In this document: one piece after another, positions 1 through 64,000 of the stretch
Layout: each line of letters starts with the position of its first letter
Position numbering within the stretch: the first letter of the stretch is position 1
Source: Ectocarpus siliculosus
Lineage: Eukaryota; Sar; Phaeophyceae; Ectocarpales; Ectocarpaceae
Direction of reading: 5' to 3'
DNA length: 64,000 nt
NCBI GenBank assembly: GCA_000310025.1
Contig: FN649751.1
Coordinates: 2,331,402-2,395,401, forward strand
Translations under genes and position numbers: made by a program
The notes under the pieces: model-generated
What the model saw: only the letters and a program-made list of their open reading frames with translations
Database searches by the model: none
Told to the model about the DNA's origin: nothing

Positions 1-1247
1 TAACAGCGTAACAGCTCAGTGAGATGTGTGTCGTTACTTCTGCTATCATCATGTAGCTTTGGCGATATTGTTCGCAGTGTCATCAATCCCGTGGATTCTC
101 CAAGAAAATCGTCCGTCATACATTTTGTGCACATGATTTGAACGTCACCCTCCAAAGGAGGGGACAAAGAGTTTTGGTGGCGCTTCCTCTCTCTCCCTCT
201 GTTTCGCTCTGCGCAGGGTGTGTGCTCGCGTCAGACACACACACACACCCGTCGGAGAAAGAAAGTAAATCGGCAGGATCAGCACCAGCAGGAGTCCGAA
301 CCCGTTCTTTCGCTAGGTCTAAGTTGAATCTACAGCATACCGGTCCTACTACTGTATCGCATGTCTTGGATACCGATAAAAAATAAAGAGCACATGCGAG
401 TATCTGAGGAAGAACAATGAACAGAGTATCGCGATACTCGATTCTCGATACATGTCCAAACGCGTCGAACAATCAAAGACGAACACACTGGATATTTCCA
501 TACGGCGTACGATGCGCAACCAGAAGTTATGCAGATCCCGATGCGTCTCTCGCTCTTCGGACCCACACAAACAGAGAGACTCGCCCACAGAATACAAGAC
601 GCGCGCGCTCGGACGTGGCAGATTCGGCGAACAGATCGGGGTGCGTCGAACGCACTTTTCACTACTGCTGTCTGTGATCGACTACCCTCAAGACAAAGCA
701 GTACTCGGCTGATACGGCAGAAGTTATAGCATCCCCCCATCATCGCTGTTTCTGTGCTACATACAAATGTTGTTGAAACATGCAGTCTAGTTCCGGTTGA
801 CAGAGTTCCAGGATATCGTACGAAAAAACACATCGCATTCGAGATGTTATTTTTAGGTATCCCAGACCAATTCCGAGTAACAATCTTTCACGCCTATTCA
901 CACTTTGCACACCAACAGTAACACTTGTTGCACGGCTGCCCATACTGCTGTCTCTGTCTCTTCCAGCTGATGGATGAATCCCATCTAAAACTTGTGCCGT
1001 ATGGGGCAAACCAGCACACAGCACAACACCCCATGAGGCAACAACAACCCATTTACACTATTGTATACAACAAACTAGCGTAGAAGAGCGCCATGCTAGA
1101 AATCACATCCATTCATCCCGCGTCAACATTTGTATAAGGACACAAGGACTCACCCCAAGTCTTTCCTGAAACAGAGACCCGGCGGCGAAGGCGCAACAAA
1201 AACGAAGCGACCAGACGAGTACGCCCCCTCTTTGGCCCGATACTAAA

Positions 1248-1740
1248 TCAGCCCAACCTTCCCCCCAACGCTTCCCGCGGCCGCCAACCGCGACCCCCAG
1301 GATTATCAGCCTCTTCCGATCGCAATTCCCCCCGATCCCGACCTCCGCCGTCGTCCTCTACTCCGTCGTCGCCCCCGCCGTCGCCGCCGTCGCCGCCGCC
1401 GCCGCCAACAAACTCATAGTCTTCTTCCATCCCTCCTCCTGGCAAGGCTGTCCCCGCCTCGGTTGCCGGCGGCGGTGGGGGCGTAGCCGCGGCGGTCGTG
1501 AAACCCAACCCCAACCCTAGCCTGCTCCTCATGCCCGCTGTTTTCCGGCGGCGGTACCCATCAGATGCCTGTGCTGATGCCTTTGCTGATGCCCGATCCC
1601 TGCTACCGGACGCGCCCCCTCTCGAGCCGAGGCGATGAAACCCGGCACTCTTTGGCTCGGGAGGATCCCGCGGCATTGGCAGCGGGACGTCCACCATTGG
1701 GGAGGAACTGCTTTGAGGAATTAGGACCGTCGCGCGGAAC
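1248..1740 (-). CDS. Candidate 3'-terminal exon of the ATG14-like gene (low-complexity tail)
   Basis: An open frame on the minus strand runs to a TGA at 1250-1248. Its last ~160 codons are GC-rich, with Pro, Ser, Arg, Ala and then Gly/Asp repeats and a short acidic-aromatic motif (MEEDYEFV). No domain is recognisable. It lies downstream of the ATG14-like exons on the same strand, so it may be the C-terminal exon. The phase does not join directly to the exon ending at 2702: acceptors near 1725-1735 would need a phase-2 donor. A competing frame from the same acceptor region stops at 1603. Either an intermediate exon is missing or this is a separate or non-coding frame. Low confidence. Confidence 0.3.
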
Positions 1741-2701
1741 GTTCGGCCACGCAGAGGTGAAAGAAGCACGGCACGGAGGCAGGCACGCAGGTGGGTAGGG
1801 TCGCACACAAAGATCCATTTCACACTCGAAACGCACACAAAGGTACCAACCCAAGAGGATTTGCTACATCGCTGCGTCAACCGCGAAGAAACGGTGCACG
1901 GACGCGAACCCAAAATAAACGAAACGGCGGGGCCTCTTTCTTCTTGATGTAACGGTTGGATGTTCTGCAACACTTGGGGAGGGGTCGAGCAATGCGATGC
2001 CTGCTATAGCAACCAACGTGTGATGAGGTACCCTACATCGCGGGCTTTAGCTAAATTGTAAGCTCTAAAATGTTTGCCGGAGGGACACGAACAAAATGCA
2101 AAGCAGAGATACAAAAGTAAAGGTGCAAAAAAATGGAGTCCAACATGAGAAAAATACTGGACAGCACTACAATCACACGACGAAGCGGGGGGGAGGGGAG
2201 CATCGCCGCTACAAACCCCGCGAGATCACCTTCGAAGCTCTGACATTGCGTGCTGCTGTAGCTCCCAGAGATTGAGAAGGAGTGCTTCCGCGGGCCACAG
2301 ACTATCGACAGGGACGTTAGCCCCTTCGACGCAGAGATGTACTATATCGCTGCAGCGCGCAAAGAGGCACACGACGAAGGCATGGGCAACATGAGGAAAT
2401 AGTATTCAGAAAAGCATAAAAAAAGAAGGCCGTCAGAGCCGCTGGCGCAAAATTACGGCGAGAGAAGGTGAAGAAGTAGAAACAGGCAACAAAAGGTAAA
2501 GGTGGGACATCTCCTACTCGCACCGTTCCGCGAAAACTCTCTTCTCTTGGGCGAGGCAGCTACGCAGGGTGCCCTCCCGCACCCACATCCATCAAAGCCA
2601 CCGGCGTCACCACAGCCATCATCAAGGCCGCCGATGGCAGCGATATGACGGGGCCGGCCGGCGCAATTTTCAACCAAGCGCAAATACCGGGTGCTGTGTA
2701 C

Positions 2702-5700
2702 CTGCCACAGGCGGTACCAGAGCATGCGGAGGAGGACGCAACAGCAGCACAAACTCTCCAAACCAAACTACCGCAAACCAATCAAAAAGTCGCTTCCTAA
2801 TCTAGTCTTAGTAGTAACGCTTGCGTGAAAAAGAGCACCCATCCGGCCGCCACCCACTTTCGAAGGAGATCCAGCGCCGTGTCGAAAGCACCCATGGTTT
2901 TGCACACCGCAGAAGCTGCCCCCATGACCCCTATCTCCGCCAGCTTGGACAGAGGGCACAAGGGGTACTGGCTAGATCTTCTCGCATAGCATTCCAGGAG
3001 GAAAGGACAAGGCGCGCGCATGGGGGGGGGGGGGGGGGGNNNNNNNNNNNNNNNNNNNNNNNNNNNNNNNNNNNNNNNNNNNNNNNNNNNNNNNNNNNNN
3101 NNNNNNNNNNNNNNNNNNNNNNNNNNNNNNNNNNNNNNNCCACAAAAAAAAAGAAAAAGGGGGGGGCCGGGGGGGGGGGGGGGGGGGGGTCGTACGGGGC
3201 CGGAACAAGAGGGGGGGGTTCAGGCGCTGTGTGGAACCCCATCTTCGGGTCGGAGCAGCGTTTCCAGTACCACGAACTGCGGCGTAGAAACTCAGTTTGG
3301 CACCCCACATATGGAGGCGCAGGATCGCTTAGAGACGGATTTCACTACTACATTTTCTTGCTGCAATTTGACACAAAAAAGTACGAGCGAGAGTGTCATT
3401 TCCTTCCTTCTCCCACCTCGCCGATGCACATTCTTACCATGTACTGCTACAGTAAAGACAAGAACAGAGCAAGATGCGAAACGTCTTCCCTCACCCCTTC
3501 GTATAGTAACACAACTCGTTGTGCTGCAGCGACCAGAGCGAAGCCGTGAAGCCGTGTCCCCCCGGCCCCGACCACGACGACGGCAGTGGTACGGCCGCGA
3601 CGCGCCCGCGCACGATCTACAAAACAGTCATGAACGCTTTCTTTTAGAACCCCTTCTTCGCCGATCCAACACTTGGGGCCAACCAAACGCCCGCACACAC
3701 ACATTTTTTTAATTTTGCCCCCCTTCCCAGAGACCTTGATTTTACCCGCTGAAACTGACGTCTTTTCATTGGTCAGCCGGCTAGTGCGGTCGATGCTAAC
3801 AACAAATAAAATAATTTAAAAAAAAAACACGCACACACCTTTCTCTCGGCGACGAGTCGACCGAGATTGTCGCGTACCGCGTCGACGCCGCCGGGAAGAG
3901 CGGGTGCGGCAGAGAAACGCCGAGGCAGGAGGCCACAGCGGCCACGAGGCGCGCCACCAACGCCAGGGAGGCCATCAGCACGTCTGCGGGCACCTCTGCG
4001 GAAAGGAGGGGAGGAGGGGAGACGATCAAGAGGACCGACGGCACGAACGACAAGAACAAGACAGCAAAGTTAGACACCAAAAGAGACCACCAATAGAACA
4101 ACGCCAAAACAACACCGGCGGCCCCAACATGCGCAGCGACGAAAGAGAAAAGACGTGAGCACACGGGGGAGCGCGCGCGGGGGGGGGGAGGGGAGTAGTG
4201 CCACACGTCTGCGGCGTCTGCCGGCAGCACGGTGCATGGATGGCGCGCTTGGAATAGGGCTCAAGGCGGAGGATCTTTCTCATTTCTTCGCGCTCTTGCC
4301 GTCCCAGGTGTCCCCCCCCCCCCCCCCCGATGCCAAAATCGCCATTCATTTTGTTCATGCAGGCAAAGGTACGTTGTGGAATCACAACACGAAGAGGTTG
4401 TTCGGCGAGAAGAACCCCTAATTTTACCCCAAAACTTCCATCCGACATCTGAGCGGTTGGATCTCTTGCTATCATGCGAAACATGGGCGAACGGTTCTGC
4501 TGATGTGTATCCTGGAGTCGAATTCTAAGCATACTTCCAGCACCACTGCAGGTAGGCTCATGGCAATTTCTGCCGCTCTGTAGCCCATCTGCTATATACT
4601 GGAGTTAAGAGAAAAATTGGGTGTTTTTTGGCAGACAATTGCGGGTCAATTCCGATCGCCGTAGACTTCACCCTCATTTTGACCATAGAGTTTCTCCATG
4701 CCTTTTTCGCTAGGGTGTGGCACTCTCTCTCTACGCGAAGCATAGACGTGAAGTGTAGATGTGAAAGTCGTCTCCCTAGAGTTGAAAAAAGTCGCGTGCA
4801 ACAGCGGGAACCGACTCCACTTCAGTCGTGGTTCCTCAGTTTTTCTCCCGGTCAGGGACATATCATAGGGGTATCAACAGCTTGCGGAGGAGGGGGGTGT
4901 ACTCATACTCATAGTCGTGCATGCCGTAGTCGCTAGACCATTGACCTCGCATCCGTGTAAAGCCGGGATGGAGCACGCCGCGTGCTTCTCACCGGACCAG
5001 GCTCTCACATCACCAAGCGCGACGCGCCGTGAGGTATTCGGCGAGTCGCATGAAGGGTGCGCTGCATCCTGCTAAGGGTGTTCGGCATCTTGTGCTTACT
5101 TTCTTGCGTGCGGAAGACAGCTGCGTAAGACTTAATTTATTATCCATCCGCAATGTGGCAAACACATGGCTTGCGGAGGAGGGAGAGAAAAATAACCTTG
5201 TTGAAATGCCTCTTTCACTCCATGGCAAGCCCCATGCCCGTGGAAGGAGCACGAGGCCATGACCGTGCTGGGCTCAACCGGGCCAACTCTGGGGAGACAC
5301 AACAGTCCCGCTGAAACAAAAGGCGTGAATTCTGGTCGTTGACTCTATATTTTACTTTCCAACGTAGGGGAGCAACACCTGTGCCGTACTTTTCTCGGAT
5401 GAAGCGCGGTTGACGAAGTGCAGTAATTGCCAGTGGAAGAAGAGGTGGGCATGACACATGCGGCTACTGCTGCTGTGTGAAAATACGCGCTCCAAGTAAC
5501 GGTGATCTATACTCTGAACAACCAAACCCCTCTGGCTGACAGGGTCACTCGTGTGGACAAAAGCACTCCGCACACCGCTGGTAGTTTGCCCCGTCGCACT
5601 ACATACGACTGGTGCATTTTCATCGGTCAGAAGGTAAACGGTACTCGACGCTAACTAAGTAGACACACGAAACAGACACACACACCCTCATCCGCTCCAA

Positions 5701-7405
5701 GCACTCACGGCTGTAGTCCCCGTTGTTCGGCAAAGGGAGGTCCACCAGGGTACTCACGCCGCTGACCACCTCCCCTCCGCCGCCGCCCCCGGCCTTCGCC
5801 ACCCCGCCGCCCGGCGGCGGCAACCTAGTTACCTCCCTGCCTTCCTCGCTCTCCGCTGTCGACGGCGCGGTCCCCGGAGAGTGATCCCCTCCCCCCAAGT
5901 TCTTCTTGCCTCTCAGCGGCCATTCTCGGCGCGGCGGCATCGATGGCTCCACGGGGAGGAGCACGAAGAGCTGCACCACCTTGCGCCAGCGCCTCTGGCG
6001 GAGCGTCCGCGCGGCGTCCTCGGCGTGCCGCCTCAGGCCGATGAGGAGCGCCTCGTTCATTTCCACCGCCGAGGCCTGCTCGCGGGACAGGTGCGACTCC
6101 GCCGCGGCGAGGAGGTCGCGGTGGTGCTTCAGGGCGAACGCCGCGCTCGCGACCTTGATTCGCTCTGCAGCCGCCGCCGGTATCGTCATCGTTTCGAGGC
6201 AAACACGCGGCGGGCGCAAGGACCGGAGGCCGTCGTCGTGAACATCCCGGGAGACATGACCGGGGGTAAACTTAGACACCGTATGGCCCCGTGTGACGAG
6301 GATAAAACGTTTAGAGGAGATAGGGTTGATATTTTATTTTTTCGAGCGGCAGAAGTGAGATGAACAGAATGTGTAAGGAACGGGGGCAGCAGGGCGCGGA
6401 GCGAAGGGACCAGGGAAGGTGAAGTGACCATACAACCTTCGCAAACGTTTCCCACGGATTTACATAAATAGCAGCAACAACTCTGACATCGGCAAACACA
6501 AGCCATCATCAGGAGAGTGGTGTTTATCGCCGCCTCGACTATTGCCACCAACAAACACCCGTAGCGTGGAGATAATGTAGACATTGGGGCGTGTAAGAAC
6601 CCTCTTGCCTTGGCACCGTCGTAGGATCGACAGACAACGAACTCACCCATACCCCCCGAACTTTCTCCTTCCTCTAGAGCTCAACTCCGCCGTTGCACGA
6701 GAAAACACGTAGCCCTCGCGATGCATCAGCCCGTACTCCCTTGCTCTCACCTTCCGCGACCCTCTTGGCAACCTCGCGGACATGATCCTTCAGCCGGCAC
6801 TCATCGGCCTCCTCCTTCTGCAGCCGCGCGTCGTGCTGAACGGCGACCCCACGCTCCTGCGTGCCAGCCAGCGCAGCGGCATACGAGAGAGCAAACGCTG
6901 TTAACACCGTCTCAGACTTGCGGGAGAGCGTAGGGCATGTCGGTGTTCTTTCCTTCGAACGAGGTTCTTGATTATATCACTCTGCCCAGCAGAGCCCTCA
7001 CGGTTGCAAACACGTGTACATACACACTCCGTGTTTTGTAGTACACGCCAACTCGGGCTGCAACTCCCACCCCAACTTGCCGACTTCGTGCCAAGTTGCC
7101 CAAGAACAACGAACACCGCGACTGGTGACACAGCAGTTGACGTTTTCAAAGGGGCGTGGGTGTGCGTGCGTGCATGCAGGCCTACCACAGAGCATCGCAT
7201 TACACACGGAAGTTACGCGCATCACTTTTGCACACACCTGCGCCGCAACAGTGGCCGCCTCGCGAACGCTCTCCAGCGCCCCCAACCGCTTGGCCCTCTC
7301 CGCTCTCCGCCGCTCCGCCTCCCGCGTCACGCACGCGCCGCACACCAGGTCCCCCGCCTTGGCGTTGCAGACTCCGCACTTCCAACCCCGCCCCGCTGCC
7401 GCCAT
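2702..7405 (-). CDS. ATG14: ATG14/UVRAG-like subunit of a class III PI3-kinase (Beclin) complex, multi-exon
   Basis: Exons on the minus strand: 7405-7238, 6856-6751, 6164-5709, 3995-3839, then 2967-2854 and 2767-2702. The first four join in phase (0, 1, 1). The N terminus has a zinc-ribbon-like pair, CGVC then CGAC (residues ~10-25), as in ATG14. Residues ~30-150 are charged, Arg/Glu/Ala-rich and predicted coiled coil. RRWRK then LFVLLPVEP (residues ~149-165) matches the family segment after the coil, and the fourth exon has VSLPHPLFPAAS, the conserved patch of the ATG14/VPS38 domain. In known species this subunit directs VPS34 lipid kinase to autophagosome or endosome membranes. The exon 4 to 2967 join is out of phase. 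A candidate intervening exon starts at 3276 (SSWYWKRC) and runs into the N gap at 3040-3139. The 3' end is therefore uncertain. ATG14 is favoured over UVRAG because of the Cys pairs and lack of a C2-like N terminus. Confidence 0.72.
3040..3139. other. Assembly gap (100 N) flanked by G runs
   Basis: Exactly 100 N, preceded by a run of 18 G and followed by an A-rich then G-homopolymer stretch. A round 100 N usually marks a gap of unknown size. It falls inside the ATG14-like gene and probably hides exon or splice sequence. Confidence 0.97.
3741..3800 (-). repeat. Intronic hairpin repeat, copy 1
   Basis: Read on the minus strand this is a ~55 bp element with core CCGGCTGACCAATGAAAAGA. Inverted arms CTGAC/GTCAG sit inside a weaker outer pair ACCGC/GCGGG. 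It begins about 40 bases downstream of the exon ending at 3839 and is near-identical to the copy at 47774-47829. Confidence 0.75.
4893..5142 (+). repeat. Dispersed repeat, copy A (inverted partner at 30268-30497)
   Basis: About 245 bp that matches the reverse complement of 30268-30497 along its length with scattered substitutions and one short indel (roughly 85-90% identical by eye). It starts at a short G run followed by GTACTCATA and ends near GACTTAATTTATT. It lies in the intron between the ATG14-like exons at 5709 and 3995. No coding potential, terminal repeats or target-site duplication was seen, so the element class is unknown. Confidence 0.9.
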
Positions 7406-8842
7406 CGCTTCGCTTCGAGGCTGGCTCGCCCGACTGGTGAGGTGCTTGCTGGTGCTGGGGCGCTTATCTATGGCTGACTAGCCGACGTTGGGGCGATGGC
7501 TTCGGGTCTGTAATAACCATACGTGGCCGGTAGCGAGGAGGGGCATGAGAGGATGGGGGACGTTCCGAGCGAGGATTGAGTATGGTCCAGAGATGAGAGA
7601 GATAGTGGGTGGTCGATCGACTAAGACTGTGAATTGACAATTGAGTAGCCGGAAGACCGGGAAATGGACAACTCCATCCCCCCTGGAATGTCACAATTCC
7701 TGCCGTTTTCCCTTTCGAAAAACTCTCTTCTCAACAGCATTCCCTTCGAATTTAACACCGCAGACCAAATTTGTGTGATCCCTAATCGGAAGTCGTGGGG
7801 GTAGAGAGGCCGTAGCAACGGTATTCAAATGGGAGGGGGGAAATAAGTCCTTAACCACTGCTGCTCTCTCGCTCTGATTTCAAGTTGAATTCTGCAGCAG
7901 CAGCAGCAGCAGTAGGCGAGAAAGGTCAGAAAGATGATGACGGGTAAACGACTGCTGAAACTGCTGCATCTGCTGTTGACGCGGCGGGCTGTGTGATCAA
8001 CTTTTTGACCATAATTTATCATGCAGCGCCTTTTTGACAAAATTGCAATATTTGTAGTCCCGTTTCCTTATGTTACGCTATTCCACCGAAACGCCGAGCC
8101 TCCGAAACTTGACGGCGTTAGCAGTAGTGTATCACCCAAAGTAACGGAGAACTGCAAGGTTAAGACTAGTGTGAGAGCATCAACCGTTACTTCAGTTCTT
8201 CAGTTGAACACGTTACAAATCACTCAGAAATAATAATGTTTTTCTACCGATACGAGACCTCTCGACCAGAGGAGAATAAAACGACCCCCAATGGAGAATG
8301 TGAGACACAGGTACGCCGGCCTCTCAGACGCACTTCTCTTTTCCTGCAGAGAAGCTTTGTACAGCAGCACACATATCACGCCATTTGCACTGCGGCTGTG
8401 TCGGGAGGTCGCGCCGCGTACTACGCTGTACACCCGCGGGGTCACGTCGAGAACATTTTTCATTCCACGATCAATGATGCGAGACTGCACATACACATAC
8501 ACAAACCTCCTCGGATCTTTCGCTGGGCCTCCGCTTGCCCCCGCTACGTTGGTCTCAGCCCCTCTGTCTGTGTCTCTCCCTCCCGCAGGCCGCTGCGCTC
8601 TTGCACTGTACCATGTGGTGCCTCCGCAGCTGCTGCCAGCCTGCTACCCCCCCTCCCCCTCCTGGGGTCTTCTGCGATCTGCGATGTCCCTCAGCTCACA
8701 CTTGCACACTCCCGTCGCGGTTGACCCACCACACCCACCCGCGCCCGCGTATCGGCCTGGCATACCGACCTTCTCAGAGAGGTAGGGCGTGTGGTGTGTG
8801 GTCAGGGTCCACCGTGCCTTCACAACCGAGGCTGAGGGGACG
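7406..8842. promoter_or_regulatory. Divergent intergenic region between ATG14-like and ArfGAP genes
   Basis: About 1.4 kb between two divergent start codons (7405 minus, 8843 plus), so it should hold both promoters and 5' UTRs. It contains a short (GCA)n tract near 7895-7912. No TATA box or other decisive core element was recognised, and open frames here look random. Confidence 0.45.
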
Positions 8843-11800
8843 ATGCAGGACCAATACTTGCCGCCAGACGTGGTGAAGAGCACCTTTCGGCGATTGCGAA
8901 GCAAAGCCGATAACAAGGTGCGAAATTTCTTCTTCGAGAATGGAGACAAGGTTTCGGGAGACGCACGATCGGTGTATTGTCGTTGTCATTATATGCCGAC
9001 AGTAGTCGGGTCGTGTCTCCTTCTGTTGTGAAACTTTCAACGAAGCTAGCTGGGGCGGGTAGCGCTGATGCTGTTTTTCCTTTGTCGCCTGTGCCTCTAC
9101 GGACTACATACAGCATTAGATGGACTTTGTTCGTGCGCAGACCGCAGAGACAGCAGCCTACCGCCGTAGACTACTGCTGTGTAGATGAGAACAAAGGACC
9201 AGAGCCACAGACGGAGAGAGCGTCAAGGACTCACACGCACATCTTGCTCGGCTCTGTGTAGAGGACGCCGACACCTGCAGCGATGCCCTTCGGTTTGGTG
9301 CTGCTTTGTCTAGTGCTGTTCGGCTCCTTCCTCGCTCTGTGTAGGGGACTCCGCAGACAGCGGCAACCGTTTGTCCTGGTGATTGAGAACGTCACTCAAC
9401 TCTGGATTGCAGAGATACTCCGAGTACAGCTATTGTTTGCCCTATCTGGTCGCCGAGAACAACAGCAGGCGTGGGATAATAGCGTATTTTATCCTCTTGG
9501 CCAACGTTATGTTTTATGTTTCATGCGTAGGGCGTTCTTTGCCCGAGGTCGCTGGGGAAAAGTTACAAAGTTGTAGATTCGGAAATCTGTCCGCTTCCCC
9601 ATGCAATTCAAACGACGGCAACCAGTAGCACAGCAGGTACTTAGTTCCAGGCCTAAACTCCCTTGTGAAAGCGAAGTCCGCAGGGCGCGCATGCTTTCAA
9701 GTGCCGAAGAAGGCCCGCCCGTTGACGAGCAAAGCTGTAGTCAATCAGTCAGTCCTGCTGCTTACCGCTCCGTGGGTAAGTTACAATTGCAGCGCTCGGC
9801 ACTCCGTGAGGAACGGAAGGCTTTGTTTCCCAGCTACTGAAGTACTGTAATGTACCAGGTACCGCTGTACCATTAGTCTGGGACAACGTGTTCCTACAAA
9901 CACGAACTTCTGCTATCAACCTTTGGCATAACCAAGGTTGGTATTCTTAGAGAGGTTGGGCCTGCGTGCCGTGCACGGAGTTAATATTTTCATGGGCGTC
10001 CTCGGCTGCCCGTGTACTCTATCCGATTGCTGGAAAACGTCTTAAAAATCATTTTTTCTCTTGTGGGGATCCAATTTTTTCCGACGAGAATCTAATCAAA
10101 CAGCTGATCGGCTGATGTGGAAGAAAATGATCAGCTGCTCGTGTGTACACAAATTCGACGTCAGGGTCGACAAGGGAAAGGAATGAATGGCTGAAACCTT
10201 TCGCGGTAAAATTGTAGGCCGGCACCGCAGATGAAAGGCTGAGAGAAACAGAAACAACCACCGCGTGTTCGCTCCTGAGGGGCCTTTCCACCTGTGTCGC
10301 CATGGCTGATGCGTCCACAACACACGAAGGAAGTTGCATTATTATTATTTCACGTCTAGAAATGTTGTATTATTTCACAGACACACACACTCGGTGATTT
10401 TGCACCTGCGATGCCACCGCTGAAACGGCAACGTCTACTTGTGCCCCCACACACGCAACAGCAATCGTTTCGCCCGCTTTGCGCCGAACAGCCTTGACCC
10501 GATTCACACCCAACTTGTGCACTCCAAGCTGCTGTCAAACGACGACAGTATCGAGGAGCATATCTGTATCCCCCCCACGCCCCCCTCGCCTGACCGCTGG
10601 TGCCCCACCTCCCCGCACATCGTTGACTGGTGCGTCTGTCATTCCTCTATGCAAACCCCACAATTTTCAAGGTTTGTTTCGACTGTCCGACCCGGAATCC
10701 CACCTGGGCGTCGGCGACGTACGGCATTTTCATCTGCTACGACTGCTCCGCGGTGCACCGGAACATGGGGGTCCACGTGACCTTCGTCCGCAGCATCGAG
10801 CTGGACAAATGGAAGCCGTCGGAGATGGAGGTCATGAAGCGCGGCGGCAACGGCAACGCGCGTTCCTTCTTCCGCTCCCACGGGGTCACCGACATGGAGA
10901 AGTCGGAGCAGAAGTACCACTCGCGCGCGGCGCAGATGTACCGTGCCCACCTCAAGAAGGTTCGGTGGCTTTTTCTTAAGAGTATCTCGCAATTCTTAGG
11001 GGGACGTTTTCGTTCCCCTTGGCAGTTCTATCGGCTGGTGCTGAGGCTGCCGCTGCTGTTGTTTTGCTTCGGGACTTGTACAAATTCCCCAGCTACAGGT
11101 ACACATTGTTTTTTTTAAGCACGACGTTTAAGGCGGGGAACAGGGGTAGTAGCGCGCAGCAAAACTTTTACGACCAAACCGTCGTCCCGCCTCATATCCC
11201 TCCTCCGTCCTCTTTTCTGTTGTCCGTCCATCCATCCGGGTGCGCGGCTGGTATCATTAATCGATTCGGTACCGAACCTGGCAGGCGATGGCCGATCCCG
11301 GCGTCGTGACCCCCCCGCAGTCGCCGAGAGAGGAACCGGTGGACAGCGTCGCCGACGGCCTGGACCGCCTCATGCGGGACGTGGACGGCAAGCCGGCGGC
11401 TTCGGCGCCAGCCAGGGGCTTCACGAACGGCGGCACAGCAGCCAAGGGCCTCGCAAACGGCGGCGCCCCCGCGGCGGACGCGGCCGCAGCGGCGGCGAAG
11501 TTCGCACAAGCCTTCCCCTCCTCGTCGCAGCCCGCCGCCCCGACCAGCGGGTCGGCAGCGGCAGGCGGGCATGCCGCTGCTGATGCTCCCGCTCCGCCGC
11601 CGGTCAAGCCGTACGAGCCGAAGCCCCGCGGGAGCCTGTCGGTGTCCCCGCCAACGGCTCCAGCGGCGGCGGCGGTTGCGGTAGACGAGCCGAAGGCGAC
11701 GCCGGTGGTGCGACTCAGCTCCTCCAAGTCGCCCCCGCCGCGGGTTCGGAAGGGTGGCGCGAAGAAGATGGGCGCGCGGAAGCTGGGCGCGATGAAGATC

Positions 11801-11851
11801 GGCAGCGGAGGAGCGGCGGTCAAGCTGTCGGGTTTTGAAGACACCACCACC

Positions 11852-11883
<32 letters not shown>

Positions 11884-13329
11884 ACCGGGAGCGGCGGGGG
11901 GCGGAGAAGACGCGGACCTCGCGCTCGCCCGGAAGCTCCAGGAAGAGGAGGACCTTGCGGCGGCGGTGGCGGCCCCGTCGTCCCGCCTGGCGGCCGCCGC
12001 TTCGGCGGCTCTCGCGCCTCAACCGAGCAACAGCAAGGCCGCCGGGGCCGGCGAGGGCGGCGGAGGGTCGATTTACCGTTCCGCGAACGATTCGAGCTCT
12101 TCCTCTTCCTACGGGGGCGGGGCGGGGGGGGCTTACGGGTACCGGAACGGCGCCGGCGGCATCGGCGTCGGCTCGAGCAGCAGCAGCAGCTACGGCAACG
12201 GGGGTGCGTACGGGGGCGGCGGCGGGTCTTCGTTCGACAAAGACAAGTACAAGAACGTGAAGGGCATCGGGTCGGACATGCTCTTCGGGGCCAAGGACGA
12301 CGACCCGGACGAGCAGGCGCGCCGGGCGATGAAGAACCAGGAGTACAGCCAGTCGGCCGCCATCAGCAGCGACATGTACTTCGACAGAGAGGAGAGCGGC
12401 GGGGGCGGGGGGGGTTACGACGGCGGCGGCGGCGGGGTGGGCATCGGGGACATGGCGGACCAGATCGCCGCCTCGGCGGCGGCAGATATCCGGGACGCGG
12501 CACAAGCCGCGGGAAAGCTGAAGGTGAGGATGAAGAAGAGTATTTTTTTATGATATTTCTCGCGTGGTTGTTTTTTTTTACACGAGGCTGTTGTGCTGCT
12601 GATTTGTTCACGCTGGTGCTTGGCAGCGACTCCAGGAGGGTGTTGGGCCGGAATTTTCCGGCCGCTTTCGGGGAATCGGAATGTGGAGCTTTTGCAAGTT
12701 TTGTCATAGCGCGAACTGCTGTTGTCACGGAGGGTGTTTTCGTGTTTGTTGTGGCGCAGGGGGGCTGTCGCCGCGGAGAGGAGACTGCTCAGGCTGTTTT
12801 CCAGTTTCCTGTGTTCATCGGCCTACATAGATGGTCGCACCCGCTTGCCTTGTGTGTGGGCATGCTGTGCTCCGTGGCCCGTTTTTTTCGCTGTTTACGT
12901 ACAACGTCAGTGGTGTGCACACGTGCCTCGAGGGGGCATTTTGTAATGTGTTACTCCCGTGTCTCCTCGTACTTACAAGTAGGTTTTGGGAGCTTGTCCA
13001 TTCGAGTTTCATTCATACCCGCCTGCGCTTTTCCAGTCAATTCTTACCCCGGGACCGTGTGTGTGGAATGGAAGCAACGTTGCCTTGTTTTGTCACGATC
13101 GCGAATGATTTTCCACAAACAGCTCGTCATGTTCTCATCTAAGTTATGCCTTACCTTCCCGTCGAATCCTTGGGCGTATACGTCTGCATGTACCGAGTAC
13201 ATAACCCCCAACTTTTTTCTCGCGGACCCCCCCCCCCCCCGCGCGCCCCTCGTTATATTGCCGCTCCTCGTCGCCCTACAGGACATGACCAAGGGTTTCT
13301 TGGACGACCTGCAGAACATGGTCGGTTGA
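8843..13329 (+). CDS. ARFGAP2/3: ArfGAP2/3-type GTPase-activating protein for Arf (COPI coat)
   Basis: Four exons, all joined in phase 0: 8843-8917, 10672-10959, 11285-12523, 13282-13329, giving about 549 residues. Exon 1 encodes a short helix ending [11 protein letters not shown]. Exon 2 begins VCFDC and completes the ArfGAP zinc finger C-x2-C-x16-C-x2-C (Cys 27, 30, 47, 50) with the arginine-finger segment VHRNMG and then [10 protein letters not shown]. Exon 3 is Ala/Gly/Ser-rich but carries the ArfGAP2/3 (Glo3) hallmarks: [17 protein letters not shown] near residue 447 and [10 protein letters not shown] near 480. The last exon is a 15-residue helix. Family role: stimulates GTP hydrolysis on Arf1 at Golgi COPI vesicles; the Glo3 motifs bind coatomer. 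The donor at 10960 (GTTCGG) is weak. Intron 1 (1.75 kb) separates the zinc finger from its leading helix. Start chosen because the residues before the splice match the family N terminus. Confidence 0.92.
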
Positions 13330-15299
13330 AGCTGGACGCGGAAAAGCAAGCCGTGCGTGGGCGCGCCCGCCGTGTTTTGCGCTGCCGCGCGACACTCAAC
13401 CCCTAGACAGAGCAAATGCCCCTTTCGCCGTTAACGTGCGGTTGTGACGACGGGACTGTAGAGCGCGCTCGCACGCGGCGGGGGAATGCGCAAAACGAGG
13501 GTGGCGGCTCGTCGAAAAATGCGCCCAACGGTCAGGAGAACGGTTGGAATGAACCGAGTGTGCCGGAAACGCTACAGTCTAGTAGTCGGCCAATCGTTTT
13601 TTGCTCTTGCTTTCGCCGAAATGTTTCGAGGAGAAGGAGAGCAAGCAGCTATCCAAACGGCGTGTAGTCCCGTCTTTTGGCGAGAAGTAAATTATTTCGG
13701 CGGCTACCGGGCAATTTTTCAAAGGGCGGGAGCCCAGTCCACTCCTCAGGGGGAGCTTTCGTCTTCCCGTATGCATGCTTGTCTCGCATAACGTTTTTGT
13801 GCCCGTGTGTTGCGTACGCGATGCCGCCACACCAACCCTTTTTGGTTTTGTCCTTGGTTGTTTGGCTGGCCTCGTTGGCGACAGGATTAATTGCCTGTTT
13901 GATCGCGTATCAAGAAGGAGGAACGCGAACGACTGCGTTGGCTGAATTGAAGCAGGTCATGTTGTGTTCGTTACAACGCGCACCAGGGCTGCGCAGTTGT
14001 TGTTTGTCGTGAGAGCAACACGCCCATTTCTTGGAAGGGTACGGAGAAAGTCGGGAAGAACAGTGTAGTCGTGCCGATGTCAACACGACAGACAAAATTT
14101 CGCTGTGAAGCACTTTTAATTTTGTCTTCGGAGATTATTGATGCTTTTTTATGGACGTGTAAGAGGGGGAAGGGTTGATTTGCAAGGTTACCAAGGACAG
14201 CTATCATGATAGCTGTGTGTAAGCTATTGTCTTGACGCTCGGTGTTTGTTGTGTAGTGCAGTTGATGAAATGCGGTCGATGTGTAACAAGTAAGATAATT
14301 TGGAAATCTGGTCCTCTGCACCATGACCTGGGTGGATGCTAGTGTCATCGCCCACAGGGGCGGCGGGATAAAAAAAAAACGGGCAAGAGAGGCGCTCCTG
14401 CTAATATGTGTGTGGCGTCAGATTTGTCGGTGCTTTTCATATTTGGGACGCTTCGTGCTGCCTCTACGACAGACTTCGCTGTGCATGGCTCTCTACGTGC
14501 AGCCTCCGCGGGCGTTGTGATGTGAGCCACGCCTTTGAAGCTTGTACTATGAACCGACCTCGCCAGAAACGACGTTAGAAAGAAGAGCAAAGTATACACT
14601 CGCAGTGATATGTTCATTGGTTTTTTAGGAGGACACACGCCTTTGACTGAGGAGCTGTTAAGCTCCTTGTGTAGACGACGTCTGTATTTGAAAGGTCCCA
14701 AGGTCGTGGTAGCTTTGACCCGCTGCTCTGTTGCGAGGCTCTGTATGTACGCATATTGGATACCAACTTCTGGTTGGTGTGTCGGTCATCGGCATGGCTC
14801 CATGTTTGTTTATTCCTTCTCCATCACAGCCCTGATGACTACCATATTTAATTCACAGCAGTCCAGAGCGTTTAGTTTTATGGTCGGGGGTCCGAGATAA
14901 GCCGCAATACGTACACACACGTACAATTTTTGCACCTGATGATATGGCGCACATGATGACATGAGTGTATCATACATCCACGCTTTTCTTTCGCGTTTCC
15001 AGGTGGACAGACAGATGGATTGAACACTAAGGCGACTGTCGATTGATCACTAATCGCCGGACCAAAGAAGTGTGTGTGTGTGTTGATGTACCCATGGAGA
15101 GGGCTGCTTTTTGTGGAGATGTGACTGACCGGAAACGGTTTAGTGTAGTGTTGGCCACTCACAGCAAAATATGTTGTCGACGTTGATTGAAAGGAAATGC
15201 ATGCCTGGTGCTCACTCCAGATTATTTGGAATGCTTCCAACACAAAAACAGCAGAGACCCCCCCCGTATTCTTGCAAGCAGGGATGAATTCCTCCCCTG
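13330..15299. other. Convergent 3' region between ArfGAP and DPCD
   Basis: About 2 kb between two convergent stop codons. It presumably holds both 3' UTRs. No protein family, RNA gene or large repeat was recognised; open frames are short and of mixed composition. Confidence 0.5.
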
Positions 15300-18208
15300 T
15301 CACGACTGGCTACACTCGGGAGGAGCGCCGTTGGCCCCACCAGCGGCGGGAGCGACCTCCGCGGTTCCTTTCGCGCCGACTACCCCCCCTCCTTTCTTCA
15401 CCAGAAATGAGCCAGTGCTACTGCTGCTACTGCCGCCGCCGCCGCCGCACTCTTCCCTCACCGCGCTTGCCCTAGTCTCTCTTTCTTGGTCGATGATTGA
15501 CTGCGGTTTTTCATACGAGATGATAAGCATACTCCCGCCGTTGTGGGACATCTTTGCGCTAGAGCGTCGCAGGGCGAGGCCCGCCCGAATGAGGGACGGG
15601 ACTTGGAAGACCTTGAAATACTTTTTGTTGGTCGTGCGGAGGATCAGCGTCTGCTTCTCCTCGTCCACGGAAAGGCTATACGTTTCCTGTTGGAGAAACA
15701 GCAGCAGAAACATGCACGTATACACAGAAGAGTATCCGCGTGCGGTTGTTATTGGTTTTTGTTTCGGACACTTGATTGACTTGCTTGTTGTTTGTTCGTT
15801 CACTTCACGGTAGTTTTTTTGTCACAGTTAATAATTATTCACATGATTTTTATTAGCTATAATAATAGCAGTAGGCCAGGAGCGGTATGCCTTGCAACCC
15901 TCGTTATAACCCTATTTTTATATTCTACTGTTGTACTGTAGCGAAAAGCGGATTGATTGGTGTGTGTCCGGATGATGAGGAGAGTGCTTCGTGGTGCGTG
16001 GCGTGAGTGAGCTAGCTGTGAATTTTACTACACAAATCTACACCACCATCATCATAATATTCAGATTCATGTGTTGTTTTACCTCGAATGAAAACTATCC
16101 GTCATCCCCCCGTTCGCTCGAATCTATCCCACCATGTCTATCTATATCTTATCACCACCCACTATGCATATGCCTGCGGACGCGGACATGGAGAAGTCTA
16201 CAGTGTGCCTGCCTACAAAAAAAACAGCTGTGACTAGAAAATTGAAGTACGGAAATATTGCTGGTGGGGGGGGGCAAAAAGTGGAACTGCTGTCCCACTT
16301 GTATTCGGCATATATTCTATTTTTTTTATTATTTTCGGTACTGGGTGTTGTTTGTCTAATGTGTGTGAAAGAAACAACATTGTTTTACTACTTAATGCCT
16401 ACGCCTATCAATGTTGCCTACATGGCCCGACAGCAGCAAAGCAACGATCAGTCAGTGTTCTCAAGAAGAAAGAGATTGTGAAAAAAAAATATCTCGACAC
16501 TCGGATTCGAACCAAGGACCAACAGATTACCACGGTTGCCACTACAGTCTGTCGCTCTACCGGGCTGAGCTATGTCGAGATGTTTACGGTGGCGAATTTT
16601 CGATTCCAGTTCTATCGATACACCCAAAACCATTCCCAACGCAAACCAAGTACGATATGTATGGTGGTGCGCATCAGCACCGATCTACTGCTTGTCTGTC
16701 GTGCTGCATGGGTTGCCGGAGTTCGGGTATTCGCCAATATTTTGCGTCGCACGGTACGGGTGGGCACCAAAAAATTACGGAAGAACTGGTGCTGAAAAAG
16801 TATGAACACGCACCGAGACTGACGACGTCGTTTCGTTCGTCAGCCAGTTAGCGCGGTCTACTGTATGCTGGTACCGAAAAAAAAACACTACAGTAACACA
16901 ATAAACACGCGCACGCACCTCTGGGTAGGGCAGATTCCGGATGTGCCATTCCCATGATTTTCTGGTGTCTCGCGGGTGGAAACAGGGCTGAAGGAAATAT
17001 TATCGAAAAGGAAAACAATAAATCAAAGAAGGCAGGGACGAATTGATGCATGCGCAGCCGAAGCAACAAGCTGAGCAACAACGGCAACGACGCCGGCAGG
17101 CATGGCACCCGAGGAAGGGGGACGTCCCTGGGTAATTGCTCTGTCTCTTCATTGGATACAAAATCTAGGTGCCGCGGCGCACGTTGATTGGACCCCACTT
17201 ATTGGTACGTGGAGAACGGGTATTATTTTTGCATTTATTTATCGTGTACATTTTTTACAATCTGTGTGAATATTTCAATGTCGACGCGAATAAGGTGGGG
17301 GCGCGACGAAAATATCGCATGTTCATGTCCTCTCTGGTACCACTAAACCCCTTGGACAGTGAGCAACCCTGGCGAAACGGCGTGACGCTCCAGCCACAAA
17401 ACGACAACCTTCGTCATCTCCAACCTTCGAGCCACACCATGACTACGACACGCAATCGATCAATAACGTGACGCACGCACACTCAAGCGCGTACTTCTGG
17501 AGCCTGCCGATGGGGGGAAGTCTGCGCTCACGTTGAGAGAGCTCGGCTGCAGCACCTCAGCTGTGCCCATCCCGGACGGTTCCTTTGTTGGCATGGGGTC
17601 TCCTATCTCGTATTGCCACTCTGTGACACCGCCGAACGGTTTTGTAGACCTCCATCGTCGACCTTGAGTGACCAGCCGGAGACAGCCCAAGAACACGATG
17701 GAATTACTACCAAGCAAGTTTTGGCTAACACGTACCGTACGTCTTTCGGTACAGCTCTGAGCGTGGATGGAGGGGAATTTACTTAGCATGCAAGCACGAT
17801 TCCGTCTAGAAATGGAGATCTGCAATGATGTCGTCGCCTTAAAATGGAGGGAGGACAACCTGGTTCTTCTCTCAACGACTGAGGTGCTGTTGTTCCCAGC
17901 GGCCGTGAGGAGAATGCATGTACATCAGACCTGCCATGATGTTGCAACGACTGCAGTTGGCGTGTGAAGAAGTTAATACTGCAGGTGTCGCTCATCCCGA
18001 AATGACTAGGGCGCTATTCTACCAGGCAGGCGGGTATTGTTGTCCCTCCGCCAGTATCTGGCATGGCTTCGGTACGGCTCCAAGCCCCCCCCCCCCGGAC
18101 CCTTGCACCCACAATATCAGCGGGAGCTCTCCAGCGCGTTTAGGTGGGGAATATATTGCAGAGCAGCTCACATTCGAGGTGTTGGGTCACGGCGTCATAC
18201 TCCTCCAG
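15300..18208 (-). CDS. DPCD: DPCD homologue (motile cilium/flagellum assembly protein), first exon unresolved
   Basis: Minus-strand exons 18208-18172, 17662-17532, 16987-16919 and 15686-15300 join in phases 1, 0, 0. They encode, in order, EEYDAVTQHLE, RRWRSTKPFGG then EWQYEIGDP, DTRKSWEWHIRNLPYPE, and YSLSVDEEKQTLILRTTNKK followed by SMLIISYEKP. These are the conserved blocks of DPCD, a small protein needed for ciliary dynein assembly/ciliary motility in animals. The C terminus after the ISYEKP block extends into a ~60-residue Gly/Ser/Ala-rich tail ending at TGA 15302-15300. The N-terminal exon (expected basic RRK-V-H block) was not found with certainty; a fragment near 18690-18730 (RRRKMHL) is a weak candidate. 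The last intron (15687-16918) contains a tRNA-Tyr gene. Presence fits an organism with flagellate cells. Confidence 0.88.
16481..16490 (-). terminator. Pol III terminator of tRNA-Tyr
   Basis: The minus strand has a run of nine T immediately 3' of the tRNA, the usual RNA polymerase III stop. Confidence 0.8.
16492..16579 (-). tRNA. tRNA-Tyr (anticodon GUA) with 14-nt intron
   Basis: On the minus strand an 88-nt sequence folds as a full cloverleaf. The acceptor CTCGACA pairs with TGTCGAG, discriminator A; D stem GCTC/GAGC; anticodon stem ACAGA/TCTGT; T stem CTTGG/CCGAG with loop TTCGAAT. The anticodon loop CTGTAG places GTA at 34-36, and a 14-nt intron (plus positions 16528-16541) follows position 37, the canonical intron site; tRNA-Tyr is classically intron-bearing. 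CCA is not encoded. It is followed directly by a T run. The gene lies in the last intron of DPCD, in the same orientation. Confidence 0.93.
16811..16860 (-). repeat. Intronic hairpin repeat, diverged copy 2
   Basis: On the minus strand: GACCGCGCTAACTGGCTGAC, then a loop, then GTCAGTCTCGGTGCG. It keeps the CTGAC/GTCAG arms of the family but has substitutions in the loop. It sits about 60 bases downstream of the DPCD exon ending at 16919. Confidence 0.65.
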
Positions 18209-20666
18209 CTGCAGGGTAGATATGCGACGGGCGGCAAACAAGGGGAAACAGATAGAAGTACTATTTTTAGGGGTTCTCGACGTACGGGACGAGCGTGTGA
18301 GTGTGCACCATCGTGCTGCGCTTCTCAAGACAAGATAGGAGGTCTCTTGCAGCGTCGCGATGGTTGGGGGGACTGCACCCACAAGTACAAAGCCTGGTGC
18401 GAGAGACGAGACTCGGAATGATCTAGGAGAAGAGGAATTCGGAGAGGATGTGGACTCTTAAACGTCTCTATGCAAAAGACACGATCAAAATATTGTGGGT
18501 AAACGAAGAGTTATCGAGGAATCATGGAAACAAACGAACACCACAATACCCCAACCATTTCAGTCTCCCCCCTGACCGGCGGTAGCTGGGCGCGGTGGGC
18601 CGATCCCACGCGTAGGATGCGCGTGCTCTCGAAGCGGGGGGGTGACGGTTACGTTGGTAGGCGTAGTCTAGCCATCAGCAAGGTTTCGTGCCGCGTAGGT
18701 GCATTTTACGTCTCCTCTGCCTCGAGAAAAGCATGCCCAACTACAGCTCGTGGAAGGAAGGGAAGTAATACCTGCTATGGTCGAGAAAGCGAGAACTCGC
18801 GGGCGTCTCGTCCTGAATTTACATAGGTAGTAATCACAATATTCGGTGGTTGGAGAGAACGCAAACCACTGAAAGGTTGCAGTATCGAAAAGTGGACTGA
18901 ACCCGGTGGGGGATGAGGCAGCATGGTCCGTGTTATGGTGATGGGGGTGCGGCTCATGCACAACTTTGCGATGTTGTGATCTTATTCAGAGTTCGCACAA
19001 CATTCTCGTGGAAACTCCTGTAGCTTCCGCGATTTCTGGCAACATTCGCAAGGCCAGTACTCACACGGGAGAACCAGGACGATAGCAGGTAGGTGTGTTC
19101 CTACAGCAGGACAACAAGCGAGACACGTTCTAACGTGCTAACAAGCTACACGACAAATACCTGATTCTCTTCAGTGCGTCTTGATTGGTAGTTTTAGTCT
19201 ATTTGTTCGCGTTTCGTTTCTTTTGTTGTTTTGCTCGGCTTTGCGTGTCGAGAGGAGGGAGCGCCGGGCGCTGCGTGTATAAGCAATCAATGTGCAGTAT
19301 CTCCCTTATCGATCTGGGTCGCGCATGTCGCCTGCTGCGATATATACTAGATGTATGTTGCGAAGTAATTGTTGGCATACAGTAGTAAAGTGTAGTCTAG
19401 TCTAGAGTGCCGTTGTTTGTCGGAGTGTTTTTTTCTGCCCTCTGCGATTGTTGTTTCATACGCTTTGGTCTCCTCTTTTAGTGTCCCCTGAACATAAGAA
19501 GCGACCAGGCACTGTTTGTAGGTTCCATAGCGCATGGTAATAATGAAGAAGTTGGTGCAAAGACAACAAAAAAAGTAGGTGCAAAGACAACAACAGCCAA
19601 CATAGCCACTTTTGGTTAGTTAACCTATGACCATGGCAGGCATCCGCAGCAGTTGGACCTGTACGGATCTTAGCAGGTACTGAGAATGACAGGACCCGTT
19701 TAAAAAAAAAGTGATTATCCCAAACAACAAGAAAAACACAATAATATATGTATCAGCTAACATTCTATAGTCAAGGCTGTTGCTTTGTTTTCTTCCCGGT
19801 CAACAAGAGGACAAAGGAAATAAATCCTGTGGAATAGAACACCTCGCTTTATTTGCATCGTATTTCTACCAATCGTACGGTTTGATTTTCCTACTGAAGG
19901 GCTCCCGATCCTGGCCACACCGCAGATTTTTCTCCGTATGCATGCATGCAGTGAAGTTTTATTCGGACGGGTGTCAGCGGTCAACAGATATCCATCCAAA
20001 TGTATGTGCATTATAGTACATCCTCACACCATTTCAATGAACAGGAAAACCCTAGTCCTCCGCGAACGAGTCCAAGCTTGCCTCGTTCGGGCTGCTGCCC
20101 TGTGCCTGTGCGGAATCACCGGATCCTGTGATGATACATTCTAATGGAACTACCAACCATGACAATTAGTTGGACTCTCACCAGCTCGGTCCCATCCGGA
20201 AAAACTATCTGAACTCGATATCTCTTTCCAGCCTTAATTGATGTCCTGATACCTGGTGGGTGACTCTTGAACATTTTAGCACACGCAGGCCGACAATTGC
20301 AGCTCGGTGTGTATTACACTGCTGTGGTCTCTGCTCTCTGCTCTCACTCCATGCAGACAACAAACAGACACAAGCAGGATGCGGCGCGATATGTGTCGCT
20401 TCGGCGTGTTGCCATGTAACGGCGTTGCAGAGAGCCGACGAGCCGACGAAGTCAAAGTCTCTTTAGTCTGGTTCGCGGGCAATTGATTCTTCTACGCTAG
20501 TTTTCTACACTAGTTTCCTCGCCTCTCCTAGGTGATGTGGCGAAATCTACGTGATAGATCTTGGAAGCACTCCACTTTCGGACGAGCCTACTGCAAGCTA
20601 CATCAGCGCGCACGAACAAATATTATGGTCGCCTGGGGTGGTACGCGTTGGTGAACCTGTAGCGAA
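18209..20666. promoter_or_regulatory. Divergent region between DPCD and the kelch gene
   Basis: About 2.4 kb holding the unresolved first exon and promoter of DPCD and the promoter of the kelch gene. A 24-nt unit (GTGCAAAGACAACAA core) is doubled at about 19553-19592. No other gene was recognised. Confidence 0.4.
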
Positions 20667-23600
20667 ATGATTGGTGTAAAGAGACGAAGTCGGTCACCAC
20701 GACCCCCACGGTGGCTCCGCCCTGCGGGTGCGGGTGAATTGCTCTTCGTTCTACTTTTGGTCCAGTGGCGGCCATGTCGAGCATGTGAGAACCCATACGT
20801 CGTAAACCAGATCTTATCTGTGGAAGAACTGCTGCTGCTGTTAATCCAGGACATACTCTGACGGAGTACCTGTGCATGGCGACGGTATCGAGGAGGTTAC
20901 GGGCACACCTACCTACGGTAGTTCAAAAATAGTGATGTTGGGTGTATTTACGTATTTACACATACACTCACGCGTGGTTATTTATTTACACATACACAGG
21001 CAAGTAAATCTTGCTTGGTATCATGCAAAAGTGCTTCCGTGTTAGTCTACAGGGTGTGCTGAATCGCCTTGAGTGCCATAAATAGTCAAAGCTGGCCTTC
21101 ACCACTAGGTGCTACAGCAACGATGCAATTCTAACGCTGTAGACCTTGTCAAACCAAGTAAGTTGGCGGATTGGTTCAAGTCTCGGATACTGCCTTGTTC
21201 TGTTATACATGATGGCTACGCGCGTTCCTGGGGTAACTTACATAGATAGTGCCCAGCAACACCACCGCAGAGGGCGGCCGCGCAACGAACACCCCCTGTC
21301 TGTGTTAATTCAAGAACTCTGTTTTGCTTGTTTTGTGGTATGCCTGACCCTCACGAAGCCAACTGGGCCCAGATCGCTGGCGATCGCGTTCAGAACTACG
21401 CAATACCAGACGAAGGCGGGGCAGCCAACCCGCTCTTCTCTCCGAGGATGGGAATGGCGTTGACGACCACAAACACTACTATGGTAAGAAGCGACCAGCC
21501 TTGAAGAAAGTATGGTTCAAACCTCTTGGAAGAATACGCCGTTTTGCTGTCTTCGCTATTTGTCTTTCCAAGTCATTTGTGCATGCATGAACAAGGCATA
21601 TCAACAGACATAGACTATATATCAAATTCCATCCAGCGCCTCAAGGTCACGCAGCTGAGACGAGTTCCGTGCCGAGAGTTGGTTTTATCTGGTTGCCTCC
21701 CGTCACCAACCCCTTATGTACTCTTCTCGCTGTCTTTAAAAACTTGGCGGATTTCGGAATAGATGCGGACCCCGCCTTCGTTGACCGACCCATCCTACTT
21801 CCTTTTCGGTCTTGCGTCCTCCATTCATACTCAACCTTCGGTTGTTGGAATATTATGGTTAGCAAGCAAGGGAGAGATGCCCTTTCAAAGTTGGCTGAAT
21901 ACCTCCGGGGTTTTGAGAACATTGGGGTTTTGAAATCTTGTTTGCGCTCCCCAGGCTTATGCGTACTACTGTACTAAACAGTGGTCGACTCGAACTTGCG
22001 CGTTCATTGCCAATACGCTGATGACACAACCGATAAACCCACACCGTCCAATGAACATTTCCTTTTTGGCGTAGTAGCAATCCGAGCCCATCCCCGCTCT
22101 CTACGACTAGAAACGGTCTGTTAGAGATTGTGCTACCCAATCTATAATCTAAAGAAGCGATAGTCTCCAGCACTTCAGTTGTTAGTTTCCTTTGTCTTGT
22201 GCCGATAACCAATCCTTTGGCCGCGCGCAAAACGCACGAAACAGGACTCGACAAACGACTGGGGCTACCTCTACGTGATGGGAGGAGATAGCTTCGTCAA
22301 GACGACGGACGAAGACGCCGGCGAGCGCGGTGGGGGATACACCAACGACGTTTGGGTCACGGAGGGCTCCGGGTGGGAGATATACTCGGAGGGGAGCAAG
22401 CCGATGATCAAATCCACCATGGAATGGGACGAGGTTAACCCCGGTCGACTGCCGCCTGCCGGTGTGACCTACGAGGACTGGATCATATGCCAGGTACCTG
22501 AGATGGAGAGGTTGAAGGGGCGGGAGGGGGGTGATTCATCACGGAGGAGAGTTATCCATGGCAGCGAGGGCACTACTGTGATACTAGAAATGAAGAAAAT
22601 GGACGAGAACAAGTGACCCGTTTGCACAAAAGTTTACGCACTTGTTTATCCGTCGATTCCGTGCAGGGGGGTTGGAACTGTGTAGTATCTAGAACATGCA
22701 CCATGTATTGGACGAGCCCGGGGACCCAAGACAGTAGAGTGGAGCTCAGGGGGCTGTGGGGAGAGCAAGAGAGGAAGGAGACTCTCCGTAAGGGCCTGTA
22801 GGAGTGTTTCCCAGGATTGGGAGAAGTGTGACTGGATGGGAGAAGGAAGAGACCGGGACGAGCCATGCTCCTGGTATCCCAGGAAGAGGCACAGTCGGAA
22901 GGATATGCTTCACCGACACGCCGGCACTCGGGAAAAAAAGCAAACGGAGGGATGAACTTCGCTGCTTTTAACAGCACAAGACCGGAACTCCCGGCAGCAC
23001 GCTATTTGTGACGTCGACAGCTGTACATTGCAGCGGCTCAACAATTCCTGTACTGTAAGACGCGTTGCCGCACATTGATTCTTCCAGCTATAATATGACA
23101 GAGCGCATCTACTGCTCCTCTCATTAGAGCTGCCCCCTCTTCTAAGCCCACAGCACAACGAACCCGGCCCGCTCTATTTCTGCGCGTTTCTCACCATCTT
23201 TGCTTCGTTATTCCCGTCGAGAATAAACCTAAGCACATTTGAATCCACCTCCAAACAACGACACAAGCGCAGACAGAAAAACGAAAAAAAATAAGCCACA
23301 CGGAGTATAGGAGAAACAGTAACTGACGCTAAGCAAAAACAAACAAACCAAACAGGACGGACTGCGATACCGCCTCACCGACCCGACGGTGTGCGACGAC
23401 ACCTCCACTGCTCCCGGGATCTACACCGCCGAGAACATGTGGTCCCCGCGGCGAAACCACCGGGCGGTCACCCTGGACGAGCGCGTGCTGGTCCTCGGCG
23501 GCCGAGCGCGCGAGATCGCCGACATCCCGCGAGACCGCACTGTTGGGGGCATCCTCTCCCCGCGGATCGAGCCGGACCCGTTCTACAGCACCTGGCGCGA

Positions 23601-26600
23601 GCCCTCGGTGCTCAAGAACGACGTCTGGGCTTCGGACGACGAGGGGAGCACGTGGTTCCTGGTGAACCCGGGGTGCCAGGCCCCGCAGGCGGAGGACGTC
23701 CTGGACGGGAACGAGGCCCAGGGCAAGGCCGGCGTGCTCGCCAACGAGTGCTCCGCTGACGACGACTGCTACGGCGTCGGGGTGTGCGTGGACACCCGCG
23801 GGGACGGCAGGCACGCCACGTGCGTGTGCCCGATGTGGTCACCCCGGGAGCTCCACGCCGCGGCCGTCCACGACGGGAGCGTGTACGTAGTCGGCGGCTT
23901 CGTCAGCGTCCGGAGGTCCAGCTGCGGAGACTACGCCTGCGGCGACGTCGACGCGGGGGCGTACCGGGGCTACAAGTCGGACGTCTGGCGCAGCTCCGAC
24001 GGGGTGGCCTGGGACGCGGTGACCCTCGAGGCCGGCTGGCGGGGGCGGGGCGACCACGGGCTGTTCGTCTACTCGGACAGGATGTACGTCGTGGGAGGGG
24101 CCGCGGACGGGGGGGACGGCCGGGTGAGCTTCATGAACGACGTGTGGTACGCTGATCTCCCCGAGAGGTGAGCAGGACGCGGGGGGGGGGGGCGTATCTT
24201 TCAACGCGAGTCTCCCTTTCAACGGGTAGCGGGAAACAAGGCGGTCTAGCGTGCAGATAGCTCACAGAACGGTTTGCACTCTCTACCTGGTTCATCCCAT
24301 CCGTAGCCCCGAAACGAACTCGACTCACGGTGTGAAGAAGATTGCAAGGTATCCGCATCCTGATCTCTGGCAATACCTACACTAGAACGCGTGTTTCAAG
24401 AGCAACCAACGATCACCGCACAACGATTGAGCTCCCGATGACTGTAACAACGGCGGCGGCGGCGGAATACTGGCAGCGGGAGTGGCGGCACGGACATGTC
24501 GTCCTGGAACACGAGCGCCGCCTCTTCGGCGGCCTGGTCGGGACGCGCCGGGCACCAGGTCGTGTTGGAGGTACCGGCGGCCATCAACGCCTTCTCGCCG
24601 CGGGTGTACGTTATCGGGGGCCACAACCACGCAGGAATCCTCAAGGATACCTGGTACGTTCCATCACCGTGCAGTGGCAGGTGGTCCCTGGGGTTGGTGG
24701 GAAGGAGCGGGGGGGAGAGAGAGAGATAGAAGGTCACTATGGGCCTGGAGACAGGCCAAAGCTTGTTGATTAGCGGGCTGGGGCTGGCGTAGAGAGTCTC
24801 GATCGCTAACGCGATCACCAAATGCCCGGCACCAAGCCCAAGCACGATCATCGTGCCCGTGCTGCTGCAGGGTGGGGGTAAAAACACGCGGTGCGCGCGT
24901 CAAAACACAAGCTGTGCTTTCTTGTCTGTTGCGTTTCAAGTGTAGCCCATATCCTACCCCGTTACCTCCAACACAACCATCAGCTATTTTTACCGTCTTG
25001 TCTACTGCTTCGTTCCCCGCTGTGTGCCGTACTCCACGGCTCCCTTTCTCCTGCCACTAACGACAACACCAAACCACCACAACCGTACCAACAACAACCG
25101 TCACAGGAGCTGGGACGTGAGCGAGGAGACTTCGGCCGGAGCGGCGTGGGCCAAGGACTACTCCGCGGAGCAGCCGTACCGCACGGCGACGGCCACCACC
25201 ACGGGCTTCGTCCCGGGCCCGCCGCCACAGATGTTCTACGTCGACGGAGACAGCCACGTCGACCTGCTGAGGAAGGCCTTCCTGCCTACCTGGGCGCCGT
25301 TCGAGCTGGGATCGGTGGAAGCGGACCTACGGCCGCTCGTTACGGACGAGGAGGCCCTGATGCTCGTGGAGGCCGGGGTGAACACCATCTCGGAGCTCGT
25401 GGCCGCCGACAAATACACGATTCTCAAGCTCCGGGGTTATGATGTGCCGCAGGTAAACGTGCGAGTTAAAGCTGTGAGAGCGTCGGGGAACAGAGGGGGG
25501 GGGGTACCCGGTTGCTTGCCTCGGCCGTTTGGCACGCGCGCTTTTTCGACTAGGACGAATGTTCGTGGTCCACATTGAGACCGGTTTGCCAACGAGCTCA
25601 TGTCCTCTACAAATCAACCAGGTTTGGGGTATTGAAACATTAGCAAATCAACCATAGTTTATCTATAGCATTATTTTTGTCATTGGTCATCACCAATGGT
25701 ATCGGTCTTCCAAGTCGAGACGAGGTGACCAAACGGCGTAGCAGTCTCACGTTCTTCTGACAACGCTCGTGTACTTCCCGAGGGCACCTCTTTCTGTCCC
25801 TGTACAGAGTCCACAACCTACTCTCCATTTGCCCTTGCCATTTGGATATTGCGAAGACCTTCCGCCGTAGTGCTGGGTTTTACTGGTGTACTCCTTCGTC
25901 CTTTGCGGCAAGTTCAATTTCCCTTCTAGAAGGGGGGGGGGTTGACAAACGGTTCAGTGCGCGTAGGGTGAGAGGGGCGGGGGTCATGGTAATGATGACG
26001 GCTGATCTACTTGCCCTCCCTCTGGCCGTTCCCCGTCCCTCGTTCGCCATCGCGCGTAATGTCCCATGATATACACAAAATTTTGCATGTGGACGGCAGG
26101 TCCCTCTCGAGGACATGGTAATGATGACGGCTCATCCACCGCCCTCCCTCTGGCCGTCCCCCGTTCCTCGTTCGCCATCGCGCACAATCTCCCATGATCA
26201 GGTTCCTCTAGAGGACCGACTCTCAGTCCTTCACATCTGTGATCTGCGTAGTCTGGCCGTGTATCTGGTGGAGAAGTGTACTGTGGACCCAGACGCTGAT
26301 AAGTACAACGGAGAGGATGGCCAACCGTGGAATGTCGAGCCCGTGTTTTCGGTAAGCTTTACCGAGTTACACCACACGCTTGAAGTGGGACTTCACAGCA
26401 ACACGCACGCTACTTGTACTCGGCAATGTTTCTTCATGATAGGAAATTCGTCGGTCGTTCGTGTGGACCAAACCGCCGAAACAAGCATTTGTATACGCTC
26501 GTGTACGTCATGTTTTACAATACCATGGTCGTAAACAGCGCTCAACGTTGATTTCTGCAGTACCCATACCTAAGCAGCCAAGCCTTCGAAAATAGAGCGG

Positions 26601-29600
26601 ACGACCTCGTAGCCTCCCCGTGGCTGCTGTAGGCTCACGTTGGTACAGCGACCATAGGCTCGAGACGTGATTTCCCCTGGTTGCAAGGTGCCCGTGCAAC
26701 AATGTAAGCTTGAGTGTTCCGTATTGGTACTCTCCGAAATGACCAAGATTCTCCGCAATATCTTCCTGCCTCTGCCTCGCTCGCCCTCACTCTTCCCCCC
26801 TCCCCTCCCGCTCGCGCCGGTATATTGACATGTATGTCTGTTTGTCTTTTCAGGGAGGAAAACCAATCACACAAAACGCCCAGTGGTACGGGGTCGACTA
26901 CACAGTCGCCGAAGCGGAAGAGGACGAAGAGAGTGACTTGACCGAGCTGATAGAGACCTGGGACGGCTGCGCGTACGTGGAGGCGCTCGGGGAGTCTCCC
27001 AACGTGCCGGGCATAGGGGAAGTCTCTCAGGTAACGGCCCTGCCTTGATGCCTTTTGGAAAGAGAGGTGGCGATTGGTTGGGTGCAAGGTTGCTGAAGCG
27101 CCCGGAGAGTCAGTCGTCGGTCGTGTGCCGCGCACGCGGGGAAGGTGTCCGATACGAACGTACGCATGGATCTGTTCGCTATTTTCGTCAAGTTTGGGGT
27201 GAAGTTGTCTAAAGCGACTCGGCGTGTGGTTTGATGAGTGGTGTGAGAATGGTGCGTTTGTTGGCGATGCACTGCGATAGGGTTGTGTGTTGTAACAGGG
27301 AAGCAGGAATAAACGTTGATTTGTGCCGTACGGTACGATGTTGTGCGAGACGTGAGGTGGAAAATGTTACCAAGACCCTGCTGTGGGATACAATCCGACG
27401 CAATCTGATGATGCGACAAAAGGGAAAACGCCCAGCGACAAGCAACCACCCTTCAGCAGATCCCAACGCTCTCACTTCCCCTGCAGTACTGAACCAACAC
27501 CAACATCACACCCCTAACGGCGCGAGCAGGTGGAGACCACGACGGACATGTCCCAGGCGCTAGGAGGGCTCCGCTGCAAGATCAACCCCGGTCCCCGGAC
27601 CCACGCGGCGTCGGTGTACTTCAAGCAGAAACTGGTTCTTCTCGGGGGTAGGTCGGGCGAAGACGAGCTCAAGAACGACGCCTGGTACCGCGACGACCGC
27701 ACCCCGACGGCGTTCGTCGCGAGCGGGCCCTCCAGCTACACGTCGGGAAGGTCAGCCGGTAGACACGACCCCGCCCCCGATTTCCATCTTGGGGGCCCCA
27801 CAATTAAGAGACAGAGATATGATAGGGGTGCCCCTTGATTCCCTTGTTGCCCCCCTGCCCTCGAATGAGACATACACATGATAAGGGGTGTTATTCCGAA
27901 CAGGTTGTGTAGGTGGGAAATGACCACGCGGACCTTGCACTCACTGTGCGGTACCGTTGTTGTGCGCGTAGACGCGTGCGCGTACACCCTGTCCGCGTGT
28001 CTGCCCGAGCAGCTGATTCCTCTCTAAAACACCCCGGCGCACACACGCACACGTCACACCAACCACCCGACACCGTATAAACAGCGACTTCGACTTCACG
28101 TGTGACGAAGAGGTTTGCTACTACGAGGTTCGGGTGTTCGACGGGGACGAGAGCTTAGAGGTGAGACTGGGGGAAGCACGCAGACACAAACATGAAACGG
28201 TGTTGTTCAAGTTCTTGTTCATTCCCACGGGGGTTCAGTCGTTCAGCGCTCCCACCCCTCCCTCACCCACCCCGGAGCCTTCTCGTTTCGGCGGCTCTGT
28301 AAGCCCTTGTGCGAGTGCAATGGGAGCGAGGATCCTCTGCCTACCGAACATGTCTGTTTCCCTGGACTTAAATTTGATGTGTGTGTTCGCCCTGCCTCGA
28401 AACAATTGGCCATACAAATCGGAAAAGGGGGCAGGAGCACCACCCTCACTATTCATCACGGGCTAAGTCGGGCTCGCGTCTGCTAAACACAACCCGCGTA
28501 GTCTCACTCGTCGCCAAAGTTTTCTTCTACATGCACCACGTCTATATCATTTCATGAACGGCGTATCTGCTCGAGCGCCCTTCTTGTTGGTCATCTCTCT
28601 CCTTCAAACACGCCTCTCTGATTGTCACCTCTCCCCCCCGTTCAACAGCAAGCAAGCCCGAACCTCCTCCCCACCTATCGCCCCCGCGCCATCTCCTCGT
28701 GCCCTCACTGTAGGTGGTAGCGTGGACAGATCGCGTGGAATCGGCGGACGTCTCCTTCCTAAACCGGTGGAGGGGGGGTCCGGGCACGGGGGAGTACATC
28801 CTGTACGTCAGGGCCGTCGATGCCGCGGGGAATGCTGATTTCAGTTACCGTGAAACACTCAATATGTGAGGGAGGAGAATCAAGAGAGACAGAAGAGACA
28901 GAGATGAAAGGGAAGGGTAGTACTCGAAGTCGAGAGAGGGAAATCCTTTTTAGGTGTTGTTGATGTTGTAGCAGGTGTCTACATGCCGTGGTGAACGAGG
29001 GGGCTTGGAGTTGTCGTGAAGTGAAGAAGAAGAGGAGGAAACGTCCGACGGAACAAACATCGGCAACGCCAAGAAGCGCACGTTGGATTTCATACTTTGG
29101 AGGACGAATCAACAACGGCGCCCGGATACATCCATGTTCCCGCATGACACTCTATATATCAGCCAAATCCTTATCTTCCGTTCGAAATGGATGGATAAAC
29201 CGCCGCTTCCCTACCCGCTATGCCATTACGACGGCTGCCGCCACCCGCCACCACAACCGCCACCCTCCCTGGCAAAACACGCCGTTCGAACGAAAAGGCA
29301 CACTTGGACGTACGTGTCTCCCCTGCCGTGGAGGATCATCGTGCCCGTCTTCTTCAGCGGCGTGTTCTTGATACTCTTCCTCTACGTCGAGTACCGCAGA
29401 AGGAAGAAGAAGAGGGCCATGGAGAGGTGCGTCCATCTCCCTGCCCCCCCCCTCCCTGCCCCCTCGCCCCCCACTGTCTTTCTCTTCCTTTCAGGAACAC
29501 GTATCGAAACGTTCACAACAAGCAGTTGCTGCACGCATATATGCGATGGACATCGCTTCACTCTTCGACCGTGTGGTAAATCCCGAAGCCAATCCCTTTT

Positions 29601-32600
29601 CGTCTGGAATCCTCGGCGAAACAACTGATCTCGTATCGTGGCCGTGGAAGGTGGCAGGTATTATAGTACCAGAACGGACCCTGTTGTCCCCGCCCCCGGC
29701 CTTTCAAACGTCAAGCACGAAAACTCTGCTTGAAAGTGATGGTACGATGACTGAGATGACACGTTTATTTTGTTCATAGCCGTGTTCCGAATTTTTTTCG
29801 TTGGATGGTGTCGTAGAATACTACCCCCGCGTTCGCCCTGTTCATTTTCACGAAATGGTCATGAATTACGATAAGTCCTTCATTGTAATTTTTTCTGCGA
29901 TAGCCTGTCGCACGGTCAATCGATTTCTCACCGACTGTCTAGTGAGGGAAGAAGGAGAGATACCCCCCCCCCCCGCCCGGTGTTTGCCATCGGGGTTGGG
30001 TTTTCATCGCTTGGCAACGACGTTGTAGAACAAACCGAACACTTCGTGAGCTCGGCAACCAGGTTACCGTTTTTTTGCCTTTGTTTTATTTTGTTTTTTG
30101 CGGTAATCATGAATGGTGGTCGAGTAGATTATGTTGTGCGGGGTCGAGAACCCTCACTCCGCGCAAAGGGGATGATCGCACCACATTGTGCTAAATTGGA
30201 CAAGCACCCTCGAGGCAGTCACACAGTGCTTATAACTGTCTCTGCAAGTGAAAGCACCAGAAAATAAATTAAGTCATACGCAGCTGTCATCCGTACGCAA
30301 GGAAGCAAGCACAATATGCCGAACACCCTTAGCAGGATGCAGCGCACCGTTCATGCGACTCGCCGAATACCTCACGGGGCTTCGCGCTTAGTGATGTGAG
30401 AGCCTGGTCCGGTGAGAACCCGGCGTGCTCCGTCCCGGCTTTGTAGGGATGCGAGGTCAATGGTCTAACGACTACGGTATGCACGACTATGAGTACCCCC
30501 CCCCCCCCCCCCCCCCCCCCCCCCNNNNNNNNNNNNNNNNNNNNNNNNNNNNNNNNNNNNNNNNNNNNNNNNNNNNNNNNNNNNNNNNNNNNNNNNNNNN
30601 NNNNNNNNNNNNNNNNNNNNNNNNCCCCCCCCCCCCCCCCCCCCCGCCCTACCTCTTTCCACCCTTTCTATCCACAACTCTCTCCCCTTTACAACTCTGC
30701 ACGGCCTATCTTCGTCATTCTCCTCGGTGTTTTCCTCGTACCACTCGAGGCAGATACGCGATGAAGCGAATGCGGCGCAAGTTCAAGCAGCAGCAGAAGA
30801 AGCAGGTGAGCGAGCGCCTCGAGAACCCGCACGTTCACTAAAAAAGCTTCGTATCCAAGCGGGTGAACAATGGAAAGCCACTCGCACAAAAGAGGTTGTT
30901 CATGTTTGTTTCCGTTCGCGATCTAATCAAAGCGGGAGGAGGTAGCGAGTCGTTGCCTGATCGGTGTGTGCATACAAGGTTTTGCACATCCATTGAGCAC
31001 ACGGTTCCTAAGAAGTTGACATACGACCTGGTTGTCTTCTACTACGCTGCAAACGTCATGATCTTGTCGATGTCCTACCCCCCCCCCAGCCCGCACAACG
31101 GTACTTTGCACACTCCACAAACTGACTCATAACTTCTTCCATTCTTTCGCCATCCACCAAGTTCCCTCTCCCCCCTCTCCGTGCAGGCGAAGGACGTAAA
31201 CTGGCGAGATATGTACGACGACAAGAAGGGGGGCAAGAAGGACAAGAGCAAGAAGATGAAGAAGAAGAAGAAGAAGGCGTCGTCTTCGAAAAACGACGAG
31301 AAGAAGAAAAAGAGGAAGAAGACGGGCAGGAAAGACAAGAAGCGTTCGTCTTCCTCGAAGAAGAAAAAGAGGAAGAAGGTGTGATTCAAAGAGAGAGTTG
31401 TTTTGTTGCTGTCTGGTTTAGGCTGCAATGTGTCATCGAGTGGTGCTCACTACATCCCGTTTCTTCCGCGCTGTTGGGCTTGTTTTGCCTCTGTTTTTGT
31501 CTCGACCTTGAAAACGTTCGGATAACGCTGTTGAGAGAGGATGTCACAGGTAGGTGAAGAGAACATCTCAGTACCTCGACATAACCGCTTTTGATCCTTG
31601 GTGCGAGTCGCCCCCCCACCCATCCCCTTGTCTTTCAGCACATCAGCATTGCATTAGCCCCGAGATAGGCAAGCACTCAGGACGACGACACAGCCATGGT
31701 TTCTGCTCCCTACCTACACGCCCGGTGTCCGATGGGTGAAGAGGAAGGGCGCTAAAATGCAAATGTAGTCAACGGCACGTAATAAATGGCTGCACCCTCG
31801 CCTTGCGTCCGCTCCTGCCCCTGCCCCTGCCCCTACCCCTGCTCCCTCTCACATTCGCAACCAATAAATGGTCTGAAGTCGCGGTCTGGGTCAAAGAAGT
31901 CTAAGCGTGGGAAGGGAGACCGCCGCAGCAAGAGCAGGGAGAGACGGCGGAGGAGAAGAAAAAAGGTACCATGCAGAGTAGATCGGGCAGAAAGGTTGTG
32001 AGGAGGCCGGCAATGAACGAAAAAACGTGGCGCACTGAGAAAAGTACTACAGGCGTCTTGACGCTGACGCTTGGAACGCCAAACTCAGGCGGTGCGACCG
32101 ATATTGACGGAGATTGGTGGAAGAGTAACTTCAAGTATGAAACGCGCTACGACTTAAAGAAACCGCACAAAACCTTCCCAGAACATCGTCTAGCAGTTTT
32201 TGCTTTCTTGTTGGAGATCCGACAAGAGTAAGCGATCTCAGAACCCCAACGCACTTTCGTCAGGCACATGTGTTGCTCTTCATCCGCGTCACATTCGTTG
32301 CAAGTCTCAGTCTGTATGCCTATGAGTTGACACTATCAGCAACTGAGTGCGAGATCAACTTCCGTCCTGAAAACTTGTTTCCAAAACCAGAAAGTGGAGA
32401 CCAGAGACACGTACTTAGGTCCGGGCAAAGCGTCCACACGCAGCCTTTTCCAAAAGCAAAAGTAAAAGAGAAAACCGCGCACGGCAATCAGGAAACAAGC
32501 AACAATGACGGCAACGACGACGACGACGACGACGACGATAACGACAGCACGAAACAGCAACACCAACAAACCGAAAGTATACCAACAATGCACGCACCTT

Positions 32601-33327
32601 GCGGTCTCAATCGTGCTATAGATAGATGCGTTCTCGAAGGCACGTAACCGACGAGGACGTGCACAGAGCAAACAACAAACAAACGACGGCGTTTACGACA
32701 GGACAAGAAGAAGAAGAGAAAGAAGAAAAAGAAGAAGTCGGGGTCAAAGTCGCGGACGGACAAGCGGAAGCGAGCGAGGGAAAAGAGACGAAGCAAGAGC
32801 CGCAGTCGGCACAAGAGGTCGAAGAAATCCTCGTCGTCGAAGTCGAAAAAGAAGAAGTCGTCCTCTTCCTCTAGAAAGCCCAAGAAAGACAAAGGAGAGC
32901 GTGGAGGAGAAGTCCGGGAAAAAAAGTCAAAGAAGAAGACGGTAGGTGAAGCAGCAGCAGCTGTTGTTGTTTATGTTGTATGGTTCCAGATGGTTTTGTA
33001 AATGTCAATTGGTCTCTTGTCTTCCTTGCCGAAGAACTGCTGTACTCAAACAATCAGGTGGCATATAAATCTGCTTGGACGTTCAAAGCACACTGACTGA
33101 CTGTTTGGATGCAACGAACTGTGTCGCGTAGGCTCCTGTCCATCAAATCTGGCGAACGTTGGCATCATGACTGCACCATGAATATACGTCGGTTTTGGCG
33201 AATGAAACGTTAGTTATCGTTCGATGGTTAACAGGGGGTGACGAAGGCAGGACCCGACAAGAAGAAGAGAGAGAAGGCGAAGAAGAGCTCCTCCAGCAAG
33301 TCGCCGTCGTCCAAGAAGCAGAAATAG
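20667..33327 (+). CDS. Single-pass membrane kelch-repeat protein with EGF-like insert, Ig-like stalk and polybasic cytoplasmic tail
   Basis: Seventeen exons joined in phase: 20667-20801, 21373-21483, 22245-22493, 23356-24167, 24477-24653, 25107-25452, 26202-26351, 26854-27030, 27530-27750, 28085-28160, 28714-28865, 29298-29426, 30754-30805, 31187-31378, 31879-31965, 32702-32941, 33235-33327; about 1132 residues. A signal peptide (core LLFVLLLVQW) is followed by kelch blades marked LYVMGG, VLVLGG, VYVVGG, MYVVGG, VYVIGG and LVLLGG. Inserted among them are an EGF-like Cys cluster (CSADDDCYG...CVCP) and a segment resembling helix-hairpin-helix (ELVAADKYTILKLRGY). After the blades comes a cell-surface Ig-like module (FTCDEEVCYYE, YVRAVDAAGNAD). 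One membrane helix (IIVPVFFSGVFLILFLYV, ~882-899) precedes a ~230-residue tail that is mostly Lys, Arg and Ser. No kinase or other catalytic domain is seen. The exact family is unknown; probably a surface adhesion or sensing protein. The exon 1 donor is the least certain junction. Confidence 0.82.
25985..26216 (+). repeat. Tandem duplication covering an intron end and its 3' splice site
   Basis: Copy 1 (25985-26070 plus 26097-26114) and copy 2 (26114-26198 plus 26199-26216) share an ~86-base block, then CAGGT(C/T)CCTCT(C/A)GAGGAC. In copy 2 the CAG is the acceptor of the kelch-gene exon at 26202. Copy 1 has 26 extra bases between the two parts. The upstream CAG (to 26099) is therefore a second potential acceptor. 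Confidence 0.85.
30268..30497 (-). repeat. Dispersed repeat, copy B (inverted partner at 4893-5142)
   Basis: Reverse complement of the element at 4893-5142, lying in the kelch-gene intron 29427-30753. Its 5' boundary (GTACTCATAGTCGTGCAT on the minus strand) abuts the C homopolymer and N gap, as copy A abuts a G run. It is antisense to its host gene, as is copy A. Confidence 0.9.
30525..30624. other. Assembly gap (100 N) flanked by C runs
   Basis: Exactly 100 N between two C homopolymers (about 28 and 21 C). It lies inside an intron of the kelch gene, between the membrane-helix exon and the first tail exon, so the coding model is not affected. Confidence 0.97.
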
Positions 33328-36300
33328 TGTTCTAGTTAGTGGCAGGAGATGGTGCACTGGGCGTTATTATTACCCTCACTTTACCTGTTACGTCTCCGTA
33401 GCGGTTGCTCATACACCCAAGAAACGGCGAGAAGCAAAAATCGACACCGTAAGTACTCGTCGACGGTGATTGTACTACTACTGTTATGCCCAACCACAGC
33501 CTTGTTCGTAAAGACCGTAGAGAACTGGTGCCCCACACTAACACTCTGATTCATTCGTAAATGGTTGGGTGGAAGGTTTCTTCCTGCGCGCACTTCGAAG
33601 CAAAAACGTTTTTTTTTGTGTGGAAGGAGGGAATCGTCCTTGACAGGCGATGGGGAGATTGTACCCACCATGAAGGGGATCTCCACATTTTTGCTTGCGC
33701 GTGGGTTCGCTACGTCCGCCACTCCTAGAAGTTCCACACGTCTAAAAACTGTTATTGGTCCCCCGATTTTTTTTAGCATTTTTGGAAGTATGGCTGGTGG
33801 CGAGGTTTGAGCCCGAGTTGGTTTCCTCGTCCACCAAAATCAAACGTCGATCGTCGACGCCAACGTGAAAAGAGGGATCCTCGACAGCGGTAGGCTCAAC
33901 CACCCACTTCTCCTACAGTAATTAATTCGAGAAGAACTGTGTCCATCGCGTGGAGCATTTTTTTTTCTTCCCATGCGGCTGTGGTGCTCAAGTTTGCTTG
34001 CATTACATGTTTTACGTATCCACGCTGTACATGGGTCGATGGCGGCGCGGCAAGCTCCGTAACAAACAGCGGTACTTCTCGCGCGATGTATTTGCCGACG
34101 AGGGTGCGTGTGTGTGTGGAGAGGAGAGGGGGGCACGAGGTGTGATTCCCTCACCAAACTTCCCAAAGGCAAGGAAGGTTGGAACATCAATCCACAGACG
34201 AATAATCGCGATTCAGCATGATGATTTTGTCAGTGTTCAGAAACCCATCCGTCCCCATGTAGCCGTGCCTCGCCGGTGGTCCGTTCTCCACGAGGACAGC
34301 CGATTGACTACGCCAACAGTCACGCCATCCGTTCTGGGGCCTCTAAAAGACGGATTGGAAGATTCAATCAATCGCAAGATAATCTGAGTTGTTGGACGAC
34401 AAAAAATCGAACTAACCACACACCCTTTCCAAAACCACACACCAGTACTAAATAAAATACTGCGACGAAGCATACAGACCCTCCTGTACCCGAGACCCAC
34501 CCCAACGGACGAACGGAGAAAAATTGGTACTTCATCTCAACGCCGAAAGACAAGAGTGGTGGCAAAACTCGCCCAAAACGACCACTGGAGCGGCACGATC
34601 AGGGCACGACGGCGGGCGGCAACAACAGCATCAACAACACGTTCACCAAACAACAAACGAACAAACGCGCGTAAAACACTCAACACTTTTGAGATGAAAA
34701 TATTGTTCGCTCGAAAGAGACGACTGGCCAAATCTGTCCCGACTCCACGCGCGGACAGAAGGTAAGCTTTTCCTCGCCCCAGTGGACCAGGGTGGGCGTC
34801 GCAAACGGCGACAAATACAGATCAATCGTCGTGCAGCTTTACCTCCCAACGGCATTGTTTCGCAAATACACAAACAGCCACGCGCTGAAATTAATGTTTC
34901 CTTGTTTGACTCTGTAACGTAAACATACAGCAAAAATTCCTTCTCGATCGCATGATACTGCACGTTGCTTACAAGAGGTCAAGCAACACGACACAAACGA
35001 AAACGACACAGCAGTCCGAAGGCTCAGATCGGAAGGAATGCTCTAGTACTGCGATACACACAGTGTCGAGGGGTGCCGTGTCTCGCGTGCGCGCGAGGGG
35101 GGGGCGGGGGGGGTCCGAAAAAAAAAAAAAATGCTACGCACACAAAGAAGTTACAGGACGCAAAGCATACCTACTGTCAACGCGTTCGCTAATTTAAAAA
35201 AAGGCATGTACACTTCAACTTTAACTTGCGGGAAATCAAGGGCCCGCCAGAGACGCAAGGGGATGTATACATATAATCTTTAAAACCGTAGCGTAATGTG
35301 TCTCTACACATGAACACAAGCCACGGCAAACCGTCGCCCGAATGGGGCTCTCATTCAACGACGACAATGGACACAAACCGCAACACTGTCAGTTAATCGA
35401 AATAGTGGGGTGGAGAAAATAAAAGAAAAAAAGACAGAAAGAAAACGAACATCACTATCCTACAGTACAGCTGAGGCTCCCCGCAACAACAACTACAACA
35501 ACAACTACAACAACAAGAGTTCGACTTCGTCGGCGCTTGGGTGTTTGCGCGTCCGAATCCACATCTCGCCTCGGCGCCGCGTTTACGTATGTAGAAAGTA
35601 TGCCCTCCTTCTACAGCACGGCCGCCGATGAAGAGCGGAACGCAGAATAACGACAACAACAATCACAACGACAACGATTAAACAACATACCCAAAAAAGA
35701 GAACCATGATCATTAACATTGCTGTTGGAGTGTGGAGCCATCTCGGTCGTAGGTAACTTCTCTTCTGCGCGCCCCCTTTCCTATATCGGCGGCCGGCCTC
35801 GTTTTCTGCAGCTCCCTTTCTGTTGATATCGGATCCCTCGACAAAAAAAATCGCAACGAAAAACAACGGCCCCCCCTGAGTGTCACCGTTGTCGGTGTGG
35901 GACCATAAAAAAGCCCACTGACGTTTGTAACAACAACACAACACACAATCTGCATCACGCCCTATGTTCGCTCTCTTCTCATCTCCTCCCTCTTCGCATC
36001 ACCTGTAATGCAGTCTACTGCCGCGTCTCGATTCTCCTACGACCGGAAAAACACCGCGCGCACGGACGGAGCGCTCGGCACACCCCGCTCAGCTTTGCAA
36101 CCATGTCTACACAAAAACACCCCCCGCCTTGCGTGCGCAAGGGAACGACCGACACTAAAAAAAAAAAAAAAAAAAAAAAAAACAGCTCTCTAGAATCAAG
36201 CACACCGATACATCTCTGGTGGCGTCACAGCAGCGATCATTCACATCTCCAGAACCGTGGGAAAACAAGGAGACTTCACTCGCCGGTCGCAGAACGTCTG

Positions 36301-37019
36301 CTGCTGTAACCTGTTGGTCCGGTACCTAAACAACCCGGTCAAGGGAAGTAACGATCGGCCGACCTCGCTGGCCACGGCCGGCTAGCCCCCAAAAGCCAAA
36401 GGCGCTCCTTGGGCCACCCGTTGACTCACATACATATGTAGCTTGCCGCCAGCTGCTACAAAGGCTTCACCACGATCTCGTCGCACACAGGAACGGGACG
36501 GGGGCAGACGGGTCTCAAAACCTTACCGAACCAAGGAAAGAGGGGAGGAAGGGACACAGGACGCGCGCCATCAAGAGCCAGATTCTAGGAAGGAAATCCC
36601 ACCAAAAAACGAGCCCTTGCCGACAGCTAGCTTTCTAGGGACACAAGAGAGAGCTCACGACAAAACGACCACATCGAACGCACAACGACGGCAGTGGAGA
36701 GGGCTCTAAAAACCACCTACCGGGTACACGGGGACACTCGTCCTGACACCGCCGCCGGGGAGCAACAATCAAGACACCCACCCACCCAGCAGCTGGACAG
36801 TTCAGCTGAATCACCATTTTCGAAGGAAAAAACATACAGCCGAATAAATGCCACTTGTACTTCACCCAGCACCGGCCGTTTACGCGTCTCTTCTTTAACA
36901 CCCAGCCACACACGGGTTCAGACGCCATCCGTCGATCTGTTTTTCATGTTCGCCCCCGCCCCCCGCCCCCCGCCCCCCCTCCAGCTTCCGCCGGCATCAC
37001 CCCGACACACCAACAACAA
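33328..37019. other. Convergent 3' region between the kelch gene and PAN3
   Basis: About 3.7 kb between two convergent stops. It contains A runs (35119-35131 and 26 A at 36157-36182), a G/A homopolymer patch near 35098-35131, and a (CAACAACTA)n-like tract at about 35484-35516. No protein domain, structured RNA or transposon was recognised. Confidence 0.5.
36157..36182 (+). repeat. Poly-A tract
   Basis: An uninterrupted run of about 26 A in intergenic sequence. No upstream coding remnant was found that would make it a processed pseudogene. Confidence 0.9.
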
Positions 37020-40000
37020 TCAGTACGGCGGTGGCTGCGGAGGCCCCCCCGGGTGGTGCCCCACCATCGGCGGTCCCATCATCACCATGCCGGGGTGGTG
37101 GTGCTGGGGGTGGTGGGGGTGGTGGTGCTGGGGATGGTGGTGAGGGTGGTGCCCCATCGGGACCACCACGCCGCCGCCGCCGCCGCCGCCGCCACCGCCC
37201 GGGTGGTGCGGCACGACCCCTCCGTGGACGACGTGAACCCCGCCCCCGTGTACCCCGCCGCCGTGCACGAGACCCCCCGCGTGGCCCCCTCCGTGCACAC
37301 CCCCGATCCCCATCGCCATCCCGCCCCGGCCGCCACCGTTGCTGCCGCTTCGCCCCCCGCCGCTACCACCCTGGCCACCGCGAGAAAGCACGCCGCCGTG
37401 ATGGCCATGGCCGTTCGCGGCATGACTGCCTCCCTTGTTGCCGCCACGGCCACCACCGCCGCCAACGGAGGAGGAGGGGGCGGAGGCCGCATGCTGTTGC
37501 TGCTGCTGCTGCTGCTGCTGCTGTCGCTGCTGGGGCGGCGGGCCGGCGTGACCGGAGACCTCGGCGAAGGCCTCCTCGAGGCAGCGCTTCACGTCCGCGA
37601 ACGACACGACCAAGAGAGAGCGCCTGTCCCTGCTGGTGAGGAGGATCTTCTCCTCGTTACCGGCGTCGAGGAGCGACAGGCTCTGGTACACGTGCCCGAA
37701 GTCCATCACCGGCTCGCCGTCCGCATCCACCTGTGTACATGCGTACATGTGTGTGTGCGTGTTTTTATGGAGTAAACATCGGCCGCGCAATTTAGCCGGC
37801 TGACCAATGAAGAGACGCCAGTCTCAAAGCGGTTCAAAACAAAAAAATGTTTCCAAAGGCCATCACCTGTGCGTGTGTGTGTGTGTGTGCCATGGTTATT
37901 GGCATCGACCGCCCTAACCGGCGTGCCAATTTGTACTTGGAAGTATGTGTGTGTGCCTTGAACTTGCTTTTTTAAGTTTTTAAGTTTTATTAAACCTATG
38001 AAGTATCGACCGAGCTAGCCGGCTTGACCAAGGAAAATACGTCGGTCCTAATGCGGGATTCATCGTGTCGGCGTCGTCATCGCTGTCGCTGACACCCGAA
38101 ACTTCGACAGGTAGCGTCAAACAGGGAGAGACTAAAACCGCAGCCCAGCCGGTGCCGGTGCCATATACCATCCTGCAAGTCTCGCCGAACCAAGAGCCGA
38201 CCTCCTCCTTCGAGGAAACCTAAAAGAACCCAACCACACATTTCCTCACACACGCTGGTCTGACATACTGGGCGGGCTGGGCAAAAGTACACCCACGCAC
38301 GACTCGCCACACCAAACTGATGCAACAACAACAAAATAGTCGCAAGGAAAGGAAGAAGACAAAGAAACATCAACCACACACACAAAGGGCAACGAGAGCA
38401 CCAGAAACAAAGCCGCCAGCACGGGCAGGCGAACGCGCACGAATGCCCGCACCTGGTGGAAGAGGTAGTCCCTGAAGAGCTTGAGGATGTAACGCTCCCC
38501 GGTCTCCGACCACTCCCCGACCCCGCCCTGGTCGGGCCTCTCGTTCAGAGTGCCCAGTTTCAGGAGCAGCCGCAGCAGCCGCCCGTTGTCATACTCGCTG
38601 TATTGTGTGTTTTTCGCGATCGTAGGTCGTTGTATCCCATGTGAAGCCATTCGTTTTGTCCGCGCCCCCCCCCCCCCAGGGCGCGCCGGGAAAAAATAGG
38701 TAGGGAAGAAGGACGTCGCACACAACGGCAGTGGTGGGAAGTGGCAAGACAAGCGAGGTAAGGTTGGAGTCCAGCACAAACGGACGAACATCGCAGTGAG
38801 GACCGACTAAGAGAAAGATGAGGCGAAAACGAGACACGCGTAGGGGAACAGCGGCGGCTGGCTTTTGCTGCGTACACGCTGTCGCAATTCGCGCACACAG
38901 AAGGACTGAAAAACCAACACCCATTGCACAAAAAAACACACACATGCCTGCTTTGCGGAACACACCGTTCGTCAAAAGTCCTCAGCCAGACCTGCGACTA
39001 CCGGACACAAACAAAGCGTGTGGGCCAACCAACGCCACCACCACTGACTACCGCCCTCCTTTTTCGCGCGCGCGCGCGTCTCTCTCTCTCTCTCGCGCGC
39101 GCGCTCTCTCTCTCTCGTTGTGCCGTCCCGCCCGTACCTTGCCAAGTGGCCCTGAAGCGCGCCGTTTGCCATCAGCGTGTTCTCCATGGCGTCCATGGTG
39201 TGATGGGCGGTTGCCACGCAGACCTGACCGTAAAATAACAAACAACAAAAGTGTCGTGGGGTATGCAGTCCGTCAACAACAGCAGAATTGTGATCCACAC
39301 GTCGCCACACAATGAATGTCCATGTTGGGCACAAAATCTTGCAAAATAACAAAAAAAAAAACACTCGTCCGGTTGCATCCAACAAACGCTGCCAAAGTCC
39401 ATCTTCCGTGTTGGCAGCGATTGCGACCGACTACGTTCTCGTTCCGTCCTCGCTCTTTCCACGGACAGCGGGCATTGCGTTCTGTCCCTCCCTCCCTCTT
39501 TTCTTGCCCCCTTCGTCCCTAAACCACGGTGCTCAGCCGCAGACAGGCCTTTCGTGCAAACACAACAACCGTTGCTGCTGTGTTTGTTTCGCGTTTAGCA
39601 CTACCTCATACGAAGCACTCCAGTGCTTCCGGTGTCGTCTGTATGCTGTGCGTGTGCCCCACAAGATCGGCAAGGAGTGTGCACGAAGGACAGCAGTTCG
39701 CACTTTAGTCTCGGCGTTTTCAAAACCCGCACAACAGATCGCTACGCATGATACGTGAAAAAAAGGGCTCACCAACAACATTTCTACTGAATATATGGTT
39801 TTGGTTCTGCACACTATTTTTTTTAACGTTTGATACCTTGTTTTCCCATCCAGCAATGTATGCATGCATGCATGCGTCCCTACTGGGTGTCTGCCTTCTT
39901 TGCTGTAGATCTTGCCGAGTCGCTGCATACGACAGTGCTGAAACCACCACCGCTCTCACCTCGAAAACGCTGGGAGGCTTCTTCGACACGAGCGACGCCG

Positions 40001-43000
40001 CCAGGTTGTGCAGCTCGGGCGTGTAGTGTTGCGCCGTGAACGCGAGCGATTCCCCCCGGGAGGCGACGGTGACGGGATGTCGGCACGCCAGCGCCAGGAT
40101 GAGGCTTCCCAGGTCCACCATGTCTTGCCGCTGCAGCTCGGAGACCTGCCCGAGCGCGCGGAGTTGCATAAAAAAGCACACCACACCAGACGACGAAAGT
40201 ATCGCATCACGCACTTAACCGAAGGCAAACACTGATTTTGATTGTCCGTGTCGGTGCTGCTGTAAATAATTTTCACCGCAGTATGCACACAATCGCCTTC
40301 CTACATTTCCCTTGGAGTCTTCCTGCCTGCTTGCCTGAATGAACACGACACGCTAGAATGCGCTACGCGGAACCAGACCTCGAGACCCCGGCCGCAAATG
40401 CCACAGCTTTTGTCACAACCTCAAAGTGTGCACGGCAGACAACGGAAAAGAGTCAAACCCGGACCATTTCGTATCGCACGTAAACGTGGTTGTTCACAAA
40501 GAGACCGTGTCGTCAAAACCCGACCCTTTCTCATCGCGAGTAAACGTGGTTGTACACCGTGTCCGAGTCAAAATTGAGCCTTTCTCAACGCAAGTAAACG
40601 TGGTCGTTCCTTAAGATACCGTGTCCCATCCCACCCCACTCTGACAAACCCCGCGAACCCCCAGCAACAACAGCAACAACCCTTGACTTACCTGCTTGCG
40701 CGTCTCGTACTCCAGGACGTCCAGGCAGCCGACCCAGTTCACCCGCACCCGGTCTCCGACAAGGCAGTACAGCACGCGGCTCGGGTGGACGTTGCGGAGC
40801 GCCGCCCCGGCCGCGTGGGTCGCCCGCAGCGCGCCCAGCAGCTGGCACACGAGGCGCCACAGGAGGCCCTCCGAGAGCAGCCCGCCCTGCCTCTGGATGA
40901 ACCGCTCGGACAGGGTCTCCGCTCCCGGGTGGAAGTCGGACACGAAGAAGAGAGCGTTGCGATGGAGGAACGCCTGTGGCATTTGTTTGTATATTACCAC
41001 CGGTGAGGGGGGGGGGTGAGAGATAATAGGAACATGGTTTTTCAGGCGGTCGTCGGGGGGGGGGAGTGTTGTAGATGCCAGGGAGGGAGGGAAACGAGGC
41101 AACACAAACGCCGTGATAATTGAATGCAACCCAATACATAGCACGGGTGTCGCGCGGAGGGGAGGGAATCGGATTGTCCTTGGGGTGTGCATGCGTTACG
41201 CCGGCTGAGCATTAGGAACATTAACATCTATATTGCAGACACGCTTTCTAGGTGCTCCGCGGGCTCCCCCGACAGGGGCACAGCGGAGTAGGTTTAGAGT
41301 GTGCGTGGGTACTGTATACCACCACGTTAGCGCGGGGCGGGGGGGGGGCTGTTCAGGAAAGGAAGGAAGGAAGGAAGGCATTACAGGCCCCTCGGGGCGG
41401 GACGTGGCCCCCCGTCCATGCCGATGCAAATGCTTCTGCATCATGATCATCACCATCACATCACAACAAGCGAACAGCACCCCCCGAAGCGAGTCACAAC
41501 GGTTCTTGTCTCTGTCTTCCCCACCTCTCGAGGGCGGGTGATGGCCGGGTGCTCCGGCATGGACAGCCAAATCTCCGTCCCCATGGCCACGATCTTCGCC
41601 GTCGTGCGCGCGGTGTCGAAGCGGCGCAGGGCAAAGGCCTGCCCGTTGTGGTGCTGGATGACCTGCGAAAGCGACGAGGACACCAAGACAAGAGATAGAC
41701 CAGCGGTTTACCACCACCCACAGACACACGAACAAAAACAACAACAAGAAACAGAGCGAAGCAGCCGTACTCTGTCGAAGCGCATCGGCAAAAGGTGACG
41801 CCATCAGGCCGGCCGAGCGAATCGCCCACGGTTGCAAGAGAAGCTGAGCAAGCGGCATCCTGCATGCACAACGCAGGCTGGCCGGAAAACCAAGACACAA
41901 GATGGTGTCAGGAGCTCGTGCGGTGTTGTAAAAGCTTCGCAGGTGCTTGCTCGTCAACAGGCGTGGTCGTGACACTGCTGCGTTGTGCTGTGCTGTGCTG
42001 TTTGAGGTGTTCAGTGTTTTAATCCTCCTCAACAAAAAGGCAGACGTTTCGCCGAAAACCACGACGCCGACCGGTCATTCAGACAACGGGATCCTATCGG
42101 CAAATGTCCCCAACACAGGTGCTTGCCACGGACGGGCACGGTAACCACGTGCACCTACGAACGGAACGGAACCGCTTGCCTGGCGCCAAGTCGCGCGTTC
42201 GCCTTTTGCTTCCGAGAGACAGTGAATATCAAAAACACCCTCTCTTGTCGCTGCATCTTCTCGTGAGTTGGTTGCCCTTGTACACGCGCGTACAGTAGTA
42301 GATAGACGAAACGGAACAACATCACACCCAAAGTTCGAGGAGAGGCTTCGTTCGTTCACACCTTGTAGGTCTCGCTGGGGTAGCCGAAAGACCCGGCGGT
42401 GCCTCGAGTCTTGGAGGCGTCGTCCAGCGGGAAAGCGGCGTAGAACTGCGGCGGGATCTCCTTGAGCCGCTCGTCGTCGGGGGGAAGCTGTCGGAGGACG
42501 CTGAGGGAGTGGTTCTGGAACTCTGCCCACAGCTGCTCCGGGACGGCCGTGCTGCGAAGTTAGAACACGGCGGGGTGCTAGAACGTCAGCAGGGCGACAC
42601 GATGAAAGGTTATCCTTGGCAATTTGCTCCAAGAAAAGGGACGTGAAGTTGGGAAGCAACCAGAGAGGTTGACAGGAAAGATAAAGAGAGAGAAACAAAG
42701 GCGAGATACTGTAGTAGTAGCTTCGACAACCTCTCCACCCAATCCTGAACATAAACGTTAGCGGATCGGTACTCGGCCACAATGCAGCAGCATGGGTTGA
42801 CCTCTGAGGGCTCTTCTACTATCGTTGGCCATCCGCCGGCCCGTGTCGCTTCCCCCCCCTCGGACACACCAACAGAGTCATGAACCTCGGACACAACAAA
42901 TCATGAACCTCCACGCACGCACAACGGACGGTCGTCAACGCCCCCGGAGCACGCGAGGAGAGATCAGCCTACGGCAGCCGTGGTGTCTGCAAGACTGCTG

Positions 43001-43902
43001 TACGAATACCTGTGCATGGTGCGTCTCTGCGGCGCGGCGAGCGCCGCCGACCCTGCGGCCCACAGGAACCCTTCCTCCTGCGGCCCGTACGCTTCCGGCC
43101 CGACGAGCTCGTCTGTCGCCAGCGCCTCGCTCTCCGGCACGAAGTAGATGGTGCCTCCGCGCACCACCTGGACCATCTTTTCCGGCCCCGTCCCCCCCCC
43201 CGCCGCCGCTTCTGCTGCTGCCGATCCAGCGGCATCTCCGCTGCCGGTACCGCCGCCGCCGGGTACGAACTCTTGGGCGAATGCGGTGAGGTCGGAGGAG
43301 TCCGCGGTCTTCGCCTCTGCGCCGGACCGCCCGCCCTTCTTGCTGGCCTTGCCGGGCGGTGCTCTTCCCCCTCCTGATGCTGCCGCTGCCGCCGCCGACG
43401 CGGCCCCGCCAGGCACGAACTCCGCGGCGTGCGCCTTGAGACCCAAGTTGTGCTCTGGGCTCGACGGCATCTGAGAGAAGTCTGTTCCACGGCCGCCGCC
43501 GCTGCTGCCGGCGGCACGGCCGGGGTTGTCCGCGAGCGGCGGCGGCCTCCCGGCGGTAGTGGTGCCTGCTCCTCCTCCTCCTCCCCGGCTGCTGCTGCTG
43601 CTGCTGCCCCCCCCCTCCGAGCGCGAGGGGACGATCCCGCGAATGTCTGGCGAAGGGTGCTGCTGGTGCTGCTGGTGCTGTTGTTGATGTAGTTGATGCT
43701 GGTGCTGCCCGAAGCCGCTGCCGCTGCCGCTGCCGCCGCCGCCGGCAGCGCGTCTTGCCTCGTCGACGGCCTGCTGTTGCATGTGCGGGGAAGAGTGGTG
43801 TCTCGTTGCTGCCAGCATCGGCGAGAGTTTAGGGAAGTAGTCACCCCCGCCGCCACTGCCGCCACCCCCACCACCGCTGCCGCCTGCGCCATGTTGAGAC
43901 AT
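37020..43902 (-). CDS. PAN3: PAN3, regulatory subunit of the PAN2-PAN3 poly(A) deadenylase
   Basis: Eight minus-strand exons join in phase: 43902-43010, 42551-42362, 41662-41525, 40973-40692, 40145-39960, 39223-39138, 38597-38453, 37730-37020; about 876 residues. The N-terminal ~240 residues are Gly/Ser/Gln/Ala-rich with two PAM2-like motifs ([11 protein letters not shown] ~155-165, [11 protein letters not shown] ~205-215). Then comes GGTIYFVPE and the PAN3 linker [15 protein letters not shown]...GSFGYPS. The pseudokinase follows ([41 protein letters not shown]), then the coiled coil and the C-terminal knob domain ([61 protein letters not shown]). Family role: recruits PAN2 to poly(A)-binding protein to trim mRNA tails. 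After the knob domain a ~185-residue Gln/Gly/His-rich tail is added. The N-terminal CCCH zinc finger known in fungal PAN3 is not visible. Confidence 0.95.
37776..37835 (+). repeat. Intronic hairpin repeat, copy 3
   Basis: Contains CCGGCTGACCAATGAAGAGA, with outer pair GCCGC/GCGGT. It lies in the last PAN3 intron, antisense to PAN3, next to a (GT)n tract. A partial copy (GGCATCGACCGCCCTAACCG) follows at about 37901-37920. Confidence 0.75.
38003..38057 (+). repeat. Intronic hairpin repeat, diverged copy 4
   Basis: Reads GTATCGACCGAGCTAGCCGG, then CTTGACCAAGGAAAATACGT and GTCGGTC. It is in the same PAN3 intron as copy 3, giving three related units within about 280 bases separated by GT-rich spacer. 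Confidence 0.65.
39063..39119 (+). repeat. (CG)n/(CT)n compound microsatellite
   Basis: Alternating blocks of CG and CT dinucleotides in a PAN3 intron, just outside the donor of the exon ending at 39138. Confidence 0.9.
40450..40625 (+). repeat. Minisatellite, three ~55-60 bp units
   Basis: Three consecutive units share GTCAAAA-C-GA, TTTCTCATCGCGAG, TAAACGTGGTTGTTC and ACCGTGTC blocks. It lies in the PAN3 intron between 40146 and 40691 and contributes a fortuitous repetitive open frame (VNVVV repeated three times). Confidence 0.88.
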
Positions 43903-45315
43903 GTTTCAGTTTTGTCTTGGTCTTACAGAGAGCGGAGGTCGCGTTTTGGTGTGTGCAGGCTGCGGCTGTCCTTGGCAGCAAGGTGTGGTTCGAGCAGGTA
44001 TTGGGGTCCAGGCGTGGAAGGACAAGATGCCAGACGTGCGTGCTTTGAAATTGTGCGTCTCCTTCGTCTGGCGCTTGACCCCCAGCGAAAACTGCTGCTC
44101 GGCCTGCTGTGAATTCAGTGCGCACTGCTTTAGGTTTTGAGGAAGGGGATACGCAAATTGCTTTTGCGCATACTGCCTTTACGGGGGTGGGGGGCACCGT
44201 GAGCTCACCGGATGCCCTCGTGCGGTGTGGCAGCTCAGAGAGCTGGTCTCGCGGTTGCAGTCAAGGCTCTCGCGCGTCATGTTTCGGGAGGTGAGAGAAG
44301 CAACGAATTCATTGGCCACCCTCTGATGATGCGTAGAACGTGGGACTACACTATGAAATATCTCGATGTGCTGTCGCCGTTGCCATTGTTCTTGACCCGT
44401 GTCACCTGCCACACTCTCTCGCGAAGTATCGTATCATTCCTGTGTGCGCTGCACCGGGCGGTTGTTACATAACTCGGTGTGAGTTCAGCGATACTTCTGC
44501 GTGGGAAGACACTTCTCGTCTATCTATCTAATTTTGCCATGAAATTTCCCCCCCGACGTCCGACAAACTGCGAAACCGATCGGCAGTGGGTGGATCATGA
44601 CGCTTCCCTTGTCCTCTGAATCGTCGTTTCATCGAAGGCAACCTAACCTTCGTTGTTGACAGCAGTTCCTGGTGTAGGTGTTGCACCCTCCGCTCGTAGA
44701 CTGCTTAGACCATCGATTGTGGTGATATTGGTTGTACCTTGTGCCGCGAAATGGCGGACCTGTAGAGGATGCCCTTATGCTCACACATGACTCTTTTGTG
44801 GGTATCCAAGCACTACTGCTGTAGACATGCACAAAAGGGTGACCGCGCTTCTCGATTCAGGGCTATACTTGTACGGCGCGGCAACTTTTGGGCCACCCCA
44901 ATGGCCCACACCATTCACGTCACCTGTAAATAAATGCCAACATGGTTAGCGGGTGCAAGCTTGCAGCCTTATTCCTATTTTCAAAATGCCGTTGTTCTGG
45001 TGTGTGTTCTTTGCGGTATATTCCTCCGCACATGTATGAATACTTGGTGAATAGCTGAATAGCGTTCAACTTGTAAACTCAAAATAAGAGAGCAGGCCCA
45101 GTTTCCAGCCGGTTTCTCTCCACTCACTGAAAAGACTTGAGCACATCCCTTTCGAATGTGGTTATATCTCGAGCGGGTAGTCTTTCTGTGAGATTATGTT
45201 TACTCTCTAAAAATAGCGTTCCCACGGGCCTTTCGCATCTACTTGCTTGGACGTTTGCGAACAGACCACCGCCAACAGAGCCTCTCTGCAGCGATCTGGA
45301 GGCGGAGCGGGGGCG
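43903..45315. promoter_or_regulatory. Divergent intergenic region between PAN3 and the COPI-associated gene
   Basis: About 1.4 kb between divergent start codons; should contain both promoters. No recognisable core-promoter motif, RNA gene or repeat was identified. Confidence 0.45.
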
Positions 45316-48300
45316 ATGGTGAAAGGGATCGATCCGAGGCTGATGCAAACCGTCCCTCTCTCGAAGCAGGACACCAAGGGCAACTCGTTCCTCCGCCTTT
45401 GTAACCTGCTCAGCTGGTCCACCATTCTTGCAGGTACTCGTCGATGCCCGCGTGTTCGTTGTGTTTATGACGGGCGGAAGAGCCTTGGACCGGGAGGGGG
45501 GGGGGGGGGTCAGGGATGGCAGAGGAAGACGTGACCAATACGTCTCGGTAGTTGCGTACATCGAAAGGCAATCGTTTGGGGTGCGCATGTTTTCGCATAG
45601 ACATCTCCAGGTATTGGGAGATGTTCTGCAAGATTCTTCACCCTTGAGAGATTTCTTGTACAGCTTCGATGCACATGGTCCTTGCCGCAGTGGGTAGGTA
45701 GTGTGCGATAGTGTTGTCAGAGGTTCTGGCTGCCGGCTCTATTGCTCCGCAAGCCGACAGGGCACCACCGCCAAAGATGGTGGTTTTCGGAAAGATCTCG
45801 TCGAGAGCTTTGGTTTTAGGCCTGTGTCATATCTGCCCATTTCGAGCTACAAAGGGTCGGTCCATTGTAGGAGGGGTGCGATCACGCGCTCAACCTGCTG
45901 TGGTGTCCCACCTGTTGCTCACGGCGTTTGGACCGTCGAAGAGCAATTCCAGCCCGGCCCACCTCTTTGTCTGCGGTTCGTTTGTGGGAGGGGGGTGGGG
46001 CGGACGACTTCTGGAGCCTCTTGCGTGATGGACAAGGTTTTATATACATATCCACATGTGGTCGCTTGTGGCCAGTGGAAAAATCTAACGTTACGGCGAC
46101 ACGTAGAAAACTGCTTGGGCGTTGAGGACGAAAACTGCTTGGGCGTTGAGGACGAAACAGGCGTCTCCCGAACAAATCCGTATCAGTCAGGCGGGGTTGG
46201 ACATGAGAGTCGGTCATCCCTTCTTTGTCTCTAACCCCCCCCATTCTCCACCCGGGCCTCCTCTCTATTTTCAGCGCCGGGCTGCCTGTGAGGTACCCAG
46301 AACTTGTGAACTGCTATCTATGCATACCAAGTAATTTTCTCTGCGCTATGATCGATTGTCCCTCTGTGAACGCCACGGTTCGTTGCTCCTCCGTAACCGG
46401 CTCGTGTTTTTTTTTTTTCTGTCTGTGTGCCTCTCTTGTGTGTTTTCGGGGCATACTGTAGCAACCTTCGCTGTGGTTCTGGACGTGATACTGCTGCTGG
46501 TTGTCGGGATCGAGGTGAGCGATAAGTTAACACAAAGAGAGAGAGACGACAACGAATACAAAAACAAGGTGTAACGTGTAGCCCGGGGTCCGGACTCGGC
46601 CGGCAATTGGGGGCGTCCTCGTCTTAAGGGCGTGCGTCCGAAGGCGTTAGCTCGCTTGATGGCCAGGAAGACGCTACAGAAGCTGGCCTGTGGGATGGGC
46701 GCCGAACACATGTGCTGGCGAAACGTCCCCCCCCCCCCTCTCTCTCTCTTGAGTCCGTTTCAAAATGTTCGTTGGAGCCAACAGGGACTTGCATGCTTCG
46801 TGTGTGGGCGTGGCGAAAAGACCTATTATTCTCTGTGATGGTACTTTTTTGTGTGTGGCGCTCTACGTATGTACATACATGTATGAGATGGAAAGGAATA
46901 TGCATACGGCAAAAGAAGAAAGCGTAGCACTGTCCTGCACCCAGGCAGGCTTCCTGAAATGTACCATAGTATCATAAGGTGCGGCACTGGCCCTAATTAG
47001 TAGAAGTAGGTTAGTTGGTTCCCGTGAGACGAGGTGGCTCTAATTTGCTGTCATTCATCCATGCTAGAACGTGTGTCAGAATATAATTTGAAGCCTCCAG
47101 GTGCCCTATTCGACTATTCAGCTCGGATGTCGAGTTTGGCCTCAACTTGTTGAACTTACATGGAGAGAAACGGTCGCATGCACGCATGCATAGGGCAGTA
47201 TTTTCGTGTGTAAGGTATGCTCAACTGTTTTCAGGTTTTTCTGCAACTTAACCACCCATCCGCACAGAAAATCGAGATATTTAACGACGGCTGTTGTGGC
47301 TCGCCCTGACACCTCTCTCTTTTTTTTTTTTTCCTCAGTCCATGCTCGTGCCGGTTAAACGCCACTGGTTCTGTTGCCCCTTCTTTTTTTTTTCCGCGGC
47401 GCGCCGGTGGATAGTAAAAAAGAACGATGATAGGATTCGTTTGACGCCTGCTTCAACGGTGTTTTGTTTCTTTCGGTTTACAGGGTGCAGAGGCCACCTT
47501 GCACTGCTTTGGGATCCTGATGGCTCTGTCGATCATTCTGGCGGAACGGGAGGTGGTGTTGCTGCTGAGATACTGTGCCTTCCTGGAGTCTTGGGTACTC
47601 AAGGGATTCTTCATCTCTTTGTGAGTATTGTACAGCTGTATTTATGTAGTACTTCTTTTTCTAGGCGTTGGTTTTTGGTCCTGCTGTGGGTCGCATATTA
47701 CGCGACGTTCATGGGTGTACGAAACGATGTATGGCAGCCTCGTCGTGTGTGTGTGTGTGTGTGTTTTATTATTAGCATCGACCGCGCTAACCGGCTGACC
47801 AATGAAAACACGTCAGTCTCAGTGCGGTTGTGTGTGTGTGTGTGTGTGTGTGTGACCACCAGTTAAAGAATGCAGCTGATTTTTCTTGCGAACAGCTAAC
47901 TTGTATTTTTGACGCGCTAGAGTTGTTTTTTCTTCTTGTCAAGTTCAACTACTGCTGTGGTGGCCTCAAGAACAGTTCGCGAATTGCCGTTGATTTTTCG
48001 CGTGACGACGCTGGCACAACAGATAACATGAGCATGTATGATATGGTATGCGTCAGCGCTCGCCCCCCCCCCCCCCCTCCCCCTCCGCTAACCCCAACAC
48101 CGGTTTGTTGCGTACCGTGGGTCAGCGTGGGGACGTTGCTCTTGGGCTTCGAGCACGGCGGAATTTTGCTGGACTTGTGGAGAAGGATAGGGGGTTTCAT
48201 CCTCATCGCTGCTGGAGTGCTGTACGTGATGTTGGTGAGTTTGGGCTCCGCGATCTCGCCGGTTTGTTTGGGGCGACCAGCCGGGATGCTGGCGTCGACG

Positions 48301-48937
48301 TTGTTTGTTTCGGTTGGTGATACTCTGGACAGGCCCCTTTTTTTTATTGGTCTCGTTGACTCTTTTGCCGCCGGGTCTGCATTGGGATGGTCATGCCCCG
48401 CTCCGCTGTTTTGGTGAATGTCCTTTCCCCTTCCCCAAGTCTCGACGTATCGTACACGGAGATATACACGGGCAGAGGAAAAAAATGTTCAACACTAGAA
48501 AAAGAAGTGTATGCTAAGGAACCACCCTCCGAGCGCGCCGAAGACGAAGTGAAATATTTCAGGCGGAAGAGGGGTGATGGGTGGGGGAGCCAATAGCGAG
48601 AAAGAAACCTAGACCTTGAATATGAACAGCAAATGTTACGAGTTTTTGTTTGTTTGCCTCTTTTGGTGATGACCTCTGGTTGCTATGTTTGCCATTGATT
48701 CCTGTATACGTCGTTTGTTTCACCGATCTCCCCCCGGTTGACCAACGAAGGACGCTGCTGTGTGATTGTGCAGGGCGCGCTCTGCTTCCGTCAGCTGCGG
48801 AGCTACCAGCTGGGAAAAATCAGGCGAAAAAAGGTGGGTGCAAAGCTCGCCGCCGCCCCCCGCCCCCCCTGCTTCATACTTGTAGTTTTTTTGTGCCTTC
48901 GTTTCTTTCGTATTCGGCGGAAATCGTGTTGATGTCG

Positions 48938-48973
<36 letters not shown>

Positions 48974-49967
48974 CTGTTGCGGCCGTCGGTGGCGGTGTGT
49001 CGCCTCGACCGTTTCGAGTTCGAGTTACCTGCTGGATGTATCTACCCTCTGGCAGCAGTATGCCTCTCTCTGCTTTGACAGACGTGGTAGACCACGTTTT
49101 GCCGCAAAGAGTAGCGGCCCCTGCTATCGGCCGCCTATTGTAGTGCCAAGGGATTTTTACGGTCTCATACCGCGAGCCCGACGCTGTTCAGAGAAATTAA
49201 AATCGGTGTCACACGATTATTATTACCGGCGGCTTGATACAGGGGTACCGGCCTTAATTATGCATCATCATACTACAGGGACCACCACAATTTATGTGCC
49301 GCTTAGTTCGTAAAATGCGCGACAACCCAGCCGGCGTGCTTGCATCTAAGATGGCAGAAAAAATCCATCGGCCCCGTTGTTATGATGAGGCAGAAGCCTG
49401 TGTTCCAACATGAAGGCGTGGTACCCTATCGTTTGTATTGTTACGAAATGTTTGCGTGCGTATCGCGGTTGCTTGATATAGTACTCGCACGATTGTTGAG
49501 CTTCTCCCTGCGGGTCTTGCTAGCTGGTCGTGGGGTGTCTGCCTGCGTCAAGGCAAACGGCTCTTGCGTTTTTGTGCATTTGAGTCGGGAAGGGCACAGG
49601 TTTGTCATGTTTTCGGAACGCGAGCTGTGATGTGACATCATTAGGATGATCGTTGGTCTTGGATGTTGTTGTTTCGGCTGAGTTTCCAAAACCTATTTGT
49701 TTCAGTTTGGTGTTTGTTTGCATTGTGCTCATGTGTTTGCCGTTGAATACCCACCACCCAGTTGTTGTTCGTTCTCCGTGTGTTTACAACTACTTTCTTT
49801 GGGTACCTGACCGTCTTGACGCTCCCGAGTATGCGCACCCCAATCGCCCTCCGCCCCGCGCGACGTACGCGCAGATGATGAGACAGGAGCTCTTGTCTCT
49901 AAGCACGCAGAAGGAGCAGATCGAGAAGCTCTTGGCCGACACGGAATCAAAGCTGGAGCTCTTGTGA
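45316..49967 (+). CDS. COPI-associated family small membrane protein (TVP15-like)
   Basis: Six exons in consistent phase: 45316-45433, 46462-46514, 47484-47620, 48126-48234, 48774-48833, 49830-49967; 204 residues. After a short N terminus, residues 25-56 (FLRLCNLLSWSTIL and then AVVLDVILLLVVGIE) form the first membrane hairpin or helix. ATLHCFGILMALSIILAERE (61-80) is the second helix, followed by the family signature RYCAFLESWVLKGFF (86-100). FVGTLLLG and FILIAAGVLYVML (127-139) complete the bundle. A basic stretch KIRRKK (154-159) then leads into a C-terminal coiled coil (QEL...STQKEQIEKLLADTESKLELL). This arrangement matches the COPI_assoc family of Golgi/vesicle membrane proteins; molecular function is poorly known. 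Start is the first in-frame ATG, 14 residues before LSKQDTKG. Frames at 45721 and 46275 could be alternative exons but break the helix alignment. Confidence 0.82.
46105..46156 (+). repeat. 24-bp unit, two copies
   Basis: AAAACTGCTTGGGCGTTGAG plus GACG is directly repeated within an intron of the COPI-associated gene. Confidence 0.85.
47774..47829 (+). repeat. Intronic hairpin repeat, best-preserved copy 5
   Basis: Reads GCATCGACCGCGCTAACCGG then CTGACCAATGAAAACACGTC and AGTCTCAGTGCGGTT. Outer arms ACCGC/GCGGT and inner arms CTGAC/GTCAG can pair. It is inserted exactly between two (TG)n tracts in the intron 47621-48125 of the COPI-associated gene. Confidence 0.8.
48934..48970 (+). repeat. (TTG)n microsatellite
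   Basis: About twelve GTT/TTG units in the last intron of the COPI-associated gene. Confidence 0.93.
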
Positions 49968-52522
49968 AGCCGGACGCTAGCACGAGGGACCGGCCGGCTC
50001 TCCTCGCGCCCCCCGAAACCATTCGGACAGCATCTTGAGTCCAAAAAAGGAGATAGAGAAAAGAGAGAAGTGATACAATACATTGCACGGAGGACACAGA
50101 ACCCCTGCTGTCCACCGCTACTGTAGTATTGTGGTACCACCACCCACAGACGCCCCGTGCCCCCAGTAATGAGTGATTTCGGACGGTTGTCTACTGTTTT
50201 TTGGTGCGGTGACGGGGTAGGCGTGTGACTAGCAGGGTTTGGAGAACGAGAAAGAGAGCGAGAGGGCCGAGAGAGAGGAAGCAATACCATGTGATTTCAT
50301 TTTTTGTTGGTGTGTTTTTACTGACCCTCTCTCTGTGCCAGAGAAGTATTATAGCGGGATCGCTCATCCCAGGGGGTGGGATTACCTCTGGGAATGTTGG
50401 GCGGATGCGCGCGGTGATGGCAGTGGTTTCAACGAAGGTTTTATCATATCGCGTTGCGTGCGTGTTTTGGTGCGGCGAAGTTACGTGTGTGGTGTTGGGA
50501 AAGGACGCCTGCTGTGTGTACAGTTCTTGCTTTGAGACTTTTCCGACTCGACCGAAGTTGTTTCAAGTGTGTGCGTGCACACCAACTCTCGCCGTAGTCG
50601 CTGTCGCTCGCACGCGCCCAGCCTCAAGTAGCACTCGCTCTCTCTGCCTCCCGTAGTTGTTGGTTCGTCTTGCGAAACGATAACGGTTGGAATGACTCGA
50701 AACCGTAAGGTAAGCATCAGTGGGGGGGGGAGGAAGACGGAGATAAGTGAGTCCTGTTGTTTTCTCCGTCTCGTGTCGTATTTGTCGTGTTGTAAGGAAG
50801 GGCTGCTGTACGCTCGATCTACATACATTCCAGTGTTTGTTGTGAAATTCTTCCAAGTACGTCGATTGTTTTTCCTTGTGTAACTGTACGCAAGGGAGTG
50901 CAGCATGTACGCCACCAAGTGTGGAGGGAGCGGGTTCAGTGTGTGTCGTGTGCCCTTAGGCGGTGGTTTTTAACGTATACCCGATGTTTGCTTGTGGTTT
51001 TGGTGGTGGTTCTGTCGATTCTTGTGACGTAAGGTCTCTGTATTATGGTATATTTTCTCCATCTCTACCTCCTCTGTCGCTGTTCATGGAGGGTATGCAT
51101 AAATGAAAACGACATCGTTGTCATCCTTTTCACTGCCTACACCTTGGTGTTTAGAGATATGTCGGCGCTGCCTCTTGGCAAGTACCACAGCAGCAGCAGC
51201 CACAGCAGCAGAAGCAACGATCTCATGCTTCCAACAACGAGTGCTCAGCAGAGGCTTACAACGTTGCCTGCCGGATCCGCACGGAAAGGAGGTACGACGA
51301 GGGAAAAGTTCGACAGCAGCAGCGAAATAGTTCAGGCCTTCTCGCGAAAACCAGGCACTGCCTACGTGCAAGGTACGTGACGCGGCAAGCCGCATCGGGC
51401 GCGCCGATTGGCTACGCAAACAGCCCCCACGACACGACCACTTGAGCAAGCGAAAACTGCTCCTGGCTTGTGCGACCAAAAAGAAAGGCAATAATGCCCG
51501 CGTCAGGTGGACAGGTTCATCGCAGACGACGACGACGTTCACGTCGTGTCTCCCACCACAAGGTAAGACTGCTACCTGCTACCGGATATTGGCGCTGGAC
51601 CTCCTTAAAATGTTGCGTTTCGTGTTGGACCCACGCTTCAGATGAGGCATACATGCGTTCCCTGCAGGCTGGAGGTCGACAAGGTGGTGCCCTTTCTTGT
51701 GGCCGTCTATCGTTACACCTGTCTCGGAAAAGGCGGCATCTTACGCAGTTTCATGCGCGTACAACTGCAGACGAAGGACTGTCACGACGTACGTACGCAT
51801 CACACATTGTTCATTAAGCCGACTTTTCCCCAGCCCGCGAATTTGAGAGCGGGTACTAAATGCTTTTTTCACAACGACTCGCCGAACACTCACATACAAG
51901 AGAGAGATATCGTAATCGAAAAGGAGAGACACAAGGGGGAAAGAAGGCGCCGCACGGGCCAAATCAAACCGCGCATCCCTTGCGGTCCCGATTGGCCGGA
52001 CAGGCACCCTCGACACTTGAAGAAAAGAGGCGGGGTATCTCGTCTTAAAAAACATTACACCCTGCTACTATTGATGATATCACACAACTCAAGCACTACA
52101 AAAATTAACAAGAACGAAGTAGGAGGAAGGGCTACAAAAAGGAATATACAGTCAACAAAGGAAGCAGGATGTCTGTCGGTTGATGAGCTGGTGGAAACGC
52201 AACCACTACCGCGATACCACAGTGGACAGGTAAGGCATTGCAACGTGCGACGAGCACAACAAAATCGTCTCTCGATCGATTCCAGCTCTGCCGCGAAAAA
52301 TCGTCTTCGGACGCGCACTTGCTCGATGAAACGCTTAACGCCCCCGCAACCTCCCGCGCCCAACGTACGCTATGCATGCACTCCCTCGCCCCCGCCCCCT
52401 CGCCCCACAGACCCAGCACGCGGAAAACGTGGGGGTCCGATGTATCGACCAAGTAATGTACCGATCGGCTCTCCAACCGGCATCGGCACTATTGCCATGG
52501 CTACCGCTGTCTTCACAATGCG
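49968..52522. other. Convergent 3' region between the COPI-associated gene and ATP23
   Basis: About 2.5 kb between convergent stops. It includes a plus-strand open frame 51642-52559 of 305 codons that overlaps the antisense ATP23 last exon. Its composition (Arg, Pro, Thr, His, no domain) resembles neither flanking gene and no start context or splice support was found. No RNA gene seen. Confidence 0.45.
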
Positions 52523-52599
52523 CTACAACGGATTCTTGTCGTATGGCTCCGTGTCGTAGTAACATGGCTTGAAGGCAGAGTTCACGTACTCCGCTGCCT

Positions 52600-52636
<37 letters not shown>

Positions 52637-54144
52637 TCGGATGTGAGAAAAAAGCCAATCGAAGCAGACGAATGACGTACGAGGAGGAAGAGAAGGTACC
52701 ATCAGCGGTGTCCACACGAGATTTAAAAGAGGCGGGAGCTTCGCGGAATGCCGCCACCACTTGGTGCTATTGCCCACAGCATTGAACAAGCACGTGAACG
52801 TGCTATTCACTGCTGCTGTCGATTACAGCCACCTGATTGAGACGGCAGCTCGTTGTGACCCCCCCCGTTTCCCCACTTCCCACTTCTAACGCAAGCTTCG
52901 CTTCACCGACTGACTCACCTTATCCGAGCACCCGGGCGTTGCCTTCACCGACAACTCCGCTCTCCGCTTAACGCACTCTTTCTGCTGCCCCCCCCACTTG
53001 AGGTGGCCCCGTCGTACCTCCATGTTGAAGGAACACTCCCCGCTAGTGTTGGAAGCACGAATCTGTTCGGATAGGGGAGGGTTTTGTCAAGTTTTAGGTC
53101 AACTTCGAGTTTTGGCGGTGTGTGCGTGATTGATACCATACCCGGAACTGCATGATTTAGACGAAAGTGAGTGTGTGCTTGACACGGTTGGGTTTTCGAG
53201 AAAAGTCGAGTTTCGATCAACGTGTAACGACCCCGGAGACGCAGGTCCGGGCAGGAGACCAACGCCCCCGGACAAGCAACGGGCGCATCAGGGGGGTTAC
53301 TGCTCGCTCCATATGCCCTGTTGATGTATCGATAAATGAAGGCAGGCAGTCAGGCCACTTTGGTCATGGGGAGGAAGCTACAGGAATCAGTACCTCTGGC
53401 TGGTGCACATCTCGCCCACCCACCCCTGAAAGCGGAAGGTCTCTGGCTGTTGCTTCGATGGGAAACGCAAACACAGGGACAGGCACCTTACACACCCGGA
53501 TCACTCGAATCTGTATGCATGCGCTCCACCACTGCATCGTGATACGATTAGAAAAATACAGGCCAACATACTGCAGGGAGTATCACGCCCTATTCTTCAA
53601 CGTGCCAGGAACGTGTCGACTACGTTTAACAGGGCGGCGTAGGAAACAACCGCGTTGTTGAGTAGAGTTCTGAAAAGCTACGATATATACATCCGTTTGT
53701 GCAAAAACGGTGTCAGAACTCGTGCTGGGAGGAGAGCGTGGGGGGGTGGGTGGGGTGATATGTGGCGTCACGTGCTGCATTATGTACCTCGGTGCACGCC
53801 ACGTGCAAGCAGTTGGTGCGGTCCAACTTCACCCGGCACTGGTCGTATGCGTGGATGAGCTCGTGAGCCATGGTGTGGTCCATCATCGTCTGGTTTACCC
53901 CCTTGTCACTGCACAGCACCACCTTTGCGGTGTCGTCGTTGTCGTCGTTGTCGTCGTTGTCGTGATGTTGGAGGTGAAGGTTGTCGATCGAGTGCAACCC
54001 AGGCCGGCAGGCAGACGTGACAGAGCATTGAAGGCAGCGAAGGAGTAACGAGACGAAATTCAGACACAGAACACGGAAGGCAAACGACGCAGAGAGACCG
54101 AGAAAAATGCAACATGAACGGATTTGTTCACACACAAGCGAGAA

Positions 54145-54193
<49 letters not shown>

Positions 54194-54599
54194 ACATGTT
54201 ACCCGTACGAAAACCCACAACTGCAAAACAAGTCTGCGGGCTTGGCTCGTTGAGTTGCGCGAGAGAAGGCAAGGGCATGTGGTTCGCACGGCCATTAACG
54301 GGATTACACAAAACACACAAATAAAATGGGGGGGCGTATTGTGCAGACACTGAACCCAAGCAGGGCAGGGCGGGACAAAGGCAGAGAGCGTGCCAGCCGC
54401 ACCAAGAATCATGACAAGAAGACGTCAAGCCACCGCACCAACAAATGCTCGGCCCTAACGCGTCGTTCGTTCCCAAGAGCACGACCGACGACAAAGCAGG
54501 CGAACCGCACCCGACTCCGCACTCCGCTTCCCTCGTTAAGCACGGCCCAACCGACGTGAAACAAGCGGCATGGAAATCCGTGCCCGCCGTTTTGTCCAT

Positions 54600-54637
<38 letters not shown>

Positions 54638-56102
54638 TTCGTCCTTCTTTATTATGGCGACAGTCCCCCCATTTTTCGTGGTGAGGCATGTACTACACTT
54701 TTCAGTGCATGTCAAGTACTACACTTTTCAGCGAATTTTTCGTACAACTACAACCATCCAGGGTCACACGGGAGGGAGTAAACACCGGGGATTTTTTCGG
54801 CCGATAAATAAACGAGGCCGCACACAGGATGCTCACACCTCTGCGCGCGAGGGTTTTCCGTCGGCGCCCTTGGTGGGCGGGATGAAACCGCCGGAGATGT
54901 CCATCCCCTCGCACGGCCGACACGCGAACATCCCCGTCGGCATCTCGCACCCCAGCTTTTCCAGCTTTTCTCGCATGAACTTTACCTTGGGACCTGTCAA
55001 TATTTCAAAAACGTGGTGCGAAGTTGTTCTTGTTTAGCCCTCTGAGCATTGTTGTTAACCGGCAAATGACCATGGGAGGACGTCTGTCTCCGAGGAAACT
55101 AAGCGCTGTCTAATACCGCCGTAGTCCGCGGGGTGTCCCGACAGGGATTGCGTGCGTTTAGACTTCTTGGACTCGTTGCGGACCGTGTGTAACCGGCTGA
55201 CCTTATTTAGACGTTAACGTTGTTACGGGACAACACAAACGCAAACGTGCGTTCTGGTCCGTGGGCTCCCTTGACACAAGGGCCGCTTGGGAGATTGGAC
55301 TTCAAGGCTCCACTGGCTGTGTGAGTTTGCGCTATTCGAGCACAGACACCGCGCGCCCGAAACACCCGAGAGCTGCGCCGCGACTTGCGATCTACGAGCT
55401 ACTGTTGTGCTGGTCTATTCAGTGCTTGCACATCTCCCACTACTCAACATCTCCGTCGGTGCACCGGCAGAGCATTGCAAGACGACTGCCGGTGCAACGT
55501 TTGGACAGATAAACGTCCCGTCCGTGTGCCTTGTCAATCGTGTGTGATGGTGGTGCGACCTATGCAACATTCGTGCCTTGATTAAGAAACGACCAACTAC
55601 TTAATCATTGTATGTTATTTTGTGTCGGACACGCTACTGTAGACACAGGAAACAACCTATGCTATGTACTCCAACTATTCTATGTCCTGCTGTCCTGCTG
55701 TCGGCACGCCTCCTACTTCGCCAGTCGATTTTGAAACCCTGTTGATGCGGTCGACGCAGCTTTTGGAACCTCCGAACCTCTCACTACCGTCTGCTATGAG
55801 AGATAAAACCTGGTACGAATCATCTCCCAACCAACATCCCAGCAATGCAAGGCTATCTACGTTCCTGTAAAACAGCCTTGCAGCACAGCCTAACGACTAA
55901 CTACTAGAGGTAGACACACTGGATGGAGCTTCGAAGAACAAGCGGTGATTCGAAATATCTGTGGTCCCGTTGCTCACTCACATCTCTGTAAACTGTACTG
56001 CACCATCTCCTCACAACGGCTTAGCTGCTTTTCGGCTTCACCCGCATTATCGACTGCAGCATTTCCAGGGCCGCCATCTGGACTGCTTGATGTCGTCGAC
56101 AT
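52523..56102 (-). CDS. ATP23: ATP23, mitochondrial inner-membrane metallopeptidase
   Basis: Five minus-strand exons join in phases 1, 0, 0, 0: 56102-55982, 54993-54839, 53922-53788, 53062-52919, 52597-52523; 209 residues. Exon 1 gives MSTTSSSPD and then CEEMVQYSLQR. Exon 2 has PKVKFMREKLEKLGC and the paired cysteines CRPC with GGFIPP. Exon 3 has the zinc-peptidase motif HELIH (residues ~112-116) followed by AYDQCR and NCLHVACTE. Exon 4 has IRASNTSGEC and CVKRRAELSVKA. Exon 5 ends CYYDTEPYDKNPL, the conserved family C terminus. All catalytic and cysteine positions known in the family are present. In yeast ATP23 processes ATP synthase subunit Atp6 and assists its assembly in the intermembrane space. 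Start is the ATG at 56102, only 337 bases from the divergent purine gene. There is no cleavable presequence, as expected for this twin-Cys import family. Confidence 0.94.
52599..52637 (+). repeat. (TCG)n microsatellite directly upstream of the last ATP23 acceptor
   Basis: About twelve TCG units; on the ATP23 sense strand this is (CGA)n ending in CAG, occupying the usual position of the polypyrimidine tract. A related (CGACAA)n stretch lies before the acceptor of the exon starting at 53922. Confidence 0.9.
54140..54190 (+). repeat. (GA)n microsatellite
   Basis: About 24 GA units in the ATP23 intron between 53923 and 54838. A (GT)n tract follows at about 54605-54634, and a 25-bp direct repeat (GTACTACACTTTTCAG core) at about 54689-54732. 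Confidence 0.93.
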
Positions 56103-56439
56103 GGCGCAGGCGACGAAAGAGCGCGTTGGCAACCTGGCAACCTGGGCAGCGATCTTGCTCGCGTTTAGTTCCGCCGCATTGCACTCCGGAGCCCCTTACC
56201 CCCCGCGCCCTTGCCCATTCTGTGTTGCCGCAAGGCCTTGTGCTGCTGGTTGGGCCTGCCTGCCTCTGCTGCTGCTGCTGCTGTGTGCAACTTCACTGGG
56301 CACGGGCGCAGGCGTGTGACTGCAGTGTATTGGCACACATATCGGTAAACTGTAGAGCAGCGCTTCCTCTGACCTATCCCTGCCAACCACCCAACCAATA
56401 CCGCCGACACTTCTGCAAGCTGCGGCTGGAGAGGGGGCA
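56103..56439. promoter_or_regulatory. Short bidirectional promoter region, ATP23 / purine gene
   Basis: 337 bases separate the ATP23 start codon (minus) from the first assigned ATG of the purine gene (plus). It includes a CTGCTGCTG tract near 56266-56283. No TATA box seen. An in-frame stop at 56353 upstream of the purine ATG supports a start at 56440, or a splice acceptor near 56418. Confidence 0.45.
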
Positions 56440-59400
56440 ATGAAGGCCGTGTTTGCGGGCAAAGCTCAACCAGGCGCGGTTGGAGCGGCGCGGCGCCTGC
56501 TGGCGAGCGGGCTCGCGATCGTGACGGTCAACTCACCAGGGACTCACCACGCCCTGAAGGAAGCCGGCATTGCTCACCAAGATGTGAGAAGGAAGCCGGC
56601 GTCTGTTTTTTTGCTCATTCCCCATGGAATATGTATGCATGCATGTTTGAAACCTGATTGAACTTTTGAAATAGGACGTGTGCGTGGCGGATCCAAACAT
56701 GCATGTTGTCGCGGGGCTGGTGTGTGGTGACGCCTTGTCATGAACAACTGCAGGGCGAGGAAGTGGGTTGAATGCGTGTTGGCTCTCTTGTTGATCACGT
56801 TCCTGTTCAAAGCCTGCTGGAGTTCCTGTCGTTCCGTCTCCAATTGCTTGGTTGCTAATAACTACGCTCTCGGTCGTCAGAAGGGGCTGCTTGCCGCCGG
56901 AGCCGACAGCACTGCCGGCGTGGCCGTAGTGGTGGGAGGGCTGGAAAGCGCAGCGGATGTCGCCGGGGGCGACCCGAGCACTCATGCGTTCATAAGGTGA
57001 CCGCAGGTTGTTTTGTGCGTGCTTCAATGGTTGCGCCGCTGCCACTCTATTCAGCCAGCGTTTGTATCGGATCATGCTCGCATGTTTCATCTATGTGGTC
57101 ATCTATGTAGTGGATTATTGGTTGGTGCTGATTGGCTATTTGTGTGCATTTGCGGCTCCCGCCAGAAAGCCTGGCCTACAGCAGCACTGGCGGTTAAACA
57201 CACAGGGTCATTATTTTGTTTGGAACGCATCGCTCGTCCACAAGGACAAGGAGCTAGCGAATGGCAGCGGGAGCATGGGTCTGCAAGTCAGTAGCGTTCG
57301 CGTGGCTGTCTTGTTGGAATTTATTGAATTTTCAAATTTCGCCAGCACCCACTGCAGGAAGCATGTGTGACGGCAGACCTAGCATACGATACCTGCTGCA
57401 TACCTCGCAAAAGTGTTTGTAAGGATGTGGGGTCGGGCTCAATTCTGCATTGTGCTCTTGTAACAACTTGACATTGGAGTTACCGTCTTCCGTGTCTCTA
57501 CACAGCAAGTAGCCGTAGCGACAGCAGTTGTCGTACAACCTCACCCCTCGACTTGCACACATCGGCGTAAAACGGGTCCTCTCTTTCTGTAGCAAAAAAC
57601 GCGTCTCGACCAAACGCCGTGTGTCCCCCCTGCCTAGACCCTACCAAACAAGCAAGCAGGTACAGCAGTAGACAGATAAAAAACACCGAGAGCGAGCACA
57701 CCCGTTTCCCCCCCGTCCATACATGTAGGGCGGCAGCAGTCCAGCACGCGCGCATCGCCGTCGTGGTCGACCCGGAGGACCTCTCCAAGGTCGCAGGTGA
57801 GTCCCCCAGCACCACGGACGGCCTCATGCTGTCCTCCCTCGGCCGCCGCTCTCTCGCCGCCAAGGCCCTGCGGGCCACGTCCGCGGCGGACAGCCGCATC
57901 GCCGAGTCGCTCCTGGCGGACGACACCGAAGCGATTCCGGGGAGCGGCGGCGGAAGCGGCGGCGCCGTCGTCCTCGTCATCGGCTCCGGCGGCCGCGAGC
58001 ACGCCATCGCGCTCAAACTGGCCGACTCCCCGCGGGTGTCGCACGTCTACGTGTCCCCCGGCAACGGGGGCACGGGAAGCGGCCGCCATGCGGGCGTTTC
58101 CAACGCCGACATCCCCTCCTCGGCAAAGAGCGGCGACGGGCCCCACGCCGCTGTCGTGGAGTTCGCAAAGTCCAAGGGCGTGTCTCTGGTCGCCGTGGGG
58201 CCGGAGGTGCCCCTGGTGGACGGCGTCGCGGACGCGCTGGAGGCGGCCGGGGTGCCGTGCTTCGGCCCCAGCGCGGCGGCGGCCAGGCTGGAGGCCTCCA
58301 AGGCCTACTCGAAGGACTTCATGGCGCGCAACGACCTGCGGACGGCGCGGTACGCGTGCTTCACCGACTTCGAGGCGGCCCGCAGCTACGTGATGGAGGC
58401 CGGGCACAGGGTGGTGGTGAAGGCGTCGGGACTGGCGGCCGGGAAGGGGGTGCTGATGCCGGAGACGAAGGAGGAGGCCGTCGCGGCGCTGGAGGTGGTG
58501 ATGGTGAAGAAGGAGTTCGGGGAGTCCGGCGCGGAGGTCGTGGTGGAGGAGTTCCTGGAAGGGGAGGAGGTGCGTGGGAGAGAGGAGAGAGGAGGCCGGC
58601 TTCCTCTCCTGGCTCGGAGAGAGGCAGTGTCTGGTGCTGTGCTGTTGTTGTTGTGGTGATGGTGGTGGTGTTGCGGGAGGGGTGTCGTTCGAATGTCCCT
58701 GACTACGTGCTCCTGGCCAATTGTTTTATGCGCCTGCTCGTCAGGGTTGCTCCTGCTTTCCTCTGTGGTGCACCCAGTTCCTTGTAACAAGTACCAAAAA
58801 GCGGCATCTTGTACGTGGGACTGGGTTCGGTTGATCCGGTTGGTCGGTACGTTGATACCCTTGCTGCTGCTGCTGCTACTACTGGTACCACAAACATGCA
58901 TCGTGGCCTATTTCGACCTAACCTCGCAGGTGTCCATCCTGGCCATCTGCGACGGGAAGACGGCGGTGTGCATGCCGGGGGCGCAGGACCACAAGCGGGC
59001 CCTCGACGGCGACGGCGGCCTGAACACCGGGGGGATGGGCGCCTACGCGCCCGCGCCCTGCCTCACCCCGCGCCTGGCGCGAGAGTGCGCGGACATCTGC
59101 CAGTCGACGGTCACGGCCATGGCGGCGGAAGGAAGCCCCTTCGTCGGGGTCCTCTTCGCCGGCTTCATGCTCACCAAGCAGGGGCCGGTGGTGCTGGAGT
59201 TCAACGTCCGGATGGGCGACCCTGAGACGCAGGTCCGTTTTGCCTGAGGTGGGGATTGTGTAGGAGGGGGCGGGGTGGAGAGCTAGATGGCATGGGGAAA
59301 ATTGCCGGCATGTGTATGTACGTAATGAGAGCAGGTTGGCCAACCTTCCGGTGAGTGGGGAGGGAAGAAGCTATTGTGGACGATCACCGGGTGTTGCGAA

Positions 59401-62400
59401 CCGTGTTTTTGGTAGAGCAACAAAACACCCATAGGATCGGACCTTGGCGTACTCTGGTGCACACCAAGCAGTAGGAGCGTATGTCCATGAGTTTTTTTAT
59501 GGGCACGTCTGTACAAAACCGCGCAACCCACAACCTCGATAAAACATCATCAAACCACCGGACACCCGTCGTCGCCTATTGTACTTACCCAACCAAGCAC
59601 GCACATGCTGATGTAAAACCTCAACCGCACACAGGCGCTGCTCCCCCTGATGGAGAGCGATCTGTACGAGGTGATGCTGGCGTGCACTGAGGGCCGCCTG
59701 GCCGAGACGCCCGTCGCCTTCACGCCGGGGGCGGCGGCGGCCACCGTCGTCCTCGCGGCCGACGGCTACCCGGGCAAGTACCCCAAGGGCATGCCCATCT
59801 CGGGCCTCGAGGACGCCGCCGAGATCCCGGGGGTCACCGTCTACCACGCCGGCACCAAGGCGGCGGCACCGGCGGCGGCAACGGCGGCGGAGACGCAGCT
59901 GTCCGTGAGCGGCGGCGGCGGCGGCGGCGGCGGTGTCGTGTCTTCCGGCGGCCGGGTGCTTGCAGTTACCGGGACCGGCGCGAGTTTCGCGGAGGCGCTG
60001 GACGCGGCGTACCGCGGGGTCGGGTTGGTGAAATTCTCGCCCTGCCACTACCGGAAGGACATTGGGCACCGCGCGAAGACGGCGCCGCTGAGGGTCGGGG
60101 TGCTGGCCTCGGGCAGGGGCACGGCGCTGCAGGCGGTGATCGACTCGTGCGCCACGGCGGCGGAGGACGGCGGCGTGAACGCCGAGGTAGTGATCGTGGT
60201 GACCAACAAGAAGGAGGCCCCCGTGAGGGACCGGGCGAAGAAGCACAGCATCCCCGAGATCTTCGTCGCCTCCAAGGTGATGAGCGGTGTTTTTGTTTTG
60301 GCCGTCTCCTCTGGCCGGTGCGCGCCGGCCGCCTTGGGAGGTTTCGGTTGAGCAGTGACGAGGCTATGCCCCAACTCTACTCTACCGGGTCCACTCTCCC
60401 TCTTTGAGGTCACACCCGTTCACCGTTGTTTTGTTCGACCAACCTTGCTGATTTTCTTGTCGTGTGCTTCTTGTGTTGGAGAATGCCAGCGTACGAGCGC
60501 CGCAAGCTCCCAAGGAATCTTGTCGAGGCAAAGTCCGATTGACGATAGACGATAGAATACGACAACGAGTGAACGCTCGTAAACATCAAATATTGACAAT
60601 TAAGTGCCCGATTGTCTCGAGTCGCGCCCGCTGTGGTTTTGAAGGTAGTCTCCAAATCTGAAAATCACTTCCCCGCCGCCGCGCGGAGAAAAGCTCACCT
60701 CTCTCGGTCGGGTTTTCGCACTCGTTTCTCATCCGACTACATCTACGCGCTAATTTACGCGTCCTTCGACAACTAACGGCGACATGGATAACTTCTTGAC
60801 TTGAGTTGCTCTCCTCTCCGCCTTGGCGTGTGCATAATTTACGTACAACAATACTGGTACATCACGACGACAACGACGACGCATTGCGCAACAACAACCA
60901 ACTGTTAGGGCCGAGAGCGCGCAGCGTTCGACAAGGAGGTGACCAAGGCCCTCGAGGACGCAGGCGTGCAGCTGGTGCTCTGCGTCGGGTACATGCGGAT
61001 CCTGTCGCCGGAGTTCTGCCGCCAGTGGGCCGGGCGGTGCCTGAACGTTCACCCTTCCCTCCTCCCGGACTTCGCCGGGGGCATGGACTTGCAGGTCGTT
61101 GCCGCTGTTAATCCCTCCCTCAAACTACACGGCCGGTAAAATGCTAGTTGTAGATGTCAACAGCGAATTTTCAACGTCGCGCAGTGTACTATTAATACTG
61201 ATGATACTTTGCCGTTCGTTGGCGTGTTTCGTGATCATGTTGTCGTCGTTGTTGCTGAAAGCGACCACCTTCGTTTTTTGTCACACCGGTGTGTGTGTGT
61301 GTGTGTGTGTTTCTCTCTGTGTGTGTGGCAGGTCCACGAAGCGGTCATCGCCGCGGGCAAGACTCGCTCCGGCTGCACGGTGCACCAGGTGACGGAGGAG
61401 GTAGATTCGGGGCCGATCGTGGTGCAGGAGGAGGTGGAGGTGGTCGAGGGGGAAACGCCCGAATCCCTCAAGGCTAAGGTGAGTCCTGGTGTGCTCGTCT
61501 GAAGAACGAGCTTCAAGGCCAGGGCAGGTTTTGGTTTTCTCTTGCGTCGTTACGGTAGATGGCCGTGGTTGCTAGCGAAGCGAACCTCGAAGAGCTAGAG
61601 GCCGGAAAACACGGCTTGTTTTCCAACCGGAGGGTAGTGGGATGTTTGTTGGTCTGTAAGCGCTGGGTGTAGCCATGGTTCGCGGGACTTCTTTTGCGCT
61701 GACTTTTTTTACTCTTCGCGAGAGTCACGCAGCGATATCTTCGTGAATCGGGAGGTGGAGGCAGTGTTCCAAGAGGGGAAATCCCAACCCCCAAGGCTAC
61801 CAGGTCGGTCAGTTTCATGTTTCCTATTGGACCAGTTGAGTGCGCTCCCTGGCCTCCCCCTCTCCCTCTGTCGGTTCGCGATTGGTGGTCGGAAGTCTGG
61901 GTGTTCGCCGACCCCCCGCACCTACTGTACCTTTTCTTTCTGCTTTGGTTGTTTTATCCCCTCTTTGCTTGCCTGCTTAGCAGCGGCCTTCCTTCAAGAG
62001 CACCGCCACACGCATTTTCATCCCGCTCACGGACGGTGCTTCAACTGCAACGGTCGTAGTTTCAGCGAAATAACTAACAATATATATCACGCCACGCGAA
62101 CGCCAGGTGCAAGCCAAGGAGGGTCCGGCCTTCCTCAAGGCCATGGGCTTGTTTATGAAGGGGGGCGGCCGCGGAGGTACCCTTCCCCCTCCCCCCGGCG
62201 CCGCCGCCGCCGCCGCCGCCCCGTCGAGCGGCATGAGCTACAAGGACGCCGGGGTCGACATCGATGCCGGCAACAGCCTGGTGGAGCGCATCAAGCCGGC
62301 GTGCAAGTCCACGAGGCGACCGGGTTGCGACAGCGACCTCGGGGGTTTCGGCGGTCTGTTCGACCTCGCCGCCGCGGGGTACGAGGGGAAGGACACTATC

Positions 62401-64000
62401 CTCGTCGGGGCGACCGATGGGGTCGGCACCAAGCTCAAGGTAGGCTACGTTATAGGAAGGGACGGATGGACGGAGGGAGGGACTGGCTGATTTTTGATTT
62501 GTTGTTTCTAGGAAGGCGTTGGAGGATACATAGGTCTCGCGAGTAGGTGTGGGCACTCAGGTCGTGACAGGTACACACCCCTTGTGCCGTGTACCCGAAG
62601 CGTATGATGCCTACCCTCCAATCGGTGCCTGCGCGTAGACTGCGGTGTACAGTGCAGTAGCCGACAGCGCTCTCTATCCCGAACGGTTCGCTCTCGTGCG
62701 ACCCCCCCCTCACACGCGCGCGTTCCCAGGTCGCGCAGATAGCGGGAGACCACAGCGGGGTGGGCATCGACCTTGTGGCGATGTGCGTGAACGACCTGAT
62801 CGTGGCGGGCGCGGAGCCGATGTTCTTCTTGGACTACTACGCCACCGGCAAGCTTTCGGTCTCCGAGGTATCTAGAAGTTTGTGTGTGATGTGCAATGTA
62901 TGAGGATGACGCGTGATTTTCCATGTGTTTTTATGTTTGTTAGCACACGCCATGTTGGTGCATTTTTTCTTGTTGTTGTTGTTGTTGTATATTTGTTGGA
63001 GTTGCTTGTCTCCACTTCTCGTTTGTCCAAAGGCATCGGCATCCATGAGGTGACTCCCTCTGGTTGCGCTCTCCTTCTGTTTTATGGCCATATAGTACCG
63101 ATTCGTCTCTACTCTTGTATGCACGGTCTGGTCCTATACTTTTGGTGGGGTGCAAGACCTGGAACTCAGCTTCAGCCGCGCAAACCGACAACAGAAAGTC
63201 GGCACGACCACGACCAGACAACCCCAGCAAACCAGCCAACAAGGGCTGCCACTCTTTTTACGCTGACCCTCGTGATTTTCTTCCCTGCTCCTTCGTCTTC
63301 TTTCCTTTCTCGTGCTGGGTTCTCTCCTCATCTTCCCAATAAATACTGAACCACCGCCAACACACACACACACGACAAGGCGGCCACGGTGATCGAGGGC
63401 ATCGCCGAGGGCTGCCGCCAGGCCAACTGCGGCCTCATCGGCGGCGAGACGGCCGAGATGCCCTCCATGTACCCCGCCGGAGAGTACGACCTCGCCGGCT
63501 TCAGCGTCGGCGCCGTCTCCCGCGGCAAGGTCCTCCCCCTCCAGGTCTCCCCCGGAGACGTGGTACTCGGCCTCCCGTCCTCGGGCGTCCACAGCAACGG
63601 CTTCAGCCTGGTGCGCCGGATCGTAGAGGTGAAGGGGCTGTCCTACGGGGACCCGGCCCCGTTCAACGCCGCCGGGGGGGGGGCGGGGGCGGGGGGCAAG
63701 AGGAGGACGCTGGCGGAGGAGCTGCTGGTGCCCACGCGCATCTACGTAAGGGCGCTGCTGCCGCTCCTGCGCGCGGGGCTCGCCAAGGCGCTCGCGCACA
63801 TCACCGGGGGAGGCTTGTCGGAGAATATCCCGAGGGTGCTGGGGGCCGACGTGGCCGTGAGGCTGCGGATGGGATCCGCCGCCGCCGCCGCCGCCGCCGC
63901 CGGTTCCTCCTCAGCGTGGGACCTGCCGGAGATTTTCCAGTGGCTGAGCGCCGCGGGCGGGCTGACGCAAGAGGAGCTGCTCCGCACGCTGAACTGCGGG
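56440..64000 (+). CDS. GART: Multifunctional purine biosynthesis protein: degenerate PurH-like domain + GARS + GART + AIRS (truncated by window end)
   Basis: Ten exons, all in phase: 56440-56583, 56881-56996, 57729-58569, 58930-59232, 59635-60276, 60909-61094, 61332-61478, 62107-62439, 62730-62867, 63380 to beyond 64000; 1157 residues visible. Residues 1-~160 resemble a shortened IMP cyclohydrolase domain ([38 protein letters not shown]). GARS follows: [19 protein letters not shown], an ATP-grasp region with [34 protein letters not shown], and a C-terminal lobe with an Ala/Gly insert before [19 protein letters not shown] has [13 protein letters not shown], catalytic LNVHPSLLP (Asn, His) and [11 protein letters not shown] (Asp). 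AIRS has [48 protein letters not shown] and [11 protein letters not shown]. These catalyse steps 2, 3 and 5 of IMP synthesis. AIRS lacks only its last segment, cut at the window edge. The N-terminal join is less certain than the rest. Confidence 0.9.
56675..56719 (+). other. Possible 45-bp micro-exon in purine-gene intron 1
   Basis: Bounded by an AG (56673-56674) and a GT (56720), open in phase 0, encoding [15 protein letters not shown]. This would add sequence where PurH normally has its DV...HP-VH-G-L segment, so it may be an included exon. The donor is weak. Not included in the main model. Confidence 0.3.
61291..61330 (+). repeat. (GT)n-rich microsatellite at an acceptor
   Basis: GT repeats interrupted by TTTCTCTC run directly into the CAG acceptor at 61331 of the purine gene. 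Confidence 0.85.

Follow-up and report, generated by a model that had tools for sequence, protein, structure and literature searches.

We examined a 64,000-nucleotide stretch of the Ectocarpus siliculosus genome (hereafter the window), toward the end of which a plus-strand gene is predicted to begin with an ATG at 56440 and to comprise 10 exons (Table 1). The spliced translation gave a protein of 1,210 residues with zero internal stops. Seven further exons beyond the first three complete the gene; the last of them crosses the window end, and the stop codon lies at the window-equivalent position 64160-64162 (L008:1160-1162). Every one of the nine introns is bounded by GT and AG and preserves the reading frame. 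Eight of them are in phase 0; the exception is intron 2, in phase 2, where a split AG/G codon rebuilds Arg87 within a 20-residue stretch read across the exon 2/exon 3 junction. The original prediction had joined 56440-56583, 56881-56996 and 57729 onward in phase, and the coordinates, the splice sites and the split codon all agree with it. Zero N was present between 55000 and 64000. Exons 1-3 have a GC content of 0.65-0.73 compared with 0.50-0.56 in the introns that follow each of them, a coding composition. Among overlapping non-coding windows, 9 of 5886 reached the codon-use score of exon 1 and 0 of 5916 reached that of exon 2; the background for this comparison came from introns that belong to the same windows.

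Other open reading frames were identified around this gene. On the minus strand, an ORF at 54833-55030 matched Peptidase_M76 (E=1.3e-5), presumably of the ATP23 type; to judge by its sequence, it is probably a divergent neighbour gene about 1.4 kb upstream. About 2.2 kb beyond the gene end lies an ankyrin-repeat ORF (L008:3314-3997; Ank_2 E=3.8e-24), and elsewhere in the window the plus strand carries an ArfGap domain ORF at 10627-11115 (E=2.4e-33) and a Kelch-repeat ORF at 23323-24168 (Kelch_1 E=7.2e-10).

Table 1. Exons, introns and encoded domains of the fusion gene (window coordinates; IMPCH, IMP cyclohydrolase)
Feature	Coordinates	Strand	Description
Exon 1	56440-56583	+	144 nt, phase 0; residues 1-48, start of IMPCH-like (MGS-like) domain
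Intron 1	56584-56880	+	297 bp, phase 0, GT-AG
Exon 2	56881-56996	+	116 nt, phase 0 in/phase 2 out; residues 49-86 and two bases of Arg87
Intron 2	56997-57728	+	732 bp, phase 2, GT-AG
Exon 3	57729-58569	+	Completes Arg87; residues 88-154 IMPCH-like (57730-57930); Gly/Ser linker; start of GARS
GARS (PurD)	57970-60072	+	Residues 168-614, exons 3-5; 45% identity to E. coli PurD
GART (PurN)	60091-62142	+	Residues 621-805, exons 5-8; 37% identity to E. coli PurN
AIRS (PurM)	62233-64000, past window end	+	Residues ~836-1204, exons 8-10; 48% identity to E. coli PurM

All three catalytic domains, GARS, GART and AIRS, are present on one chain. Pfam matches over the cut-off were obtained for GARS_N, GARS_A and GARS_C (168-614), Formyl_trans_N (621-805) and AIRS and AIRS_C (from 888), which places the domains in the order GARS-GART-AIRS and not in the animal-type order GARS-AIRS-GART. 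In blastp, E. coli PurD, PurN and PurM scored 319, 118 and 317 bits against the fusion protein. The GART domain keeps the residues aligned with Asn106, His108 and Asp144 of E. coli PurN, which we take to be catalytic. As far as their sequences indicate, the three domains should perform steps 2, 3 and 5 of purine synthesis. In the assembly (189,456,909 bases, 492 contigs), a search for GARS_A at E≤0.001 matched two exons of this gene and nothing else, match counts for this domain being lower bounds.

PurH similarity at the N terminus

Ahead of GARS, residues 1-154 were found to resemble PurH in three libraries, Pfam, NCBIfam and PDB, and this similarity is significant at both profile and sequence level, as for a PurH2 domain. 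A profile search, which had been proposed for residues 1-160 as a check and was run with residues 1-165, recovered PurH in NCBIfam through PRK00881.1 (E=1.9e-7) and TIGR00355 purH (E=3e-7), both from residue 83 on only; these matches scored 30.3 and 29.7 bits, the whole-protein cut-offs of 402 and 528 being far higher. PF01808 (AICARFT_IMPCHas) was matched at E=4.3e-5 with 23.5 bits, narrowly missing its curated cut-off of 25. Among the best ten PDB chains, the top four were PurH (E≤6.5e-7) and the next two were PurH-type (0.059 and 0.15). The best chain, 1p4r (E=1.8e-7), presumably human ATIC, aligned in two collinear pieces, residues 3-56 with ATIC 7-58 and residues 84-146 with ATIC 130-191. 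The first piece is weak (11.2 bits) and the second (21.4 bits) makes up most of the total; the alignment of exon 1 extends eight residues into exon 2. The flanks of this region had been said to read like the start and the end of IMP cyclohydrolase, and the two collinear ATIC pieces bear this out.

We also scanned 55000-58600 in six frames without splicing, taking ORFs of at least 10 amino acids. The two top ORFs were those of exons 3 and 1, on one strand and in PurH order, with scores of 36.1 bits (profile 131-194) and 10.6 bits (profile 6-52); the profile was built from 32 of 38 prokaryotic PurH ORFs (described below) and E. coli PurH, which inflates the scores of exon 3, not those of exons 1 or 2. 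The observed score was equalled by 0 of 2000 shuffles for exon 1, 30 of 2000 for exon 2 and 0 of 2000 for exon 3. When E. coli PurH was used by itself, the score was reached by 17 of 2000 shuffles for exon 1 and by 0 of 2000 for exon 3, and exon 2 gave no score.

Exon 2 scored only 1.9 bits, at profile positions 131-146, which is not its collinear place; only its final residues (HAFIR) enter the alignment of exon 3, and most of the exon has no collinear similarity. It is consequently assigned by its reading frame and position, its flanking splice sites and its codon use. The weak score falls on a 17-residue stretch of exon 2 (56887-56940) that shares profile positions 131-146 with a 15-residue stretch at the start of exon 3 (57729-57780), which may reflect chance or an old internal repeat. 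That exon 2 duplicates the start of exon 3 in the wrong place was considered and set aside, given that the weak score fits but is equalled by the shuffles counted above.

An error in the gene model, with exons 1 and 2 coming from another transcript or exon 3 joined to a different upstream exon, would explain why exon 2 taken alone has little similarity and scores away from its collinear profile position, and the lack of similarity in this exon makes such an error less unlikely. However, exons 1 and 3 match PurH in order and on one strand with no splicing assumed, the open frame of exon 3 has no Met before GLML, which itself sits within the PurH-like part, and all of the junctions are GT-AG and in phase, and we regard this explanation as unlikely. 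Altogether, the sequence comparisons support an N-terminal domain derived from IMP cyclohydrolase, shortened, and in frame with GARS-GART-AIRS.

Catalytic residues and the second PurH-type gene

In the IMP cyclohydrolase domain of ATIC/PurH, the motifs RVKTLHP and RAAAKNH each hold a catalytic Lys. For human PurH, Lys66, Tyr104, Asp125 and Lys137 have been named as important (Brown et al. 2011, PMC3261824). We aligned the IMPCH-like domain with E. coli PurH and with the PurH domains of 38 loci, which were the relatives of residues 1-165 among the matches listed (at least 593 pattern stretches) and which all come from bacteria or archaea to judge by their record titles. All 38 ORFs and the query have the pattern AVVVDPED in common, and none of the 38 carries the other five patterns; this bias touches the likeness to exon 3 and not the counts of catalytic residues elsewhere. 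Lys66 (RVKTLHP) is K wherever a PurH row reaches that far (37 of 37, one row being truncated), and the stretch is deleted in the IMPCH-like domain. Tyr104 (NLYPF), which is Y in 38 of 38 rows, falls in a gap, and Lys137 (RAAAKNH), K in 38 of 38, is replaced by Val91 (57739-57741).

Asp125 (IDIGG) is D in all 38 rows, and IDIGG itself is absent from the IMPCH-like domain. What stands at this position depends on the alignment: it is Asp79 (56971-56973, exon 2) in one alignment and by ungapped count, Asp79 lying eight residues before Arg87 with the spacing of PurH Asp125, and Ala in the 38-locus alignment.

The RVKTLHP stretch was absent from the exons and from all three forward frames of introns 1 and 2. 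A hidden extra exon in either intron was set aside, as no suitable frame and zero N were found there. At the DNA level, the RVKTLHP pattern had three matches in the assembly, all with Phe for Leu and with no PurH context visible. The original prediction of a missing RVKTLHP, of AVQH in place of AKNH, and of a shortened IMPCH-derived domain upstream of the enzymes for steps 2, 3 and 5 is supported, with Lys66, Tyr104 and Lys137 lost and the frame continuous. Since the Lys66/Tyr104 stretch is lost and Val occupies the Lys137 position, the domain should not close FAICAR to IMP.

A search for a separate intact PurH in related genomes had also been suggested. In the present assembly, a search with the purH profile returned seven matches, one of which is the fusion gene. 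The other six belong to a second PurH-type gene on the minus strand of contig C483 (96816-102320), all within profile positions 156-511, and three pieces of it score 39-61 bits on PF01808. No part of the assembly yielded the N-terminal half of the cyclohydrolase domain of this gene (about 1-155); just 5′ of the gene, where that half would be expected, lies a run of N of 23,444 bp (C483:103194-126637), perhaps a gap left by the assembly. An ordinary PurH is very probably encoded in this genome, and an intact copy that includes the cyclohydrolase half is likely.

These observations also bear on whether the domain is still an active IMP cyclohydrolase whose active site has been remodelled. Such an enzyme would account for the finding that the assembly yielded no other N-terminal IMPCH half, and would be in keeping with Asp79, which falls at the place of Asp125 when residues are counted back from Arg87 without gaps. 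However, Lys66, Tyr104 and Lys137, which are invariant where present in the 38 PurH loci among the matches listed, are all missing, and the ordinary domain probably belongs to the PurH gene that is preceded by the 23.4-kb run of N. An active enzyme is therefore very unlikely. We are fairly sure that the IMPCH-like domain is a genuine part of the fusion and is not catalytic.

Other searches of the assembly gave further results. With residues 1-165 as the query, it returned the gene's own three exons and one further match (E=0.55) with a stop inside. PF02142 (MGS) had three matches, all of which read as carbamoyl phosphate synthetase, and the fusion gene was not matched. As a separate observation, the assembly contained 82 chlorophyll-binding matches, and the top-scoring one most resembles fucoxanthin chlorophyll a/c proteins. 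Contigs C92, C232 and C488 hold clusters of such matches with identical scores (127.6 bits), which suggests recent tandem amplification or duplication in the assembly.

Possible roles and origin of the IMPCH-like domain

We propose that one gene encodes a degenerate IMPCH (PurH2) domain followed by GARS, GART and AIRS. The degenerate domain keeps both of its ends and lacks the central Lys66/Tyr104 stretch, and it would still fold. The missing stretch is, as we take it, an edge strand and the active-site loop of the MGS-like fold, so that its loss is perhaps tolerable. Once folded, the domain may serve GARS, an ATP-grasp enzyme, as a module without catalysis of its own and guide enzyme assembly, for example by docking with PurH; alternatively, it may be regulatory, like the MGS-like domain of carbamoyl phosphate synthetase. 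We assign a probability of about 0.5 to this reading, that is, a four-domain protein in which the degenerate IMPCH domain folds and serves as a non-catalytic module on GARS. That the domain has been retained because it does something structural or regulatory is likewise about as likely as not. More specifically, the pseudo-cyclohydrolase might sense IMP, AICAR or FAICAR and feed back on GARS, or pair with the IMPCH domain of PurH and so tie the early steps to the last, both of which we put forward only as an unlikely elaboration.

As a single species was examined, the strongest rival is a neutral relic, in which a PurH-GARS-GART-AIRS fusion carries a dead IMPCH part that drifts without harm to the enzymes behind it. 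Exon 2 is barely PurH-like, and GC3 is lower in exons 1-2 (0.69 and 0.71) than in the GARS-to-AIRS part (0.93), as drift would have it. The IMPCH part is also far more diverged than the neighbouring domains: a single-sequence model of the IMPCH part of E. coli PurH scored 18.6 bits against residues 1-154, a rough comparison with the blastp scores of PurD, PurN and PurM, as program and length differ. On the other hand, 154 codons have remained without a stop or frameshift, and what has been lost lies chiefly around the active-site stretch, both domain ends being recognisable. In favour of the proposed module, the domain is part of a protein that is presumably essential, given that the only GARS_A matches of the assembly lie here, yet it has stayed open. 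We consider a drifting relic rather unlikely.

It was also considered whether the first part of the former IMPCH domain has turned into a cleavable organelle-targeting peptide. Residues 1-40 hold no acidic and five basic residues, whereas the PurH rows hold one to six acidic residues there (38 rows, namely 37 loci among the matches listed and E. coli, one short row being dropped). However, the hydrophobic moment of 0.35 falls inside the spread seen among the PurH rows, no ochrophyte plastid signal peptide was seen by eye in the upstream frame, and the PurH similarity of residues 84-154 reaches far past a presequence. A targeting function is accordingly quite improbable, and we return to the non-catalytic module as our preferred reading.

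We then looked for relatives of the fusion in collections that are not algal. Residues 1-367 gave 12 pattern matches and no relatives among viral contigs, and residues 1-165 gave no relatives among plasmids, the one match (E=1, 48 residues) being listed under a transcriptional regulator. The AAAVQHA DNA pattern occurred in at least 120 stretches of viral contigs, and 0 of 120 aligned with the IMPCH-like domain at tblastn E≤0.1. None of the 38 prokaryotic PurH ORFs among the matches listed carried a GARS-GART-AIRS part, and a GARS match was found within the fetched flanks of 9 of the 38 loci. In E. coli, purH adjoins purD and purM adjoins purN, and one may speculate that the H-D-N-M order of the fusion descends from such gene neighbours.

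A limited literature search returned no description of an IMPCH-GARS fusion. Fusions of purine enzymes as such are known; what would be new here is the extra degenerate domain together with the order GARS-GART-AIRS. If real and conserved, the protein would be an architecture of an essential pathway that was unmet in this limited search, with a dead form of the last enzyme joined to steps 2, 3 and 5, and a test case for non-catalytic enzyme domains that organise or regulate purine synthesis, a question for which transient complexes in mammalian cells are otherwise the object of study. It might, in addition, mark the lineage of brown algae or stramenopiles.

Comparison with known systems

The IMPCH-like domain is similar in sequence to PurH/ATIC at both ends of the IMPCH domain, and the two ends are collinear. 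It differs from PurH/ATIC in its length of about 154 residues compared with about 200 in E. coli PurH, in the absence of the TGFPE..GRVKTLHP and NLYPF stretches, in the change of AAKNH to AAVQH, and in being followed by GARS and not by AICARFT.

The animal trifunctional enzyme has the order GARS-AIRS-GART, and yeast has GARS-AIRS. Similarly to the animal enzyme, the fusion protein carries GARS, GART and AIRS on one chain, but their order is GARS-GART-AIRS and a degenerate IMPCH domain precedes GARS. PMC10912719 describes the trifunctional enzyme of vertebrates and reports that TrifGART and ATIC both occur in purinosome clusters in mammals.

In both carbamoyl phosphate synthetase and the fusion protein, a related fold is attached to an ATP-grasp enzyme, GARS_A being so named by Pfam. 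The phosphorylation domains of carbamoyl phosphate synthetase are ATP-grasp domains. The IMPCH-like domain differs from the MGS domain of that enzyme in that it also has a PurH-specific C-terminal part and is not matched by PF02142. In CPS1, the MGS-like domain is an allosteric domain that binds the activator NAG, and the glutaminase part has Ser in place of the catalytic Cys (PMC4655335).

Halobacteria provide a further case, in which PurN is fused to PurH1 (PMC3261824). There, as in the fusion protein, a PurH part is joined to another purine enzyme; however, it is the AICAR transformylase part that is fused in Halobacteria, whereas in the Ectocarpus protein it is an apparently inactive IMPCH part.
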